Assembly: GCF_017316025.1 (NCBI RefSeq)
Contig: NZ_JAFLVT010000001.1
Coordinates: forward strand, 1-64,000
Length of the DNA: 64,000 nucleotides
Direction of reading: 5' to 3'
Origin: Candidatus Enterococcus myersii
GTDB lineage: Bacteria; Bacillota; Bacilli; Lactobacillales; Enterococcaceae
Position numbers and translations under genes: made by a program. Shown here in pieces: positions 1 through 64,000 of this stretch. Numbering within the stretch: the stretch's first letter is position 1; every line of letters begins with the position of its first letter. The notes under the pieces are model-generated. The model was not told the origin of the DNA, did no database searches, and saw only the letters and a list, made by a program, of their open reading frames with translations.

Positions 1-8
1 ATCGAAAT
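1..8. other. attL: attL core (left prophage attachment site)
   Basis: ATCGAAAT at the first bases of the window is repeated at 39805-39812, where the comGC reading frame resumes. In comGC these bases encode the Ile-Glu-Met of the conserved pilin start. The true core may extend to the left, outside the window. The N-terminal comGC fragment should lie immediately to the left; read on into the phage it would add a short tail and stop at TGA 46-48. Confidence 0.8.
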
Positions 9-26
9 CATAGATAGTAAATCTGT

Positions 27-1469
27 TTATTTTTCAAATACCCAGTGAACTTCCATTCTTTCAGGATATACAACGATATTTTTTATTAATTTACGAACCA
101 AATTTTTTTGTTGATCGTAAGGCAACGTGTATACTGAACTTTTTATATTGCTTAACTCCCTCATCAATTCCTTGACGCTTACTTGATTATTATTATTTTC
201 TTTTAAACTTTCCAATTTAGTTTCGATTGAATCAATCTCGTGGATAATTGATTTTTTTCTGATTTCTAAAGTCTTCTTTGGTATCTCCATATCGAGATAG
301 AGATCAATCAATTTTTCTAACTGAGAGTTCAATTGTTTTAGCTTGATTTCATAACTATTTGTATCAACATCGGATTGCGTGAGAGATTTTTCTTGAATGA
401 TATCAGTATTTATTCTTAGTTTTTCAATTTGGGCTAAAATAGCATTCTCTAATTCTTCCATGTCATATGTTGGCGAAGTACAACCATTAGGGTTTCTCTT
501 GATTGTATAGTTATGTCTTTTTGAAGAGTGACTTGCACATCTATATTTTTTTAATCTTGTTCCATCTTTTCTTACATTCCTCAAATTCACTTCAAAGGTA
601 GAACCGCAAATACCACAACGCATCAGTCCGGATAACATGTACTTTGCTTGAAATGGTCGAGGATTATTATTTTTTTTATATGCTTCTTTTTGTCGAATTT
701 CTAATTCTTTTTGTGTTGTAAAATATGCTTCTTTCGTAACAATAGCCTCATGGTTTCCCTCAAAAAGTTCTTCCTTAAACTTACTAAATCCAGCATACGT
801 TGCGTTGTCCAAGATGGAACGTATTGATCTATATGGCCACTCAGCTTTTTTGCCAATATGTCCTTCTTCATTCAGATGATCTCGTATTTTTGTGATTGAT
901 GTTCCTGAAAGATACTCATCAAATATTCTTTTTACTATTTGTGCTTCAATTGGCTCGATGACATAGTTACCATTTTCGTATCGATAACCAAAAGGGGATT
1001 TGTTCCATGCCATAGCCTTTCCTGATTTAGCCCGACCTAATTTCCCCATTGACATTCTCTCTTTTATTTGTTCTCTTTCTAATTGAGCAAAAACAGCGAG
1101 GATTCCTATCATAGCCTTTCCAAATGGGGTAGAAGTATCAAAGTTTTCGTTCAATGAAACAAAAGAAATTCCCATCTTACCAAACACATCTTCAATAAGA
1201 TATAGAGTATCTTTTTGAGAACGAGATAAACGGTCAAGCTTGTACACTAAAACAGTGTCGAACAAGTTGCGTTTTGCTGCAGAAATTAGAGCGTTTAAAC
1301 CAGGTCGGTTAGTGTTTGAACCGGTAAAACCAGGATCTTTATAGATTTGATAAACATTCCAATCCTTAGCAGCACAATATTTTTTTAATTTGTCAATTTG
1401 TTCATCAATAGAATATCCTTCTTGAGCTTGTTCAAGCGTTGAAACTCGCACATAAATTGCGGTTCTCAT
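27..1469 (-). CDS. int: Large serine integrase, TP901-1/A118 type
   Basis: Site-specific recombinase that inserts and, with a directionality factor, excises the phage. The protein has 480 aa. The resolvase domain comes first, with catalytic Ser10 after Arg8 (YVRVS) and the family motif KLDRLSRS near residue 77. A recombinase domain follows, then a zinc-ribbon domain with a CGICG pair and two later cysteines, then a C-terminal coiled coil. Length and sequence closely recall the lactococcal TP901-1 integrase. Start chosen at ATG 1469 because AGGAGTG lies about 9 bases upstream; a GTG at 1478 would overlap that site. It is last in a minus-strand lysogeny operon behind the repressor and a small gene, and its 3' end lies 20 bases from the att core. 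The directionality factor was not recognised. Confidence 0.95.
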   Translation of the reverse strand: MRTAIYVRVSTLEQAQEGYSIDEQIDKLKKYCAAKDWNVYQIYKDPGFTGSNTNRPGLNALISAAKRNLFDTVLVYKLDRLSRSQKDTLYLIEDVFGKMGISFVSLNENFDTSTPFGKAMIGILAVFAQLEREQIKERMSMGKLGRAKSGKAMAWNKSPFGYRYENGNYVIEPIEAQIVKRIFDEYLSGTSITKIRDHLNEEGHIGKKAEWPYRSIRSILDNATYAGFSKFKEELFEGNHEAIVTKEAYFTTQKELEIRQKEAYKKNNNPRPFQAKYMLSGLMRCGICGSTFEVNLRNVRKDGTRLKKYRCASHSSKRHNYTIKRNPNGCTSPTYDMEELENAILAQIEKLRINTDIIQEKSLTQSDVDTNSYEIKLKQLNSQLEKLIDLYLDMEIPKKTLEIRKKSIIHEIDSIETKLESLKENNNNQVSVKELMRELSNIKSSVYTLPYDQQKNLVRKLIKNIVVYPERMEVHWVFEK

Positions 1470-1498
1470 GGTAATCACTCCTATTTTTTGATAAAATA

Positions 1499-1535
1499 GG
1501 CATAGAAAAAAAGCCTATGCCTTAGGTTATTTTTT
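1499..1535 (+). terminator. Hairpin with plus-strand T run
   Basis: GGCATAG (1499-1505) pairs with CTATGCC (1515-1521) and is followed on the plus strand by a T-rich stretch near 1528-1535. It lies between int and the small upstream gene. On the minus strand the T run is weaker, so the main direction is uncertain. Confidence 0.45.
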
Positions 1536-1538
1536 GCT

Positions 1539-1580
1539 AAGCCGCTCAAATTTTGGTCGAGGAGAGCGGCTTTTTTATTT
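1539..1580 (+). terminator. Plus-strand intrinsic terminator
   Basis: AAGCCGCTC (1539-1547) pairs with GAGCGGCTT (1564-1572), followed by TTTTTT. It points rightward although all genes here are on the minus strand. It could stop comG transcripts entering the prophage from the left, antisense to int, before they reach the repressor. Confidence 0.7.
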
Positions 1581-1751
1581 TTCTATACGTTCTAACAAAT
1601 ATAGATTCTCTCTTAATAGATTTTCCAAAACATTTTTATCGTGATTGGTTAAAGATGTCTCGCTATACAATTTTGTAGATTCGATTGCTATCGCAATCTT
1701 TCTTTCGACTTCATTTTTTTCTTCAACTGTTAATTCTTCATAAACTTTCAA
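1575..1751 (-). CDS. Small hypothetical protein in lysogeny operon
   Basis: 58 codons, beginning with TTG at 1751 behind AAAAAGGTGTG. The predicted protein is helical and charged, rich in Glu and Lys (VEEKNEVERK), without a membrane segment or recognisable domain. It begins 15 bases after the repressor stop and precedes int, so the three are probably co-transcribed. Support is the ribosome-binding site, the tight spacing and coding-like composition; no family is recognised. Confidence 0.55.
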   Translation of the reverse strand: MKVYEELTVEEKNEVERKIAIAIESTKLYSETSLTNHDKNVLENLLRENLYLLERIEK

Positions 1752-1766
1752 AACTCACACCTTTTT

Positions 1767-2399
1767 CTATAAATCAAAACTTACCTTCATAGCTTTTCCA
1801 ATTATTCTTGCCGGAGTGTCGGAGGTAATGATAATGGGTGCATATTTTGGATTATCAGCCAACAACATAACATATCCATTTTGATGTTTCACTCGCTTCA
1901 AAGTAGCTTCATCATCGCCATTAACGACAACTGCTGCAATTTCTCCGTCTTCAACATCAGGTTGTTTTCTAATCAACGCAAAGCTTCCAGAGGGGATCGT
2001 TGGTTCCATTGAATCTCCCCTTGTTTTTAAATAAAATAATTCTCCTTGCGGAAGCCCCTCACTCATTTCAGTCCGATAGCCTTCAAGATTTTGAACTGCT
2101 AAAATTGGCTCGCCACAAGTTATAGTTCCTAAGATAGGAATTTTAGTTACTCCTGCAGATATAGAAATATTAGATATCTGTTTCTCAGTATCCATTAACA
2201 ATTCAGTTTTAGGAACACCAAAGTAATCAGCTAATTTTTGAATAGAGCCAGATCGTGGCATCTTTTTCCCATTTGCCCAATCTGATACAGTTGATTGAGA
2301 GACACCGATGGATTCTGCAATTTCACTCATGCTTTTGTTATTTAACTTTCGTAATCTTTCCAAATTATGAGCAATAATATCTTTTAAATCATCTACCAT
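1767..2399 (-). CDS. CI-like repressor, HTH plus S24 peptidase
   Basis: Lysogeny repressor of 210 aa. Residues 8-65 form an XRE-type helix-turn-helix (MSEIAESIGVSQSTVSDW). The C-terminal half is a LexA/S24 autopeptidase with Ser130 in RGDSMEPT and Lys168 in ATLKRV. The expected Ala-Gly cleavage site is Cys95-Gly96 (TITCGEP), so RecA-stimulated self-cleavage and SOS induction are likely. ATG 2399 lies behind AAGGAG. A minus-strand -10 (TATACT, complement of 2435-2440) abuts one of the operators, which suggests autoregulation. It diverges from the Cro-like gene. Confidence 0.93.
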   Translation of the reverse strand: MVDDLKDIIAHNLERLRKLNNKSMSEIAESIGVSQSTVSDWANGKKMPRSGSIQKLADYFGVPKTELLMDTEKQISNISISAGVTKIPILGTITCGEPILAVQNLEGYRTEMSEGLPQGELFYLKTRGDSMEPTIPSGSFALIRKQPDVEDGEIAAVVVNGDDEATLKRVKHQNGYVMLLADNPKYAPIIITSDTPARIIGKAMKVSFDL

Positions 2400-2439
2400 A
2401 AATAATTTCTCCTTCTACTTAATGTCTTGAAAAGAGTAT

Positions 2440-2537
2440 ATCACTTAAAGCGATCTTTGCATAGCCTAAAGCGATATTTTTTTAACTTACTGTCGGTTCT
2501 TTATCGCTTTAAGTGTTGACATATCGCTTAAAGCGAT
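2440..2537. promoter_or_regulatory. Lysogeny operator array (four sites)
   Basis: A 15-bp palindrome, ATCGCTTAAAGCGAT, is perfect at 2523-2537. Variants lie at 2440-2454 (one change), 2461-2475 (two changes) and 2503-2517 (about two changes in one arm). The sites cover the repressor -10 region and the spacer of the rightward promoter, so they are probably bound by the CI-like and Cro-like proteins. Confidence 0.88.
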
Positions 2538-2544
2538 TTAAGAT
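2516..2544 (+). promoter_or_regulatory. Early rightward promoter (PR-like)
   Basis: TTGACA (2516-2521) and TAAGAT (2539-2544) are separated by exactly 17 bases. The perfect operator palindrome fills the spacer, so bound repressor would block RNA polymerase. It drives the Cro-like gene and the early genes. Confidence 0.88.
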
Positions 2545-2569
2545 TAAGTCAACGAAAGGAGGAGATGAT

Positions 2570-2812
2570 ATGCCACAGGAACAGATGATGACATTAGGTG
2601 CGCTACGCAAACGAATGCAAATGACGCAACAACAAGTCGCCGAACAGGTTGGTGTGACTCGCGAGACTATTATGCGATGGGAAAAGGACTCGTCCGATAT
2701 GCCAGCAAAATATATGTTTGTGTTTTCAAATTTATATCGATATCCAGTAAATGGAATTTTTTTTGGCGATACTATCGCTTTTAGCGATAATTTGAAATCT
2801 ATTGAAAAATAA
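2570..2812 (+). CDS. Cro-like XRE regulator
   Basis: DNA-binding protein of 80 aa with a helix-turn-helix (MTQQQVAEQVGVTRETIMRW) over about residues 18-40. ATG 2570 is chosen because AAAGGAGG lies at 2555-2562; an upstream GTG in the same frame sits inside the promoter and cannot be used. It is the first gene of the early transcript and diverges from the repressor. By position it is the likely lytic switch partner. A further operator-like palindrome overlaps its 3' end. Confidence 0.85.
   Translation: MPQEQMMTLGALRKRMQMTQQQVAEQVGVTRETIMRWEKDSSDMPAKYMFVFSNLYRYPVNGIFFGDTIAFSDNLKSIEK
2774..2788. promoter_or_regulatory. Fifth operator-like palindrome inside cro-like gene
   Basis: ATCGCTTTTAGCGAT keeps both ATCGCT/AGCGAT arms of the switch operator, with only the centre changed. 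It lies about 250 bp downstream of the main array, inside coding sequence. Confidence 0.6.
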
Positions 2813-2825
2813 AGGAGAAAAAAAT

Positions 2826-2972
2826 ATGGAGGTTATCAATTTTGATTGTAATGGAGACTTAATTTCAGACTTGAACAGTATAAACCTTTCTGAAGAATTA
2901 ACGGAATCAATTTTCCAAATTTTTTTGGAAGTCTTTAACAAAGATAAAAATAAAAGGAGAGCTAAAACATGA
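2826..2972 (+). CDS. Small early hypothetical protein
   Basis: 48 codons from ATG 2826 behind AAAGGAG. The protein starts MEVINFDCNGDL, is acidic in the middle and ends in a basic stretch. Its stop overlaps the next start (ATGA, 2969-2972), which suggests translational coupling. No family is recognised. Confidence 0.6.
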   Translation: MEVINFDCNGDLISDLNSINLSEELTESIFQIFLEVFNKDKNKRRAKT

Positions 2973-3187
2973 AATTTTTAAAACGAATTAATGACAGCTT
3001 AACAGCAATGATTGTCATCGTGATATTTAGTTTATTATTCGTAGCTTTTGCTTACATGGGAAGTATAAATCTGACAATCACATTAATCGTCATTGTTGCA
3101 TTCGTAGTAATTGCTTGTTCGTTTTTACTGGGTGAATATGTGCAAGCTCAGGAAATTAAAAAGACTGACTCGGCCGGGAAGCTCTAA
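2969..3187 (+). CDS. Small membrane protein
   Basis: 72 aa with two predicted membrane helices, at about residues 12-30 and 34-55, and a charged C-terminus. It starts by ATGA overlap behind AAAAGGAGAG. Role unknown. Its place just behind the Cro-like gene is where lactococcal and Listeria phages carry small early or exclusion proteins, but nothing in the sequence shows this. Confidence 0.7.
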   Translation: MKFLKRINDSLTAMIVIVIFSLLFVAFAYMGSINLTITLIVIVAFVVIACSFLLGEYVQAQEIKKTDSAGKL

Positions 3188-3210
3188 GTCAGTCAAAAGA
3201 AATAATACAA

Positions 3211-3228
3211 GCTCATTTTAGCATGAGC
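3211..3228 (+). promoter_or_regulatory. Small hairpin abutting a ribosome-binding site
   Basis: GCTCAT (3211-3216) pairs with ATGAGC (3223-3228), immediately before AGGAGGAG of the next gene. A second inverted repeat (GACTGACT at 3163-3170, AGTCAGTC at 3187-3194) spans the end of the previous gene. It may tune translation. There is no T run, so it is not a terminator. Confidence 0.35.
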
Positions 3229-3243
3229 AGGAGGAGAAATCGA

Positions 3244-3609
3244 ATGACTAAAATTGAAGCACTATTTTCAGCATTAGCTCAAGCCTGCAGTGATGATGGA
3301 TCATCTCTTGTTGTGGGTATATCAAAAAATCACGAATTGGAACACATGGAGTTTGTAGGCCGTACCGACGAAATGGCACTCATAAATTTAGTCGCGGCCG
3401 ATACTATCTGTGATTTGATTGAGGCTAAACAGTGTGATTGTCCAGGTTGCCAACAAGCAAAAAAATTGTTGAAGAGAGAGAAGTCGCAGAACAAAAAAAC
3501 GAAAAGACCACAAATCCACATTGTTGACATGATGAATGAAGATCCAAACATTGATGATATCTTGCAACGAATTTTTGGAGGTGGTAATCGTGACAATGAT
3601 CAAAATTAA
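3244..3609 (+). CDS. Early hypothetical protein with Cys cluster
   Basis: 121 aa from ATG 3244 behind AGGAGGAG. The N-terminal half is a compact alpha/beta region. A CDCPGC cysteine cluster lies near residue 62, followed by a basic linker and an acidic C-terminus. It overlaps the start of the SbcC-like gene by 20 bases. In Listeria phage A118 the directionality factor gp44 lies just before a comparable ATPase gene. This protein sits in a similar place, so it is a candidate excision factor by position only. Confidence 0.6.
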   Translation: MTKIEALFSALAQACSDDGSSLVVGISKNHELEHMEFVGRTDEMALINLVAADTICDLIEAKQCDCPGCQQAKKLLKREKSQNKKTKRPQIHIVDMMNEDPNIDDILQRIFGGGNRDNDQN

Positions 3610-5530
3610 TTGGATTAAATATCGGCATTTTAAAGGGATAGAAAATTTTGATCTTGATTTGATGGGGAATAATGCTACCGTAACCGGTCAAAATGGGTCT
3701 GGGAAAACCACGTTAGCTGATGGTCTTCTTTGGTTGCTGTTTGGCAAAGATAGCAAAGGTGCATCTATTAATCCTAAACCCTTGGACAACGTCAACAATG
3801 AGGTCTTGGGACTATCTCCTGAAGTTGAAGCCGAAATGATCATTGATGGAAAAGTGACCATTTTAAAACGCGTGCAACAAGAAACTTGGACGTCAAAACG
3901 TGGGGAATTAGAAAAAACACGTGGCGCTGACACCACTAAGTATTTTATCGATACAGTTCCTGTTAAGCAAAAAGAGTGGAAAGACTATCTAGCCGCTTTG
4001 GGTGACGAAAGCATTTTACAGATTTTAGCCGATTCGGGATTCTTCATGCGTCTTGACTGGAAAAAGCGCCGAGAAATACTTGTCAGTATGACTGATGTCA
4101 CAGACAACTCTATTATCGCTGGTGACGAGGATTTAAAAGAACTGCCAGAAATTTTAGGCAATCATTCTGTTGACGACATGCGAAAAGTGTTAGCTGGACA
4201 GAAAAAAGAAATTAAATTGGCCATTGATGGAGTTCCAGCACGTATTCAAGAAGTCACTGACATGAAAGCAAAATTGATTGCTGATTTGGGTGATTTAACT
4301 CAAGAAGAAATTAAAGCTGACATTATGGATCGTGAAGCTGATATTTCTGACTTGCAACTTAAGCTAGAAACTTTAAAAAGTACGGATAGCAATCAGGTGA
4401 AGCAATCAGAAATTGCAAAGTTAAAACTGGAATTAGAGCAAGCTCGTACCCAATATTTAACGGATTCTAATCTTCAAACGCAATCCTTGCAAAATGATGT
4501 TATGACGCAGCAGTCAGAAGTTAATCGTCTGCGCCGAGAAAAATCAGACACAGAATCAAAATTGCACGATTTAACCAATAAAATTCAATCTGGCAATGAT
4601 CAACTATCACAGATGAAGGCAGAACGAAATAAATTTAAGGACGTTGAGTTTGATGATCATAAAAAAATCTGTCCGACTTGTGGCCAAGATTTACCAGTTG
4701 ATCAGATTGAGAAATTGGTTGCGGACTTTAACCAACGAAAATCAAATTGGTTAGAAACTGACGCTGAAAAAGGGAAAGCTCTGAAAGCATCGATTAATGA
4801 GTTAGCAGCTGAAAAAGGAAAGCTTGAAGTAAATTTGGATTCAATCGATTTGGGCTATAAATCAGCCGAAGAATTACTTAATCGACTGAATGACGAGTTA
4901 AACAACGTTAAAGCTGAAATTAAAACTTTTGAAGAGACTGCAGTTTATCAATCAATCACTTCCAAAATTGAGATGATTGCAGCTGCAGATGATGATACCG
5001 ATATTTCTAGCAATCAGAAAGATGAAATCAAGCAAAGCATTGATAGTAAGCGTGCTGATATTGCTGATTTACAAGCCAAGTTATCTTCGTTTAGTCAATT
5101 ATCAACATTTGACATACGTATCGAAGAATTAAAAAACGAAGACAAACGTCTCAAGGATCAGAACCAGGATGTTGAAAGAAAATTGTGGCTTCTGGATGAA
5201 TTCACTCGTAAGAAAGTAGCTGCATTAGAAAGCTCCATTAACGAAAAATTTGAGTTGGTTCGCTGGAAATTGTTCAATATCCAAAAAAATGGTGCTTTAG
5301 CTGAAGTGTGTGAGGCAACTTATAACGGAATTGAATACGGAACTAGTCTAAACACGGGCGCTCGTATCAATTGTGATTTAGATATTGTCAACACACTTTC
5401 CAAAGAATTAGGTATCAAAATGCCGATATTTGTTGATAATACGGAATCTGTTAATCAACTGATTTCTATTGATACGCAAGTGGTCGAACTAAAAGTTGGT
5501 CGCAATAAAACATTGAAAGTTGAGGTATAG
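3590..5530 (+). CDS. SbcC/RecF-like AAA ATPase
   Basis: 646-aa SMC-like ATPase. Walker A GQNGSGKT lies at residues 33-40. Long coiled coils flank a CPTCG zinc-hook motif at residues 361-365, as in SbcC/Rad50. Near the C-terminus IFVDNTE is a plausible Walker B. Start chosen at GTG 3590, about 7 bases behind GGAGG; ATG 3596 is the alternative. It lies with a RecT-like annealing protein and an MBL-fold enzyme, a common recombination cassette in Listeria and enterococcal siphophages. It probably acts on DNA ends in recombination-dependent replication. No SbcD-type nuclease is adjacent, though the MBL protein might fill that role. Confidence 0.85.
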   Translation: MTMIKINWIKYRHFKGIENFDLDLMGNNATVTGQNGSGKTTLADGLLWLLFGKDSKGASINPKPLDNVNNEVLGLSPEVEAEMIIDGKVTILKRVQQETWTSKRGELEKTRGADTTKYFIDTVPVKQKEWKDYLAALGDESILQILADSGFFMRLDWKKRREILVSMTDVTDNSIIAGDEDLKELPEILGNHSVDDMRKVLAGQKKEIKLAIDGVPARIQEVTDMKAKLIADLGDLTQEEIKADIMDREADISDLQLKLETLKSTDSNQVKQSEIAKLKLELEQARTQYLTDSNLQTQSLQNDVMTQQSEVNRLRREKSDTESKLHDLTNKIQSGNDQLSQMKAERNKFKDVEFDDHKKICPTCGQDLPVDQIEKLVADFNQRKSNWLETDAEKGKALKASINELAAEKGKLEVNLDSIDLGYKSAEELLNRLNDELNNVKAEIKTFEETAVYQSITSKIEMIAAADDDTDISSNQKDEIKQSIDSKRADIADLQAKLSSFSQLSTFDIRIEELKNEDKRLKDQNQDVERKLWLLDEFTRKKVAALESSINEKFELVRWKLFNIQKNGALAEVCEATYNGIEYGTSLNTGARINCDLDIVNTLSKELGIKMPIFVDNTESVNQLISIDTQVVELKVGRNKTLKVEV

Positions 5531-5532
5531 GA

Positions 5533-5775
5533 ATGAATACTTTTGTTTTTGCAAAGATTAATAATGAACGGGTTTTTGTTGGAACGTTCAGTTCAATTGA
5601 AACAATCTATGACGAAGTGGAATCTAAATTGATTGAGCTTGGTCATGATGATTGGATTGGGGCACATCCAATTTACATGATGGGAACTAAAGGTGAACCA
5701 TATCGAATGTTATGGGCAAAAAAAGAACCTTCCCAGAATAAATCCGGAAAGGTCGATGACGAAGTGGATTATTGA
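5533..5775 (+). CDS. Hypothetical early protein
   Basis: 80 aa, starting 3 bases after the ATPase stop. It has alternating beta and short helical segments (FVFAKINNERVFVGTF) and an acidic end, without membrane segments or catalytic motifs. The N-terminal half resembles small phage proteins that report stimulus or size values, but no family is assigned. Its last codons overlap the end of the minus-strand gene at 5769. Confidence 0.65.
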   Translation: MNTFVFAKINNERVFVGTFSSIETIYDEVESKLIELGHDDWIGAHPIYMMGTKGEPYRMLWAKKEPSQNKSGKVDDEVDY

Positions 5776-5960
5776 TTTTCTAATCGTTCTAAAGATTTTT
5801 CATAAATCGACAGATAAATTTCAAAAGAATCGATTTTGGGTAGATCTAGTTCAACTTCCGATTCATCTCTTAATTGTTGCCGTTCTTCTTTAGCTTTTTC
5901 AATAGCAATTGGAAGAACTGCAAGCGCATAATCATGAGCTCTTTGCTCGTTTGTCAGCAT
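5769..5960 (-). CDS. Minus-strand small gene within early region
   Basis: 63 aa from ATG 5960 behind GCGAGG. The protein (LTNEQRAHDYALAVL...) has coding-like composition, a clean helical pattern and resembles small proteins I have seen in streptococcal and enterococcal phages. Just upstream on the same strand is TGATATACT, an extended -10. It is the only leftward gene among the early genes and converges on the 5533 gene. Without it the early operon would have an unexplained gap of about 240 bp. Confidence 0.65.
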   Translation of the reverse strand: MLTNEQRAHDYALAVLPIAIEKAKEERQQLRDESEVELDLPKIDSFEIYLSIYEKSLERLENQ

Positions 5961-6012
5961 AGTTTTCACCTCGCTTTATCAACCCAGTATATCAAAGAAA
6001 GGGGTCAATCAA

Positions 6013-7158
6013 ATGACCAATCAAACACCAACTGTTTTTAAATCACAGCTTGCAAAAATTAATGATACTTATATGCCGCAGATTGAATCGCAACTTCGTG
6101 GCAATGGAATTAATATGACTGAGTATCAACGGACTGTCACAATCAACGCAATTTCAGCGATTAATGAGCTGTTATCAAAAGAAGGACTTAATATTGGTGA
6201 AATTGATCAAAGTAATGTTACTCAAACACTGATGAATGTGGCTGCTTTACAATTGAATGCTATGGCTACACCAAGAGAAGTATATTTCATTACTCGTAAC
6301 CAACCTCGAGGTAAAGGCAAATCAGCTCCAAAAGCAAAAGTAATTGAGATGGGGATTGAAGGTGATGGAAATGACGCAATTTTGTCCCGGTTCGGACGTA
6401 ATGTAAAAACTGTACACAGACACTGGGAAGTTCGTGAAGATGATGATTTCACTTATCCAGGTTACTCAGGTATTGAAGTAACTCCACCAACATGGGAGCC
6501 AAAAGGAACCGGAAAAGTAGTTCGGGTAGTGTATCCAATTGAATATAACGATGGTCAAGTTGAGTATTTCATTGCCGAACGAGAAGATGTAAAAGCCAAT
6601 CTGATTGCCCATATCATTAATAACTCGATGTACAACGGCATGGGAATTACCAATGACACATATAATGCAACTTTTGATGAGAAAAAGAAAATTGCAGCAA
6701 AAAAAGATGAAATGAAAAAACGTATATCTGATTTAACGCTTGATAAAATTTTAGAAGATCCAGAAATAAATGAATTTGGTTTGATTAGTCCAGCATGGAA
6801 GGATCCGCAGTCTCAAGAAACCATGTTAATTCGTAAAATGCGTAACCGTATCGTGAAGAAAATCCCGAAAGATTTCTCTAATGCTTATGTTCAATCTATT
6901 GCGGAGTCTACAGAAGATGATTTCAATGAACGCCAATATCTTCGCAAAGAAGCTGAAATTATCGAAGAGGTGGAGCAAAACGCAAACCAAGAAGTTTTAG
7001 ATCCACCAAGAGTTACTCAAACTACTAATGTTGTGAATACCGAAACTGGAGAAATCACTAGCGAACCTTGGCAAGTGGCCGATATTGACGAACGAAACTT
7101 TGATGAAAAGGTTGCGGACGGAACTATTGAACCAATCGGAGAGGATGATCCGTATTGA
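6013..7158 (+). CDS. recT: RecT-like ssDNA-annealing protein (probable)
   Basis: 381 aa, RBS AAAGGGG. The segment around residues 70-100 (NVAALQLNAMATPREVYFI) has the look of the RecT fold, where single-strand annealing proteins bind DNA. The C-terminal 80 residues are acidic and end in GEDDPY, which resembles the SSB C-terminal tip. The gene is followed, with a 4-base overlap, by an MBL-fold enzyme, the usual arrangement in A118-like phages. The RecT call rests on position and weak similarity, so another annealing family is possible. Confidence 0.6.
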   Translation: MTNQTPTVFKSQLAKINDTYMPQIESQLRGNGINMTEYQRTVTINAISAINELLSKEGLNIGEIDQSNVTQTLMNVAALQLNAMATPREVYFITRNQPRGKGKSAPKAKVIEMGIEGDGNDAILSRFGRNVKTVHRHWEVREDDDFTYPGYSGIEVTPPTWEPKGTGKVVRVVYPIEYNDGQVEYFIAEREDVKANLIAHIINNSMYNGMGITNDTYNATFDEKKKIAAKKDEMKKRISDLTLDKILEDPEINEFGLISPAWKDPQSQETMLIRKMRNRIVKKIPKDFSNAYVQSIAESTEDDFNERQYLRKEAEIIEEVEQNANQEVLDPPRVTQTTNVVNTETGEITSEPWQVADIDERNFDEKVADGTIEPIGEDDPY

Positions 7159-7883
7159 TTAAGATCAAAAGTTTTGGATCGGGATCAGACGGAAATGCCT
7201 ACTTGATCGATGATGGCCAAACACAATTAATGATTGAATGCGGAATTCCTTTAAAAAAAATTCAACAAGCAATGCGTTTCAATTTTAGTAAGGTAGCTGG
7301 TTGTTTGATCAGCCATGAGCATCGAGATCACTGTAAATATGTCTCTCAGTTTATTGATTCAACCAGCATTGATTTCTACTCTACTCAAGGAACTTTTGAA
7401 GGAATGAGTGAAGACCAAATGCTTCATATCCAAGCGAATGATTATTATCGTTTCAATTTCTTGAAATATAAAGATACGAAAAAAATTGGTACTTGGTATG
7501 TGACACCATTTGAGACAGAACATGATGTGAAAGAACCTTGTGGATTTTTAATCGATAGTGCAGCTGGTGACCGCTTGGTATTTATCACTGACAGTTACTA
7601 TGTTCGATATAAATTTCCAAATATCACTTATATGATGATTGAAGCTAATTACTCAAAAGAAATCATTGATCAAGATATGACTACAGGTTTTGACCTGAAG
7701 AGAAAATCACGACTTTTGGAAAGTCATTTTGATTTTGGGAGAACTCTAGACTTTATTAAAACGAACAAGTCGAATCAACTGCAGGAAGTCTGGTTGCTCC
7801 ATCTATCTGATTCAAATTCTAACGAACAAAAATTTAAAGAAGAAACACAACGTTTGACTGGTGTTCCTGTCTTTATCGCATAG
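7155..7883 (+). CDS. MBL-fold metallohydrolase, probable nuclease partner
   Basis: 242 aa. The metallo-beta-lactamase motif HEHRDH is at about residues 55-60, and further ligands are probable at TDSYY and EANYS. TTG 7155 overlaps the previous stop (TTGA), behind GGAGAGG. MBL-fold proteins beside RecT in Gram-positive phages are thought to process DNA, either as nuclease or as partner of the annealing protein. No signal peptide is present, so it acts in the cytoplasm. Confidence 0.8.
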   Translation: MIKIKSFGSGSDGNAYLIDDGQTQLMIECGIPLKKIQQAMRFNFSKVAGCLISHEHRDHCKYVSQFIDSTSIDFYSTQGTFEGMSEDQMLHIQANDYYRFNFLKYKDTKKIGTWYVTPFETEHDVKEPCGFLIDSAAGDRLVFITDSYYVRYKFPNITYMMIEANYSKEIIDQDMTTGFDLKRKSRLLESHFDFGRTLDFIKTNKSNQLQEVWLLHLSDSNSNEQKFKEETQRLTGVPVFIA

Positions 7884-7894
7884 GTGGTGAGTGC

Positions 7895-8671
7895 ATGGCT
7901 GACAAAGGATGGATAGCTCTCCACCGTAGCATTCGGGATCACTGGCTTTATCAAGAAAAAAGGGTCTTCTCAAAATACGAAGCGTGGTTGGATATCCTAA
8001 TGGACGCCAATCACCAGACGAATAAAATTGTTTTTGATGGTCATCTCCTCGAAGTGAAACGTGGACAAAAAGTTACTTCAATTCGCCAATTAGCCGATAG
8101 ATGGGGTTGGTCTCGCACCAAGGTTAGGGACTTCTTAGACCTACTTGAAAGTGACACAATGCTTACCAGAGAAAGTGACAGTAAAAAGACGGTGATAACC
8201 GTGATAAATTACGATTCTTACCAAAGTGATAAACCGCAAAAAAGCCACCAAAAAAGCCACCAACCTGACAACGAAAGTGCCACAGAAGTGCCACAGAAAG
8301 ACACAAACAACAATGATAACAATGTAAACAATGATAACAATATAGTTGTTGATGATGATAAGGGACTGAATTTTTTTCAAACCTATCAAGAAGTATTCGG
8401 TGTGTTGAATTCATTAACTGCCCAAAAATTAAATGAATGGGCTAAAGACATGTCGCCCGAAATTGTAAATGAGGCTTTGGTACGTTCGGGCCTAAATAAT
8501 GCTCAAACGTTTGGATATACTGAAACAATTTTGAAAGCATGGTCAAGATCTGGGGTCAAAACCTTAGATGACGTTCTAGCTTTAGATGTGAAGCGTGAAA
8601 AAGCTAATCAAAGTCCGAAAAAAAACAAGCAAAAAGCTAAAAATCAAAATAATTCGGGGGTGGTATATTAA
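7895..8671 (+). CDS. DnaD-type replication initiator
   Basis: 258 aa. Residues 1-110 form a winged-helix domain (GWIALHRSIRDHWLY, then an HTH around IRQLADRWGWSRTKVRDFL), as in phage replisome organisers. A low-complexity Asn/Asp linker follows, then a DnaD-like domain from about residue 150 and a basic tail. The protein should bind the phage origin and recruit the loader encoded next. Repeat arrays inside the gene (8237-8341) are a likely origin. Its TAA overlaps the next ATG. Confidence 0.88.
   Translation: MADKGWIALHRSIRDHWLYQEKRVFSKYEAWLDILMDANHQTNKIVFDGHLLEVKRGQKVTSIRQLADRWGWSRTKVRDFLDLLESDTMLTRESDSKKTVITVINYDSYQSDKPQKSHQKSHQPDNESATEVPQKDTNNNDNNVNNDNNIVVDDDKGLNFFQTYQEVFGVLNSLTAQKLNEWAKDMSPEIVNEALVRSGLNNAQTFGYTETILKAWSRSGVKTLDDVLALDVKREKANQSPKKNKQKAKNQNNSGVVY
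8237..8341. repeat. Tandem repeats in initiator gene, putative phage origin
   Basis: Three repeat pairs lie in a row: CAAAAAAGCCAC twice (8237-8248, 8249-8260), AGTGCCACAGA twice (8276-8286, 8287-8297) and AACAATGATAACAAT twice at 18-bp spacing (8309-8323, 8327-8341). They encode the low-complexity linker. Iterons plus an AT-rich stretch inside the initiator gene are typical of origins in these phages. Confidence 0.6.
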
Positions 8672-9474
8672 TGGACCCATTAAGAGTGCTAGAGCATATT
8701 CATGATTCAAATGAGTTTTGTGAAATTCACCAGCAAAAAAAAGTGAGTATCGGGAACTCTAAGCCGTTTTGCTCTACATGTCAAAGAGAAGAAATGGAGC
8801 GAAAAGAAAAAGCAATTGTGACGGCAGCTTCAGATCGTCATCACCGCAGGAGAACTTTAGAAACTTTATCAAAAGATTCATTAGTAGGGGATGAGACACT
8901 TTGGAACGCTGATTTTTCAAATTATATTCCCGATAATTATGAGACAAACGATGCTTTATCTAAGTCAAAAATATTGGCTGCTGACTATTTGAATCCAGAA
9001 AAAAAGTTTAACACTTTATTCACTGGACTTCCCGGAGCTGGTAAATCTCATTTAGCCATGTCCATCGTTAAAGAAGTAAACGAAAAAGCAAATCCTTACA
9101 TGAGCTGTCTATTTATTTCTACGGTGGAACTACTTCGCTTAATCAAAGATTCAATTAGCAATAAAGAAAGTAAATACACTGAAGAGAACATGGTTCGCTT
9201 GCTAACTAGAGCTGATTTGTTAGTTCTAGATGATTTGGGAAGTGAATCAAGCTTGAAATCAGATACAACTGAGTCAAGCGAATTTAATCAACGAGTTCTT
9301 TATGCAATCTTGAATTCTCGTAACAGAACAATTATCACTACTAATTTGAATTCACAAAAAATGAATGAAATTTATAACCCAAAACTAGTGAGTAGAATTC
9401 ACCGCGCCGTGGAAGGGAAAATAATTAAATTTACAGAACAAACTAAAGACAAAAGATCAAAAATTTTTTACTAG
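8671..9474 (+). CDS. DnaC/DnaI-like helicase loader ATPase
   Basis: 267 aa. The N-terminus has a Cys/His-rich zinc motif (FCEIHQ, later FCSTCQ). The AAA+ core follows, with Walker A GLPGAGKS near residue 118 and Walker B LLVLDDLG near residue 190, then sensor motif TTNL. It loads the host replicative helicase at the phage origin together with the DnaD-type initiator. It overlaps that gene by one base. Confidence 0.92.
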   Translation: MDPLRVLEHIHDSNEFCEIHQQKKVSIGNSKPFCSTCQREEMERKEKAIVTAASDRHHRRRTLETLSKDSLVGDETLWNADFSNYIPDNYETNDALSKSKILAADYLNPEKKFNTLFTGLPGAGKSHLAMSIVKEVNEKANPYMSCLFISTVELLRLIKDSISNKESKYTEENMVRLLTRADLLVLDDLGSESSLKSDTTESSEFNQRVLYAILNSRNRTIITTNLNSQKMNEIYNPKLVSRIHRAVEGKIIKFTEQTKDKRSKIFY

Positions 9475-9485
9475 AAGGTGAAAAA

Positions 9486-9680
9486 ATGCAGTGTAATAAA
9501 TGCGAAGGGCAGCGAGTGATTTGGGTAGAGATCACTCCTGGTCTTACTAAATGTCAGCCCTGTCCAGTTTGCAACGCAGATGGTCAAGCTGTTGCCGAAG
9601 AACAAAAAGAATTTGAACAGATTTACGCCGAACTTTCTGAAAAGCGAGATGCCAAGATTAGGAGGGCTGTCGGTGATTAA
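9486..9680 (+). CDS. Small zinc-ribbon protein
   Basis: 64 aa. Two CxxC pairs (CNKC and CPVC), with a further Cys two residues before the second pair, suggest a small zinc ribbon like those in DnaJ. The second half is a charged helix. It follows the loader by 11 bases and overlaps the next gene by 8. Function unknown; nucleic-acid or protein binding is possible. Confidence 0.7.
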   Translation: MQCNKCEGQRVIWVEITPGLTKCQPCPVCNADGQAVAEEQKEFEQIYAELSEKRDAKIRRAVGD

Positions 9681-9900
9681 AGGTAAGGCAGTAAAAGTTA
9701 CCAGGTATATTGGGCCTGAAGGAACCTTAGTCCGTAAGCCTTCTGAAGCGCAGCTCTTTTCAGATGAATCATTGGCAGATGTAGCGGCTGAAGTAGCTAA
9801 CGGTTGGGTAGTTGATGTTTTAATCCCAAGTCGAAAGCCTCCAGCTCCATCAAAGCCAGTGAAATCAAATCAATCTTGGATGAAGGAGTTGAAAAAATGA
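9673..9900 (+). CDS. Hypothetical early protein
   Basis: 75 aa from GTG 9673, which lies 7 bases after AGGAGG; the open frame further upstream has no ribosome-binding site. It has beta-rich content with a Pro/Lys-rich end (SRKPPAPSKPVK). No recognisable domain. It overlaps both neighbours by a few bases, so it is part of the early operon. Confidence 0.65.
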   Translation: MIKGKAVKVTRYIGPEGTLVRKPSEAQLFSDESLADVAAEVANGWVVDVLIPSRKPPAPSKPVKSNQSWMKELKK

Positions 9901-10373
9901 GTAAATCACCAACAGCACTAAATAAGCGGGGGAGCAAAGTTGATATCGATGGCTTTACTTTTGATTCGGAAAAAGAAGCTCAATTTTATTTGAGATTTGT
10001 GAAAGATTGTGGCTTGCCTTTCGTAGTTCACCCTCGTTTTCAACTTACACCTCTAACTGATATTGGGACTGGAAAAATCACATCGATTTCCTATTCGCCA
10101 GATTTCATAATTAAAAATTTGGATGGATCATGGCTACATGTGATTGATGTAAAAAATAGTCACGGGATATATGGGATTGATCAGGGAAACAAGATTCGAT
10201 TTCGACTATTTGCCGCTAAATTCGGACATCCAGTAGAGGCTGTAGTTGTCAGAAAAAATGACTTCAAAGTTATCACCCAGGGCGTGACTAAACCTCTGAA
10301 TGAAAAGAAGCCGTTTATTACAAGCGATTTTGCCTACAACTGGGAAGATGCGACGAATTACACGGAAAGGTGA
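9897..10373 (+). CDS. DUF1064 family nuclease
   Basis: 158 aa from ATG 9897 behind AAGGAG. It matches the DUF1064 phage family, which has a PD-(D/E)XK-like core: Glu in FDSEKEAQFY, YSPDF, and the D-x-K element in VIDVKNS. It is probably a structure-specific DNA endonuclease that resolves replication or recombination intermediates. Residue assignment is by eye. Confidence 0.8.
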   Translation: MSKSPTALNKRGSKVDIDGFTFDSEKEAQFYLRFVKDCGLPFVVHPRFQLTPLTDIGTGKITSISYSPDFIIKNLDGSWLHVIDVKNSHGIYGIDQGNKIRFRLFAAKFGHPVEAVVVRKNDFKVITQGVTKPLNEKKPFITSDFAYNWEDATNYTER

Positions 10374-10377
10374 TCAA

Positions 10378-10572
10378 GTGGAAGAAACAAAGGAATGGAC
10401 TATTCAAGTCCTTGACGCAGAAGGAAATATCAAGTATCAAGCGGCAATTTCTGGCAACGAAAAGAAGGCTCGTTCTTTATGTCTTCAGCTAGAAAAACAA
10501 TATCAAAAAAATCGAAATCACGTTGGATTAAAAACTAAAAAAGAGACCATCGCACACAAGCGTTGGTTTTAG
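10378..10572 (+). CDS. Hypothetical early protein
   Basis: 64 aa from GTG 10378, with GGAAAGG about 10 bases upstream. Beta strands (WTIQVLDAEGN) are followed by a basic helix (KKARSLCLQLEKQYQ). Early-operon member of unknown role. Confidence 0.6.
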   Translation: MEETKEWTIQVLDAEGNIKYQAAISGNEKKARSLCLQLEKQYQKNRNHVGLKTKKETIAHKRWF

Positions 10573-10583
10573 GAGGAAGAGAA

Positions 10584-10751
10584 ATGATGTACGTTTATAC
10601 AATTTACTCTTACGAAGATCAAGAAATCAAAGATGTTTTTTCAACAATTGGAGAAGCCGAAGACTGGATCAAAGAAAATCGTGAAGATCGAGAAGATGAC
10701 ATTCGTATTCAAAAATGGCGCGTAAACACCACAGGAGAGGAAAATAAATAA
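10584..10751 (+). CDS. Hypothetical early protein
   Basis: 55 aa from ATG 10584 behind AGGAGG. The short acidic protein (YTIYSYEDQEIKDVFSTI) has no known domain. Its stop overlaps the next start by one base (TAATG). Confidence 0.6.
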   Translation: MMYVYTIYSYEDQEIKDVFSTIGEAEDWIKENREDREDDIRIQKWRVNTTGEENK

Positions 10752-11422
10752 TGACATTAGAATTTGATGCAACACTACGTGACAAAGGTTTAGGTAATGA
10801 CGATAAAAAGAAAATTTTACTTGAAGTACCAATTGGTGAACTGAAAGGAAAGGTTGAAGAACTAACACGATTTGCCAATAAAACAGTGACAATCCAAGTT
10901 ATCCCGCAATACTATAGTTTTTCCATACCGTTTGACAAAAGCACCAACGCACCAACACAGGAATACGTGGTTAACAACGATGGCACAATTGATCTAATTA
11001 AACAGGAACAGACTCAGCTTGAGGTGGACGATAATGGAAATATCGATATCGAGGATCGACCATTTGAAGTCACTAAGGATATTGTAGATGAATTCATTCG
11101 AGCTGCTAAATCTTTAGAGTTCCCTGGATCGATCAATCCACGTGATGTACTTACTCGAAATGAACAAGGTGAGGCGTTTGAAGAAATAGCGAAGGATTAT
11201 GAAATGAGCGAGCTGTCTGTGATAAATGAGCTAGAAAGAGCACGTGAGTACTATGCACCTTACGCTGCTGCTTGGGATAAAAAGCGGAATGAAGTTGTTT
11301 TTAAAGATAATCAACTGGAAGAAACACCGGACGATTCTGATAACGAAATTGCTGAATCTGAGGACGAAACAGTCGAAAATCAGAACGAAAATACCGATTC
11401 TGAGGACGATGATCCATATTAA
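10751..11422 (+). CDS. Early protein with SSB-like acidic tip
   Basis: 223 aa. The first 90 residues look beta-rich (KTVTIQVIPQYYSFSIP). The middle is helical. The last 40 residues are very acidic and end in SEDDDPY, close to the DDDIPF-type tip by which SSB recruits repair proteins. It stands in the replication module and no other SSB gene is visible. It could therefore be a divergent single-strand binding protein, but I do not recognise an OB-fold signature. Confidence 0.6.
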   Translation: MTLEFDATLRDKGLGNDDKKKILLEVPIGELKGKVEELTRFANKTVTIQVIPQYYSFSIPFDKSTNAPTQEYVVNNDGTIDLIKQEQTQLEVDDNGNIDIEDRPFEVTKDIVDEFIRAAKSLEFPGSINPRDVLTRNEQGEAFEEIAKDYEMSELSVINELERAREYYAPYAAAWDKKRNEVVFKDNQLEETPDDSDNEIAESEDETVENQNENTDSEDDDPY

Positions 11423-11440
11423 GCAAGTTAGGAGAACACG

Positions 11441-12130
11441 ATGAAAATTGGAGACAGAGTTCAAGGCGTCTCCTGCCGATTAGGCGGCGGTACTATTCAA
11501 GGTATCGTCGTCTTAGTAAAGGAGAATACATTGGTCGTATCAACTAATGGCGGTAACGAATTGATTAAGAAAGAGGGGGCAGAAAAATTGGGATATAAAA
11601 TTACGAAATTGCTCATCAATGAATTTTTAAAAGATAAAGGCTACAAAAAAGGGACCTGGGAACTTTATCAAAAGCATTTAACGAAATTTATGGAAATTAC
11701 GGGTGGTGTCGTTAATCCGGAAACGGTTATGAAGGCTCAAAAACAAATCGCTGACACTTTGCCAGAGGCTTCAAAAAAGCAATCGCTAGGCGCGGTAAAA
11801 AAATACTTGGAATGGCTTGGATATTATGATTCAGAAATTGCAGCTCCATTGAGTGAGCCAACTAGCGATACTGAAGCAGTTAATCCATACGAAGATGTTA
11901 TGGATGCTGAATACGTTGCAACTGAAACGAAATTACTAGACAGCAAGAGTATCTCTATCGCAATGCTAGGAAAGGCATTCGTACAGCTTGAAGGCGATGT
12001 AAAAAAGGTCAGTGTGACATTAGAACATTCTGAGGCTTCTGAAGTTACAGATGATCAAATGGATATTTTGGAAAACATGTTTGGTTGCCGGCCAGCAAAA
12101 TTGGAAACAAGGTATGTTTTAGTTGAGTGA
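11441..12130 (+). CDS. Early protein with KOW-like start and SAM-like region
   Basis: 229 aa. Residues 1-45 resemble a small beta barrel (GDRVQG...GTIQGIVV). Residues 57-125 look like the core-binding domain of tyrosine recombinases (LINEFLKDKGYKKGTWELY..., KKYLEWLGYYD), yet no catalytic domain with R-H-R-Y follows. The C-terminal 70 residues are unassigned. It is the last gene before a switch to the minus strand. It might bind DNA without cutting it. Confidence 0.55.
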   Translation: MKIGDRVQGVSCRLGGGTIQGIVVLVKENTLVVSTNGGNELIKKEGAEKLGYKITKLLINEFLKDKGYKKGTWELYQKHLTKFMEITGGVVNPETVMKAQKQIADTLPEASKKQSLGAVKKYLEWLGYYDSEIAAPLSEPTSDTEAVNPYEDVMDAEYVATETKLLDSKSISIAMLGKAFVQLEGDVKKVSVTLEHSEASEVTDDQMDILENMFGCRPAKLETRYVLVE

Positions 12131-12145
12131 TCATGGTCATCATTA

Positions 12146-12802
12146 TTAATTTGGGCGAAATTCTATAAGCTGATACTGATCGAGACCTTTTCCAGGAGAA
12201 AAAATCACTGCTATATAACCATTGTTCATATAATATGCGTATACCTTGGTGTTTTCACCATCAAACGGATAGAAAAAGTCAGAGCTAATTGAACCAGGAT
12301 CAGAGCTTGGCACTAGCTGGGTATTGACTTTAACATCTTTTACTATTCTGGAATGCTCATTGACTCGTATTATAGTTGTTGGAATGGTTTGTGGTACAAA
12401 AGTACATCTTTCACTCATGTAATTACCGTATTCACGTTCATATTCAGGTGTGTTCCAAGATATAATGATATGATCTCCATCGGTATGTGTGCTAAGGAAA
12501 AATTCCCAAGTACCATAATATCCTAGTTGCATCTGATCTTTTGGAAATGTGACAGCGTATTTGTATTCTTCTTGAGAGCTAGTAGACTCTTTGATGAAAT
12601 CTTCTGATGATGTTGAAGATATGTCGTTAGAAATACTAGTCGATGATTCAGTCGATTCAGCCAAAGATGAACTATCAGTATCATTTTTACTATAAAAACT
12701 ACTGATTGCTAAATAGCCTAATAATATAGCGATAATTACTAATAGAATGATTACAATCCAGGTTAATCTCTTATTTTTGAGGTCTTGACTTTGATTTCTC
12801 AT
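12146..12802 (-). CDS. Membrane-anchored surface protein, probable moron
   Basis: 218 aa. A short basic N-terminus is followed by one membrane helix (residues 14-35), a Ser/Thr/Glu-rich linker (about 40-80) and a C-terminal extracytoplasmic domain of about 135 residues (VTFPKDQMQLGYYGTWEFFL). There is no lipobox. It runs against the surrounding lytic genes and has its own upstream region with palindromes, as expected of a gene expressed in the lysogen. A role at the cell surface, such as superinfection exclusion, is inferred from architecture only. Confidence 0.75.
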   Translation of the reverse strand: MRNQSQDLKNKRLTWIVIILLVIIAILLGYLAISSFYSKNDTDSSSLAESTESSTSISNDISSTSSEDFIKESTSSQEEYKYAVTFPKDQMQLGYYGTWEFFLSTHTDGDHIIISWNTPEYEREYGNYMSERCTFVPQTIPTTIIRVNEHSRIVKDVKVNTQLVPSSDPGSISSDFFYPFDGENTKVYAYYMNNGYIAVIFSPGKGLDQYQLIEFRPN

Positions 12803-13105
12803 AGCGATTGCTCCTCTCGTGAAAATGGTATGTAAGGGCTATTAAAATTATTATGTCACAAGTAAAGGTTTTAACAAAATAAATAGAAGTTATTCGAGTG
12901 ATAATCTGCAGAAAAACTGCAGAAATAACCCGAAAACATTGATATATCAGTGTTTTAATCTGCGGATATTTGCGTGACATTCGCGTGAATTAAAGAGTGC
13001 TCCACAGTTGGTTAAAGACAGATTTAAATGGCAAGGTTTTCTTTTGAAATACTTTTGATTTCAAAGCTATTTCAAAAGTAATGTCCGAATTAAGGAAGTG
13101 GAAAA
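12803..13105. promoter_or_regulatory. Regulatory gap with palindromes
   Basis: No convincing gene. It holds a minus-strand promoter candidate (TTGTTA, then TAATAA about 18 bases on) for the surface protein. Symmetric elements: CTGCAG twice (12906-12911, 12917-12922), a 24-bp near-perfect palindrome centred on GATATATC (12933-12956), and an 11-bp inverted repeat CTTTTGAAATA (13041-13051, 13068-13078) just before the next plus-strand gene. Confidence 0.5.
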
Positions 13106-13335
13106 ATGGAAAATAATTACGAAAAGTACAAGAATTGTGTTGATGAAGTCAAGGATAAGAATGGCAAAGTGATCCGGTATCATGATGTTGTCCGTACATC
13201 AAATGGAGAAATTTTATTGGTTGGGCAACCGGACACTATAAAAATGGAAAATTGTACGGAGTCTCGGGGGAAAGTCCAATTTATTCAGGCGTTTCAGATG
13301 AAATTTGGGATGATTGTTACAGGATTTTAGAATAG
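13106..13335 (+). pseudogene. Early phage protein, apparent frameshift
   Basis: The frame from ATG 13106 gives a good start (VDEVKDKNGKVIRYHDVV) but its last third, ending at 13330, looks unlike protein. In the -1 frame from about 13240 the sequence continues sensibly (YKNGKLYGVSGE, ending IWDDCYRILE) and stops at TAG 13333-13335. I see no heptanucleotide slippery site, so a single-base indel or a sequencing error is more likely than programmed shifting. Function unknown. Confidence 0.55.
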
Positions 13336-13362
13336 TTGGACGTTGGAACAGGAGGTAGCTGA

Positions 13363-13521
13363 ATGAAAAACGAGTTAACAAATCTGGAATGGATTGCACT
13401 GACTAGATATCTCCAGGGTACGCTTTATCTCGGTGGTAGCAATCTAAATCGTCAACAATTAATCGAAGCTTTTAAAGTAGCAAAAGAAAAAGTGATCCAC
13501 GTTGGTTTGGAGTTGATGTGA
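13363..13521 (+). CDS. Small early hypothetical protein
   Basis: 52 aa from ATG 13363 behind AGGAGG. Helical (LEWIALTRYLQ...), no membrane segment. Its TGA overlaps the GTG of the next small gene. Phages of this type often carry several such genes before the late regulator. Confidence 0.6.
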   Translation: MKNELTNLEWIALTRYLQGTLYLGGSNLNRQQLIEAFKVAKEKVIHVGLELM

Positions 13522-13610
13522 TAATGTATTTTGCGTTAGGAACTATCATGTTTTTCTTGGGAATTGTTACTAATGAATTAGGGCATTATCTTGATAGAAA
13601 AGAAAAATAA
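13518..13610 (+). CDS. 30-residue membrane micropeptide
   Basis: Starts at GTG 13518 (GTGA overlap) with GGAG 5 bases upstream; ATG 13524 is the alternative. One membrane helix (YFALGTIMFFLGIV) precedes a charged end (DRKEK). The coding call rests on coupling, RBS and the clean membrane-helix pattern. Confidence 0.45.
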   Translation: MIMYFALGTIMFFLGIVTNELGHYLDRKEK

Positions 13611-13691
13611 AAAAAGCCGGATTTCTCCAGCTGTTAAAAATATTTCTGACAAAAATATTATAACACACAGCGACAGGGGGAATCAGTTAAC

Positions 13692-14207
13692 ATGGCGCTT
13701 TTTGATGTTTCTAAGTATCAAACTCCAGACATTCTTGAGGTGGATATGCGAGCCACCAGAAAAAACTTTGAAACGTTCATGACAGTTTACGGTGCAGCAC
13801 GAGAGAAAGTCGGTAAAAACAGGATGCCAAAAATGACCCAATCTTTTAGCGCAATGCCTGCAAGTACCAGTAGCGAATACTCTGGTGACGCTGAACGCTT
13901 TATGATAGAACGAGAACAATTTATGCCAGAATATCGTGAACTTCATTCGATTTTTGGTCAAGGATATTTTGCCATTAGTAATCCGCTTCGGCAAGATGCT
14001 ACTGATCGCCGGCGACAATTATTTATGTTGCGATATGTTTATGGCCACAGCGTTAAAGAAATTTGTGATCAAATCTATGCTGGGAAATCGTTTGTATCAG
14101 AAGAAAGCCAAAAAGGATTTATCCAATTTTGTGATAAAGTCGGGTTGTTAGTTTATGAGGAAGAGACTGAAAGATTAGTTGAACCTATCACTAAATCTTT
14201 TGAGTAA
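13692..14207 (+). CDS. ArpU-family late transcription regulator
   Basis: 171 aa. It belongs to the ArpU/RinA-like group of phage activators that switch on packaging and structural genes. Visible features are a middle helical region and a sigma-like HTH around RRQLFMLRYVYGHSVKEICDQ. It lies at the end of the early region. Directly behind it are spaced GTCA repeats and a promoter-like region that it may control. Confidence 0.8.
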   Translation: MALFDVSKYQTPDILEVDMRATRKNFETFMTVYGAAREKVGKNRMPKMTQSFSAMPASTSSEYSGDAERFMIEREQFMPEYRELHSIFGQGYFAISNPLRQDATDRRRQLFMLRYVYGHSVKEICDQIYAGKSFVSEESQKGFIQFCDKVGLLVYEEETERLVEPITKSFE

Positions 14208-14300
14208 GCAGACCATTCACAGACGTTTGCCGGTCATTTTGCAGTCATTTTCCGGACCACAGCAGTCAAATTTCATGGTAAATTAGTATTATCAAATAAT
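14208..14300 (+). promoter_or_regulatory. Putative late promoter with activator repeats
   Basis: GTCATTTT occurs at 14233-14240 and 14244-14251, and GCAGTCA recurs at 14262-14268. The spacings (11 and 21 bp) place the sites on one helix face. A -10-like TATTAT lies at 14287-14292. The position right after the ArpU-type gene fits an activator-dependent late promoter. Confidence 0.55.
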
Positions 14301-14310
14301 TAATAAAACG

Positions 14311-14341
14311 AAGCAGTCATCATTTTGGTGGCTGCTTTTTT
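14311..14341 (+). terminator. Terminator or attenuator before late genes
   Basis: AGCAGTCATCA pairs with TGGTGGCTGCT across a short loop, followed by a run of seven T. It either ends the early transcript or acts as an attenuator downstream of the late promoter. Confidence 0.75.
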
Positions 14342-14354
14342 TGTTGGAGGATAT

Positions 14355-14600
14355 ATGGAAAATGAATTGTTACCAGGGGATATCGTCTCTGTGATTGTAG
14401 AAGATTCCTTTTGTGGATTGCCAATTGGTGTGCATCAAGGAATTATTGTTGATTTAGCTGGATACGGCCTATCTATTGCTTTTACCGATGTTCAGTTGGC
14501 CATTCGAGCCAAAGGATTAGGGGTTGGACAATTCTTAGATCAAGCTTGCTGGGGAAATTTTGAGATTGTTAGAATTTGTCGAGGAACTTTACACAACTAG
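14355..14600 (+). CDS. Hypothetical protein
   Basis: 81 aa from ATG 14355 behind GGAGG. A beta-rich protein (LLPGDIVSVIVEDSFCG) with two cysteines in the second half and no membrane segment. It is preceded by the late promoter/terminator region and followed by a separate transcription unit. Unknown family. Confidence 0.6.
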   Translation: MENELLPGDIVSVIVEDSFCGLPIGVHQGIIVDLAGYGLSIAFTDVQLAIRAKGLGVGQFLDQACWGNFEIVRICRGTLHN

Positions 14601-14652
14601 TTATTTTTCTTTATTCTTGCTAAAATAGAAGAAAAATAAGGAGTGATTTAAG

Positions 14653-15051
14653 ATGGAATATGAAGACTTGAAAGATTACGTTTCTAATCAATTGCCTAAA
14701 AAATCTAGATTAGTAGTTATGAAGAAGGTTATTGATGAGATGGCAGAATATTTTTCCATGTTAAAAAATAAATTAACTGTAGATCTCGCAATTGATGACA
14801 TTCAAAATAATATCAATGTCGCTACTACTGGAGGACACACAGGTACCTTTTTTTCAATTGGCGATAGAAGCTTAAGTGCCAATTATGATGGTGATAAAAC
14901 AATTGAAGTTACTGCCTATGAACCTGGAGTTTTGCCAGCATCAAAAGTTGACACTATCGTCTTTCGAGATGGAAAAGCAATTCATGAATTAACGGGAGAA
15001 CAATTCGATATTAAAAATGTAGAAAAATATTTGGACTGGTTTAAAAAATAA
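14653..15051 (+). CDS. Hypothetical protein in its own transcription unit
   Basis: 132 aa, RBS AAGGAG. Helical N-terminal third (residues 1-45), then a beta-rich part with glycine turns (TTGGHTGTFFSIGDRSLSA) and a C-terminal helix. A -10-like TAAAAT lies about 35 bases upstream and a strong terminator follows, so it forms an isolated unit between late regulator and terminase. This arrangement suggests an accessory gene. No family recognised. Confidence 0.65.
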   Translation: MEYEDLKDYVSNQLPKKSRLVVMKKVIDEMAEYFSMLKNKLTVDLAIDDIQNNINVATTGGHTGTFFSIGDRSLSANYDGDKTIEVTAYEPGVLPASKVDTIVFRDGKAIHELTGEQFDIKNVEKYLDWFKK

Positions 15052-15057
15052 TTGTAA

Positions 15058-15090
15058 AAAAGATGCCTGAATGCAGGTGTCTTTTTTTGT
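15058..15090 (+). terminator. Intrinsic terminator
   Basis: AGATGCCTG pairs with CAGGTGTCT across the loop AATG, followed by a T run. It ends the transcript of the 14653 gene. Confidence 0.85.
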
Positions 15091-15114
15091 TTATCAAAAA
15101 GGAGATATCAAAAT

Positions 15115-15216
15115 ATGACCGTAAGAGGGCCTACAAGGCAACAGAAAAATTTCGTGGATAATTACTTAAAACTAAGAAAAAAGAACCAGACACAAAAGCA
15201 AAATATGTTTACCTAA
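15115..15216 (+). pseudogene. Remnant of a terminase small subunit-like gene
   Basis: 33 codons from ATG 15115 behind AAGGAG. TRQQKNFVDNYLK matches the start of common terminase small subunits (LTxKQxxFVxEYL), then a stop follows. A full, different small subunit starts 67 bases on. It is probably the relic of an exchanged gene, although a short expressed peptide cannot be excluded. Confidence 0.5.
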
Positions 15217-15283
15217 GGAATTAAACTATTACTGATATATAAAACAAAACTCAACAAACTGATAGTGAGGTGGTGTCCTATGT

Positions 15284-16132
15284 ATGTCAAGACAGCGTGA
15301 CCCTCGCAGAGATCAAGCTTTGGAAATTTTCATAGAACGTAACGGAGAGGTAAGCAATCGTGAGCTTGCCTCTTTTTTATCTGTTCCGGAAAAGACAATC
15401 TCTGCTTGGAAATCCAAAGACAAATGGAAAAATAATTTAAATGGAGTACTCCAATCAAATGAACGGAGTGCTCCGAAAAACAAAGGGAGTACTTCGAATA
15501 AAGGTGGTGCTCCGGTAGGGAACCAGAATGCTGTCGGTAACAAAGGCAATGCGAAAGCTTCTGCCCCAGCTGGCAACAAGAATGCCGTTACCACTGGAGA
15601 GCATGAATCAATTTTTCTTGAAACTATGAGCGATGACGAAAAGGACCTTTACTCAACAATGAGCGAAGATCCTTTTTTTGTGATGACTGAAGAAGTCCGA
15701 CTTTTGAAAATTCGGCAGCTAAGGATGATGAAACGAATTCAGAAAGCTGAAGCAGGTCTGAATGAATCTGAGCTGGAATATCTGCAAGAGCTTCGTGGTA
15801 GGACTGCAATCATGGAATCTACTAAACAAAAAGGAAATACTGAATTGGTTCTTACAGAAGTCAAGGAGCGCAAGACCAGGAAGATTGATGATGTTCTCAG
15901 AATTGAGGATGCACTGACCAGGGTCAGTGGTCAACTTCAGAAAGCCATCAAACAGTTGGAAGAAATCGCATTGAACAAACGTCGTCTAGTATTGATTGAA
16001 GCTCAGACAGACCACACCAAAGCCCAGACAACCAAAGCACTAATCAACAAAGATGGGGACGAAAACGACGGTGGCACAGTGATTAATATCATTGATGATA
16101 TTACTGCGCAGGAAGGTGAAGCAAATGGCTAA
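15284..16132 (+). CDS. terS: Terminase small subunit
   Basis: 282 aa. The N-terminus has an HTH (GEVSNRELASFLSVPEKTISAWKS split over residues 20-44) for recognition of the packaging site. A Gly/Asn/Lys-rich linker follows (GGAPVGNQNAVGNKGNAK), then long helices for oligomerisation. This is the layout of PBSX/YqaS-type small subunits. ATG 15284 sits behind GTGAGGTGG. It overlaps the large subunit by 8 bases. Confidence 0.88.
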   Translation: MSRQRDPRRDQALEIFIERNGEVSNRELASFLSVPEKTISAWKSKDKWKNNLNGVLQSNERSAPKNKGSTSNKGGAPVGNQNAVGNKGNAKASAPAGNKNAVTTGEHESIFLETMSDDEKDLYSTMSEDPFFVMTEEVRLLKIRQLRMMKRIQKAEAGLNESELEYLQELRGRTAIMESTKQKGNTELVLTEVKERKTRKIDDVLRIEDALTRVSGQLQKAIKQLEEIALNKRRLVLIEAQTDHTKAQTTKALINKDGDENDGGTVINIIDDITAQEGEANG

Positions 16133-17411
16133 GGTAATCACACAGAAGAACGTGAAGCTTACTGATGTTTTAGCTCCATCTTTTTATCCATTCCACCAAG
16201 CTGTGAAAGATGGTTTGAACTCGTCTTATTGGTTGAAAGGCGGTCGGGGTTCCACTAAGTCGTCAGCAATCTCGGTGGAGATCATACTCGGTATTGAAAA
16301 GGATGGTAACGCTAATGCTGTAGTTCTTCGTAAAGTCGCTGAAACATTACGAGAATCGGTGTACGAGCAGATGTTATGGGCCATAGATATTCTTGGCTTA
16401 ACAGACGAATATCATGCATCAATCAAGCCGTTGCGAATTACTAAAATTAAGACTGGCCAACGAATTATTTTTAAAGGTGCTGAGAAACCCAAGAAGGTAA
16501 AAGCATCTAAATTCCGTCGAGGTTATGCCAAATTCATCTGGTTCGAGGAAGTTGATGAGTTCAATTCAATGGCTGAACTTCGTACCATCATTCAATCGTT
16601 AGGTCGTGGTGGCGCCGGGATTAAGATCTTCTATTCCTTCAACCCACCTGAATCGAATACCAACTGGACGAATTTGGAGATTCAATCTCAAAAGGTTCGT
16701 GATGATGTTTTTATCCACCATTCTGATTACAGAGACGTCCCTAAAGAGTGGCTAGGGGAATTATTCATCCAAGAGGCAGAACACCTCAGAAGGACAAATG
16801 AGAGCAAATGGCGGCATGAGTATTTAGGGGATGTGACTGGTACTGGCGCTGAAGTGTTCAAGAATATCACCATTAGAAAAATTACTGACGAAGAGATTGC
16901 ATCGTTTGATAAAATCCATCATGGACTTGACCATGGTTATGCCGGCGATCCTATGCACTACACAAAAAACTATTACGACAAAACTCGCTTAAGGTTGTAT
17001 ATCTTCGGTGAAGTTCACCAAGTCGGTCTTTCAAACAGAAGGGCAGTCGAGTCTATCCAGAAGCTGAATCCTAGCAATGATTTTGTTACTGCTGACAGCG
17101 CAGAGCCTAGGACGAACAGCGAATTTGAAAGCCTAGGACTGAGAATCAAGAAAGCCAAAAAAGGCCCAGGCTCAATTGAGCATGGTATTAAGTGGCTTCA
17201 AGATTTAGAAGAAATAATCATCGATCCTTATCGCTGCCCCAATACCAAAAGAGAATTTACCACTTACGAGGTCGATCGAGATTCCAACGGGAACCTAAAA
17301 GGGTCGTATCCGGATCGCAACAACCACTCGATTGATGCAACTAGATATTCTATGGAAGACGAGATGGCCAAAAGAGTCGCAAAAGTTCGCAAGAAAATCA
17401 AAGGTTTATAA
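16125..17411 (+). CDS. terL: Terminase large subunit
   Basis: 428 aa from ATG 16125 behind GGAAGGTG. PBSX-type packaging motor and nuclease. Walker A-like GGRGSTKSS lies near residue 40 and the Walker B region is IWFEEVDEF near residue 145. The C-terminal nuclease has acidic residues in GLDHGYAGDP, TADSAEP and NNHSIDATRY. It cuts and pumps DNA into the prohead together with TerS and the portal encoded next. Confidence 0.95.
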   Translation: MAKVITQKNVKLTDVLAPSFYPFHQAVKDGLNSSYWLKGGRGSTKSSAISVEIILGIEKDGNANAVVLRKVAETLRESVYEQMLWAIDILGLTDEYHASIKPLRITKIKTGQRIIFKGAEKPKKVKASKFRRGYAKFIWFEEVDEFNSMAELRTIIQSLGRGGAGIKIFYSFNPPESNTNWTNLEIQSQKVRDDVFIHHSDYRDVPKEWLGELFIQEAEHLRRTNESKWRHEYLGDVTGTGAEVFKNITIRKITDEEIASFDKIHHGLDHGYAGDPMHYTKNYYDKTRLRLYIFGEVHQVGLSNRRAVESIQKLNPSNDFVTADSAEPRTNSEFESLGLRIKKAKKGPGSIEHGIKWLQDLEEIIIDPYRCPNTKREFTTYEVDRDSNGNLKGSYPDRNNHSIDATRYSMEDEMAKRVAKVRKKIKGL

Positions 17412-17424
17412 GAGAGGTGAGAAA

Positions 17425-18843
17425 ATGGCAATTGCAATTAATCGAGAAATTGCTGGTAATTTGGATAATCCGTCAGCAGAATTATTGAACTACTGCATGG
17501 CACAGCATCTGAATAACAAAGCAAGGCTTGAAAAGCTGTCGAACTATTATGATGGCAAGCAGGAAATTTTGAATCGCACAAAAGAGGATGATTCAGCACC
17601 AAACAATAAAATTCTAATTAATCACGCAAAGTACGTGGTGGATATGAATGTCGGGTTCATGGTGGGAAACCCTATCGCTTACAGTGCTTCTCAGGGAAAT
17701 GATATCTCGTCTATCTTGGAGGAGTACGACCGAATCGATATTGTTAGTCATGATACCGAGTTGGAAAAGGATCTTTCGACTTTCGGAGTCGGCTATGAGC
17801 TCATCTACCTACGAAAAGTATCAGAGACAGAAACTGAGACAGATGTCCGCTGCATTGACCCGCGAGGGATTTTTCTCGTGACAGATGACACCATCGACAA
17901 GAATCCACTCTTTGCGGTACACGTCCAACCTGTCTACGATTTGGAAGGCGGTATTGACCACTATCTGTACAAGTATTACAACGACAACCGAATTATCACC
18001 TTTAAATCTGACACAGAAGGGCAGAGTGTATACACATTTGTTAAGGCTCTACCGCATTACTTTGGCCGAGTGCCGGTGATTGAGTATCGGAACAATGAGG
18101 AGAAACAAGGGGACTTTGAACAAGCTATCAGTCTGATTGATGCCTATAACCTTCTTCAATCAGATCGTCTGAATGACAAAGAGGCTTTTGTGGATGCCAT
18201 TCTATTTATTCAAGGTTTCATGCTAGATGAGGAAGATGGAAAGGCCTTGATGGAAGAAAGGATGCTCCAAGTGACTGGAACCCCATCTGAAACTGCAGCT
18301 GGCTATCTGACCAAGGAACTGAATGAAAACAATGTCAGCATGCTGAGAGATGCCATTCTGGATGATTTCCATAAAGTGACCTATGTTCCAAACATGAATG
18401 ATGAAAACTTTGCTGGCAATGTTAGCGGTGAGGCTATGAAGTACAAGCTTTTCGGACTGCTACAGTTGATGTCAGTGAAATCACGATACATGATTAAAGG
18501 CCTGCGACAACGACTTGAAATCTTCGCCAATATCCAAAACCTTAAAGGACCTAAAGTGGATGTAACGGGTGTTGAAATAAAGCTCAAACCGAATCTACCA
18601 GTTAATACTTCAGACACGATTAATCAGATTGTATCAGCATATAACGCTGGTATTTTGCCTTTGCGTTTCTTACTAACGTGGTTACCTGATATCTCAGATG
18701 TGGATGAAGTGCTAGAACAACTAAATCTCGAAAAAGAGGAAGCTATAGCTCTTCAGCAAAGGGCCATGGGTTCTCAGGCTGATGATAGCCACAGTGATTT
18801 GGACGATGAACCGGAGGAGGGGGAAGATGGAGAAAATACCTGA
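17425..18843 (+). CDS. Portal protein, SPP1 type
   Basis: 472 aa from ATG 17425 behind AGAGGTGAG. It belongs to the SPP1 gp6-like portal family: ILINHAKYVVDMNVGFMVGN is the typical N-terminal block, and the C-terminus is acidic (DLDDEPEEGEDGE). It forms the dodecameric ring for DNA entry and head-tail joining. It overlaps the next gene by 17 bases. Confidence 0.93.
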   Translation: MAIAINREIAGNLDNPSAELLNYCMAQHLNNKARLEKLSNYYDGKQEILNRTKEDDSAPNNKILINHAKYVVDMNVGFMVGNPIAYSASQGNDISSILEEYDRIDIVSHDTELEKDLSTFGVGYELIYLRKVSETETETDVRCIDPRGIFLVTDDTIDKNPLFAVHVQPVYDLEGGIDHYLYKYYNDNRIITFKSDTEGQSVYTFVKALPHYFGRVPVIEYRNNEEKQGDFEQAISLIDAYNLLQSDRLNDKEAFVDAILFIQGFMLDEEDGKALMEERMLQVTGTPSETAAGYLTKELNENNVSMLRDAILDDFHKVTYVPNMNDENFAGNVSGEAMKYKLFGLLQLMSVKSRYMIKGLRQRLEIFANIQNLKGPKVDVTGVEIKLKPNLPVNTSDTINQIVSAYNAGILPLRFLLTWLPDISDVDEVLEQLNLEKEEAIALQQRAMGSQADDSHSDLDDEPEEGEDGENT

Positions 18844-19114
18844 CGCAAATGACTTGCGGAAAAAAGCAAAAGAACTAGAGGGATTGGAAGATGCCATTGC
18901 TAAACATATTATAAAAGCAGTTGACGAAGGATCTAAACAGCTGAAACTTAATTTGTCATATGATGATGGAGATTTGAACTACTTTGGAAAAAATAAAGAA
19001 ATGATGATTAACCTTCTGGAATCTAAGAATTATGAGGTTGAATTGATTCCTAGAATAATATTATCAGGTGGATTTGAAACATACCCAGAAGGTTTACGAA
19101 TAGACTGGAGCTGA
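18827..19114 (+). CDS. Hypothetical protein between portal and MuF
   Basis: 95 aa from ATG 18827 behind GGAGGAGGGG. The first half is helical (LRKKAKELEGLEDAIAKHI) and the second resembles the beta-rich part of small phage head-region proteins (YEVELIPRIILSGGF). Unknown role; its place suggests a head component or assembly factor. Confidence 0.6.
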   Translation: MEKIPDANDLRKKAKELEGLEDAIAKHIIKAVDEGSKQLKLNLSYDDGDLNYFGKNKEMMINLLESKNYEVELIPRIILSGGFETYPEGLRIDWS

Positions 19115-19118
19115 TTAG

Positions 19119-20774
19119 ATGGCTCGAAATAAAAAGCTTTCCTATTGGCAAAAAAGAGCTCTTGAAGACGAAAAACTCATCAATGACGGTGCGAAACAAG
19201 TCGAAAAGACAATCATCTCTGCTTATCGTCAAGCCCAGGAGTATCTGACTCAGAAAGCCAAGGAGCTTTTCAAACGGGCTCAAGTGAAGACGGGCTATGA
19301 GGAGGCTGAACTCAAAACACTGTTGAATGAAACTGTGCCTGTTGAGCAGCTAGTCGAGCTTCAACGGTTAGCAAAGGATATCAGCGATCCGAACATTCAA
19401 GCTTCAGCTAAGAAGCGACTGGATACGTTAGCCATAAAACACCGTATTTCTCGTGCAGAAGACCTGAAAGCAAAAGCTCATCTTGTTACTCGTCAAATCG
19501 CTGACATACAACTGAGTGAGTCTACTGATTATTTTGTGGACGCCATCCATAAAGCCTACCAAAGAGAGCAGGCCAATGTGTCTATTCAAAAGTTGGAGGC
19601 TAAGGGTGTACAGCTAGAAATCTGGAACCAGTCAGACTGGGAAAATGCCCAGCATGAATTCAAACAACTTTCCACCAAAGAAACTCGGAACATCCTAGAG
19701 AGCCATTGGCACGGATCGAATTATTCTAAGAGAATCTGGAATGATACGGACAAGCTGGCCAAACGATTAGAGGAGCTTTTTACCGTTGAAGCACTCGCCG
19801 GTATGAGTCAGCAAGAGATGGTGCGAGCCATTTCTAAAGAATTTAATACGTCCATTGGGATAGCGCAACGATTGATCCGAACTGAAGCCAATTATATGGC
19901 GAATCAAGCTAAGTTGAAATCTTGGGTTGATAATGGGGTGGAGTATTACCGGTTAGTAGTGGTTCTGGACTTTCGCACTTCTAGCATTTGTCAGTCGAAG
20001 TCGAAAGAGAACAAGCGATACAAAGTATCTAAAGCCGTTGTGAATGGGGCAGCAGGAAACTATCCACCGTTCCATCCATGGTGTAGAACGATTGCCATTG
20101 CTGATTTTGGCAAACGAACCGCAGCGGGAATGAGGATTGCCAATGACCCAATTAGCGGGAAGACGTTTGATTTACCACAGCGAGCCACCTACGAGGGCTG
20201 GATCAACAAGCTTCGTGAATCGTATTCTGATGAGGAGATTATCAATCATAAGGAAAAGATCCTGAATCGGGCGAAAGACAATGAGCAGTATCGGCATATG
20301 AAAACAATTATTCCTAAGGAAAACTGGCCGAGGAATTTGGATTCTTTCCAAGAAATCAAGTATAATGGCAGTAGAGACTGGCAATTGACCAAAATTGATT
20401 ACCAGCGAAGGAAAAGGCTGTTGAATAATCCTAATTTGAAGTTACCTAATGCCGAGGATGCAACTATCGACAATCGAAAATTTACTAGATATTTATTTGA
20501 TGGTTCCAACGAAAAAGGTTTAATCAAAGGTCGTTTGATTACTAAAAAGCTAGGATATTCTATTGAAAACTATGCAGAATTCAAGCGGGAGATACTAAAA
20601 CGATCACTTCAATATCCTGTAACTTTGAAACATAGCGATTCGCATGGTGCTCGTTATGAACAAAAAATGATAATGTATGACACACAAAATAAGCCAGTAA
20701 ATGTCGTTGCAGGTTGGAATGTAAAAGATGGCAAAACACACATGAGTACTATTTTAATCAAGGAGGTTAAGTGA
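19119..20774 (+). CDS. MuF-type head protein with C-terminal DUF6883-like domain
   Basis: 551 aa. Residues about 1-345 are the phage head morphogenesis protein (SPP1 gp7/Mu gpF), ending in the typical block YPPFHPWCRT. Residues 441-551 are unrelated to capsid function and match my recollection of DUF6883 (KLPNAEDATIDNRKFTRYL, KLGYSIENYAEFKREIL, GARYEQKMIMYD), a domain found at the end of toxins. MuF proteins with toxin tails are known in Gram-positive temperate phages. The capsid could carry the tail domain into the next host. A one-base overlap links it to the immunity-like gene. Toxic activity is inferred. Confidence 0.82.
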   Translation: MARNKKLSYWQKRALEDEKLINDGAKQVEKTIISAYRQAQEYLTQKAKELFKRAQVKTGYEEAELKTLLNETVPVEQLVELQRLAKDISDPNIQASAKKRLDTLAIKHRISRAEDLKAKAHLVTRQIADIQLSESTDYFVDAIHKAYQREQANVSIQKLEAKGVQLEIWNQSDWENAQHEFKQLSTKETRNILESHWHGSNYSKRIWNDTDKLAKRLEELFTVEALAGMSQQEMVRAISKEFNTSIGIAQRLIRTEANYMANQAKLKSWVDNGVEYYRLVVVLDFRTSSICQSKSKENKRYKVSKAVVNGAAGNYPPFHPWCRTIAIADFGKRTAAGMRIANDPISGKTFDLPQRATYEGWINKLRESYSDEEIINHKEKILNRAKDNEQYRHMKTIIPKENWPRNLDSFQEIKYNGSRDWQLTKIDYQRRKRLLNNPNLKLPNAEDATIDNRKFTRYLFDGSNEKGLIKGRLITKKLGYSIENYAEFKREILKRSLQYPVTLKHSDSHGARYEQKMIMYDTQNKPVNVVAGWNVKDGKTHMSTILIKEVK

Positions 20775-20950
20775 TGAAATTGAGTTTATATGATGTTGTG
20801 AGACTTAAAGACGGTCGTATTGGCGACATTACGGATATTAGCCCAACCTCTTTGCAAATAGATATTCAAGTTGGACCAGAAGAGTTTGTAACAGACTACG
20901 ATGTTGATCCAAAAGAAGTTATAGAGGTTATAAGTAAAGGAAAATTATAG
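20774..20950 (+). CDS. Small immunity-like protein (DUF4926-like)
   Basis: 58 aa from ATG 20774, overlapping the MuF stop by one base and preceded by AAGGAGG. Beta-rich, SH3-like pattern (LYDVVRLKDGRIGDITDI) with an acidic second half (PEEFVTDYDVDPKEV). This resembles DUF4926 proteins that accompany DUF6883 domains. It is likely to neutralise the toxin-like tail of MuF during phage production. A hairpin terminator follows at once. Confidence 0.65.
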   Translation: MKLSLYDVVRLKDGRIGDITDISPTSLQIDIQVGPEEFVTDYDVDPKEVIEVISKGKL

Positions 20951-20988
20951 CACCCAGTCGCGGTTATGTGATTGAGTGCTATTTTTGT
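20948..20988 (+). terminator. Hairpin terminator after toxin/immunity pair
   Basis: AGCACCCAGTC pairs imperfectly with GATTGAGTGCT, followed by ATTTTTG. It may lower expression of genes further downstream, or mark the edge of an inserted cassette. Confidence 0.6.
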
Positions 20989-21009
20989 ACCTAAAATCAA
21001 GGGGGGATT

Positions 21010-21363
21010 ATTACGGAAGAAAAAGCAAAAATCAATATTCTAGGCACAGAATATACAATCTTCGTCAATGTCAGCGAGAAAGAAAAGTCGTTTATGAGAG
21101 ACAATGATGGAGTGACAGATTTTACCACTAAAGAAATTTTCATTGCAATCTTGGATGATGGCAACCCTATGAATATGCAAAATATGCACGTTTATGAAGA
21201 TAGGACTATTCGTCATGAGATTGTTCATGCAACTCTTTTTGAGTCTGGCTTAGATCACAACACAAAGTGGGCTAGAGATGAAGAAATAGTTGATTGGATT
21301 GCTATTCAAACACCTAAGCTATTTAATATTTTTGAAAAACTAGAAGTAATGTCCTGGCGATAG
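21010..21363 (+). CDS. HExxH-containing phage protein, unusual start
   Basis: About 117 aa. The frame is open from 21001 and reads KINILGTEYTIFVNVSEKEK before the first ATG at 21094; related phage proteins as I recall start near KINILG. The only good ribosome-binding site, AAGGGGGG (20999-21006), precedes ATT/ATT/ACG and no ATG, GTG or TTG. HEIVHA (residues about 74-79) gives the HExxH pattern of zinc peptidases, followed by RDEEIVDWIA. Either a rare ATT start is used or the start codon is damaged. Confidence 0.6.
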   Translation: MTEEKAKINILGTEYTIFVNVSEKEKSFMRDNDGVTDFTTKEIFIAILDDGNPMNMQNMHVYEDRTIRHEIVHATLFESGLDHNTKWARDEEIVDWIAIQTPKLFNIFEKLEVMSWR

Positions 21364-21398
21364 GGCTTTTTATTTTGAAAAAGAGAGGACTTTGTAAA

Positions 21399-21578
21399 AT
21401 GGAATTGATTGTATTTACTAACAATGGACAAACTTATCACTTCAAAGGTATAGAAAATTTTAGACCAACGACCACAGGGTTTAGCTTTGATTACTTGGGA
21501 GTTGCGACAGGTGTTAAACGATCAGCAGTGTTTAACAATACCAGTACAGCAGGCTATGCATTAGCGGAGGTAAAATAA
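21399..21578 (+). CDS. Hypothetical head-region protein
   Basis: 59 aa from ATG 21399, with GAGAGGA about 12 bases upstream; a TTG at 21375 is the alternative. Beta-rich (MELIVFTNNGQTYHFKGIEN), no membrane segment. Ends with an ATG overlap to the next gene. Unknown function. Confidence 0.55.
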   Translation: MELIVFTNNGQTYHFKGIENFRPTTTGFSFDYLGVATGVKRSAVFNNTSTAGYALAEVK

Positions 21579-21841
21579 TGGGAGATCAAGAATTTGTAAC
21601 GGCAGCAAAAAATGCAATCGTCAAGGCGTTTAACGAACGAAAGGGATCGCTACATCCACCACTAAAAGAGGAAGAGTTGTACGTAGTTTGGCTAGTAAAA
21701 GCGTTACAAAACAACAAGGCGCTCTTATCAACTAGTCGCTCTGGTGATGGGCTCTATTTTGAAGTAACTAACAACGGGGATAAGAATGAAATGTATTTGG
21801 ATGTATACAAAAAACAAGAAAATATTCGTGTTCCTTATTAA
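21578..21841 (+). CDS. DUF6275 family protein
   Basis: 87 aa, RBS GCGGAGG. It resembles the DUF6275 phage family (ELYVVWLVKALQNNKALLST, then YFEVTNNGDKNEMYLDVYKK). These proteins are common between portal and scaffold genes or in early regions; the function is unknown. Confidence 0.75.
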   Translation: MGDQEFVTAAKNAIVKAFNERKGSLHPPLKEEELYVVWLVKALQNNKALLSTSRSGDGLYFEVTNNGDKNEMYLDVYKKQENIRVPY

Positions 21842-21865
21842 TCAGAAGTCTAGCAACCAATAGGC

Positions 21866-21970
21866 TTATTATTTTGCCTTTTTTCTTGTTCCAGGCGTTA
21901 AAGAGGACCTGTCTCGTCGCCGGACGTAAAGCGAGATTCGAGTAGCGACGTAATCGCCGGAGGAAATACT
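21866..21970 (+). promoter_or_regulatory. GC-rich structured leader before scaffold/capsid
   Basis: About 100 untranslated bases before the scaffold gene are GC-rich against an AT-rich background. CGTCGC (about 21915) and GCGACG (about 21946) can pair, and CGCCGG recurs just before the ribosome-binding site GGAGG. A weak hairpin with a T run (AATAGGC/GCCTTTTTT) lies at its left. It may stabilise or regulate the abundant capsid message. Confidence 0.45.
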
Positions 21971-22630
21971 ATGAAAGACTTATTTAAATTGCCGATGAAT
22001 TTGCAGTTTTTTGCTGAACAAGACGACGAACAAGAGACTGGTGCTGATGATGAAAATCAACAACAGGATCCGCCAGAAAGAAAATTCACCCGTGCTGAAA
22101 TGGCTGGAATTATCGCTGCAGAGGTAAAGAAAGCTACCGAAGCCATTGTTCAGAAAAAAGACGAGGAAATTCAACAGGCAAAGACTGAGGCTGAGAAACT
22201 AGCGCAGATGAATGAAGATCAAAAGTCCGAGTATGAGCGTCAACAGCGAGAAGATGCTCTTTTGAAGCGTGAGGCTGATATCACTGCAAGAGAATTACGA
22301 GCTCAAGTTACTGTCCAACTGACCGAAGATAATCTACCTGCTGAACTGACTGATTTATTGAACTTTTCTGATGCGGATGCATGTAACGATTCCTATCAAA
22401 AAGTAAAAGATGCCTTTGCAAAAGCTACTGGCTCATTTGATGAGGCTGTGCAAGCAGAGGTTAACAAGCGCCTAGCTAATTCGGCTGATCAACCTTTGGG
22501 GAATGGTCAATCTGCGGCTAACAACAACAATCCTTGGTCGAAAGAATCTTTCAACCTAACTGAGCAAGGTCGGATTTTAACAGAGGATCCGGAACGTGCG
22601 AAGTTACTGATGCAACAAGCCAAAAAATAA
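21971..22630 (+). CDS. Scaffold protein (DUF4355)
   Basis: 219 aa. The start MKDLFKLPMNLQFFAE is followed by an acidic low-complexity part, long coiled-coil helices (about 40-120) and a C-terminal helix. This is the usual make-up of DUF4355 scaffolds placed just before the major capsid gene. It shapes the prohead and leaves before DNA filling. RBS GGAGG. Confidence 0.88.
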   Translation: MKDLFKLPMNLQFFAEQDDEQETGADDENQQQDPPERKFTRAEMAGIIAAEVKKATEAIVQKKDEEIQQAKTEAEKLAQMNEDQKSEYERQQREDALLKREADITARELRAQVTVQLTEDNLPAELTDLLNFSDADACNDSYQKVKDAFAKATGSFDEAVQAEVNKRLANSADQPLGNGQSAANNNNPWSKESFNLTEQGRILTEDPERAKLLMQQAKK

Positions 22631-22650
22631 TGAGAAAAGAGGAACAGTGA

Positions 22651-23688
22651 ATGACCCAATTAAAAATGAAAATGGACCTTCAATATTTTGCTGCTAAGAC
22701 AAAAATTGAAGATGTAATTGTCCCAGAAGTCTTTAATAAGTATGTAATTGAACGTACTGCAGAATTATCAGCTTTGTACCAATCCGGAATTGTCGTGGCC
22801 GATCCAGAATTAGACGCTTTAGCCACAGCTGGTGGTAAATTAATCAATATGCCGTTTTGGTCAGATTTAACTGGAGAAGATGAGGTGTTATCAGATACTG
22901 ATCCGTTAGAAACTGACAAAATTACTTCTGGCCAAGACCAAGCTGCATTACTAATGCGTGGTAAAGCTTGGAAAGCAAATGATTTAGCAAAGGCGCTATC
23001 AGGTGATGATCCAATGCGTGCTATTGGTGATTTGGTAGCAGCGTACTGGGCACGTCGCCAACAAGTTACTTTGCTATCTACGCTAAAAGGAGTGTTCGGA
23101 GCAGCGTCCACTAAAATGACTGGAAACTCTTTAGATATCTCTGCTGAAACTGGCAATGCTGCAGCCTTTACTGGCGAAACTTTCATTGATGCATCATATA
23201 AACTGGGCGATTCCGAAGAAAAATTGACTGCGCTTGCTGTGCACTCTTCTGTATATGCTAGCTTACGGAAACAAAATTTAATTGAATTCTTGTTAGCATC
23301 GGATAACAGTAAGATTCCAACTTATATGGGTAAACGTGTAATCGTAGATGATGGAATGCCTGTTACTGGCGATACTTTTACTTCTTACATTTTCGGTGCA
23401 GGTGCAATTGGTCTGGGTAATGGTGCTGCACCAGTTCCGACTGAGACGGATCGTGATGCTTTGGCTGGGGATGACATCCTAATCAACCGTCAACACTTCT
23501 TATTGCACCCTCGCGGCGTAAAATTTACCAATAAATCTGTTGCGGGTTCTTCACCTACGAATGTGGAATTAGCAACGGGGACAAACTGGGAACGGGTTTA
23601 TGAACCTAAAAACATTCGTATCGTACAGTTCAAGCATAAACTTTATGTGCCAGTTGTGACAGTTCCTGGCGGCACTGGCGGAGAGTAA
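22651..23688 (+). CDS. Major capsid protein
   Basis: 345 aa, HK97-like fold expected. Blocks such as VPEVFNKYVIERTAELSALY, GKLINMPFW and the C-terminal FTNKSVAGSSPTNVELA are typical of the major head proteins of this phage group. It directly follows the scaffold. RBS GAGGAAC. No protease gene is near, so maturation without a prohead protease is likely. Confidence 0.93.
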   Translation: MTQLKMKMDLQYFAAKTKIEDVIVPEVFNKYVIERTAELSALYQSGIVVADPELDALATAGGKLINMPFWSDLTGEDEVLSDTDPLETDKITSGQDQAALLMRGKAWKANDLAKALSGDDPMRAIGDLVAAYWARRQQVTLLSTLKGVFGAASTKMTGNSLDISAETGNAAAFTGETFIDASYKLGDSEEKLTALAVHSSVYASLRKQNLIEFLLASDNSKIPTYMGKRVIVDDGMPVTGDTFTSYIFGAGAIGLGNGAAPVPTETDRDALAGDDILINRQHFLLHPRGVKFTNKSVAGSSPTNVELATGTNWERVYEPKNIRIVQFKHKLYVPVVTVPGGTGGE

Positions 23689-23701
23689 GGAGGTCTAATT
23701 G

Positions 23702-24049
23702 ATGGATGAGGAAAAGCTGAAAGAAATGACTGATTCCTTAGCAATCCGCTTAGGCGTTAGTGACGAGAATGAGAAAGCTAAGCTAAAAGGCCTAATCGAG
23801 GATGCTTTAATCCTCGTCCTCGATTTTACCGGGAGAGATTCTGAAGATATTCCAGAACAACTCTATTATTATGCTCGCCAATTAGCTGTGATTACATGGA
23901 ATCGTGAAGGAAATGAGGGAGAGGCTTCTCGTAGTGAAGGTGGCATTTCTCAAACATTCATTATCGATATCCCTCCAGATATTCAATCTGGTTTGCGGCG
24001 TTATCGTGTTGGAAAGGTGGTCAAACGTTATGCGTCTAAGAAAGCGTGA
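23702..24049 (+). CDS. Head-tail connector protein
   Basis: 115 aa from ATG 23702 behind AAGGAGG; TTG 23699 is less likely. Mostly helical with the pattern of DNA-packaging/connector proteins (gp6/gp15-like): RLGVSDENEKAKLKGLIEDA and LYYYARQLAVITWNREG. It extends the portal channel. Overlaps the next gene by 20 bases. Confidence 0.82.
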   Translation: MDEEKLKEMTDSLAIRLGVSDENEKAKLKGLIEDALILVLDFTGRDSEDIPEQLYYYARQLAVITWNREGNEGEASRSEGGISQTFIIDIPPDIQSGLRRYRVGKVVKRYASKKA

Positions 24050-24383
24050 GCTTCAAACAGTTTGGTTGAAACATCGAAAAGTTACTTCTGACGATGAGGG
24101 GAATGATGTAATCACATTCCCTAGTGAACCTATCAAATTGGAAATGAACGTACAATCTGCGGGTGGTCAGATTATGGCTCAGATTTACGGCGAGAGCCTT
24201 CCTTACATCAAAACATGTAAGTATCAGGGTGACCTGCTAAAAGTCGGACAGAACGAAAAGGACTGCATTTGTATGTACGTTTCAAAGGACAAGGATCCAG
24301 ACTATGAAGTTGTGGCTATTCAACCCTTTTCTACCCACTTAAATATCACGCTTAAGAAGCGAGGTACAGAACATGGGAGTTGA
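24030..24383 (+). CDS. Head closure protein
   Basis: 117 aa from ATG 24030 behind GGAAAGGTGG; longer in-frame starts run through the previous gene and lack an RBS. Beta-rich (KLEMNVQSAGGQIMAQIYGE), as in SPP1 gp16-like stopper proteins. Position between connector and tail completion genes supports the call. Confidence 0.78.
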   Translation: MRLRKRELQTVWLKHRKVTSDDEGNDVITFPSEPIKLEMNVQSAGGQIMAQIYGESLPYIKTCKYQGDLLKVGQNEKDCICMYVSKDKDPDYEVVAIQPFSTHLNITLKKRGTEHGS

Positions 24384-24912
24384 AATCAAAGGCCTAGAGA
24401 GTCTGCGTAGAAAAGTAAAAGCTATGCCCAAAGTTCTTGATGATGCAATGTGGGACGCTACTTTTGAATTGACTGAGCTAGTCCAGCAAGCTGCAGTGTT
24501 ACGAATACAATCAAGTGCTAAATATAGTTCTGGAGAATTGGCCGGAAGTATCAAGTATGAGGTTGTTGTAAACGCACAAGGGAAAATTGTTGGCCGAGTC
24601 TGGTCTGACAAGGAACAAGCGATGTATCGTGAGTTTGGGACTGGACCTGTCGGGCAAGAAAGCCAGAAGGATCTTCCGGAAGGCGTCACGCCAGTCTATT
24701 CAACAGCTGCGTGGTTTATTCCGGTGGATAAAGTGGGCGTTGATCTGGAAGCTGTGTACGGTATTCCGCGAATTATCATTCAGGGCAATGAATTTTATCT
24801 GACTCGTGGGCAACCGGCACGTCCGTTCTTGTATCCATCTCTAAAAGAAATTATGGAACAAGCTCCCGAAGTGTATAAAGAATATGTGCGGGAAGGACTG
24901 AAAAAACTATGA
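24373..24912 (+). CDS. HK97 gp10-like tail-component protein
   Basis: 179 aa, overlapping the previous gene by 11 bases. It has the family block GLESLRRKVKAMP at the N-terminus, YSSGELAGSI and YREFGTGPVG in the middle, and QPARPFLYPSL at the end. It helps complete the head-tail interface. Confidence 0.88.
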   Translation: MGVEIKGLESLRRKVKAMPKVLDDAMWDATFELTELVQQAAVLRIQSSAKYSSGELAGSIKYEVVVNAQGKIVGRVWSDKEQAMYREFGTGPVGQESQKDLPEGVTPVYSTAAWFIPVDKVGVDLEAVYGIPRIIIQGNEFYLTRGQPARPFLYPSLKEIMEQAPEVYKEYVREGLKKL

Positions 24913-25271
24913 CCAAAATTAACATGAAACAAGTCACAGTTGATGTCCTGAAGTCAGTACCGGAAATCAAAAAAATCGCTACTGATTATCCATCGAATTG
25001 GATCACTTTTCCAACAGCAATCTATCGAACTGTCAGTAAACCTTATCAAGTCGATGCACTTGGACAAGAATTACAGACGCAATGGACAGTAACAATTGAA
25101 ATATATGGAACAGCAAGCTTAACCAATATCGCAGGAAGTGTATTAGACACATTTGGTGGTATTGGTTTTTTTGGCACTACAAAAGATGCAAATACAGCTG
25201 ATTTGAAACGAGTAATCGTTGAGGTATCAGCTGTAGTGGACAATGTAACAAAATACGTATATCAGAAATAG
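24909..25271 (+). CDS. Tail terminator/completion protein
   Basis: 120 aa; ATGA overlap with the previous gene. The alpha/beta pattern with WTVTIEIYGTASLTNIAG is that of tail terminator proteins which cap the tail tube. Directly before the major tail protein. Confidence 0.78.
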   Translation: MTKINMKQVTVDVLKSVPEIKKIATDYPSNWITFPTAIYRTVSKPYQVDALGQELQTQWTVTIEIYGTASLTNIAGSVLDTFGGIGFFGTTKDANTADLKRVIVEVSAVVDNVTKYVYQK

Positions 25272-25284
25272 GAGGAATTAAACT

Positions 25285-25707
25285 ATGGATTTTGCAGGTC
25301 TATTATCAAAAGGTACTGTACTGACATATAAAGACGGTGCCACTACCAAAACCGTTGCGGCGGTTAAATCTATCCCAGCTTTGGGATCTGATCCTGAGAA
25401 AGTAGATGTCACTCACTTAGAATCAGAAAAGAAAGCCTATATTAAAGGTATTGAAGATACAGACAACTTAGAGTTTGCCATTATCTATCAAGGGGATAAC
25501 TTCCGCGATATTCATACGTTAGTAGAAGCCGGTAAGTCTATTGAGTGGACAATTACCTTCCCAGACGGTTTGAAATCAGAATTTACTGGGGAACCTTACT
25601 ACAAATTTGATGGCGTAGAAGTGAACCAAGCTATTGGATTTAACTTAGGTGTCGTTGTGAGTGATGGTCCGACCATGACACCGGCACCGGCTTCATCAGG
25701 AGATTAA
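25285..25707 (+). CDS. Major tail tube protein
   Basis: 140 aa, RBS GGAGG. Tail-tube type sequence (VAAVKSIPALGSDPEKVDVTH, then DNFRDIHTLVEAGKSIEWTI), ending in a Pro/Ala/Ser-rich tail. It is followed by a terminator, as expected for a highly expressed gene before less needed ones. Confidence 0.9.
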   Translation: MDFAGLLSKGTVLTYKDGATTKTVAAVKSIPALGSDPEKVDVTHLESEKKAYIKGIEDTDNLEFAIIYQGDNFRDIHTLVEAGKSIEWTITFPDGLKSEFTGEPYYKFDGVEVNQAIGFNLGVVVSDGPTMTPAPASSGD

Positions 25708-25721
25708 CAAATAAGAAACTA

Positions 25722-25757
25722 TGAGACCAAGATATTTCTTGGTCTCTATTTTTTACT
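25722..25757 (+). terminator. Terminator after major tail gene
   Basis: GAGACCAAG (25723-25731) pairs with CTTGGTCTC (25738-25746), followed by TATTTTTT. Partial readthrough must feed the chaperone and tape measure genes downstream, since no clear promoter follows. Confidence 0.88.
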
Positions 25758-25775
25758 ATTCTAGGAGGAAAACAA

Positions 25776-26192
25776 ATGCCAGCAAAAAATAAAATTGTAC
25801 AAATGCCGAACACAACAACTTTTCAATTAGGTGATCTAACACTTCAATTACGACTAGACGGAAAAGCAATCTTAAATATTGAAAAACGTTTAGACGAAGG
25901 TATCATGGGGTTATTTGTCAAAAAGCAAGGTGAAATCAAATTACCTCCGGCTAACACTCTGTTGATTATTCTTCAAGGTGCAAATAAAACATCTGGGGTT
26001 ACCGATAAAACGATTGTTGAAGCTTTTGAAAAATACATTGAATCAGGTAGAACCACGATGGATTTATTTGGTGATATCAATGAATTTTTGGATGAACAAG
26101 GTTTTTTCGGAAAGAAAGAAACGGACAGCGAAGCGACAGATGGGGAATCTTTGGATCAGGAACCGACAGCGGAAGCAGACAGTCTGCTGTAA
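25776..26192 (+). CDS. Tail assembly chaperone gpG
   Basis: 138 aa, RBS AGGAGG. The first product of the tail chaperone pair, equivalent to lambda gpG. It ends in an acidic/polar stretch after the slippery site at 26102-26108. Most ribosomes should stop at 26192; a minority should shift to make the gpGT fusion. It guides assembly of the tape measure with the tail tube. Confidence 0.88.
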   Translation: MPAKNKIVQMPNTTTFQLGDLTLQLRLDGKAILNIEKRLDEGIMGLFVKKQGEIKLPPANTLLIILQGANKTSGVTDKTIVEAFEKYIESGRTTMDLFGDINEFLDEQGFFGKKETDSEATDGESLDQEPTAEADSLL

Positions 26193-26587
26193 CATTTAAC
26201 ACGCTTTCGGAACTGCTGCAGCACATGTACCCTCAGGCAGTAGAAGCAGGCATACCTGCAATTGACTACTGGCAAATGACACTAGAAGAAATCATGATTC
26301 AAGTTTCTGCCAACAAAAAGAACAAAGAAAACGAGTTGCGAGAGCAGGCTCTTTTTGATTATTCCCAACAGCGTTTGGCTGTATTTGCCTTTAACGATCC
26401 CAAAAAGTTTCCAAAATTTGAGGAAGCCTATCCTTTCTTGAATCAGATTAAGGAAGCTGTTGAAGAACATAAGACAGAAGAACAGCTGAAACAGGAAGCT
26501 ATGTCTAGGGAGCAGGAGATCTTTTTGGCTCAGGCAGAAGCCATCAAAGCAACCCGGAAACGGAGAAAACTACTAGAAGAAAGGTAG
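26096..26587 (+). CDS. Tail chaperone gpT part, made by -1 frameshift
   Basis: The -1 frame relative to gpG is open from 26096 to 26587. It contains a DUF-type chaperone region (TFNTLSELLQHMYPQAVEAG, then IDYWQMTLEEIMIQV) and a charged helical end. The internal ATG 26225 lacks a good ribosome-binding site and would remove the conserved first residues, so the product is best read as a fusion with gpG. It lies directly before the tape measure, as in lambda G/GT. Confidence 0.85.
   Translation, partial: TRFFRKERNGQRSDRWGIFGSGTDSGSRQSAVTFNTLSELLQHMYPQAVEAGIPAIDYWQMTLEEIMIQVSANKKNKENELREQALFDYSQQRLAVFAFNDPKKFPKFEEAYPFLNQIKEAVEEHKTEEQLKQEAMSREQEIFLAQAEAIKATRKRRKLLEER
26102..26108 (+). other. -1 ribosomal slippery site T TTT TTC
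   Basis: TTTTTTC is in the correct phase with the gpG frame (T TTT TTC). It lies 5 bases after the stop that opens the -1 frame. CGGAAAG at 26108-26114 is a second, weaker candidate related to lambda GGGAAAG. Confidence 0.8.
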
Positions 26588-26596
26588 GTGAGAGAT

Positions 26597-29500
26597 ATGG
26601 AATTGGAAACTCTTGAAGTACTATTGGACATTAATACAGCTTGTGTCGAAGAATCTTTAGAAAAGTTTATGCCACAAATTGAAAGCGCGATGAATCGCAT
26701 TCAACAAATATCAGGCAATTCAATGGATCGTACTGAAAAGAATATGAATATCGAAAGAGGTACAAGTAATTTTTCTAAGCAACTCGATAAAATGAATCAG
26801 ACATTAGAAAAAACAATGGCTAATTTTGAAAAGACAACAAAGCAATCAAGTACACAGGTTGGCGATAACTTTTCATCTGGAATCCGGAAGGCGCGTCCAA
26901 AAGTTACTAAAGAAATCGATGCAATGGTGAATGAAATCAATGCAAAAATGGGGCAAGCTAAAGCTGCGCAAGAGAAAGTTGCGTATTTGAAATCCCAACG
27001 TCAATCAGCGTCTTCTGCTGGCGATACTGGCAAAGTGGTTAAATATGATGAACAGATTGCTCGAACTCAGGCGCAGATGTCGAAGTTTGAAGACCAGGCA
27101 AAAGGAATGGCCAATACTATCAAGCGGGAATTTGATGCGGTGCCTTCTTCTTTGGATACTATCACGAAATCCATGGCTCAAAATGAAGGCCAGATTGAAG
27201 CGATGCGAAAAAGAATTAAAACCTTGAAAGCAGAATATGCAGAACAAAGAAAACCTGTTGGTAGTTTTAGTAGTGGATTTAATGGATCAGAAGATACGCC
27301 ACAATCGTTAAAAACATCAGCTGAAATTGAGAAGCAATCTGCAAAAATGGCAAAATTAATCAGTAGCAATGATCGACTGCAAAAGGAATACGCCCAAACA
27401 GAAGATCGTGCTACGTCGCTTAGAAAGGCTTTAGCTCGGATTAACAATACGATGAGTCAATCATCTATCCAGACAGGTTCGGCCGCCAATGGTGCCGCTC
27501 AGACAGGAACAGGATTGAAGCAATCCGAGCGTGCAGTCTCCAAGTATGGTGGCGTCTTTAATCGAATGTCCAATGCTGTATCTCATGGTTTTGGAGGAAT
27601 TGGAAATGGTCTGAAATCTTCTCTTGGGTTCATTGGAAAGTTCGGAAGTCTATTTTCTAATTCATCCAAAAAAGTAACAGCTGGAAATAATCAAATGATG
27701 AATAGTACCAATGCTTTTGGACAGTCTATGCGGTATTTGTTGCCATCATTAGTTGTTTACCAATTGCTTGGAGGAGCTATTCGAGCTTTAGCGGGCGGTA
27801 TGTTCTCTGCGTTAAAAACAAACGATCAATTTTCGGCATCGTTAAATCAGATTAAAGTAAATTTAATGACTGCGTTTTATCCGATTTATACCGCAATTTT
27901 GCCGGCAGTAAATGCGCTGATGGCAGGTTTGGCACAACTAACAGGTCAGTTTGCATCGTTCATTGCGGGGATCTTCGGTACGAACTACGAGGCTGCCAAA
28001 GCCGGCGCAAGTGGTTTGTATGATAATGTCCAAGCGATGAATGAGACAGGATCATCGGCGGATAAAGCGAAGGAAAAGGTCAAAAAACTCCAAAAATCGT
28101 TAATGGGATTTGACCAGATCAACAAACTGAATCTTGACTCTGGCGATGACGATAAAAAAGATACATCACTTGATAGCAAAACCCCAGCTATAGACTTTGG
28201 CAAAGCCACAGGTACCTACACAACACCAAAATGGATGTTAGATATCCAGCGACTGCTAAAAGACTTTTTCAAACCTTTTAAAGATGCTTGGAAAAATCAA
28301 GGTCAGAAAGTAATAGATGCGTGGAAATATGCATTAGACGAAGTGATTGGTTTAGCTTCAGCAATTGGCAAGTCATTTATGGAAGTATGGACAAACGGAA
28401 CAGGACAGTTATTCATTGAGAACTTACTCATTCTTCTAGCAGATGTTTTAAACATTATTGGCGATATTGCCGGAGCGTTTAAGCGTGCATGGGAAGATAA
28501 TGGTCGAGGAACGCGTCTGATTCAATCTATTTTTGATATGTGGAATCGAATTCTTGAGTTACTTCATGAAATTGCTGTTGCTTTTCGAAACGCATGGAAC
28601 GATGGTCGTGGAGAAAGTATAGCTGCAAATATCTTAGAAATTTTTACCAACATCTTTAACACGGTAGGAAATCTTGCTGGTCAATTGAAAAAAGCTTGGA
28701 AAGAGGGAAAAACTGGAGAATCAATCTTCGGTACAATCTTAGATGTTGTAGACGATTTACTAGGGAATATCAATAGTATGACGAAAGCAACGTCTGATTG
28801 GGCAAAAACGTTAGATTTTACACCGCTATTAAAGTCTATTGATAAGCTATTAAAATCTATTCGACCGATTACAAAGAATATTGGTGATGGGCTAGAGTGG
28901 CTATATAAGAATGTCTTACTACCTTTCGCAGGATTTGTGATTGAAGATTACATTCCAAAATTCTTTGAATTACTTGCTGGAGCTTTAGATGTACTGAATC
29001 AAGTGATTGAGATTCTGAAACCAATTTTCAAGTGGTTCTGGGACACAGTCCTTCAACCGTTGATCACAATTGCCAAGTTTTTAATTATTGAACAATTCGA
29101 ATTCTTTATTCGGGTTTTAAAGAAATTAAGCGATATTCTTGGTGTTGTAGCAGATGCCGTTAAAAATCCGAAGAAAGCAATTTCTGATCTTGGCGATTTA
29201 ATCTCATTAAAATTCAATCAAATTAAAAAAACAGTATCGGACACATGGTCGAAAGTCACTACATGGACTTCAAAAACTTGGAATGGTGCGAAAGACACCG
29301 TCAAAACAAAAGCTTCTGAGATTTGGGACAATGTGAAGAACAGTTGGGCTGATATCAAAAAAAATACACGGGAAACTTGGGATAATTTTTCTTCAAAAGT
29401 TTCCGATAAAGCGCGTAGTGCAAAAGATAATGCATCAAGTCGTATTAGAGAATTGAAGAACAACGTCTCTGATCGTTGGAACGAAACATGGTCTAAAACT

Positions 29501-31522
29501 AAGACGATTTGGGACAATGTGAAAGACAAAGTTACTACTAAATCTGGTGAAGCTCGTGATCGCGCTTCAAGTGCTTTTCGAACTTTGCGTTCTAATTTGT
29601 CAACGTCGCTTGAAGGCGTGAAGAAAACCGCTTCTGATGTTTTTGGAAAAATTGGTTCGTGGGCAGCGGATTTGCCTGGACGAATTGCTAAAGGTTTACG
29701 AAATGGTGTGAAATCTATAAAAAATGCCGCGGCATCAATTGGTAATGGAATTGTTGGCGTTGTCGGTAAAGCGATGAATGGTGTTATTAACGGGATAAAC
29801 TGGGTTTTAGGAAAAGTCGGAGCTGGAAAGAGCAAATTGACGCTATGGACCATACCTAAATACGCAAGGGGAACTGGGTATCATCCTGGTGGATTAGCGA
29901 TGGTAAATGATGGCTTAGGCAATAATTACCGTGAAGCATTCCGGACTCCAGATGGTCGCACTGGCATCTTCCCGGCACAAAGAAATTTAATGGTGAACTT
30001 ACCAGCCGGAACGTCTGTTTTAAGTGGTCCCAAAACTTCTGCTATGTATGGGATTCCTGCATATGCTAGTGGTATCGGCGATTGGTTTAAAGAAAAATGG
30101 AATGGTGCTAAAAAAATTGCATCTGATGTTTGGTCGTATGCTTCTAATCCTAAGAAATTACTCAATGCTGCAGTTTCAAAATTTGTTAATTTAAAAAACG
30201 CTGTTGAACCAAGTTCGTCTATGTCTAAGGGGTCTGTTGGTACCATTGCTGAAGGCGCATATAATTGGGTTAAATCTAAATTTGATGCGGGTTATAAAAG
30301 CTATCAAGCAAGCTTAAGTGGTGGCGATGGAAGTCATGATGGTTCGATGGGCGGATGGGGTGTTTACAAATACCTTTATAACGTTGCTCAAAAAACGATG
30401 AAACGATTCCCAGGAATGGTTATTACTTCTGGTCAACGGAATGGTGATCCATATTCTCACGGAAAGCATATGGCCATCGATATTGCTTATCCAGCCAGCA
30501 TGAATGGTTCGAGAGCATATTTTGGACCAGCTAACTATGCGTTCGAACAATTCCCTTCACAAGTTGCGTACGTCATTACTCAAGGTAAAGTTCGTGATAG
30601 AAAAGGGATGTCGGGTACTGAAGCTAGTGGAACTTGGACAAGATGGCCAGACAATGACCACTATGACCATCTACACATTAACGGATCGTTAGGTGCAAAT
30701 GATATTGCCAAAAAAGGCAGTGGAATTGGTTCGGAAGGCGGACAAATTGCCAACCAAGGAAGTGGCGTAGAAAGATGGCGTGGCACCGTAAACAAAGCTC
30801 TAAAAATGTTAGGTATCTATTCTGTTGCTAATGCTAATAGAACTTTGTACCAAATGAAAACAGAATCCGGAGGGAATCCCAACGCAATCAACAATTGGGA
30901 TATCAATGCCATCAATGGCACGCCTTCTAAAGGTTTAATGCAAGTTATTGATCCGACATTCAGGTCTTATGCTCGTAGCCCGTACAATAAAAATATCTGG
31001 GATCCAATGTCAAATATTTTAGCATCTATGCGATATGCATTAAGTCGATATGGTTCACTGGCGAATGCTTATCGTGGAGTTGGCTATGAAAATGGCGGAT
31101 TAGTAACGCAAGACGGCCTATATCGAATGGGTGAAGGCAATAAGAAAGAAATGATTATTCCGCTTGAAAAACCGCAACGAGCAGCTGAATTGATCCAACA
31201 AGCCATTGAGTATCTAGGCTTGGATATGTTTGGTTCGGCTTTGACCTTGCCGGAAATTTTCCAAGAGCCAAGCTTTGCACCATCGAATAGTACCTTCAGC
31301 AATAACGACCAAATGAACTACCAAGGCGGCGGGATGCAAGACTTCACATCAGCGATGGTAACCACGTTGATGAATGCTATCTCTGCCATGGGAGCAACGC
31401 CAACTCAAGCACCGAACGGCGATATCGTCATCAACATTGGCGGCAAAGAGTTTGGTCGCATCGCTGTCAAAGAGATCAACAAATACCATCAACAGCTTGG
31501 ACATACCGAGCTGAATATCTAA
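26597..31522 (+). CDS. Tape measure protein with M15-like and SLT domains
   Basis: 1641 aa from ATG 26597 behind AGGTGAG. Long coiled coils (1-270) and hydrophobic stretches (about 370-460) precede Trp-containing repeats near residues 550-720 and 880-1010. Two wall-active parts follow. One is a D,D-peptidase-like segment with SHGKHMAIDI (about 1286-1295) and DHLH. The other is a transglycosylase SLT domain with catalytic Glu in ESGGNP (about 1422) and SKGLMQVI. It sets tail length and probably helps the tail pass the peptidoglycan. Confidence 0.93.
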   Translation: MELETLEVLLDINTACVEESLEKFMPQIESAMNRIQQISGNSMDRTEKNMNIERGTSNFSKQLDKMNQTLEKTMANFEKTTKQSSTQVGDNFSSGIRKARPKVTKEIDAMVNEINAKMGQAKAAQEKVAYLKSQRQSASSAGDTGKVVKYDEQIARTQAQMSKFEDQAKGMANTIKREFDAVPSSLDTITKSMAQNEGQIEAMRKRIKTLKAEYAEQRKPVGSFSSGFNGSEDTPQSLKTSAEIEKQSAKMAKLISSNDRLQKEYAQTEDRATSLRKALARINNTMSQSSIQTGSAANGAAQTGTGLKQSERAVSKYGGVFNRMSNAVSHGFGGIGNGLKSSLGFIGKFGSLFSNSSKKVTAGNNQMMNSTNAFGQSMRYLLPSLVVYQLLGGAIRALAGGMFSALKTNDQFSASLNQIKVNLMTAFYPIYTAILPAVNALMAGLAQLTGQFASFIAGIFGTNYEAAKAGASGLYDNVQAMNETGSSADKAKEKVKKLQKSLMGFDQINKLNLDSGDDDKKDTSLDSKTPAIDFGKATGTYTTPKWMLDIQRLLKDFFKPFKDAWKNQGQKVIDAWKYALDEVIGLASAIGKSFMEVWTNGTGQLFIENLLILLADVLNIIGDIAGAFKRAWEDNGRGTRLIQSIFDMWNRILELLHEIAVAFRNAWNDGRGESIAANILEIFTNIFNTVGNLAGQLKKAWKEGKTGESIFGTILDVVDDLLGNINSMTKATSDWAKTLDFTPLLKSIDKLLKSIRPITKNIGDGLEWLYKNVLLPFAGFVIEDYIPKFFELLAGALDVLNQVIEILKPIFKWFWDTVLQPLITIAKFLIIEQFEFFIRVLKKLSDILGVVADAVKNPKKAISDLGDLISLKFNQIKKTVSDTWSKVTTWTSKTWNGAKDTVKTKASEIWDNVKNSWADIKKNTRETWDNFSSKVSDKARSAKDNASSRIRELKNNVSDRWNETWSKTKTIWDNVKDKVTTKSGEARDRASSAFRTLRSNLSTSLEGVKKTASDVFGKIGSWAADLPGRIAKGLRNGVKSIKNAAASIGNGIVGVVGKAMNGVINGINWVLGKVGAGKSKLTLWTIPKYARGTGYHPGGLAMVNDGLGNNYREAFRTPDGRTGIFPAQRNLMVNLPAGTSVLSGPKTSAMYGIPAYASGIGDWFKEKWNGAKKIASDVWSYASNPKKLLNAAVSKFVNLKNAVEPSSSMSKGSVGTIAEGAYNWVKSKFDAGYKSYQASLSGGDGSHDGSMGGWGVYKYLYNVAQKTMKRFPGMVITSGQRNGDPYSHGKHMAIDIAYPASMNGSRAYFGPANYAFEQFPSQVAYVITQGKVRDRKGMSGTEASGTWTRWPDNDHYDHLHINGSLGANDIAKKGSGIGSEGGQIANQGSGVERWRGTVNKALKMLGIYSVANANRTLYQMKTESGGNPNAINNWDINAINGTPSKGLMQVIDPTFRSYARSPYNKNIWDPMSNILASMRYALSRYGSLANAYRGVGYENGGLVTQDGLYRMGEGNKKEMIIPLEKPQRAAELIQQAIEYLGLDMFGSALTLPEIFQEPSFAPSNSTFSNNDQMNYQGGGMQDFTSAMVTTLMNAISAMGATPTQAPNGDIVINIGGKEFGRIAVKEINKYHQQLGHTELNI

Positions 31523-31534
31523 GGAGGTTGAGAG

Positions 31535-31891
31535 ATGGCTGGTTATCTAAGTGTCAATGGAGTCAGACTCAAGACTCCAAAGAAATTTTCAGTCGGAATC
31601 CAGGCGGTTGATGGAGATTCTGGCCGAAATGCTAATGGTGATATGGTCCGGGATTATATCACCACCAAGCGGAAAATGGATATTGAATGGGGCCCTTTGA
31701 CTGATAACGAGATTTCTACGATCTTAAATGCGGTCATGGGGGTCTTTTTTAGTGTTACCTATCCAGACCCGATGTCTGGCGGAATGATGACGAAAACATG
31801 CTATGTTGGAGATAGAACATCTCCAAGCTATTCTTGGAATGATAAACTCCCCAAATGGGAAGGTCTAACAATGAGTTTTATTGAAAAATAG
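31535..31891 (+). CDS. DUF6711-like tail protein
   Basis: 118 aa, RBS AAGGAGG. Beta-rich protein (YLSVNGVRLKTPKKFSVG, then YSWNDKLPKWEGLTMSFIEK) that matches the DUF6711 group found between tape measure and tail fibre. It occupies the place of the distal tail protein and may serve this role. Confidence 0.75.
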   Translation: MAGYLSVNGVRLKTPKKFSVGIQAVDGDSGRNANGDMVRDYITTKRKMDIEWGPLTDNEISTILNAVMGVFFSVTYPDPMSGGMMTKTCYVGDRTSPSYSWNDKLPKWEGLTMSFIEK

Positions 31892-31902
31892 GGGGTGAGG
31901 GA

Positions 31903-34900
31903 ATGCTTGCAATTAGCGATGCAGTAAAAGAGGCATGGCTAAGTCCGGCACGACAATTATCTATTCGTGTAAAGGTAGATAAAACAACGTATGGGAGTGA
32001 GGATGTTTCCTCACTCTCTTTTGATTCCGGCAGTATATCTGGTGAAGTTTATCAAATCGGTTCAACGTATATGAATTCAGTGATATTGAGCTTTCCGTCA
32101 ATAATCGAAACCATCAAAGAGGATCAAGAAGTTATTCCAGAACTCGGCATATTAGTTGATGGAGAGTATCATTTTTCAAAACTCGGCCATTTTTATATCA
32201 CCGAATTTAACCGTGATAGAAATGCGAATGTCACAACGATTACTGCTAATGACAAAATGACTTATCTCGAAGGTGTTTACGATTCGAAATTGACTTATCC
32301 AAAGCCGTATCGAGAGGTTGCATTAGAAATTGCCAACTTAGCAGGGGTTGAAGTCAATCAAGCTTCTTTTGCCAGTTTGGGTATTGGAGCAATTAAAAAG
32401 CCAGAAGGATATACATTTAGACAAGCAATTGGCTTGATTGCCCAGTTTGAGGGTGGCTTTGCCAGCTTCAATCGAGATGGGGAGTTGGAAATCCGGCGGT
32501 TAAGGCCGACAGAATTTAGTGTCACTCCCGAAAGCTACTTACTAAAGGGTTTCACTAAAAATGAAAATTCATACAAAATTGGTGGCATTACAGTTCGAGT
32601 CGGTGAAGAAGAGACAGATGTTTTAAAAGTAGGCACCGACACAGGCTCTCAGGTAGAATTGGAAAACAAATCAATGACACAAGATTTATTAAACCAAGTC
32701 TGGAGATTAGTTAAGGACATTAATTATTTTCCTTATGAATTGAAATGGCGGGGGTGTCCAGCGTTGGAAGCCGGCGACTGGATATATGTCACAGATAGAA
32801 ACGGTAAACGATATTCCGTTCCTAATTTATCGTACAGTATGAACTTTAACGGTGGTTTATCTGCTGAATCAAAGGCAACTACTAATTCTGTCTCAGGAAA
32901 TGCCACGAAATACCGTGGAACGTTAAATCAAAAAGTTCAGTGGCTTGAATCAATTCTTAGCTCAAACGATTGGAATCACAATTATTATGATGCAGAACCA
33001 GGAAATCCCAAGGTTGGAGATTTATGGTTTAAAAAAGTTGGTAAAGACATTGAAATTTGGCAATATGTTGAAACAGATGGTGTGCAAGATTGGGAATTAC
33101 AAATTTCATCTGCGCCAAATCAAGAATTGCTAGATATGATCGAGGACTTAGTTAAGGAGACTGCAGACGCCCAAGCTGCAGCTGAAGAAGCCAAGGCAGC
33201 AGGAGAGGCTGCAGAACAATTAGCAGAAGAAGCTAAAACTGAATCTGCTAAGGCTATAGAAGATGCTAACACGGCAGTCGCTGGTGTTACCAATTTAGGT
33301 CAGATAGTCCAGGCTGTTGACCAGGCAGCACAGTTAGCCATCGAACAGTCAGCTAATGCTGTAACGGATGCCCAAGCGGCTATGGTAAAGGCAAATGAGC
33401 TGTTAACTACCGTAACGGAGTTAGAGGGAACGATTACCAATATTACTGCTGACATTGACGCTATTAACGGAGAGTTATCTGTAAAGGTTGACCAAACAAC
33501 TTTCAATCAATTAAAAGGCACCGTCGATACGCATAGCACGTCGATTAGTGCGAATGCTCAAGCGATAACGCAAAAGGCAAATCAAACGCAAGTTAACGCA
33601 ATTGATCAGACAGTGATTAGTCATACTGCAGAGCTGACGACGCAGTCTGATAAAATTGCTGGTCTGGTGACAAAAACTGACGGTCAATCTACTAAGATTA
33701 GTGCTTTGGAGTTGCAGGCTGGTCAGTTTAATTTGACGTTGAGTAGTGTGCAGTCTGATCTAGCGGGATTGGAAGTAGGAACACGTAATTATGCATTGAT
33801 GACAAGTGTGACCAAAATCGTACCGCAAAATAATTATGCAAAACATCTGTATGACTTGTCTAACGGCGCGTTTGATATTGAGTCAAATGCAGAAATTATG
33901 GTCACTTTTGATTGGGAAGCACCTGACGCAACAGAGTCAAGTAAGTTTAGGCTCAACAGAGTTGTGAAATTTAAAAACGGAGCTGCTGATCAGTGGTCTG
34001 GAATGATTGTTGGTAACGGTGGAGATGTCCTCACAAAAGCAAAGAAGGGCAGCTATGCTGGCATTTGGAGATGGTATAAAACAGACTATTCTTCTGCGGA
34101 TATTAGTAAGATTGAGGTAGTTTTAAATCAAACGGTGCTTGGCGGAGCAATAAAAATTTCTAACCTTGCAGTTAGAATAGGCAACAAAGCAACTGACTGG
34201 ACACCAGCGCCTGAAGACATGGCAACTGTCACTGCACTAACAAGTGTACAAGCTACAGTTGATGGATTAGTCACCACTGTAGCTACAAAAGCCAATCAAT
34301 CTCAAGTGACGCAGTTGGCAGATCAGATTACGAGTGTGGTGCAAAATACATCAGATTTGGTTAATAAATTCCCAGATTCTAAATTCGCAAAAAAGGTTCC
34401 TGAACCAACGGCTGAAGGCAGTGTTACCTACAACTACGATGAGGATGGCTTGTTTGTAAAAAATAATGGCACAACAAGGTCAAGAATTTATTGGCAGATT
34501 GGCTTTGTTGTTGGTCAAACCTACAATATTCGGTTACTTGCAAATTGTGAGGTTGAAGTTTCGAAAATTGAAATTGGAACATCTGAAGGAGAAAATCTAA
34601 AAGTTAATCCTAGTCTCAACAAAAATTGGATAGAAGGCACAATAAAAGTGACTAAATGGACGGCACTTAGTATTTTTATTGAACCAGGAGAGGCAATAAG
34701 ACTGAGAGAACTATGCATATATAATGCTAATACAGGATTGACAACATCTCAAATCACTCAACTTTCAGACCAAATCAATTTGAGAGTCCAAAAAGGCGAA
34801 GTCATTAGCCAGATTAATATCAGCACTGAGGGTATTTTAATAGCCGGCGAGAAAGTCTGGATTAGTGGATTAACTAAAATAGACAATGCGGTAATCGCTA

Positions 34901-36186
34901 CAGCTAACATTAAAGATTTGGCTGTGACGAACGGTAAAATTGCAAATCTTGCTGTAAACACAGCGAAAATAGGCGACGCTGCAATTGTGACCGCAAAAAT
35001 CGGAGACCTGGCTGTCACGAACGCTAAGATTGCAAATCTAGCTATTAACGATGCCAAAATTCAAAATGCATCAATTAGTAGCGCTAAAATTATCAGTTTG
35101 GATGCTTCAAAAGTCGTAGCAAATACTCTGTCTGCGATTACGACCAATACTGGAACCTTAAATGTCACTGATTGGATAAACGTCACAACGGATAATCGCG
35201 GGATTAGAGGTACTTATGATTTTGGTGATGCCTATGGTGAGGCTTATAATTATCGCTGGTTCGTCGGTGACTATCGTCTATCACACAGACACCTCATATA
35301 TACAGGAAAAGGCTATAATGTGAATGTGAATAATACAAAAGGTAGTTATTTGTATGATTTAGAGACATTTTATGGCATCGACTATCTCAAAATGCGACAA
35401 TATACGTCGGGTGGCACATTGTTGAATCGGATAGACATTAATGCGAATGCAATTACGATGGGCTCGGGGAATTGGAATACTGAAGCTAAAATTAAGATTA
35501 ATTCTGATGGAACAGGATTCTTTGGGGAACGTTTTAATTTTAATGGTGGTATTGATGTTGCAGCTCCAAATAATGTTGGTCTGAGGACTGGCCGAATTGA
35601 CGCGCCATTAAACTATAATTCTATTTCTATTAACGCAGAACGTCCAGGCCTGACCAGTGTTGAATTTGGAATAGATAATATTTATTTTAACAGCACTAGA
35701 ACAGGTAGCGCTGATTTTAGAATTGGGAAAGATGGCTCTGCCATTAACGGTGGACGCGTAATTGCTTCAGAGGCGGTATACAAACGGACATATTCTGGTG
35801 CTGCTAATATGATTGTGATGGATACAGGTACAATTGGTAGAACGACTTCCGCTCGAAAATATAAGGCGGATATTCTGGTTGCTAACGAAGTCATGAAAAA
35901 AGCAAAAAAGGTGCTGGAGCTAAGTCCGGCAAGTTGGTGGGATAAAGGTGAGTTAGCTGATGGGACAGCAAAGGAAAGATACTACGGATTCATCGCTGAT
36001 GAATTTGATAATTTAGGATTAACAGAAGTTGTTATTTACGAAAATGGTCAAGTAGAATCATTAGCCTATGATCGCATCAGTATGTATCACAACGTTATAT
36101 TGACAGAACACGAGCAAGAAATTAACAAGCTCAAGAAAAAAGTTGAAATATTAGAAAACGAAATTAGAGTGCTGCAAGTAGCCTAA
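31903..36186 (+). CDS. Tail-associated hub and fibre protein with S74-type end
   Basis: 1427 aa. The N-terminal 380 residues resemble the baseplate hub/tail-associated protein of siphophages. Next come an Ala/Glu-rich coiled coil (about 410-470), beta-rich and coiled-coil shaft segments, and seven ten-residue repeats of the type xxAKIxxLAV (residues 999-1068). The end is an intramolecular chaperone of the S74 type (SARKYKADI, then YYGFIADEFDNLGLTEVV) with a terminal coiled coil. It should bind the host surface and be a main host-range determinant. Confidence 0.85.
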   Translation: MLAISDAVKEAWLSPARQLSIRVKVDKTTYGSEDVSSLSFDSGSISGEVYQIGSTYMNSVILSFPSIIETIKEDQEVIPELGILVDGEYHFSKLGHFYITEFNRDRNANVTTITANDKMTYLEGVYDSKLTYPKPYREVALEIANLAGVEVNQASFASLGIGAIKKPEGYTFRQAIGLIAQFEGGFASFNRDGELEIRRLRPTEFSVTPESYLLKGFTKNENSYKIGGITVRVGEEETDVLKVGTDTGSQVELENKSMTQDLLNQVWRLVKDINYFPYELKWRGCPALEAGDWIYVTDRNGKRYSVPNLSYSMNFNGGLSAESKATTNSVSGNATKYRGTLNQKVQWLESILSSNDWNHNYYDAEPGNPKVGDLWFKKVGKDIEIWQYVETDGVQDWELQISSAPNQELLDMIEDLVKETADAQAAAEEAKAAGEAAEQLAEEAKTESAKAIEDANTAVAGVTNLGQIVQAVDQAAQLAIEQSANAVTDAQAAMVKANELLTTVTELEGTITNITADIDAINGELSVKVDQTTFNQLKGTVDTHSTSISANAQAITQKANQTQVNAIDQTVISHTAELTTQSDKIAGLVTKTDGQSTKISALELQAGQFNLTLSSVQSDLAGLEVGTRNYALMTSVTKIVPQNNYAKHLYDLSNGAFDIESNAEIMVTFDWEAPDATESSKFRLNRVVKFKNGAADQWSGMIVGNGGDVLTKAKKGSYAGIWRWYKTDYSSADISKIEVVLNQTVLGGAIKISNLAVRIGNKATDWTPAPEDMATVTALTSVQATVDGLVTTVATKANQSQVTQLADQITSVVQNTSDLVNKFPDSKFAKKVPEPTAEGSVTYNYDEDGLFVKNNGTTRSRIYWQIGFVVGQTYNIRLLANCEVEVSKIEIGTSEGENLKVNPSLNKNWIEGTIKVTKWTALSIFIEPGEAIRLRELCIYNANTGLTTSQITQLSDQINLRVQKGEVISQINISTEGILIAGEKVWISGLTKIDNAVIATANIKDLAVTNGKIANLAVNTAKIGDAAIVTAKIGDLAVTNAKIANLAINDAKIQNASISSAKIISLDASKVVANTLSAITTNTGTLNVTDWINVTTDNRGIRGTYDFGDAYGEAYNYRWFVGDYRLSHRHLIYTGKGYNVNVNNTKGSYLYDLETFYGIDYLKMRQYTSGGTLLNRIDINANAITMGSGNWNTEAKIKINSDGTGFFGERFNFNGGIDVAAPNNVGLRTGRIDAPLNYNSISINAERPGLTSVEFGIDNIYFNSTRTGSADFRIGKDGSAINGGRVIASEAVYKRTYSGAANMIVMDTGTIGRTTSARKYKADILVANEVMKKAKKVLELSPASWWDKGELADGTAKERYYGFIADEFDNLGLTEVVIYENGQVESLAYDRISMYHNVILTEHEQEINKLKKKVEILENEIRVLQVA
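34897..35106 (+). repeat. Ten-residue repeats in fibre shaft
   Basis: Seven successive units of 30 bases encode xxAKIxxLAV variants (for example TNAKIANLAI). Such periodic patterns fold into trimeric beta-structure in phage fibres. DNA copies have diverged, so the protein pattern is under selection. Confidence 0.8.
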
Positions 36187-36223
36187 CTTGTAGTGCTCTT
36201 TTAATTTTTTAGGAGGTAAACAG

Positions 36224-36646
36224 ATGAAAATCAAAATCAAAAATAAAGAATTAGTCAATGTAGAGCAATTTCTTGGAAATCTAACAATGAAGGGAAAACA
36301 GAGTATTGCACGATCACGTATGTTGCAAATCTTGGAAAAGAAACAAAAAGAATTCGCAGAAGATCGTAAGTCAATTGTAATCGCCTATGCAGAGAAAGAT
36401 GATAAAGGTGAAGCAATCGTCAAAGAAGATGGGACTTACGAATTATCAACAAAAGGTAATGCAGAAGCGTCTAAAGAGATTGCTGACTTATTAGAAGAAG
36501 ATGCTGTCATTGACTATGGTGAATACTCTAGTCGCCTTAATGACTTAGAAAAATTTATCATCGAATTTGACGATGAAGTATCTGGTAATGTCGCTCAAGG
36601 ATTTTTTGTTTTAGTAACAGCATTTGAAAATAAGGAGGAAAAATAA
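36224..36646 (+). CDS. DUF1617 family protein
   Basis: 140 aa, RBS AGGAGG. MKIKIKNKELVNVEQFL and the helical region RSRMLQILEKKQKEF agree with DUF1617, a family found downstream of tail fibres in Gram-positive phages. Function unknown. Its stop lies just before the next start. Confidence 0.8.
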   Translation: MKIKIKNKELVNVEQFLGNLTMKGKQSIARSRMLQILEKKQKEFAEDRKSIVIAYAEKDDKGEAIVKEDGTYELSTKGNAEASKEIADLLEEDAVIDYGEYSSRLNDLEKFIIEFDDEVSGNVAQGFFVLVTAFENKEEK

Positions 36647-36647
36647 T

Positions 36648-36881
36648 ATGAATAACAATTTTAAAATCACAAATATGGTATTTGACTACTATTCTGATCC
36701 TATGAACGTAGGAGTCAATTTCACTGCAGAATTTGAAAGTGGCAATAACATTGCTGGGAAAGTTAATTTGACAATGGATGAGTTTAATTCAAATACTGGC
36801 GGATTGGTCGGCTATTCTAAAATGATTAAAGACAAACTTGTCGCTGATTTTGAAGGCTTAGCGGCAGCAAATTCTAAATAA
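36648..36881 (+). CDS. Hypothetical tail-region protein
   Basis: 77 aa from ATG 36648 behind AAGGAGG. Beta-rich N-terminus (FKITNMVFDYYSDPMNVGV) and a C-terminal helix. Unknown function; may be a small baseplate or fibre accessory. Confidence 0.65.
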   Translation: MNNNFKITNMVFDYYSDPMNVGVNFTAEFESGNNIAGKVNLTMDEFNSNTGGLVGYSKMIKDKLVADFEGLAAANSK

Positions 36882-36908
36882 AGTCGGAAGTCGGGAAGTT
36901 GGTGAGGT

Positions 36909-37295
36909 ATGTCAGATTTAAAAAAGAGATTGCGTCACGATTGGCAGTTTATATTAATTGCCTTGACAACAGCAGGAATAGGAATAAATTTTTTAATCCA
37001 TCCTGGCCTGCTGGAAGATAAGTCCACATACGCTTTTATCATGAACGTTTTAGATGATGCCGTATTTTCTGTGCCAATTATGGTCGCGGGAATTATTGGT
37101 GTCATTTTATTTTTGTTTGGTAAAAAGCAGTATCGTTCTTTTCTCCTAGTTTTCTATCAATTTGTCTGGATGATTTTGCTATTAGCCTACGCTTGGCGAG
37201 CAATTAGTGGTTTCCAAAATAGTAGCTGGATTATGGCATTATGCATAAACGTTGCCATTTTTCTGCTTGCTTTGTGGGGTGATACTGATGGCTGA
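36909..37295 (+). CDS. Four-helix membrane protein
   Basis: 128 aa with four membrane helices, at about residues 15-32, 48-68, 75-95 and 103-122. RBS is a weak GGTGAGG. It stands between tail genes and holin. It could take part in lysis, for example as antiholin, or in exclusion. No family is assigned. Confidence 0.65.
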   Translation: MSDLKKRLRHDWQFILIALTTAGIGINFLIHPGLLEDKSTYAFIMNVLDDAVFSVPIMVAGIIGVILFLFGKKQYRSFLLVFYQFVWMILLLAYAWRAISGFQNSSWIMALCINVAIFLLALWGDTDG

Positions 37296-37602
37296 TTATC
37301 AATGGGCAATCACTCTCGGTGGGGCAGCCATTGGTGCATTGGCAACTCTGTTTGCGACACGATCGACAAATAGCACCACGTTGGCCAAGACAAATAATGA
37401 TAACGCAGTGCAGCTCTTTGAGCAGTACAAAATGTTGAACGAACAACTACAGTCTAAAGTAGACAGATTGGAAAGCAAATTGGAAAGCTTACAAGAGAAG
37501 TATGAAAAAGAAATTGCCTTCTATCAAAAAGAAATCGAGCGATTAGAAGATGAGAACGAAATGTTGGTATCTGAATTGGAAAATTTGAAAGGTGGAAAAT
37601 AA
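37288..37602 (+). CDS. Membrane-anchored coiled-coil protein
   Basis: 104 aa from ATG 37288, overlapping the previous gene by 8 bases. One N-terminal membrane helix (WAITLGGAAIGALATLFA) is followed by a coiled coil (KVDRLESKLESLQEKYEKE) to the end. Similar proteins sit beside holins in related phages. A spanin-like or antiholin role is possible. Confidence 0.65.
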   Translation: MADYQWAITLGGAAIGALATLFATRSTNSTTLAKTNNDNAVQLFEQYKMLNEQLQSKVDRLESKLESLQEKYEKEIAFYQKEIERLEDENEMLVSELENLKGGK

Positions 37603-37603
37603 T

Positions 37604-37954
37604 ATGGAACAAATCACAAATGCGTTATTTCAAGCTGCTTCATTAATTATCGTAGCCGTCATTGGCTACGTTGCCAATCGCGTTACGGCATATTTTAAAA
37701 AAGAGGGAATTCTAACTGAGTTGGAAAATAAGCGGGCTTATGCCGAAATCGCTGTGGCCGCAGCGCAACAGATGTTTAAAGAAGCAGATGGTCCGGAGAA
37801 GTTTAATCGTGCTAAAAGTAAGTTGGTTGATTTTTTGAACAAAAACAAGATTACGTTCACAGAAGACGAACTAAACGTACTAATTGAATCTGCAGTGAAA
37901 TCGATGAAAGATGGCGTTAGTGAAGGGCTGAAGGAGGGAAATGAAAATGTTTGA
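37604..37954 (+). CDS. Phage holin, LLH type
   Basis: 116 aa from ATG 37604 behind AAGGTGG. One membrane helix (SLIIVAVIGYVANRVTAYF) precedes a helical region with AEIAVAAAQQMFKEADGPEK, the signature of LLH-family holins. It opens the membrane for the endolysin encoded two genes on. Confidence 0.85.
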   Translation: MEQITNALFQAASLIIVAVIGYVANRVTAYFKKEGILTELENKRAYAEIAVAAAQQMFKEADGPEKFNRAKSKLVDFLNKNKITFTEDELNVLIESAVKSMKDGVSEGLKEGNENV

Positions 37955-38255
37955 AGCAGGTCAAAAAGTCAAAATTCACGGAAAATTCATTGTCAAAACA
38001 ATCGGCGAGGAATTCGTTGAGCTAGATCCATATTTACAAGGTGGCATTCCATCAGTAGAAAAATTTGAAAAGCAAGGATTCACAGAAGTTGCTGAAAGTG
38101 GTGAAGTCAAAAATTTTGACGGATTCACAGTTGGTGACTTTTTTGCTTTGGATGGAACATTTAGTGTCGTTCGTTCAAATGAAATCTTTTGCAAATTGAT
38201 GGTTGGAGATCAAATGGTATCTGTACCGATCAACAAAGTCTTGGAGGTGGCGTAA
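37947..38255 (+). CDS. Hypothetical lysis-region protein
   Basis: 102 aa from ATG 37947, 8 bases behind GGAGGG; ATG 37941 is too close. Beta-rich, SH3-like pattern (FEAGQKVKIHGKFIVKTI) with a second similar half (FDGFTVGDFFALDGTFSVV). It abuts the endolysin start. It might bind the wall or partner the lysin. Confidence 0.6.
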   Translation: MFEAGQKVKIHGKFIVKTIGEEFVELDPYLQGGIPSVEKFEKQGFTEVAESGEVKNFDGFTVGDFFALDGTFSVVRSNEIFCKLMVGDQMVSVPINKVLEVA

Positions 38256-38978
38256 ATGGTTGTAAGTTATTCTGGAATCGCAGGCAGACGTGGAAAGAAT
38301 CCAACACGAATTGTGCTTCATAATGACGGTGGTAGTCAGGGGGCTACTGCCGCTTTTTATAAGTCTTGGTTGGAAAACCATAATCCGGAACTCGGGTTTG
38401 CACACGAATATATTGCCTCTGACGGTACTTATCAAGCTGAAAACGCTGGAAATTGCGCTTGGCATTGTGCGAACGTAGCTGGAAATCGTGATTACTATGG
38501 CATTGAAATTTGTCAATCTTTAGGCAATGAAGCAACATTTAAAGCGAACGAACAAAAAGCATTTAAGCGCGCAGCGCAATTATGTAAGCAGTGGGGATTG
38601 AATCCGTCAACTGCTATTTTCCCTTTGCATCGTGAATTAAGCTCTACCGATTGTCCGCACCGTTCGTTTGCTTTACACGGGAAATCGAATGCAGCTGTTA
38701 AAGCATATTACGTGGAACAAGTTAAAAAATACTATAACGGAGGTACTCAAATGGCTAAATACGCAACAGAACCTGGAACTTATGAGGTAATCAAAGTTGG
38801 ATCAGCTGGATATGAATATCTTTTTGATGATGTTGGTCGTAAGTCAAAACGAAGAGTTCGGCTTGCGAAAGGTAGCAGAATCTATTTTAGAGAATTACAA
38901 AAATACGGTAGCATTCGTGTGGCCAAAACAGCAGTAGGATTTATGACAGCTAATTTAGAATATGTAAAGAAAGTTTAA
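38256..38978 (+). CDS. N-acetylmuramoyl-L-alanine amidase endolysin
   Basis: 240 aa. Residues 1-160 are a zinc amidase (Amidase_2/PGRP) with ligands His22, His125 and Cys133 (HNDGG, LHRELSSTDCPH). Residues 166-240 are a wall-binding, SH3-like domain similar to that of enterococcal phage lysins. No signal peptide, so it depends on the holin. An internal GGAGGT-ATG just before the binding domain suggests that a second, shorter product is made from the same gene. Confidence 0.93.
   Translation: MVVSYSGIAGRRGKNPTRIVLHNDGGSQGATAAFYKSWLENHNPELGFAHEYIASDGTYQAENAGNCAWHCANVAGNRDYYGIEICQSLGNEATFKANEQKAFKRAAQLCKQWGLNPSTAIFPLHRELSSTDCPHRSFALHGKSNAAVKAYYVEQVKKYYNGGTQMAKYATEPGTYEVIKVGSAGYEYLFDDVGRKSKRRVRLAKGSRIYFRELQKYGSIRVAKTAVGFMTANLEYVKKV
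38751..38978 (+). CDS. Internal start product: free wall-binding subunit
   Basis: ATG 38751 follows GGAGGT (38739-38744) at a 6-base distance, in frame, and falls exactly at the domain border. The product has 75 aa and contains only the binding domain. The enterococcal phage lysin Lys170 is known to use such a second start to form a complex of one full-length chain and several binding subunits. Confidence 0.7.
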   Translation: MAKYATEPGTYEVIKVGSAGYEYLFDDVGRKSKRRVRLAKGSRIYFRELQKYGSIRVAKTAVGFMTANLEYVKKV

Positions 38979-38986
38979 TTAGTAAA

Positions 38987-39026
38987 ACCCCGGTCTCAAT
39001 TAAGAGATCGGGGTTATTTTTTTTGT
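38987..39026 (+). terminator. Late-operon terminator
   Basis: AACCCCGGTCTC (38987-38998) pairs with GAGATCGGGGTT (39005-39016), one G-U pair, followed by eight T. It ends the late transcript. It also faces the convergent lipoprotein gene, for which the T run is missing. Confidence 0.92.
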
Positions 39027-39041
39027 TTAATTAGCAATCAT

Positions 39042-39704
39042 TTATTTCGATAAGTTAATTACAAGAGGTTCATTCTCGCTTGTTGGCATATCTTCTGAAA
39101 GTGATACATTAACAGGTTTAACAGTATTATTTAAAAGGATTCCAGTTGCGCATTGTACACTTTTCCCTGGTAATAATTCGGCATAGCTTTTTTCTTCAAA
39201 TTCCTCATAGAATTTATTTTGTTCGGAAATCGCCGTATTATAAGTATCAACATCTTCAATAGTGCTCCCATCATCATTATACATAGGATATAGAGCTTCT
39301 GCTGCATCAAATTTACCTACATCTTCGGTTAAATCAAATTCAGATGTTTCATCTTGTTGTTTGAAAGTTAGTAACGAAAGTATGTCATTAGGGACTAGGT
39401 TATCTTCAGATTTATTTTCTACTGTATACCAAATGATAAGTCCATCTTCATCAGTAGGATTGCTATGTCCGACTTGCGTTTTATCAATGGTTAGTTTGTA
39501 ATTAACGCCGGTCAAAGTTTTATCTTTAAAAGACATCTCAAAAGCATCTTTTTCACTGCTGTTTTGAGTAGAAGCGTTTATCTCGGTAGTTGATTCAGTA
39601 GAGGATGGCGATTTTATTTCGTTTGAATTTGTTTCTTTGGTTGTTGAGCAACCTGATACAAAAAATCCAGCTAAAACTAAAACTCCTAATAACATCTTTT
39701 TCAT
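39042..39704 (-). CDS. Lipoprotein, DUF5067-like, lysogenic-conversion candidate
   Basis: 220 aa. A lipoprotein signal ends in VSGC (Cys19), followed by a Ser/Thr-rich linker and a DUF5067-like domain (FKDKTLTGVNYKLTIDKTQV, then WYTVENKSEDNLVP). It is attached to the outer face of the membrane. It lies between the late terminator and attR in opposite orientation, the usual place for genes expressed from the prophage. Related architectures act in superinfection exclusion in Gram-positive phages, but the role here is inferred. Confidence 0.8.
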   Translation of the reverse strand: MKKMLLGVLVLAGFFVSGCSTTKETNSNEIKSPSSTESTTEINASTQNSSEKDAFEMSFKDKTLTGVNYKLTIDKTQVGHSNPTDEDGLIIWYTVENKSEDNLVPNDILSLLTFKQQDETSEFDLTEDVGKFDAAEALYPMYNDDGSTIEDVDTYNTAISEQNKFYEEFEEKSYAELLPGKSVQCATGILLNNTVKPVNVSLSEDMPTSENEPLVINLSK

Positions 39705-39804
39705 TTGATCCCCGCCTTCACTTTTTCATATTTAAATTTTAGCAAAGGTTCATAAAAAAGCCTACTCAAAACGGTAGCGCCAAACAATATATTTACTTAC
39801 GATT

Positions 39805-39812
39805 ATCGAAAT
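39805..39812. other. attR: attR core (right prophage attachment site)
   Basis: ATCGAAAT matches positions 1-8 and lies at the point where phage sequence meets the comGC frame (Ile-Glu-Met-Leu-Val-Val). As I recall it, the lactococcal TP901-1 attB encodes the same motif, with core TCAAT on the other strand. Confidence 0.85.
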
Positions 39813-40071
39813 GTTAGTTGTGTTATTTATTATTAGTATTTTATTGCTGCTTTTTGTACCCAATTTATCACAACAAAAAGATGAAGCACAAAAAGGAAGT
39901 GAAGCTGCCATCGTTAAGACGGTTGCGACACAAATTGAATTGTATGAATTAAATTATGATAAAAAGGCTACAGGAGAAGATTTGATAGAAAAAAATTATG
40001 TCACAAAAGAACAGTGGGAAATCTATGAAAGACATGCTGAAGAAAATAGTCCAAAAAAGCCTATGCCATAA
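39811..40071 (+). pseudogene. comGC: comGC, 3' part split by prophage
   Basis: Major pseudopilin of the competence pilus. Only the part after the prepilin cleavage region is here: MLVVLFIISILLLLFVPNL is the membrane/stalk helix, then KDEAQKGSEAAIVKTVATQI. Upstream, the frame runs into phage sequence and meets TAG at 39775, so signal peptide and translation start are missing. The N-terminal part should lie left of position 1. The gene is therefore inactive while the prophage is inserted, and precise excision would restore it. Confidence 0.92.
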
Positions 40072-40501
40072 GAAAATGCCTGCCTTTACTCTCGCAGAAT
40101 CTTTAGTCGTACTCGTTGTTATTACTTCTTTTTTATTAATTCCGGTGTTAATTTTGCGTCCGGCTGAAGAAAAAGTGAAAGTGGAAATATTTCTAGCACA
40201 GTTTGAGCAGAATTTTTTATTATTGCAACAGACTGCAATTGCCCAACAAGTCGGAACGACACTTGAAATTAATCGGGAGGAACAGTTGCTGCATTTTAAA
40301 ATTTCCGAACATAAAAGCTATCCTGATTTGCAAATTCCGACAGAGTTGTCTTATAAAATGCCAGATAGTATCACAATAAGTGCAACAACGGGAAATTATT
40401 CTGGGATGGATACTGTAACCTTCGAGTGGGAAAATCGCAATCAAAGGATCGAATACGTGTATCAGATGGGAAGTGGCCGTTTTGTCAAAACCATTACCTA
40501 A
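40034..40501 (+). CDS. comGD: Competence pseudopilin ComGD
   Basis: 155 aa from ATG 40034; ATG 40025 is equally possible. A basic leader is followed by the prepilin motif A|FTLAESLVVLVV and one membrane helix, then a beta-rich minor pseudopilin domain. It overlaps the end of comGC by 38 bases. With ComGE-GG it forms the tip complex of the DNA-uptake pilus. Confidence 0.85.
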   Translation: MLKKIVQKSLCHKKMPAFTLAESLVVLVVITSFLLIPVLILRPAEEKVKVEIFLAQFEQNFLLLQQTAIAQQVGTTLEINREEQLLHFKISEHKSYPDLQIPTELSYKMPDSITISATTGNYSGMDTVTFEWENRNQRIEYVYQMGSGRFVKTIT

Positions 40502-40793
40502 AGCTTTTATTTTGCTGGAAGCTGTGGTGGCACTTACCATTTTAACAGGTTGTGCCTTAATTTTAATCCAGCAACAACAGCAGTTACTAACGCAAAGCAA
40601 CAACGCCAAAGAACGATTGACACAAAGCCGCATAATGTATGAAGAGGCAAAAATTATCCTGCGACAAGGTGGCAAGCTTACCCAGACTCTAATTTATGAT
40701 GACCAAAGCTACCATATTCGCTATAATCCGCAAGCTTATCATTTTTATTGTGAGACAGACGGTGTGGTAATGGAGGTGCAACTTGAAAATTAA
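40473..40793 (+). CDS. comGE: Competence pseudopilin ComGE
   Basis: 106 aa. Start GTG 40473 or TTG 40482, the latter better spaced from GGGAAGTGG. The leader is followed by A|FILLEAVVALTILTGC and a membrane helix, then a short globular part. Overlaps both neighbours. Confidence 0.82.
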   Translation: MAVLSKPLPKAFILLEAVVALTILTGCALILIQQQQQLLTQSNNAKERLTQSRIMYEEAKIILRQGGKLTQTLIYDDQSYHIRYNPQAYHFYCETDGVVMEVQLEN

Positions 40794-41202
40794 AGCATTT
40801 ACCCTCTTAGAATGTTTGATAGCATTATTAATTTTCAATTTATGTTTATTGTTGATTACGGGGCTTTTCTTACGAACGATCCGCCTAAAAGAGCATATTA
40901 TGAGTAGAGAAGAGCAGGAGTTTGCAACGTTTATGTTTCAATTAGAAAATGAGCTACAAAATACTAGCATGATTTCTTGTACAGAGGCCATTTTAAAGTG
41001 TAAAGATCAAAAAGGGCAGACAATCTCGATTGAAAAAGGGCAAAACATGATTCGAAAAAAAGTGGATAAGTTAGGGCATCAACCGCTTTTAATGGATGTT
41101 TACCATTTACGGTTTTCAAAAGATTTAACTACGAAAAGTGTGACGTTAAAAGTATTCTTTCAATCTGGGAGGGTTTGTTATGGGAAATGGGTGGAAAACT
41201 AA
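40783..41202 (+). CDS. comGF: Competence pseudopilin ComGF
   Basis: 139 aa from TTG 40783 behind GGAGGTG. Prepilin motif A|FTLLECLIALLIFN and membrane helix, then the ComGF domain (EEQEFATFMFQLENEL). It overlaps comGE by 11 bases and comGG by 23. Confidence 0.88.
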   Translation: MKIKAFTLLECLIALLIFNLCLLLITGLFLRTIRLKEHIMSREEQEFATFMFQLENELQNTSMISCTEAILKCKDQKGQTISIEKGQNMIRKKVDKLGHQPLLMDVYHLRFSKDLTTKSVTLKVFFQSGRVCYGKWVEN

Positions 41203-41563
41203 ACCAAAAGCAAGTGTCTTACTTTCCGCATTATTATTAGTCGCATTGCTGAGCCTGGTTAGTTATGGGGTTTTAACACACCATTTTATTACTGTAACAG
41301 GTACGATAAAAGCAGAAAGGTTGTACCGCGCCAAAACGATGCAAGAATTATTTTTCGTTTACTATTTCACACTACCAATTGAAGAACGTAAAAAAGGTGT
41401 CGTGAACTTTTCACAAGGAAAGTGTGAATTTGCCAAAGAAAAGGACAGTCTGAAACTTACAATCCGGGTGGATAAACAAAGTTTTCATTTTTTGGTTAGT
41501 AAAACAGAGCTGACAAAGCTTTCTCAACGTTTTAAAGATAACAAAAAATCTGTTTCGGATTAG
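41180..41563 (+). CDS. comGG: Competence protein ComGG
   Basis: 127 aa, RBS GGGAGG. A basic start and one membrane helix (ASVLLSALLLVALLSLVSYG) without the usual F-T-L-x-E motif, as is normal for ComGG. Last gene of the comG operon, followed by a terminator. Confidence 0.8.
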   Translation: MGNGWKTKPKASVLLSALLLVALLSLVSYGVLTHHFITVTGTIKAERLYRAKTMQELFFVYYFTLPIEERKKGVVNFSQGKCEFAKEKDSLKLTIRVDKQSFHFLVSKTELTKLSQRFKDNKKSVSD

Positions 41564-41576
41564 GAATATAACAGTT

Positions 41577-41614
41577 GCTGAGAAAACCTTACCATTTGTG
41601 TTTCTCAGCTTTTT
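41577..41614 (+). terminator. comG operon terminator
   Basis: GCTGAGAAA (41577-41585) pairs with TTTCTCAGC (41601-41609), followed by five T. Confidence 0.85.
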
Positions 41615-41750
41615 GGTATCCTTCTCAAAAAAGCCTTATGTTCGTTGTTTCACAAACAAAAATATGAATTTTTGATTGATAATTTTTTAGGAATCGGCTA
41701 TCATTAAACAGGTACAAAAGGTGTTATAATCTCCAGAAAGAAGGTGTCAT

Positions 41751-42752
41751 ATGTTTCCTGATCAATTCGAAAAAGCTTTTTCATTGAATCTTGAAGCAGT
41801 CCAACTGCTGCAAAATGCTTTGGGGTCCTCATTTCTGGATGCATACATCGAGAATGTGGAAAACCAATTGGATGGATTTACTGTACGAATCTTAGATGGT
41901 GTACCAAATGCTGAGACTGTTGGGAAAATCGAAGCATTATACACAGAGCTAAAGGAAATCCCTTTAGCAGGAGAAGATTTACGGAAGTTATCCCAATTAC
42001 TTTTATTAAAAGGTAGTAAGACAGAAAAGTTGCAAGCCAATCATCAGTTAACACCAGATGGGTTAGGATTTTTGTTTGTTTATTTATTGGAGCAGTTTTA
42101 TTCTGACAAAAAACAAAGCTTAACTATTTTTGATCCAGCAGTGGGAATGGGGAATTTATTATTAACAGCCCTGTTAAACTTAAAAATTGCTGGTTATGAA
42201 GCAAAGGGTGTTGGTGTCGATATCGACGATACGTTATTGGCGGTCGCAGCGGCAGATGCAGAATGGACTAAAGGGAATATGCAGCTTTTCCATCAAGACA
42301 GCTTGCAAGACTTATTATTAGATCCAACTGATGCGGCAATTTCTGATTTACCAATTGGCTACTATCCTAACGATCAAAAAGTGCAAGATTTTATCACCGG
42401 TGTCACCCAAGGACATTCATACGCACATCATTTATTGATGGAACAAGCAATGAATTATGTGAAAGACGCGGGCTATGGTTTGTTTTTAGTACCAAGTAAT
42501 TTACTTGAGTCTGAACAAGCGACATATTTCAAAAAGTGGTTGGCTGAAAAAGTCTTTTTACAAGGTTTAATCCAATTGCCAGACCAACTTTTCCGTTCCG
42601 AACAATCACGTAAAAGCATTCTAATCGTGCAAAATCATGGTGAAAATGCAAGTCAAAAGGAAGTCTTTTTAGCAAAATTGGCTTCACTAACAGATGAAAA
42701 AGTCATTGCTAAATTCTTTAAACAATTTGAAGACTGGAAGTTAGCTAATTAA
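41751..42752 (+). CDS. Class I SAM-dependent methyltransferase, N6-adenine-type
   Basis: 333 aa. Helical N-terminal part (1-105), then a Rossmann methyltransferase with SAM motif FDPAVGMGNLLLTA near residue 124 and motif IV as SDLPIGYY instead of NPPY. Proteins of this kind lie between comG and ackA in enterococci, streptococci and bacilli. They are annotated as DNA methylases, though the true substrate is not settled. A TATAAT at 41725-41730 is the probable -10. ackA follows 20 bases on. Confidence 0.85.
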   Translation: MFPDQFEKAFSLNLEAVQLLQNALGSSFLDAYIENVENQLDGFTVRILDGVPNAETVGKIEALYTELKEIPLAGEDLRKLSQLLLLKGSKTEKLQANHQLTPDGLGFLFVYLLEQFYSDKKQSLTIFDPAVGMGNLLLTALLNLKIAGYEAKGVGVDIDDTLLAVAAADAEWTKGNMQLFHQDSLQDLLLDPTDAAISDLPIGYYPNDQKVQDFITGVTQGHSYAHHLLMEQAMNYVKDAGYGLFLVPSNLLESEQATYFKKWLAEKVFLQGLIQLPDQLFRSEQSRKSILIVQNHGENASQKEVFLAKLASLTDEKVIAKFFKQFEDWKLAN

Positions 42753-42772
42753 TTATTTAGAAGGAGAGTAAC

Positions 42773-43954
42773 ATGTCTAAAACAATCGCAATCAATGCAG
42801 GAAGCTCAAGTTTGAAATGGCAATTGTATCAAATGCCAGAAGAAAGTGTTGTCGCTAAAGGAATCGTGGAAAGAATCGGCTTAAAAGATTCAATCTTCAC
42901 AATTAAATACGGCGAAGATAAAAAATATAATGAGGTTGTGGATATTCATGACCATGAAGTTGCTGTTAAAATGTTGTTGGATAAATTAATCGATTTAGAA
43001 ATTTTAGCCAACTATGACGAAATTACCGGTGTTGGTCATCGCGTTGTTCACGGCGGCGAAACATATAAAGATTCTGTTGTTATCGACGATGAAGTAATGG
43101 AAAACATCCAAGCATTAGCTGAATTTGCACCATTACATAATCCAGCTAACTTAATGGGAATTCAAGCTTTCAAAAAAATCTTACCAGAAATTATCAGTGT
43201 TGCTGTTTTTGATACTTCATTCCACGCGTCAATGCCAAAACACAACTATCTATATAGCTTGCCAATGGAATACTATAATGACTTCAAAGTGCGTAAATAT
43301 GGCTTCCACGGCACTAGCCATCGCTATGTTTCAGAACGTGCTGCTGAAATGTTAGGTAAACCAATTGAAGAGTTAAAAATTATTACATGCCATTTAGGTA
43401 ATGGAGCTTCAATCACAGCTGTTGATGGTGGTAAATCTGTTGATACCTCAATGGGCTTCACACCACTTGCTGGTGTAACAATGGGAACACGTTCTGGTGA
43501 TATTGATCCAGCCGTTTTACCATACTTAATGGATAAATTAAACATCAACATTGAAGAAATGGTTGATATTTTAAATAAAAAATCTGGTTTACTTGGTCTA
43601 ACAGGTCTTTCCAGCGACATGCGTGATCTTGAAGCAAACTATGATAAAGAAGAAGTAAAAATTGCGTATGATGTCTTCACTGACCGTATTCGCAAATACA
43701 TTGGCGGCTACGTAACAACAATGAACGGCGTTGATGCAATTGTCTTCACGGCGGGTATCGGTGAAAATGATGCGCACGTGCGTAATGAAGTTATTAAAGG
43801 CATGACTTGGTTTGGTTGCGAAATCGATTCAGAGAAAAATAAAGTTCGCGGTGAAGAACTAGACATCTCTACACCAGAATCAAAAGTAAAAGTATTACTA
43901 ATTCCAACTGACGAAGAATTAATGATTGCCCGTGACGTAGAACGTTTACGTTAA
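42773..43954 (+). CDS. ackA: Acetate kinase
   Basis: 393 aa, RBS AAGGAGAG. It converts acetyl phosphate and ADP to acetate and ATP. Clear family blocks: [15 protein letters not shown] at the start, [34 protein letters not shown], and [13 protein letters not shown] near the end. The length is as usual. It ends in a strong terminator. Confidence 0.97.
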
Positions 43955-43966
43955 TTTAGAGCTTGA

Positions 43967-44010
43967 AATAGGCGTATAGGTAGTTCAACTACCTATACGC
44001 CTATTTTTTT
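43967..44010 (+). terminator. ackA terminator
   Basis: A 17-bp perfect stem (AATAGGCGTATAGGTAG with its complement) with loop TTCAA and a run of seven T. Confidence 0.95.
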
Positions 44011-44052
44011 ACACTTAAATAAATTAATTTACTAAAAATAGACAATAAATTT

Positions 44053-44111
44053 AGAAAAACGTTTACAATTTAAAGAAATTATGATACATTCGATTAGTAA
44101 ATAAATTCACT
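44053..44111 (+). promoter_or_regulatory. lac operon control region: cre-like and LacI-type sites
   Basis: AGAAAAACGTTTACA (44053-44067) fits the right half of a cre site for CcpA and has two mismatches in the left half. AGTAAATAAATTCACT (44096-44111) is an imperfect palindrome that recurs as ACTAAATAAATTTACA upstream of the LacI-family gene (48754-48769). Catabolite control plus specific repression is therefore probable. Confidence 0.55.
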
Positions 44112-44164
44112 AATTAAAGTATATTTATTTTATTAACAGGTTTTAGAACGGATTTAGAAGATAA

Positions 44165-45580
<1,416 letters not shown>

Positions 45581-45640
45581 AAAATGTAAAGGCAGAGGTA
45601 TTTTCTTACTTCGATCATAATAAATTAGGAGGAATTAAAA

Positions 45641-45961
45641 ATGAATAAGGAAGAGTTAGCAATGTTAGGCTTTGAAATTGTTGCTTATGCAGGGGATGCT
45701 CGCAGTAGCTTGTTAAAAGCATTACAAGATGTTCGATTGGGAAACTTCGATAGCTATGAAGCTCTTTTAGCAGATGCAGATGAAAATTTGAAATTGGCAC
45801 ATAATGCACAAACAAAGGCATTAGCTGAAGAAGCTAGCGGTACAAATTTGGAAATTGGATTTATTTTTATTCACGGACAAGATCATCTAATGACAACGAT
45901 TTTACTTCGTGAACTTGTTCAAGATTTTATTTCTCTTTATCAAGAAAAGTACGGAAATTAG
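45641..45961 (+). CDS. lacF: PTS lactose-type EIIA
   Basis: 106 aa, RBS AGGAGG. Passes phosphate from HPr to the IIB domain. Trimeric all-helical IIA of the lactose/cellobiose family; phospho-His78 lies in IHGQDHLMTT with Asp81. The block GFEIVAYAGDARSSLLKAL is typical of LacF. Confidence 0.93.
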   Translation: MNKEELAMLGFEIVAYAGDARSSLLKALQDVRLGNFDSYEALLADADENLKLAHNAQTKALAEEASGTNLEIGFIFIHGQDHLMTTILLRELVQDFISLYQEKYGN

Positions 45962-45980
45962 AAAGGAAGGAAGTTGTAAA

Positions 45981-47663
45981 ATGAACGTTATTATTAAGCA
46001 AATTGAAAAAATGAAACCGTTTTTCGAAAAAATATCTCGTAATATCTATCTCGGAGCAATTCGAGATGGGTTCCTAACAGCAATGCCTGCGATTTTATTT
46101 TCAAGTATTTTCATTATGATTGCCGCAGTGCCAGAAGTGTTTGGTATTGCACTACCAGAAGCATTTGCCAATTGGTTATGGAAAGTTTATGGATACTCAA
46201 TGGGCTTTGTGGGCTTATTGGTTGCAGGAACAACAGCACGTTGTTTGGCTAATTCAATGAATCGAAGACTATCAGATTCTGGCAAACAAATTAATGAAAT
46301 TTCCGTTATGCTTGCTTCAATTATAAGCTTTTTATTACTTGGTGCCGATCAAATCGATGGGGGTATTTCTACCGGATATATGGGAACAAAAGGTTTAATT
46401 GCTGCTTTTATCGCTGCATTTATTACGGTAAACGTATATAAATTTTGTGTGAAACGTGATTTAACAATCAAAATGCCAAAAGAAGTACCCGGTACTATTA
46501 CCCAGATGTTTCGAGATATTATTCCTTTTTCAATTGCGGCTTTTATTGCTGCAATATTAGATGTTTTAGTACGAATGGCAACAGAAGCTTCCTTGGCAGA
46601 ATCAGTTATTGAGTTACTACAACCGCTATTTTCTGCGGCTGATGGCTACGTAGGTATTGCTATTATCTGGGGAGCAATGGCGTTATTCTGGTTTGTTGGT
46701 GTACATGGTCCATCTATTGTAGAGCCAGCAATTGCTGCCATTATATATGCAAACGTTGAAACGAACTTTGAACTTTTCAAAAACGGTGAGCAAGCATCAA
46801 AAGTTTTAACTGTGGGGTTAGGAAATTTTGTCGGTACAATGGGAGGAACAGGAGCTACTTTGGTCGTGCCATTTTTATTCATGCTGTTTGCGAAATCCAA
46901 ACAACTAAAAGCAGTTGGTAAAGCATCGTTTATTCCAGTCTGTTTTGCAGTAAATGAACCGTTATTATTTGCTGCTCCTGTTATCTTGAATCCTTATTTT
47001 TTCGTGCCATTTCTTCTAGCTCCAATGGTGAATGTGTGTATCTTTAAATTCTTTGTTGATGTGCTCAGTATGAATAGTTTCATTTCTGTTTTACCGTGGG
47101 CTACTCCAGCACCAATTGGGTTAGTAATGGGAACAGGCTTTGCCCCGTTAGCCTTTGTTTTAGCAGGCGTATTATTATTGGTTGATACGGTAATTTATTT
47201 ACCCTTTATTAAAGCTTATGATGCAGAATTAGTATTAGAAGAAGCTAAGAATATCGAAGTAGCAGAGGTAAAAGAAGAATTAACCCACGTAGTTGAAACA
47301 GTTGGAGCTACGGCAGCAACTGTCATCTCACAATTGGATGATACAGTTGACGCAGAAAAAAAAGTATTGGTCTTATGTGCGGGAGCAGGAACTTCTGCAA
47401 TGTTAGCAAACGCATTGGAAGAAGGGGCTAAAGAAACGGGGGTTAAGCTAAAGGCACAAGCAGGCGCATATGGCTCACATTATGATATTATGAAAAATTT
47501 TGATTTAGTTATTTTAGCTCCTCAAGTTAACGCCTATTTAGAGGATATAAGAAAAGACGCAGATAAATTGGGGGTAAAAGTAGTCGCGACAAAAGGGGCG
47601 GAATATATCAGTTTGACCAACAATCCAAAAGGAGCAATTGATTTTGTTCTTTCTGCTATATAG
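45981..47663 (+). CDS. lacE: PTS lactose-type EIICB
   Basis: 560 aa from ATG 45981 behind GGAAGGAAG. The IIC domain (residues about 1-410) has about ten membrane segments and the glutamate motif GPSIVEPA. A linker of about 45 residues leads to the IIB domain, with phospho-Cys466 in VLCAGAGTSAML. The start FFEKISRNIYLGAIRDGF closely follows LacE. It imports and phosphorylates the sugar cleaved by LacG. Confidence 0.93.
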   Translation: MNVIIKQIEKMKPFFEKISRNIYLGAIRDGFLTAMPAILFSSIFIMIAAVPEVFGIALPEAFANWLWKVYGYSMGFVGLLVAGTTARCLANSMNRRLSDSGKQINEISVMLASIISFLLLGADQIDGGISTGYMGTKGLIAAFIAAFITVNVYKFCVKRDLTIKMPKEVPGTITQMFRDIIPFSIAAFIAAILDVLVRMATEASLAESVIELLQPLFSAADGYVGIAIIWGAMALFWFVGVHGPSIVEPAIAAIIYANVETNFELFKNGEQASKVLTVGLGNFVGTMGGTGATLVVPFLFMLFAKSKQLKAVGKASFIPVCFAVNEPLLFAAPVILNPYFFVPFLLAPMVNVCIFKFFVDVLSMNSFISVLPWATPAPIGLVMGTGFAPLAFVLAGVLLLVDTVIYLPFIKAYDAELVLEEAKNIEVAEVKEELTHVVETVGATAATVISQLDDTVDAEKKVLVLCAGAGTSAMLANALEEGAKETGVKLKAQAGAYGSHYDIMKNFDLVILAPQVNAYLEDIRKDADKLGVKVVATKGAEYISLTNNPKGAIDFVLSAI

Positions 47664-47670
47664 CGGAATA

Positions 47671-47717
47671 AAAAAGGCTTCAAAAGATAACGGTGAATTA
47701 TCTTTTGAAGCCTTTTT
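47671..47717. terminator. Bidirectional terminator
   Basis: A perfect 20-bp stem (AAAAAGGCTTCAAAAGATAA and its complement) with loop CGGTGAA. It has T runs on both strands and separates lacE from the convergent LacI-family gene. Confidence 0.95.
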
Positions 47718-48728
47718 CTAATTTGAATTTGTGAAGGGAATAAAACTTTTCCGTACAACTAAATTGGCACTTAATAATATAGTTTTGGTGATGTCGCGAG
47801 GATAGACCAACTGATCTGACAATAAATCGATAGTTGATTTTGCCATTTCTTCGATATCAATATGAAAAGTGGAAAGTGGAGGCGTGACAAATTTTGCCAT
47901 TTCGTAATCATTCACACTGATGAGTGCCATTTGGTTTGGTAAAAATACGCCTTTATCATTAAAGCCTTGTAGCGCACCCACAGCAATTGTATCAGAAGCA
48001 ATAAAACAGGCCTCTGGTAGATCATCTTTCAAAGAATCTACCATTTCTTTTGCCAATTCAATCCCAGTTTCCATTGTAAATTTACCTTTAGTAAAAATGT
48101 ACTTTTCATTTAATAACCCTTTATTAGCCAAATGTTCACGAAAAGCTCGTTCACGATTATCTAACTCTTCTTTTTTTGTACTTGGATTAAAAAACTTTCC
48201 TCCGATAAAGCCAATTTTTGTAAATCCTTCAGCTAGAAATAAGTCAATAGCTTCACGTGTCATCTCTCTGGTATTAGAATCAACGGTATCAAAAAGTTTT
48301 GGGGTGGGATTAATCCCACGTACTACCCCTTTAATTCCCTTTTCATACAGTACAGTTAACTCTTCTTTTGTAATAGGGCCAATTGCAATGAAGCCTGAAA
48401 CATCTTCTGGAATAGATTCAATCCCTTTTTCTCTACTAATAAAAACCAGTTCCATACCAGCTATCTTGCCATATTTTTTAAGTCCGTCTTTTAAATTTCT
48501 AAAAAAAACATCTTCTTGCACTTCTGATTCAGATAGCCAAAATAAGACAGCAATTTTGTATAAAGTAGTTTTAATTTTAGACCGATCATACCCCATTGTA
48601 AGAGCGGTTGTAATGATTTTTTCTTTAGTTTTTGGCGTTATCGCTAAAGACTCATCGCCTTTAAAAAGGCGTGAAATCGTTGCTGATGAGAAGCCTGACT
48701 GTTTTGCAATTTCTCTTATTGTTACCAT
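47718..48728 (-). CDS. LacI-family repressor
   Basis: 336 aa. HTH at residues 3-25 (TIREIAKQSGFSSATISRLF) followed by a periplasmic-binding-like sugar-binding domain (FIGGKFFNPSTKK, PEACFIASDTIAVGALQGF). GalR/EbgR-like. It is convergent with lacGFE, and a shared 16-bp element in both control regions suggests it regulates lacGFE and itself. The usual LAB lactose repressor LacR is DeoR-type, so this is a different control scheme. Confidence 0.9.
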   Translation of the reverse strand: MVTIREIAKQSGFSSATISRLFKGDESLAITPKTKEKIITTALTMGYDRSKIKTTLYKIAVLFWLSESEVQEDVFFRNLKDGLKKYGKIAGMELVFISREKGIESIPEDVSGFIAIGPITKEELTVLYEKGIKGVVRGINPTPKLFDTVDSNTREMTREAIDLFLAEGFTKIGFIGGKFFNPSTKKEELDNRERAFREHLANKGLLNEKYIFTKGKFTMETGIELAKEMVDSLKDDLPEACFIASDTIAVGALQGFNDKGVFLPNQMALISVNDYEMAKFVTPPLSTFHIDIEEMAKSTIDLLSDQLVYPRDITKTILLSANLVVRKSFIPFTNSN

Positions 48729-48753
48729 AAAGCTCCCCCTTTTTAATAATTAT

Positions 48754-48769
48754 ACTAAATAAATTTACA
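48754..48769. promoter_or_regulatory. Operator-like site of LacI-family gene
   Basis: ACTAAATAAATTTACA lies 26 bp upstream of the repressor start and matches the element at 44096-44111 before lacG in 13 of 16 positions. Confidence 0.5.
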
Positions 48770-48917
48770 AAAAACTATGGTATATGTTTATTCCTTTCAT
48801 TTGGAGTAGAAGAAGCTGAGCTTGATTTGTTTAAATAACCCAGGTAGGTAAGTATTTACTTTATAAGCTATAATGAATTGGAAAGTTAGGTACATTATTT
48901 TTACGATTGGAGAATAT

Positions 48918-49646
48918 ATGCATACAATAACAGAACAATTTGCTCTTGATATTGGCTGTTCTATAGCTGACTTAACTACAGATGTTTTTTGTTATGGACA
49001 ACCGACAAAAGAAATGTTTTCCTATCATAGATTTGCCGGTGTTGCGCTTATTTATCAAGGAAAACTTTATGTACGGGCAAATAGCGCACCTTTACTGGCG
49101 CAATTAAAAAAACAATATCAAGGCAAAAACAATCAGTGGTTTTTTGAATTACAAAATATTCAAACTTTCCAAGCGATTTTAGCAGAAAATGGTTATTCTT
49201 TAAATGAGTGGGGCACGTTTTTACTTCCTCAAAAAATAGTCAATAAAGAAGATGAGGCCATAAAAATTTTTTATGAAGAAGATATTAAGCAATTTAAAAA
49301 TCAAAAGAATTTTGATCAATGTTTCGCCGATAGCGATGAAGACCCTGACAAAATAGGGGTTGCCTATCAAATGAATGGTGAAATTATCGGGATGGCCGGC
49401 TGTAATGAAAATGGCGAATACTGTTACGAAATTGGTATGAATATTTTGCCACATTATCGTAAACAAGGATTGGCGACAAAGTTAATTCAAAAGCTTACAG
49501 CTGAAATTAGGCATGGGACGAATAATACGAAGATTCCGGTGGCAAGAACGGAATTTTCACATACAGATTCTATTAATGCTTTTTTGAATGCAGGCTATAA
49601 AATGGGTTGGACGGCGATTAGTTTTGTGAAAAAAGATGATGATTAA
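48918..49646 (+). CDS. GNAT-family N-acetyltransferase
   Basis: 242 aa from ATG 48918 behind TTGGAG. The C-terminal 120 residues are the acetyltransferase domain: GMAGCNENGEYCYEIGMNI, then acetyl-CoA loop YRKQGLATKLI and the end TDSINAFLNAGYKMG. The N-terminal half is a partner domain as in two-domain GNAT proteins. Substrate unknown. It is monocistronic. Confidence 0.88.
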   Translation: MHTITEQFALDIGCSIADLTTDVFCYGQPTKEMFSYHRFAGVALIYQGKLYVRANSAPLLAQLKKQYQGKNNQWFFELQNIQTFQAILAENGYSLNEWGTFLLPQKIVNKEDEAIKIFYEEDIKQFKNQKNFDQCFADSDEDPDKIGVAYQMNGEIIGMAGCNENGEYCYEIGMNILPHYRKQGLATKLIQKLTAEIRHGTNNTKIPVARTEFSHTDSINAFLNAGYKMGWTAISFVKKDDD

Positions 49647-50100
49647 CTTGGGTTATCAAAAATAGTACTTCAATAACAAATCGTGGCATGATATTGCTAC
49701 TTTTTTCATTGAAAAAGTCTTACGAGCAATTGTTTTAAGCGATAGATTGAATTAGCTGTTAGTTCCTCAGCGTCTAAAACTTACTACCTCATCAAGTAGT
49801 ACCTAAGGTGATAGAAGCACAAAAGATTCCTTAAAGAATGTTTCTGACAATATTGCTTTAGTTTGCTTAACTTTTTATCAGGGAATGTAGCAATTACTAA
49901 GATTTTTCTGGGGGTGTCCTAGCTACTTATCTCCATGAAGGTGTTTAGGTGTTTCTAAGTCATTTTTAGGTGATTGGAAGGATAAATGAGTTGGATTTTA
50001 TCTTATCTGTGGAATTGTCAAAAAATGTTTAGGGATTTAGGTGTATGTAAATTCATGAAGAGTTTGAGTATTACTACATCGGTGTGCGTGTAAACAAATA
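49647..50100. other. Gene-free stretch
   Basis: About 450 bp without a supported gene on either strand. Short open frames lack ribosome-binding sites. AGGTGTTTAGGTGTTTCTAA contains a short direct repeat (near 49937). It may be the remains of lost genes. Confidence 0.5.
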
Positions 50101-50127
50101 GAGCGTTAGCTTTTGTCGCTAACGCTC
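50101..50127 (-). terminator. Terminator of TetR gene
   Basis: GAGCGTTAGC (50101-50110) pairs with GCTAACGCTC (50118-50127). On the minus strand it is followed by TATTTGTTT, so it probably ends the TetR transcript. Confidence 0.7.
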
Positions 50128-50152
50128 CTGTAGTTTGTGTCTAAGTTGGTAT

Positions 50153-50671
50153 TTATGATTTCGTAAGTTCAATAAAGTTTTGATGTTGCCTTAAAAATCT
50201 TGTAAAGTCTGAAATTATCTTTTCAGAAGGCTCGTTGGTTGTAAGCAAGTGTGTCAGTACGCCTACCAAACCATTGGTGATAAAGATTGCGTTCACCTCT
50301 GAGACAGAATAGTTTTCTGTCAGTAAGAAGTCTCTCAATTGAGTAGTAAAGAAACCCTGAGTATCTGCTTTTAGTAATAAGGAAATCATGTCTTTTTTAG
50401 TTAACATATATTCGAGGGTTTTTGTTAAGTGATCTGCATTTTCTTCATGTTCTGCACAAAATTCAGTTAAACTTCTAATCTCTTCCTTAATTACTTGTTC
50501 AAGTAAATCATACTTGTCCAGATAATTAAGATAGAATGTTCCTCTATTAATATCAGCTACTTCACACAATTTGCTTACTGTGAGTTGTTCAAAGCTTTCT
50601 TTTGCGATAACTTCATAAAACGCATTGACAATATTAGCTTGCGTCTTCCGTTTCCTTCTATCCATAATCAT
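50153..50671 (-). CDS. TetR-family regulator
   Basis: 172 aa. N-terminal HTH (SFEQLTVSKLCEVADINRGTFY region, residues 24-46, then LNYLDKYDLLEQV) and an all-helical ligand domain, with the TetR_C-type block DFLLTENYSVSEVNAIFI. It is divergent from the oxidoreductase gene. Two palindromes of the form TGTTGAnTAATCAACA lie between them, so it probably represses both. Confidence 0.88.
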   Translation of the reverse strand: MIMDRRKRKTQANIVNAFYEVIAKESFEQLTVSKLCEVADINRGTFYLNYLDKYDLLEQVIKEEIRSLTEFCAEHEENADHLTKTLEYMLTKKDMISLLLKADTQGFFTTQLRDFLLTENYSVSEVNAIFITNGLVGVLTHLLTTNEPSEKIISDFTRFLRQHQNFIELTKS

Positions 50672-50682
50672 TCATCCTTTTA

Positions 50683-50771
50683 TGTTGAGTAATCAACATA
50701 TTTCTAAATCTGTTGATTGCTTTGAATATTTCTTTAACTTACTATAACTTTCAGATGTTGATTAATCAACA
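50683..50771. promoter_or_regulatory. TetR operators
   Basis: TGTTGATTAATCAACA (50756-50771) is a perfect palindrome. TGTTGAGTAATCAACA (50683-50698) differs in one central base. A half site TGTTGATTG lies near 50711. The pair covers the starts of both divergent genes. Confidence 0.85.
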
Positions 50772-50797
50772 CGTGTCTATTATGGAGGTATTTAATT

Positions 50798-51709
50798 ATG
50801 AAAATATTGATTTATGGTGCTGGTATTCAAGGAAGTTACTTAGCACATAGTTTAGCTCAAAACTCTCATAACCAAGTCATAATGTTGGCTCGTAATAAAA
50901 GATTAGCTCAATTGCGATCAGATAATTTAGTTCTTTATCATCAATTACAAAAGAAACGTACAGTTGATACGTTAACGTATGTTGAACAACTTAACGCAGA
51001 TGATTTTTATGACATCATTTTTGTTACTATGAAATATAGTGATTTTGAGAGTGTGTTACCTGTTTTAGCTGCCAACATGAGTGAAAATATCATATTTGTA
51101 GGAAATCAAATGGATACCTTGTATCTTGAAACCCAATTAATGAGTCTTGCAACAAGTAATAAGAATGTATCCTTTGGTTTCCAAACAACAGGCGGTACTA
51201 GAAAAGAAGACCTGATAACAATCTTAAGGTTTGGAAAAGGGAAGCTTAAGATCAATTCATCTGTTAATACCTCTAAGCTTGAACCTATTCTTGAAGCTAT
51301 TTTTTCTAATACGAGTTATACATGGGAAATAGATAAAAAATTAGATGATTGGCTTAAAACTCATGCTGCTTTGGTTACGGTATTAAATACCTTCGACAAG
51401 CTTCAAGCTGGTATTAGTAATAAAAAAGAGAAAAAAGAGCTAATGCGTTTAGCTTCATTAAGTTATAAAGAAGCCTTTCAGATATTAAAAGACAATGGTG
51501 TTAAGATCACTCCACCTATGCTGGGCACTGTATTTTCTAACGCTAAAGTAGCTTACAGTATCATGAAGCTTATATTTGCTACTCCTATAATGAAAATGCA
51601 AGAAGGTGACTTTCGAGAGATTGAGGCAATGATTGAGTCTTTGCTTAAGTTCCAGAAACAATCTAAAACCTCTATTCCAAACTTTTCAAAATTACTTGCT
51701 AGGCTTTAA
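50798..51709 (+). CDS. Ketopantoate reductase-like oxidoreductase (ApbA/PanE)
   Basis: 303 aa, RBS TGGAGG. N-terminal NAD(P)-binding fold with GAGIQGSYLA (residues 6-15), then the PanE C-terminal helical domain. Similar proteins beside TetR genes are common in LAB and are probably not the pantothenate-pathway enzyme; the substrate is unknown. Usual catalytic Lys and Asn/Glu residues could not be fixed by eye. Confidence 0.82.
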   Translation: MKILIYGAGIQGSYLAHSLAQNSHNQVIMLARNKRLAQLRSDNLVLYHQLQKKRTVDTLTYVEQLNADDFYDIIFVTMKYSDFESVLPVLAANMSENIIFVGNQMDTLYLETQLMSLATSNKNVSFGFQTTGGTRKEDLITILRFGKGKLKINSSVNTSKLEPILEAIFSNTSYTWEIDKKLDDWLKTHAALVTVLNTFDKLQAGISNKKEKKELMRLASLSYKEAFQILKDNGVKITPPMLGTVFSNAKVAYSIMKLIFATPIMKMQEGDFREIEAMIESLLKFQKQSKTSIPNFSKLLARL

Positions 51710-51997
51710 GCTAGAAAATTCAATGTTCGTAGTATGAAATTTACGAAGACTCTTTTAACCAATTTTGTTAGTACCTTAAGAGATTTTTTTTATCCCGTAG
51801 GTATGAGTATTAAAAATAGGCTCCTAAAGTTTTATTTAGGAGCCTATTGGTTGGTTGCTTTGGCTTGTATCCCCTAAGGTTTAAACGGTTAGAGATCATG
51901 TAAAAAACATTTTTACGCTGTGTTGTGCGTGTTTGCTAACCGCTAGTGTCGTTGTAAAGATAATAGAACTTCTTTTTATGCGAACATGGTAAGATGA
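51710..51997. other. Gene-free stretch with a terminator
   Basis: A perfect 14-bp stem, AATAGGCTCCTAAA (51815-51828) and its complement (51835-51848), is a terminator hairpin; the T run is stronger on the minus strand. Otherwise nothing is recognised. Confidence 0.6.
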
Positions 51998-52081
51998 CAT
52001 AGTGACTCATAATTGAATTCTTCCTAGTAGTTTTCTTAGATAAGACTTTTCTAGTTGGGAATTCGGTATGAGTCATTTTTT
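51998..52081 (+). ncRNA. Candidate small RNA with long hairpin
   Basis: TGACTCAT (52003-52010) pairs with ATGAGTCA (52068-52075). GAATTC (52015-52020) pairs with GAATTC (52059-52064) and CTAG with CTAG inside. Six T follow the outer stem, as at the end of an independent RNA. A -10-like TAAGAT lies at 51990-51995. No protein frame fits. It could instead be the leader terminator of the operon that starts at 52133. Confidence 0.5.
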
Positions 52082-52132
52082 ACGTGTGCACTTAGATTGT
52101 AAGTTCAAGAGCAAAAAAATTCTAAGAAACTA

Positions 52133-52187
52133 TTGACCAATAAATAGAAATCGATTACACTAAAAAAGTAAAACGTCATATAACGTT
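52133..52187 (+). promoter_or_regulatory. Fructosamine operon promoter with cre and palindrome
   Basis: TTGACC (52133-52138) and TACACT (52156-52161) are 17 bases apart. TAGAAATCGATTACA (52145-52159) matches the cre consensus with one mismatch and overlaps the promoter, so CcpA repression is likely. AACGTCATATAACGTT (52172-52187) is a near-perfect palindrome, a possible GntR operator. Confidence 0.7.
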
Positions 52188-52262
52188 ATAAATGTAAAAA
52201 TGATTTACTGTAAAAACAGGTACGCTATTTAAACAATTTTTTTAAATTTAGGAGGACAAAAA

Positions 52263-53231
52263 ATGGACGTAACCAAAACTGTTGAGAAAATTTTGGCTAA
52301 AAATGAAGGGCAGCTTTCAGGTATTTATTTTGTTGCTTGTGGGGGTTCTTTAGTTGACATGTATGTGGCAGAGTACTTTATGAAAGCTGAATCAAGCAAA
52401 TGTTTTACCGGTTGGTATACTGCTAATGAGTTTTGTCACGTGCCACCGAAAGCTTTAGATGAAAATTCGGTTGTCATTTTATGCTCCCATGGTGGTAATA
52501 CCAAAGAAACCGTTGCAGCTGGAAACGTGGCACAAAGTCGCGGCGCACAAACAGTGGGGCTAACTCATAATAAAGAAGCTGATTTATTTTCGGTATCAAA
52601 TTACAGTTTTTTATATGATTGGGGAGCAGATGCTGAAGTGAAAAACAATCCAATGGCGATTATTTTGGATTTAACAGTTTCACTCGTTGCGCAAACAGAA
52701 GGGTATGCTCACTATGATAAATTTAAAGAAGGTATGGGCATTATTGATACCGTCGTAAAAAATGCAATTAACCAAGTACAAGAGCGGGTAAAAGTTTTTG
52801 CTGATAAATATCAAAATGATACGATGTTCTACATTATGGGCAGTGGACCTAGTTATGGTCACGCTTATGGTTTTTCAATTTGTTCGTTAATGGAGATGCA
52901 GTGGTTGGATTCAACTGCTGTCCACTCAGGCGAATATTTCCACGGACCTTTTGAAGTGACAGATCAAGATCGCAATTACATTATGTTAATGAGTGAAGGA
53001 CGCAGCCGACCACTAGATGAGCGGGCAAAAACTTTCTTACAAGCATATGCTAAAAATGTCGAGTATGTCGATGCAAAAGAATTAGGGTTGGATTTAATTG
53101 CACAAGAAGTTAACGAATTTTTCAATCCAATTTTATTCTATAGCGTTTTAGCTGAATACCGCTTAGCGTTAGCTAACGTGCGCCAGCATGATTTAGACGT
53201 GCGCCGCTATATGGGAAAAGTTGCTTATTAA
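52263..53231 (+). CDS. frlB: SIS-domain fructosamine-6-phosphate deglycase
   Basis: 322 aa, RBS AGGAGG. Double SIS fold. ACGGSLVDMY and SHGGNTKETV bind the sugar phosphate, and the block HSGEYFHGPFE (about residues 221-231) is the FrlB/FraB signature with the catalytic Glu and His. It should split a 6-phosphorylated Amadori compound into glucose 6-phosphate and an amino compound. A PfkB kinase follows, as in frl and fra loci. The exact amine part of the substrate is not visible. Confidence 0.85.
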   Translation: MDVTKTVEKILAKNEGQLSGIYFVACGGSLVDMYVAEYFMKAESSKCFTGWYTANEFCHVPPKALDENSVVILCSHGGNTKETVAAGNVAQSRGAQTVGLTHNKEADLFSVSNYSFLYDWGADAEVKNNPMAIILDLTVSLVAQTEGYAHYDKFKEGMGIIDTVVKNAINQVQERVKVFADKYQNDTMFYIMGSGPSYGHAYGFSICSLMEMQWLDSTAVHSGEYFHGPFEVTDQDRNYIMLMSEGRSRPLDERAKTFLQAYAKNVEYVDAKELGLDLIAQEVNEFFNPILFYSVLAEYRLALANVRQHDLDVRRYMGKVAY

Positions 53232-53347
53232 AATATTTTTTTAAAGACAGTTGCCAAAACTTCGTAACTGTCTTTCTCTTGAAAAATAAAATATATTTGT
53301 TATTTTTGCAAATGTAAAAATAAATTGTAAAGAAAGGGGCAGTTGCA
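53232..53347. promoter_or_regulatory. Intergenic region with GntR-type repeats
   Basis: AATGTAAAAAT occurs here (about 53311) and also before the SIS gene (about 52191), and TGTAAA recurs nearby in both places. They could be extra regulator sites. No terminator is seen. Confidence 0.35.
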
Positions 53348-54160
53348 ATGAAGGTTCTTGGATTAGGCGACAATGTTGTTGATAAGTACGTGAACTATCA
53401 GCTGATGTATCCAGGAGGGAATTCTCTGAATTTTGCCGTATTTGCGCAAAAATTAGGAGTAAAAAGCAGTTTTATGGGGGTCTTTGGAACAGATAGAGAA
53501 GGGCAGCATGTCAAAAAAGTTGTCGATGAAATTGGTTTGGATAATAGTCATTCTCGTGTAGTTGAAGGCGAAAATGGTTGTGCACGTGTGGAAATTAAAG
53601 CGGGAGATCGTATTTTTTTAGGCAGTAATGAAGGTGGCGTAACGCGGACGCACCCGCTTACTTTAACCAAGGAAGATCAAGCCTATTTAAAAAGTTTTGA
53701 TTTAATTCATATGGGGTTATACAGCCACGTGAATCATTTGTTACCGGCTTTAAAAGCAGTCCCAGCTAAAATTTCATATGATTTTTCTGACGATTTTACT
53801 GAAACTGAAATTCAAAATGCGATCGCTGCAGTAAACTTCGGCTTTTTCTCCATGAGCGACAGCAGTGATGAGGATACAAAACAGTTTTTGCATGAGCATT
53901 TTACCGGTAACAATGAAGTTTTAATTGTTACTCGCGGCGCTAAGTCTGCTTTTGCTTATGATGGTCAAAATTTTTATGAAGTTGTACCAGTTTTAAAGGA
54001 ACCTGTGGATACAATGGCAGCAGGAGATTCATTTTTGACGGCCTTTTTAATTCATTATTTAAAAGGAGCAGGCATTATAGAAGCCATGGAAGCAGGAAAT
54101 AATTTTGCAGGAGAATCTTGCCTTATAGAAGGCTCTTTTGGTTATGGTGTTGCCTACTAG
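53348..54160 (+). CDS. frlD: PfkB-family fructosamine kinase
   Basis: 270 aa, RBS AAAGGGG. Ribokinase fold: substrate motif PGGNSLNFAVFA near residue 22 and the ATP/catalytic motif DTMAAGDSF near residue 220, where the usual GAGD is AAGD. It resembles E. coli FrlD over its length. It phosphorylates the Amadori sugar at C6 to make the substrate for the SIS enzyme. The carrier at the end of the operon imports the unphosphorylated compound. Confidence 0.85.
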   Translation: MKVLGLGDNVVDKYVNYQLMYPGGNSLNFAVFAQKLGVKSSFMGVFGTDREGQHVKKVVDEIGLDNSHSRVVEGENGCARVEIKAGDRIFLGSNEGGVTRTHPLTLTKEDQAYLKSFDLIHMGLYSHVNHLLPALKAVPAKISYDFSDDFTETEIQNAIAAVNFGFFSMSDSSDEDTKQFLHEHFTGNNEVLIVTRGAKSAFAYDGQNFYEVVPVLKEPVDTMAAGDSFLTAFLIHYLKGAGIIEAMEAGNNFAGESCLIEGSFGYGVAY

Positions 54161-54239
54161 CGGCTTGTGTTAAACAAGGGCATTTGGTACTCTACTTGAG
54201 GAGAGATCTTTTTGATCAAAAACTAAGTGAGGGACTAAT

Positions 54240-54950
54240 ATGCTTGATGCTAATGCACAATTGCCACTATATAAACAATTAAAAGAAGTAATCAAAACAA
54301 AAATAAATACCGGCGAATATACTGAAAACAAACGCATCCCAACAGAACCAGAATTTATTGAAAATTATGGTGTCAGCCGGATTACAGTTCGTAAAGCGAT
54401 TGAAGAATTGGTGGCAGAAGGTTATTTGGTAAAAAAACAAGGCAAAGGAACGTTTATTAGCGGTCACAAAGTATTACGCAAAATTGAGTATGTGACCGGT
54501 TTTAGTGATAGCGGAAAAAGTAGTCAGTTAAAGACGACGAGTATTTTATTAAAAAAAGAAGTACTAGCCGCAAATCAAGAACTAGCGGAAAAATTAGAAA
54601 TACCGGTGGGGGCTAAAGTTTTATACACCCAAAGAAAACGTCTAGGCAATGGTGTACCTTTACTACTGGAAAATAACTATTTTGATTTTGAACGTTTTTC
54701 TTTTTTACAAACAGAAGATTTAACCGGTTCGTTATATGCTATTTTAAGAGAACATGATATTTTACCAATTAATCCAGGAGAAACAACATTAGAAATTGTT
54801 TCTGCCGATGATTTTATCGCTACGACAATGGCCGTTGCGATCGGGACACCGTTTTTTTACATGCAGACAGTAGTGAAGGATCAAAATATGCGCCCAATTC
54901 ATTTTGGTAAGCAGTTTTATTTAGGTGATGCCTATACTTTTAGTATTTGA
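54240..54950 (+). CDS. frlR: GntR/HutC-family regulator
   Basis: 236 aa. N-terminal winged helix (YKQLKEVIKTKINTGEY, then YGVSRITVRKAIEELV) and a UTRA ligand domain (TSILLKKEVLAANQEL, GSLYAILREHDI). By position it senses the Amadori phosphate and controls this operon, like FrlR/FraR. RBS is a weak GTGAGGG. Confidence 0.88.
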   Translation: MLDANAQLPLYKQLKEVIKTKINTGEYTENKRIPTEPEFIENYGVSRITVRKAIEELVAEGYLVKKQGKGTFISGHKVLRKIEYVTGFSDSGKSSQLKTTSILLKKEVLAANQELAEKLEIPVGAKVLYTQRKRLGNGVPLLLENNYFDFERFSFLQTEDLTGSLYAILREHDILPINPGETTLEIVSADDFIATTMAVAIGTPFFYMQTVVKDQNMRPIHFGKQFYLGDAYTFSI

Positions 54951-54983
54951 TTTGCCGCCAAGCAATTTGCTGGAGGAGGAATC

Positions 54984-56477
54984 ATGGAAACAATTATTCG
55001 CACCAATTTGCTTTTTGATGGTATTCATCCCGTTCAAAAAGGCCACATTGTGATAGAAGATGACCAGATTACCGCGAAATTTTTCAACTGGGAATATGGT
55101 GAAATTTCTAATAATCGCCAACTACTTGAATATGATGATTATTTTGTGATGCCTGGCTTGTTTGATAATCATGTCTTTTTTAGCGGCTATTTGCGGATGA
55201 ATGCAGGTCTTGATTTAAGCCAGTGTTTAGATAAAGATGCTGCTTTAAAAAAGATCAAGGCCGCAGCAACAAAAAAACAAGGAGAGCCGATTTATTTTCA
55301 CGGCTTTGACTTGACACAATGGTCAGAAAAACCAACGCAACAAGATTTAGATAACCTAAATTATGCCGGTGCAATTAGCGGCATCGATAAAAATCGTTCG
55401 TATTGTTGGTTAAATCGTGCTGCTAAAATGCGCTATGGTTTTAAGGAAACGGATACCAGTGCTGAGGCAGCTGAAAAGTTGATTAACGAGTTATTAAGGA
55501 ATGAAGCTGAGCTGGCTTGTGTTTATCAAAAGTATGAAAGAGCCCTGCTTTCTCGTGGCGTGGTCGCAACAAAAGAAATTGTTTTTGACAATGCCGATTA
55601 TTTTAAAAGACGTCCACAAGGGAAACTTCAAACACGATTTTATGTTCAAGCGGTGGCAAAACCCTTGAATATAGCGCAGTTAATCCAATATCAGCAAGCT
55701 GAATTTGCAAAAAATATCACTTTCGGCGGTGCAAAAATTATGGTAGATGGCGTAGTAGCAGATGAAACAGGTGCTACCTTTGGAAACTATTCTTCTGAGC
55801 AAATACAGCCACAGATTGATTACACTGCTATTTATAATTTAGTGAAAGCGTGCAATAGTCAAAATATTCCTTGCTGTTTAACCACAGAAGGCGATAAAGC
55901 GGCAGCAAAAGCTGCTGAAATTTTAGCTCGAAATGGTAAGCGTTTACCTAAAGGTGTTTATAATTCTATCAGTGATTTAGAAATGGTCACTAAGCAAACT
56001 GCACAGAAAATGGCAGATAACAAGATTGTAGCAGAAATCTATCCGCAAGTATTGGGACTAAATGATAGTTATGAAAAAAGCTATATGGAAAATGTTTTGC
56101 CACAAAAATATGCTGAGCGTTTCTTTAATTATGGCACCTTAAAAGATGCAAAGGTATTGCTTACCAGTGGTACTGATTTACCACTTTTCATGACAGATTT
56201 ACCAGAGTCCATTATCCGCAGCGTTTGGCGTAAGTTTCCTCATGGACAGAAACGCTGGCAAGAAAAAAGAGGGCTGGATTGTCTTACCTTGCTGCAAACT
56301 TTTACCCAAAATGCTTTTGCCGCAAATGGTATGCTGGACTGTGGTACTTTATGTAAAGGACAAAAAGCACATTTAGCAATCTTTGATCAGGATTTAACGA
56401 CTCATGATATTATGGCTTTAACTAAAGCAAAAGTAGTCGCCACCTATATTGATGGGCAGGTCGTTTACCAAAGTTAA
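54984..56477 (+). CDS. YtcJ-like amidohydrolase with lost metal ligands
   Basis: 497 aa, RBS GGAGGAGG. Overall fold like amidohydrolase 3/YtcJ. The HxH motif reads DNHVF (His63, then Phe65). The strand-5 position reads LTTEGD where HAIGD is normal. Strand 6 lacks the usual RIEH. Lys251 (GAKIMVDG) and Asp398 (SGTDLP) remain. In Salmonella fra an asparaginase stands in this place. So it may free the amino part by a modified mechanism or have a binding role. Confidence 0.72.
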   Translation: METIIRTNLLFDGIHPVQKGHIVIEDDQITAKFFNWEYGEISNNRQLLEYDDYFVMPGLFDNHVFFSGYLRMNAGLDLSQCLDKDAALKKIKAAATKKQGEPIYFHGFDLTQWSEKPTQQDLDNLNYAGAISGIDKNRSYCWLNRAAKMRYGFKETDTSAEAAEKLINELLRNEAELACVYQKYERALLSRGVVATKEIVFDNADYFKRRPQGKLQTRFYVQAVAKPLNIAQLIQYQQAEFAKNITFGGAKIMVDGVVADETGATFGNYSSEQIQPQIDYTAIYNLVKACNSQNIPCCLTTEGDKAAAKAAEILARNGKRLPKGVYNSISDLEMVTKQTAQKMADNKIVAEIYPQVLGLNDSYEKSYMENVLPQKYAERFFNYGTLKDAKVLLTSGTDLPLFMTDLPESIIRSVWRKFPHGQKRWQEKRGLDCLTLLQTFTQNAFAANGMLDCGTLCKGQKAHLAIFDQDLTTHDIMALTKAKVVATYIDGQVVYQS

Positions 56478-56539
56478 AAAAATTTAGTTAAAAGCATAAC
56501 GTCTTGATACGTATTTTTGTAATTGAAGGAGGAAAAGAA

Positions 56540-57952
56540 ATGGAAGTAACAGAAACAAAAGCAAAAAAGAAATTTGTCTTTCCCCATAGCTATACATTGA
56601 TTTTTTGCTTGATTATCGCAGCTGCAATTTTAACTTGGGTTATTCCCAGTGGTCAATTTGAGACAGTTGTTGAAAATATTAACGGCGCAGAAAAAACAAC
56701 AGTTGTTCCGGGGACGTATCACCAAATCGCTAAGGCTGGCTATGGTCAAGGAATTGGTGATATCTTAGAGGCGCCAGCTGCGGGAATTATTTCGGCGGTT
56801 GAAGTAGTTGCTTTTGTGTTGGTTGTTGGTGGTGCTTTTGGGGTTATTCTAAAAACGGGAGCAGTGGACCGCGCTTTGTTTTCATTAGCAACTTCTCTTG
56901 GGGATAAAGGAATTTTAGTAATTCCGCTGTCTATGATCTTATTTAGTCTTGGCGGCTCGACTTTTGGCATGAGTGAAGAGGCGATTCCTTTATTTGCAGT
57001 ATTTATTTCGTTGATGTTTTCATTAGGCTATGATTCGATGACGGCAATTTTAATTTTATTTTTGGGAACGCAAGTGGGCTATGTTGGATCAACGATTAAT
57101 CCCTTTAATGTTTTGATTGCCCAAGGCGTTGCAGGTGTACATGGCAATCCATTATTAGGCTATCGCGTCATTTGTTGGGTCATTTTAACTGCAATTTCTA
57201 TTATTTTCACTATGAATTATGCCCGTAAAGTAAAAGCGAATCCTGAAAGTTCAATCGTTTATGCTAGCGATCAATTGGTCAAAAGTAAATTTCAAAATTT
57301 TGAGCAAGACAAGCCTTTTTCCAATGGTGATAAGTTGATTGTGGCTGGATTTATCGGCGGTTTAGGCGTTATGATTTGGGGGATTATTGCCCAAGGATGG
57401 TACATGGTGGAAATTTCGGCATTGTTTGTCGCACTGGCCTTATTTGCTGGTGTTGTCGCTAAATTTGGACAAAAGAAGATCGCGGAGGCTTTTGTAGAAG
57501 GCTGTGCAGATTTTGCCTATGCTGCTGTGATCATCGGTTTAGCACGGGGAGTTTTGGTAATCTTAGAAAATGGCATGATTATCGATACGATTTTAAATAG
57601 TTTGGCCACTCTTTTAGGGGGACTACCCAAGGCATTATTTTCGACCATTTTGTTAGGTGCACAAGTTTTAGTAACATTCTTTGTACCATCATCTTCGGGG
57701 GCTGCTGCTTTAACGATGCCAGTAATGGCTCCATTAGGTGATTTACTAGGTCTAAATCGTGATGTTATTGTTTTAAGTAATCAGTTTGGCAATGGGTTAA
57801 TGAACATTATTTCCCCAACAGGTGGCGTGTTGTTAGCCGGATTAGCGATTGCAGAAATTAACTTTTCAAAATGGTTTAAAGTGGGTTTGAAAGCCTTCGG
57901 TATTTTAGCAGTTGCTTCGGCGATTTTACTTTATATTGCAACATTATTCTAA
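56540..57952 (+). CDS. YfcC/DcuC-type carrier
   Basis: 470 aa from ATG 56540 behind AAGGAGG. About 11-12 membrane segments. Belongs to the YfcC/C4-dicarboxylate anaerobic carrier group (HSYTLIFCLIIAAAILTWVI, GGSTFGMSEEAIPLFAVFI, FVPSSSGAAALTMPVMAPL). FraA, the fructose-asparagine importer of Salmonella, is of the DcuC type, so this protein is the likely Amadori-compound importer. Last gene of the operon before a terminator. Confidence 0.85.
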   Translation: MEVTETKAKKKFVFPHSYTLIFCLIIAAAILTWVIPSGQFETVVENINGAEKTTVVPGTYHQIAKAGYGQGIGDILEAPAAGIISAVEVVAFVLVVGGAFGVILKTGAVDRALFSLATSLGDKGILVIPLSMILFSLGGSTFGMSEEAIPLFAVFISLMFSLGYDSMTAILILFLGTQVGYVGSTINPFNVLIAQGVAGVHGNPLLGYRVICWVILTAISIIFTMNYARKVKANPESSIVYASDQLVKSKFQNFEQDKPFSNGDKLIVAGFIGGLGVMIWGIIAQGWYMVEISALFVALALFAGVVAKFGQKKIAEAFVEGCADFAYAAVIIGLARGVLVILENGMIIDTILNSLATLLGGLPKALFSTILLGAQVLVTFFVPSSSGAAALTMPVMAPLGDLLGLNRDVIVLSNQFGNGLMNIISPTGGVLLAGLAIAEINFSKWFKVGLKAFGILAVASAILLYIATLF

Positions 57953-57972
57953 ATTGTAGTTCTGCTTATAAT

Positions 57973-58010
57973 AAAAGCCGTTTCCAGCAAAGTCAGTGGG
58001 CGGCTTTTTT
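57973..58010 (+). terminator. Terminator of fructosamine operon
   Basis: AAAAGCCG (57973-57980) pairs with CGGCTTTT (58001-58008), followed by further T. Confidence 0.85.
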
Positions 58011-58240
58011 GTTTGGATCTGGCTACTTATAAAGTAAAGGTTTCAAAAGGAAAGCTTCAGGACGAAACAAACAGCTAGAAGAATTTGGAAATTTTGGGGA
58101 TAATTCGATTCGCATCATCGCTAGTCAAAATTTTTGTGACAGCGTAAAGCTTGGTTTGGGATTCAATTTTTTAGCTTGTAAGTGACAGCTTGCTATAGAT
58201 TATTAAGGACAAATGTAATGAAAATCAGGTATAATACATT
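58011..58240. other. Gene-free stretch
   Basis: No supported gene. It ends with TATAAT (58231-58236), the -10 of the RNA that follows; the -35 is weak (AGGACA, 18 bases upstream). Confidence 0.5.
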
Positions 58241-58357
58241 TGTGAGGCTAACGTTCAACTTCAATTCGTTAGAATCATTCTTTCGCATTTTAGCGAAATT
58301 GACACCAACTATTTTATTATTCACGCCAAATGGATAATAAAAGTTGGTGTTTTTTTG
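58241..58357 (+). ncRNA. Candidate three-hairpin RNA ending in a terminator
   Basis: Behind TATAAT (58231-58236) come stem CTAACG/CGTTAG (about 58249-58272), stem TTTCGC/GCGAAA (58281-58297) and a long terminator hairpin, ACACCAACT (58302-58310) with AGTTGGTGT (58342-58350), extended by TTATTAT/ATAATAA, then seven T. A separate promoter for padR starts inside the T run, so this RNA is probably independent. No known riboswitch class was recognised. Confidence 0.5.
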
Positions 58358-58405
58358 TTGACTTATTGAATACCTCGCTTTATTATACTTGTGTAACGAG
58401 GTATT
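58358..58405 (+). promoter_or_regulatory. padR promoter and operator
   Basis: TTGACT (58358-58363) and TATTAT (58381-58386) are 17 bases apart. AATACCTCG (58369-58377) and CGAGGTATT (58397-58405) form a perfect inverted repeat around the -10, so the regulator probably represses its own gene. Confidence 0.8.
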
Positions 58406-58420
58406 GATTGAGGTGAGGAA

Positions 58421-58750
58421 ATGGAGATTGATAAAGAAGTACTGCGGGGCTATATTGATCCAATTATTTTGACAATTTTAAATGAAGAGGATAGTTATGG
58501 CTATGATATTGCCAAAAAGGCAAAAAAAATTAGTCAAGAAGCTTTTGAATTAAAAGAGGGGACGTTATACGTTGCGTTTAAGCGTTTAGAAAAAAATGGG
58601 TATGTTACCAGTTATTGGCAATCTGGCACAGGTGTTAAGCGCAAGTACTATCATATTACCACTAAAGGCAACGCATTTTTGCGACACAAAAAGCAAGAGT
58701 GGTTGTTTATAGAAAAATTAATGAACACATTTTATAAGGGAGTTAATTGA
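58421..58750 (+). CDS. PadR-family regulator
   Basis: 109 aa. Winged helix with the PadR signature (DPIILTILNEEDSYGYDIAK, EGTLYVAFKRLEKNGYV, GVKRKYYHITTKG). RBS TGAGGTGAGG. The next gene begins one base after its stop; such pairs of PadR and a membrane protein are frequent in Firmicutes and often respond to envelope stress. Confidence 0.92.
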   Translation: MEIDKEVLRGYIDPIILTILNEEDSYGYDIAKKAKKISQEAFELKEGTLYVAFKRLEKNGYVTSYWQSGTGVKRKYYHITTKGNAFLRHKKQEWLFIEKLMNTFYKGVN

Positions 58751-58751
58751 G

Positions 58752-59300
58752 ATGACACTAACGGATAAGACCCAGACAGCAATTGAAACATTGGCTAAAA
58801 AAGCTGTTAAGAATACATTGAGCAGCAATGAATTAAGTTATTTTGAAAAAGTTGCGCGTAAATTTGATGAAATCGAAGAAAAAGCCAGACAAAAGTTTTA
58901 TCCTAATCGAAAAGAAGATGAAGCAGAGCTGGAAATTTATATCCAAGATTATGTAGAAGAATTAATTGCAAATGGGCTAAGTGAAGAAGATGCCCTTGAA
59001 AAAGCAGCAGCAGTCATTTTTGCTGAACAACCCAAAAATCCAGAGGAAAAACGTAAAGAAGCTTATCAGGCACACTATGAAAATATATCGGTAGCAGAAG
59101 AAGAAGCAATTGGCTTAACTTATGGCAGTCGGATATTTTTAGGAATCGTGATTGGCGCCATGCTGGGAATAATTACTCAGATTATTTATACAGGATCACT
59201 ATTTGGCATAGCCTTTGGGGTATTTCTCGTTCTAGGATTGTTTTTAGGGGTTGCACTGGGTTTAGCCGGGCATGCAAAGATTGTTAAAACGAAATCGTAA
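58752..59300 (+). CDS. PadR-associated membrane protein (HAAS/DUF1700-like)
   Basis: 182 aa. The first 110 residues are charged helices with the HAAS-like pattern (YIQDYVEELIANGLSEEDAL), followed by two membrane helices (IFLGIVIGAMLGIITQII and a second Gly-rich one). It probably acts as membrane-bound partner in a PadR-controlled stress response. Function unproven. Confidence 0.78.
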   Translation: MTLTDKTQTAIETLAKKAVKNTLSSNELSYFEKVARKFDEIEEKARQKFYPNRKEDEAELEIYIQDYVEELIANGLSEEDALEKAAAVIFAEQPKNPEEKRKEAYQAHYENISVAEEEAIGLTYGSRIFLGIVIGAMLGIITQIIYTGSLFGIAFGVFLVLGLFLGVALGLAGHAKIVKTKS

Positions 59301-59304
59301 AAGC

Positions 59305-59349
59305 GATTGTGACAAAAGTTTGAAAAACTTTTGTCACAATCTTTTTTTG
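59305..59349 (+). terminator. padR operon terminator
   Basis: Perfect 17-bp stem (59305-59321 with 59325-59341), three-base loop and seven T. Confidence 0.95.
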
Positions 59350-59407
59350 TTATAAGACAGAGACTGTCCTATAAAAGATTTAACTAATTTTTTTTGAGAT
59401 AAAAGTA

Positions 59408-59479
59408 TTGACAATTGTTCGGTACCGAAATATAATCACTAATGTAATAAAGTTCGGTACCGAAATATTCGGTACCGTA
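59408..59479 (+). promoter_or_regulatory. MarR promoter with three operators
   Basis: Consensus TTGACA (59408-59413) and TATAAT (59431-59436), 17 bases apart. The palindrome TTCGGTACCGAA is at 59418-59429 (inside the spacer) and 59453-59464, and a one-base variant at 59468-59479. Strong autorepression is expected, with induction when the MarR protein binds a ligand. Confidence 0.93.
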
Positions 59480-59499
59480 ATAAAAGCGAGGTAATTTTA

Positions 59500-60321
59500 A
59501 TGAATACATTTAGTGACCAATTATTAAAACAAATTCGTTTCATTAGTGATGCTGGCAATGCGTTTATGAGTAAAAGACAAAAATTAACAGGGCAACAGCG
59601 AGTATTGGCAGTATTGCGCTTGGAAGACGGATTAACCCAAGGCTATTTAGCAGACATTTTGGGTTTGAGTCCTAGTTCACTGGCAGAATTATTGAAGAAA
59701 TTAGAAAATAGTGGCGCCATAAAACGCATTGAAGATGAGCAGGACAAACGTATTAAGAAAGTATTTTTGACCGAAGTAGGCAAAAAGCAGGCAGAAGCAT
59801 CGGCACAGACAGCACAAACAAGTGAAAGTGCACATTTCTTTGATGGCTTGACGGAAGAGGAAATGACGGAACTAGCAGATTTATTACAAAAAATTAAAGA
59901 CGGCTGGAATGATGACATGAAACAAAAAGCCGAAGCCTTTGTAGATCCTTTTGATCGTCTCGCAGCTATTCAAAATATGCAGGAAGTTTTTAAAGAACAG
60001 TTTGGGCAAGAATGGGCTGAAATGGATGCTGCGGACATGAACAAATTACGTCGGGAAATGCAGAAAAAAATGCGGGAAATGTCATTTGAAGATTTAGAAC
60101 AAATGCGTAATTTCCGTGGAGGCTTTGGTGGTTTTGGTGGTGGACCAAGAGGGGGTCGTGGCAGCCGTCATGGCGGTCGTAATTTTCACGAAAATCACCC
60201 CCATGCAACCAAAGAACAACAAGAGGCCTGGTTTGATTGTTGGAAGAATAAATTTGGCGGTATGAAGCCAAATCACGGCAAAGAAGATCAACAAGATCAA
60301 GATGAATGGAAAGATTTTTAA
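59500..60321 (+). CDS. MarR-family regulator with Gly/Arg-rich tail
   Basis: 273 aa; ordinary MarR proteins have about 150. Residues 1-145 are a MarR winged helix (LTQGYLADILGLSPSSLAEL, IKRIEDEQDKRIKKVFLTEV). The extension holds a helical part (160-205), a Gly/Arg/Phe-rich stretch (GGFGGFGGGPRGGRG, about 210-225), a His-rich piece and an acidic end. The tail might bind nucleic acid or metal. It controls itself and probably the ABC exporter that follows. RBS GCGAGG. Confidence 0.85.
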   Translation: MNTFSDQLLKQIRFISDAGNAFMSKRQKLTGQQRVLAVLRLEDGLTQGYLADILGLSPSSLAELLKKLENSGAIKRIEDEQDKRIKKVFLTEVGKKQAEASAQTAQTSESAHFFDGLTEEEMTELADLLQKIKDGWNDDMKQKAEAFVDPFDRLAAIQNMQEVFKEQFGQEWAEMDAADMNKLRREMQKKMREMSFEDLEQMRNFRGGFGGFGGGPRGGRGSRHGGRNFHENHPHATKEQQEAWFDCWKNKFGGMKPNHGKEDQQDQDEWKDF

Positions 60322-60474
60322 AAGCGTTAACGACGTTTTAAAATGACTATGTTTAAAAAGATTTAGTCTGGCAGATGCTTTTTACAAAAAATTTCAAGTT
60401 TGTAAAGGCTACAGGCGGTTTTTCTTTACACGTGCGTAATGCCAGATGCTTAATGAAGAAAAGAGGAATTTACA
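60322..60474 (+). promoter_or_regulatory. Spacer before ABC exporter
   Basis: CAGATGCTT occurs twice (about 60372 and 60444). TTTACAAA (about 60380) can pair with TTTGTAAA (about 60400). No T-run terminator, so readthrough from the MarR promoter is possible, with a modest structural element in the leader. Confidence 0.35.
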
Positions 60475-62259
60475 ATGCCACAAGGTGGAGGCGGCCGTGA
60501 AGCTGCAATTTTTGAGGATGAATTACCAAAAGCTAAAGGAACATTTAAATTTAAAGATTTTTTGAAACTAATTAATAGTGTGAGCCCCAAAAAAGCACTT
60601 TTTGCTTTTGGTTTATTACTAAGCTTAATCACGAGTGGTGCGAGTCTTGTTGTGCCACAGTTAACAAAAGGATTAGTAGATACGAGTGAATTAGCAAAAA
60701 TCGATGGTAAAATGGTTGCCGTCTTGGTGCTGGCGTTTATCGTATATTTAGGTTTCGGTGCAATTGGCGGTTATTTTTTACGTTATGTCGGGGAAAGCTC
60801 TGTCAAAACATTACGAGAAAAATTATGGCACCATTTGTTACATTTGCCTGTCGCATATTATGACGACCATAAATCTGGTGAAAGTAGCTCTCGTTTGGTG
60901 AACGATACCAGTGTAATCAAGGACTTGGTAACGACCCAATTTCCTAATTTTATTACGGGGGCTATTCAATTAGTTGGCTCGGTGATTATCTTATTTATCA
61001 TGGATTGGAAAATGGCGGCGCTAATGTTTATATCTGTGCCCATTGTCATGTTAGTGATGATGCCAATTGGAAAAGTGATGATGAAAATTGGGCGCCAAAT
61101 GCAAGGTGCGCTAGCAGATTTTAATGCGGATACGACAGAGAAGATATCTGAGATTCGCTTAATTAAATCCAGTAATGGTGAAAGCTATGAAATTAAAAAT
61201 GGTGGTCGCTATATTGATAAAATCTTTAAACTGGGTTTAAAAGATGCCAAAGTTGAAGCTGTTTTGCAACCGGTAATGATGACGACGATGTTAGGTTTAT
61301 TTGTTGGTATTTTAGGTTATGGCGCAGTGCGGGTGCAAGCAGGGACACTAACGAGTGGTGAATTGGTCGCTTTCTTATTGTATCTCTTCAATATCATTAC
61401 ACCAGCAGCTAGCTTTGCTACCTTCTTTTCTCAAGTGCAAAAAGCAATGGGGGCAACAGAACGGATTCAAGCAATTTTAGAAACGCCAACGGAAACGATT
61501 ACAGTGGATACTAATATCGCTGTCACAGGTAAAACGATTGAAGCAAATCACTTATCTTTTAGTTACGATGAATCAAAAGTGATTTTACAAGATGTTTCTT
61601 TTGAAGCTAAACCTAATACGGTGGTGGCATTTGCCGGACCTAGTGGCGGAGGTAAGTCAACGATTTTTGGTCTGTTGGAACGTTTTTATGAACCAAAATC
61701 GGGCACCATTACCATTGGCGGACAAAACATTAATGATTTGTCTTTGAAAGATTGGCGTTCACAAATTGGCTATGTCTCACAAGATAGCGCGGTTTTTGCC
61801 GGTAGTATTCGAGACAATCTACAATATGGTTTAAATCAGTTATTAACAGATGAAAAAATGTGGGAAGGTTTGTCATTAGCGTATGCGGATCAGTTTGTTC
61901 GCGATTTTCCTGATCAATTGGACACGCAAATTGGCGAACGGGGCGTCAAATTATCCGGCGGACAAAAGCAACGAATTGCGATTGCCAGAGCCTTTTTACG
62001 CAATCCGAATATCTTGATGTTAGACGAAGCTACCGCAAGCTTAGATTCCCAATCAGAAGAAAAAGTACAGCGAGCATTAGATCAGTTAATGGCAGGAAGG
62101 ACAACATTAGTAATTGCGCACCGCCTATCAACGATTGTTGACGCAGATAAAATTTACTTTATCGAACATGGAGAAGTCACAGGTAGTGGGACACACCGTG
62201 AGTTAATTGCGACGCATCCTTTATATGCCAAATATGTAAATGAACAAGTCGTAGATTAA
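60475..62259 (+). CDS. ABC exporter (multidrug type)
   Basis: 594 aa half-transporter. A Gly-rich start and six membrane helices (about 40-330) are followed by the nucleotide-binding domain with Walker A GPSGGGKST (about 389), signature LSGGQKQR and Walker B ILMLDEATASLD. Resembles LmrA/BmrA-type homodimeric multidrug exporters. Position after the MarR gene suggests drug- or stress-induced efflux. RBS AAGAGG. Confidence 0.92.
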   Translation: MPQGGGGREAAIFEDELPKAKGTFKFKDFLKLINSVSPKKALFAFGLLLSLITSGASLVVPQLTKGLVDTSELAKIDGKMVAVLVLAFIVYLGFGAIGGYFLRYVGESSVKTLREKLWHHLLHLPVAYYDDHKSGESSSRLVNDTSVIKDLVTTQFPNFITGAIQLVGSVIILFIMDWKMAALMFISVPIVMLVMMPIGKVMMKIGRQMQGALADFNADTTEKISEIRLIKSSNGESYEIKNGGRYIDKIFKLGLKDAKVEAVLQPVMMTTMLGLFVGILGYGAVRVQAGTLTSGELVAFLLYLFNIITPAASFATFFSQVQKAMGATERIQAILETPTETITVDTNIAVTGKTIEANHLSFSYDESKVILQDVSFEAKPNTVVAFAGPSGGGKSTIFGLLERFYEPKSGTITIGGQNINDLSLKDWRSQIGYVSQDSAVFAGSIRDNLQYGLNQLLTDEKMWEGLSLAYADQFVRDFPDQLDTQIGERGVKLSGGQKQRIAIARAFLRNPNILMLDEATASLDSQSEEKVQRALDQLMAGRTTLVIAHRLSTIVDADKIYFIEHGEVTGSGTHRELIATHPLYAKYVNEQVVD

Positions 62260-62283
62260 AAAAGTCTAGCATAACCATTAGTG

Positions 62284-62340
62284 ATAAGATGAAATTTATG
62301 AAACGGTTTAAACCGTTACTTAAATTTCATCTTATTTATT
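62284..62340 (+). terminator. ABC exporter terminator
   Basis: ATAAGATGAAATTTA (from 62284) pairs with TAAATTTCATCTTAT (62321-62335), and AACGG/CCGTT extends the hairpin inside. TTTATT follows. Confidence 0.9.
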
Positions 62341-62430
62341 TAGCGGACAAAATTGAAATTTACGGCTAATTAAAAGCAAAAGTCTTTTTGTTTTACAATT
62401 TTTGAAAATGGCGATATTATTTTCACGTAA

Positions 62431-62474
62431 AGGGATGGTGTTCCCTATAAGTGCTGAAATGGCTGATGACACCT
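62431..62474 (+). promoter_or_regulatory. Fluoride riboswitch aptamer (crcB motif)
   Basis: AGGGA (62431-62435) pairs with TCCCT (62442-62446) around the loop TGGTGT. ATAA follows (62447-62450), then a short weak stem and TGATGACACCT (62464-62474). GGTGT (62437-62441) can form the pseudoknot with ACACC (62469-62473). This order, GATGG-loop, ATAA and TGATGNCNCCT, is the known fluoride aptamer. The downstream enolase is a known target class. Confidence 0.9.
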
Positions 62475-62530
62475 GTTGTAAGAGTTTATTTGAGATGTTT
62501 TCAAATACTTTTACAACAGGTGTTTTTTTG
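62469..62530 (+). terminator. Riboswitch expression platform (terminator)
   Basis: ACACCTGTTGTAA (62469-62481) pairs perfectly with TTACAACAGGTGT (62511-62523), followed by seven T. Its left arm contains the aptamer's pseudoknot strand, so fluoride binding should prevent terminator formation: an ON switch. Confidence 0.9.
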
Positions 62531-62573
62531 CATTTCAAATTTTGCCACCCAAAGAATCTAAGGAGGAATTATC

Positions 62574-63845
62574 ATGTCAGTAGTGATTGAAAATGTTAAA
62601 GCAAGAGAAGTTTTTGATTCAAGAGGTAACCCAACTGTCGAAGTCGATGTCATTTTATCTGATGCAACATTAGGACGTGCACAAGTGCCATCAGGAGCTT
62701 CAACTGGCGATCGTGAGGCTGTCGAATTGCGCGATGGCGGTGATCGTCTGCAAGGCAAAGGCGTTTTAAAAGCAGTGAACAATGTAAACACAGAAATCAA
62801 AGATGCACTAGTTGGGTTGAGTCCATTTGATCAAGAAAAAATTGATCACATCATGATTGATTTAGACGGTACAGCCAATAAAAGTCGGTTGGGTGCTAAC
62901 GCTATTTTAGGTGTTTCGATGGCGGTTAGTCGAGCCGCGGCCGCTAGCAAAAAGGAACCTTTGTATCGTTATTTAGGTGGTGTTGATTTAGAATTACCAC
63001 AACCATTTTTTAACGTAATTAATGGTGGTGTCCATGCAGATTCGGGCATTGATGTTCAAGAATTTTTGATCACGCCAGTTAAAAGAGCAAGTTTCCGTGA
63101 TGGAGTAGAAAAAATTGCCAATATCTACCACACACTAAAAGGAATTTTAGCTAAAAAAGGCCTTGAAACAGCGGTTGGGGATGAAGGCGGCTTTGCGCCA
63201 AAACTAGGTAGTACAGAAGCTGCTATCGAAACATTGTATGAAGCAATTAAAGCTGCTGGTTACATGCCAAAAGAAGAAATTGCGATTGCGTTAGATCCAG
63301 CTTCAAGCGAATTTTATAATGAGGATACCCATAAATATAATTTTGAAGGCAAAGAAATGTCCAGTGGCGAAATGTTAACCTACTACCAAGAATTAGTAGC
63401 GAAATACCCTGCTATTATTTCAATTGAAGATGGTTTTTCCGAACATGATTGGGACGGGTTTAAAAAACAAACGGATACGATGGGGGCTAACATTCAACTA
63501 GTTGGCGATGATATTTTTGTTACCAACCCTACTATTTTTAAAGAGGGCATTGATAAAGGCGTCGCCAATGCAATTTTAATCAAACTAAACCAAATTGGCA
63601 CAGTTTCTGAGTCCATTGCAGCTATTAAATTGGCGCGCCAAAATGGTTACAATACAATGATTTCCCATCGTTCAGGAGAAACTGGTGATACTTATATTGC
63701 TGACTTTGCTGTCGCAATGAATGCCGGACAAATTAAAACAGGTTCTATGGCCCGCAGTGAACGAGTGGAAAAATACAATCAATTTTTACGGATTGAAGAA
63801 GAATTGGAAGGCTACGCTAAACTAGCACATTTTCCTAAGAAATAG
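62574..63845 (+). CDS. eno: Enolase, second type, fluoride-controlled
   Basis: 423 aa, RBS AAGGAGG. Converts 2-phosphoglycerate to phosphoenolpyruvate. Complete active site: SGASTGDREAVELRDG, catalytic Glu in GDEGGFAP, metal ligands in ALDPASSEF, SIEDG and GDDIFVTN, Lys in ILIKLNQIG, and SHRSGET. The sequence differs clearly from the common Firmicute enolase and is shorter (423 vs about 432 aa). It stands alone, not in a gap-pgk-tpi cluster, behind a fluoride riboswitch. Fluoride inhibits enolase, so this copy probably restores glycolysis under fluoride. Confidence 0.95.
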   Translation: MSVVIENVKAREVFDSRGNPTVEVDVILSDATLGRAQVPSGASTGDREAVELRDGGDRLQGKGVLKAVNNVNTEIKDALVGLSPFDQEKIDHIMIDLDGTANKSRLGANAILGVSMAVSRAAAASKKEPLYRYLGGVDLELPQPFFNVINGGVHADSGIDVQEFLITPVKRASFRDGVEKIANIYHTLKGILAKKGLETAVGDEGGFAPKLGSTEAAIETLYEAIKAAGYMPKEEIAIALDPASSEFYNEDTHKYNFEGKEMSSGEMLTYYQELVAKYPAIISIEDGFSEHDWDGFKKQTDTMGANIQLVGDDIFVTNPTIFKEGIDKGVANAILIKLNQIGTVSESIAAIKLARQNGYNTMISHRSGETGDTYIADFAVAMNAGQIKTGSMARSERVEKYNQFLRIEEELEGYAKLAHFPKK

Positions 63846-64000
63846 AAGATAGTAAGAAGTTTAAAAAGGGCATTTCATCACTAGCTTCAAGAATAAACGG
63901 ATAAAAATTATTAAAAACCAATTTTAAGATTACTTTGTTTCCGGGCTTTTTCAGGCTGTAGTTGAATACTTTTGTTAAGAACGTCCCCTTATCAGCGGTT
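63846..64000. other. Downstream flank of enolase
   Basis: No gene or clear terminator is recognised in the last 155 bases. Confidence 0.4.

Follow-up and report, generated by a model that had tools for sequence, protein, structure and literature searches.

In the window, by which is meant the whole 64,000-nucleotide stretch of Candidatus Enterococcus myersii DNA that was analysed, an aptamer matching the fluoride riboswitch family lies directly upstream of an intact second enolase gene, and the arrangement is very probably a transcriptional ON switch that controls an accessory enolase and restores flux under fluoride. The gene belongs to a lineage of enolases that stands apart from the housekeeping enolases and is almost always fluoride-switched; the label EnoF was coined in this analysis for that riboswitch-linked clade. 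Among the glycolytic enzymes, enolase is the one classically inhibited by fluoride.

Leader and enolase gene in the window

The earlier note on this DNA, made from the letters alone, had claimed a fluoride riboswitch, and the Rfam covariance search that it called for returned RF01734 as the sole gathering-level family in the 64-kb window, with a margin over the cut-off of only 4 bits (Table 1). Under a model made from 20 aptamers, itself among the 20, the window aptamer scored 56.4 bits. The GGTGT/ACACC pseudoknot, the 13-bp perfect terminator sharing a pseudoknot strand, and the intact enolase gene 44 bases on were all where that note had placed them. The terminator arm opens with the pseudoknot strand, making the expression platform and the pseudoknot mutually exclusive, and the 44 nt between the T run and the start codon contain the Shine-Dalgarno sequence. 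The 55-nt terminator hairpin folded at -28.9 kcal/mol, and the leader (62425-62535) had a folding z of -6.9, with 0 of 200 shuffles as good; a generic terminator scan did not list the terminator, whose hairpin contains a bulge. A promoter-like site lies just 5' of the aptamer and is weak by itself, since 62200-64000 holds nine such sites versus 5.6 +/- 2.0 in shuffles; its position would fit a transcript beginning at the aptamer. In the part of the window that was read, no fluoride gene adjoined the aptamer or the enolase.

Table 1. Features of the enolase locus, in window coordinates
Feature	Position	Strand	Details
Promoter-like TTTACA-17-TATTAT	62392-62420	+	10/12 matches; just 5' of aptamer
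Fluoride riboswitch aptamer, RF01734	62422-62482	+	38.1 bits, gathering 34, E 5.5e-07 (Rfam covariance search)
Pseudoknot strand 1, GGTGT, P1 loop	62437-62441	+	pairs with ACACC
Pseudoknot strand 2, ACACC	62469-62473	+	first 5 nt of terminator 5' arm
Intrinsic terminator	62469-62529	+	arms 62469-62481 and 62511-62523, 13 bp perfect; T run 62523-62529
Shine-Dalgarno AAGGAGG	62560-62566	+	read from sequence
Second enolase (EnoF)	62574-63845	+	intact ORF, 423 aa; Pfam Enolase_N and Enolase_C

Conservation was assessed in an alignment of 20 aptamers, comprising that of the window and 19 from related loci. With the structure named above, 99% of the pseudoknot cells were paired, and two of the five pseudoknot pairs had changed on both sides, from G-C to A-U in four sequences and from U-A to C-G in six. 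Three of five covariation measures, namely the score itself (0.436), the number of paired cells, and the number of cells with both-sided changes, were higher than in any of 500 shuffles or any slid version. The other two were not above the shuffles: 208 of 500 shuffles reached the count of pairs with a both-sided change, and 473 of 500 reached that of further pair types. The window aptamer retains the conserved core bases as well as the compensated pseudoknot. Leaders were located by covariance-model coordinates after a strict regular-expression scan had recognized the core at just 12 of 44 loci. On these coordinates, a terminator-like hairpin that draws 3 nt or more of the pseudoknot strand into its 5' arm was seen in 36 of the 40 related leaders, a set that counts near-copies and three broken genes. 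In the other four (L075, L094, L107, and L108, the last three near-identical), the script found no terminator.

In the proposed mechanism, the two terminator arms would pair in the absence of fluoride and RNA polymerase would halt at the T run. In its presence the pseudoknot would hold the start of the 5' arm, the terminator could not close, and eno would be transcribed. EnoF would then restore the flux from 2-phosphoglycerate to phosphoenolpyruvate while the housekeeping enolase is inhibited, with CLC and CrcB exporters acting alongside. At the window locus, we infer fluoride binding, induction, and a benefit to the cell.

The host genome

The EnoF product is an enolase at equivalog level, with a score of 625.6 bits for TIGR01060, where 300 is the cut-off. 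Its description in the earlier note as a divergent, second-type enolase presupposed another enolase in the genome, and one is present (G000:C10, L004), 3' of pgk and tpi (named by eye). The two proteins are of the same family and have in common all 14 catalytic positions checked; they are 55% identical, and EnoF has a riboswitch, whereas none was found before the housekeeping gene in its pgk-tpi context.

The genome scan yielded two fluoride riboswitches. The second precedes a gene for a 426-aa CLC-family transporter with GNNLI and GREG motifs, which we take to be marks of CLC-F. In this second riboswitch (L001:1400-1640, minus strand, on G000:C7; 47.1 bits), the pseudoknot GATGT/ACTTC appeared by eye to contain a T-T mismatch. 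Two tandem crcB genes on another contig scored above the Pfam cut-off and below the NCBIfam equivalog cut-offs, and the genome scan found no riboswitch at them. The earlier note had proposed that the enolase is kept instead of, or besides, an exporter; given the CLC transporter and the two crcB genes, "besides" stands and "instead of" falls.

Linkage of the riboswitch to the EnoF lineage

All 105 genomes drawn from the family had an enolase, and 67 had a fluoride riboswitch (84 places). EnoF genes were present in 18 of the 105 and were 81 to 100% identical to that of the window, versus 55 to 59% for the other full-length enolases; one of the 18, in G017, is broken by a stop. A same-strand fluoride riboswitch was found at 18 of 18 EnoF genes versus 0 of 104 housekeeping enolases, as counted from two coordinate lists compared side by side, with riboswitch search filters that lose weak matches; the distance from aptamer to EnoF start codon was 70 to 201 nt. 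The EnoF-aptamer model likewise found no riboswitch in 26 housekeeping loci. Two related genomes, G043 and G044, retain both the leader and the gene.

Among named genomes, a scan yielded 18 EnoF loci, in Enterococcus, Vagococcus, Lapidilactobacillus, Lactococcus, Trichococcus, Alkalibacterium, and two MAGs, with a riboswitch at the gathering score in 16; L077 had a subthreshold match (32.0 bits). By their coordinates, two loci with the genus code of the window recur among these named ones, G037 as L070 (Enterococcus asini) and G041 as L065 (Enterococcus sp. CU9D). An order-level draw comprised 395 genomes, of which 23 had an enolase at least 66% identical to that of the window, and a riboswitch adjoined such enolases in 9 of 9 genomes from the family and in 13 of 14 others, the latter count taking in the subthreshold G248 (31.6 bits), G389 (own model only), and G188 (stop inside eno). 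G389 had been a candidate for a missing riboswitch, having no Rfam hit, and was dropped from that class on a score of 37.4 bits with the EnoF-aptamer model. Of 398 genomes drawn across the phylum, 21 reached E 1e-150 or better, and the sole match above 60% identity was that of the window itself.

Overall, 38 of the 41 EnoF rows outside the Lactobacillus branch described below share a transcription unit with a riboswitch, a count that takes in three (L077, L089, and L093) below the Rfam cut-off or missed by Rfam. The riboswitch lies within about 300 nt of eno except in the Listeria plasmid L106, where it is about 1.5 kb upstream. No riboswitch match was obtained at L081, L088, and L105. L088, which is also L188, is the lone miss of the order-level draw (G206; a 104,612-base contig), and its N-terminal end is cut beside IS3-type transposase ORFs (by eye), while L081 comes from a MAG and has its N-terminal residues in another frame (by eye); neither was retained as a plain exception to the linkage. 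In L105 (Streptococcus thermophilus pCI65st, 3733-3956), comparison with L104 suggests that DNA from the upstream hsp20 side has taken the place of the aptamer, part of the terminator remaining, which looks like a real loss.

Several EnoF genes are broken or split (L052, L090, L122, L188, and G377:C56) by an internal stop, a split frame, or an IS3-side cut, which suggests that the gene is dispensable in some hosts. The genome of Enterococcus viikkiensis (G020, L078) was considered as a case of EnoF being the only enolase in Enterococcus and was rejected; tpi is missing there as well as the housekeeping enolase, so the absence of the operon is probably an assembly gap. In Enterococcus sp. CU9D (L065:530-4263), a riboswitch precedes a CLC-like ORF (by eye) a little upstream of eno and a second riboswitch precedes eno, with one ORF between the CLC-like ORF and eno. 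At L068:4941-5937, a second fluoride riboswitch lies 3' of eno, before a universal stress protein-like ORF.

In a tree of 83 rows, EnoF and the Lactobacillus branch formed one clade (support, 100/100), and all 27 other (housekeeping) rows, at which no riboswitch was found, lay beyond a branch with 100/98 support. The EnoF clade kept 100/100 after addition of the 20 nearest Firmicutes enolases of the phylum-level draw, none of which (0 of 20) had a riboswitch at the gathering score, and it had 100/100 in three trees, all unrooted. Housekeeping enolases grouped as 20 rows in one tree (100/99) and as 37 rows in another (94/91). These trees are without archaeal, eukaryotic, and cyanobacterial enolases, and the cross-phylum grouping given below is unrooted.

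A branch with the EnoF enzyme and no riboswitch

Twelve enolases of the genus g25 nest within the riboswitch-linked clade, beside the riboswitch-linked g25 copies L114 and L119, and the EnoF-aptamer model found a riboswitch at none of the 12. The genus is probably Lactobacillus; the housekeeping enolase of one member, G167, is nearly identical by eye to PDB 4mks, which we take to be from Lactobacillus gasseri. One branch of the clade, probably Lactobacillus, has lost the riboswitch. A housekeeping-type enolase was present in 9 of the 14 g25 genomes drawn and absent from five (G139, G208, G332, G350, and G215). In G139 and G350 (single contigs) and in G332, the only enolase found is the riboswitch-less, EnoF-derived gene; pgk-tpi is followed by other ORFs in these three and by eno in G404 and G201. 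In G208 tpi is at a contig end, and G215 (120 contigs) also has a riboswitch-linked EnoF copy. The sole-enolase loci are L097, L099, and L115 (tpi loci L182, L183, and L185); L097 and L098 have the unusual residues SYFY and VLDDFICTN. With a sole enolase of this origin in at least three probable Lactobacillus genomes, the EnoF lineage can presumably carry glycolytic flux, and the branch would be an instance in which a core step of metabolism has passed to a stress isozyme.

Plasmids and fluoride-linked enolases of other phyla

Enolase matches were found in 1,123 plasmid records, of which 32 fell in the 60 to 90% identity bands; the 30 listed among these came from Lactococcus petauri, S. thermophilus, Listeria, and lactobacilli and pediococci mostly from breweries or beer. 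Two brewery plasmids that were read have divergent crcB genes beside eno. The Listeria plasmid (L106, 2471-5338) has one fluoride riboswitch before DUF190-crcB-crcB-eno and, between eno and a cation:proton antiporter gene, a sodium riboswitch, RF03071 (40.9 bits versus a cut-off of 40.5). The riboswitch-linked lineage spans lactic acid bacteria and Listeria and is partly plasmid-borne.

Seventeen further plasmid stretches around non-EnoF enolases were read, two of which represent housekeeping contexts in Firmicutes or Bacteroidota. A fluoride riboswitch was present in nine of the 17, from Methylocella, Sinorhizobium, Agrobacterium, Pseudomonas, Enterobacter, Escherichia coli, Rhodococcus, Massilia, and Spirosoma; directly behind it are the divergent crcB pair in Rhodococcus and, in Massilia, the CLC gene that follows. 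L146 and L147 had no riboswitch at the gathering cut-off, L147 adjoining crcB, and the L148 stretch had neither a riboswitch nor a fluoride gene. These 12 rows grouped together, on the EnoF side of the housekeeping enolases (92/90 and 100/99), as did 10 of the 12 in a second tree (97/88 and 94/91). The non-Firmicutes rows were picked from plasmid matches, most through searches with two of those rows as the query, and given this biased sampling, the long branches, and the unrooted tree, a common origin with EnoF is only possible.

Enzyme residues and alternative explanations

Fourteen catalytic and metal-ligand positions, which we chose by what we take to be the diagnostic sequence motifs, were identical in 41 of 41 EnoF rows, 12 of 12 Lactobacillus rows, 11 of 11 other fluoride-linked rows, and 57 of 57 housekeeping rows. 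Clade-specific changes were sought at positions with one residue in at least 88% of the 57 housekeeping rows (E. coli numbering) and comprised, in EnoF, L13F (38 of 41), R184E (40 of 41), G186I (I or V in 41 of 41), E188N (36 of 41), E376G (G or V in 41 of 41), T379F, and S398A. For subunit contacts, the residue numbers of Staphylococcus aureus enolase were placed on the alignment by what we assume to be the corresponding motifs. According to PMC4667285, the dimer contacts of that enzyme involve beta1-3, alpha5, and alpha12, including a hydrogen bond with Gly17 and Thr185 as partners, whereas Asn140, Lys142, and Glu358 are among the residues in contact between dimers. Position 140 is D or E in 40 of 41 EnoF rows and N in 43 of 49 Firmicutes housekeeping rows; position 142 is E in 40 of 41 versus K, H, or R in 46 of 49; and position 358 is K or R in 34 of 41 versus E in 45 of 49. 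Some of the contact changes might stop EnoF from mixing with the housekeeping enolase. Against such altered assembly, contact positions 135 to 138 are nearly always kept, F139 and D355 vary in both groups, and the gap beside position 142 can be placed otherwise.

Four alternatives bear on what the switch achieves. The first is gene dosage only, EnoF being as fluoride sensitive as the housekeeping enzyme and the switch just making more enolase; the unchanged state of all 14 positions in 41 of 41 EnoF rows fits this account, to which we give slightly less than an even chance, yet extra housekeeping copies would suffice for it and a separate clade has been used repeatedly. A fluoride-tolerant isozyme, a possibility raised in the earlier note, would be one in which second-shell or assembly changes keep EnoF working where fluoride stops the housekeeping enzyme. 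The dedicated lineage and the clade-specific changes at conserved positions speak for it, and 7 of the 11 other fluoride-linked enolases likewise lack E376. None of the 14 active-site positions checked has changed, however, and phenylalanine at position 379 is, we believe, probably the eukaryotic state as well and hence not specific, so that tolerance is a possible but doubtful reading. That the window EnoF escapes fluoride regulation, its leader combining a decayed aptamer and a plain terminator, is improbable: a modest score (38.1 versus 34 bits) and the decay precedent in pCI65st speak for it, but neither the core bases nor the compensated pseudoknot has been lost, and leader and gene are both kept in G043 and G044. 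It is most improbable that EnoF does a different job (another substrate or moonlighting) with fluoride merely as the signal; the two enolases, at 55% identity, differ enough to allow such a change, but against it stand intact active-site positions, an equivalog-level enolase score, and an EnoF descendant as the only enolase found in three probable Lactobacillus genomes.

The preferred reading, a fluoride-induced accessory enolase, can be extended into a joint account that is unlikely to hold in every part. EnoF would be a dedicated, mobile fluoride-stress isozyme and not an extra copy; its contact changes (E358 to K/R with K142 to E, R184E, and E188N) would bar co-assembly with the fluoride-inhibited housekeeping enzyme, and it would be less fluoride sensitive. 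In part of Lactobacillus it would have shed the riboswitch and taken the place of the housekeeping enolase in glycolysis. An old origin may also be common to it and the enolases of other plasmid-borne fluoride islands, in Pseudomonadota, Bacteroidota, and Actinomycetota. Two natural isozymes from one cell make the question of more enzyme or better enzyme directly testable.

Comparison with known systems

Riboswitch-controlled enolases are already in print, in PMC5533749 and PMC11139923; the latter, a review, states that enolase is often found in fluoride riboswitch operons. In the open-licence literature, no account was found of the separate clade, the near-constant riboswitch, or the Lactobacillus replacement, and nothing on point was found for a second, paralogous, or fluoride-tolerant enolase in connection with fluoride.

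The window element has the aptamer consensus, pseudoknot, and terminator platform of RF01734 (the crcB RNA motif), and no structural difference was seen; in placing it differs from the usual members in preceding eno and not crcB or a CLC gene. The closest described operon is ppaC-uspA-eno-gpmA-crcB of Enterobacter cloacae FRM, in which, according to PMC5533749, an extra enolase is under a fluoride riboswitch, as in the window, and eno is induced 176-fold by fluoride. The plasmid relatives L150 and L151 have ppaC-usp-eno-crcB behind a riboswitch, an order resembling that of the FRM operon, whereas the window EnoF is without such neighbors and belongs to a clade different from that of L150 and L151; the tree was built from rows other than the FRM eno itself. 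Lastly, EnoF is of the same enzyme family as the octameric Gram-positive enolase of S. aureus, as described in PMC4667285, and differs from it in being altered at the dimer-dimer positions 140, 142, and 358.
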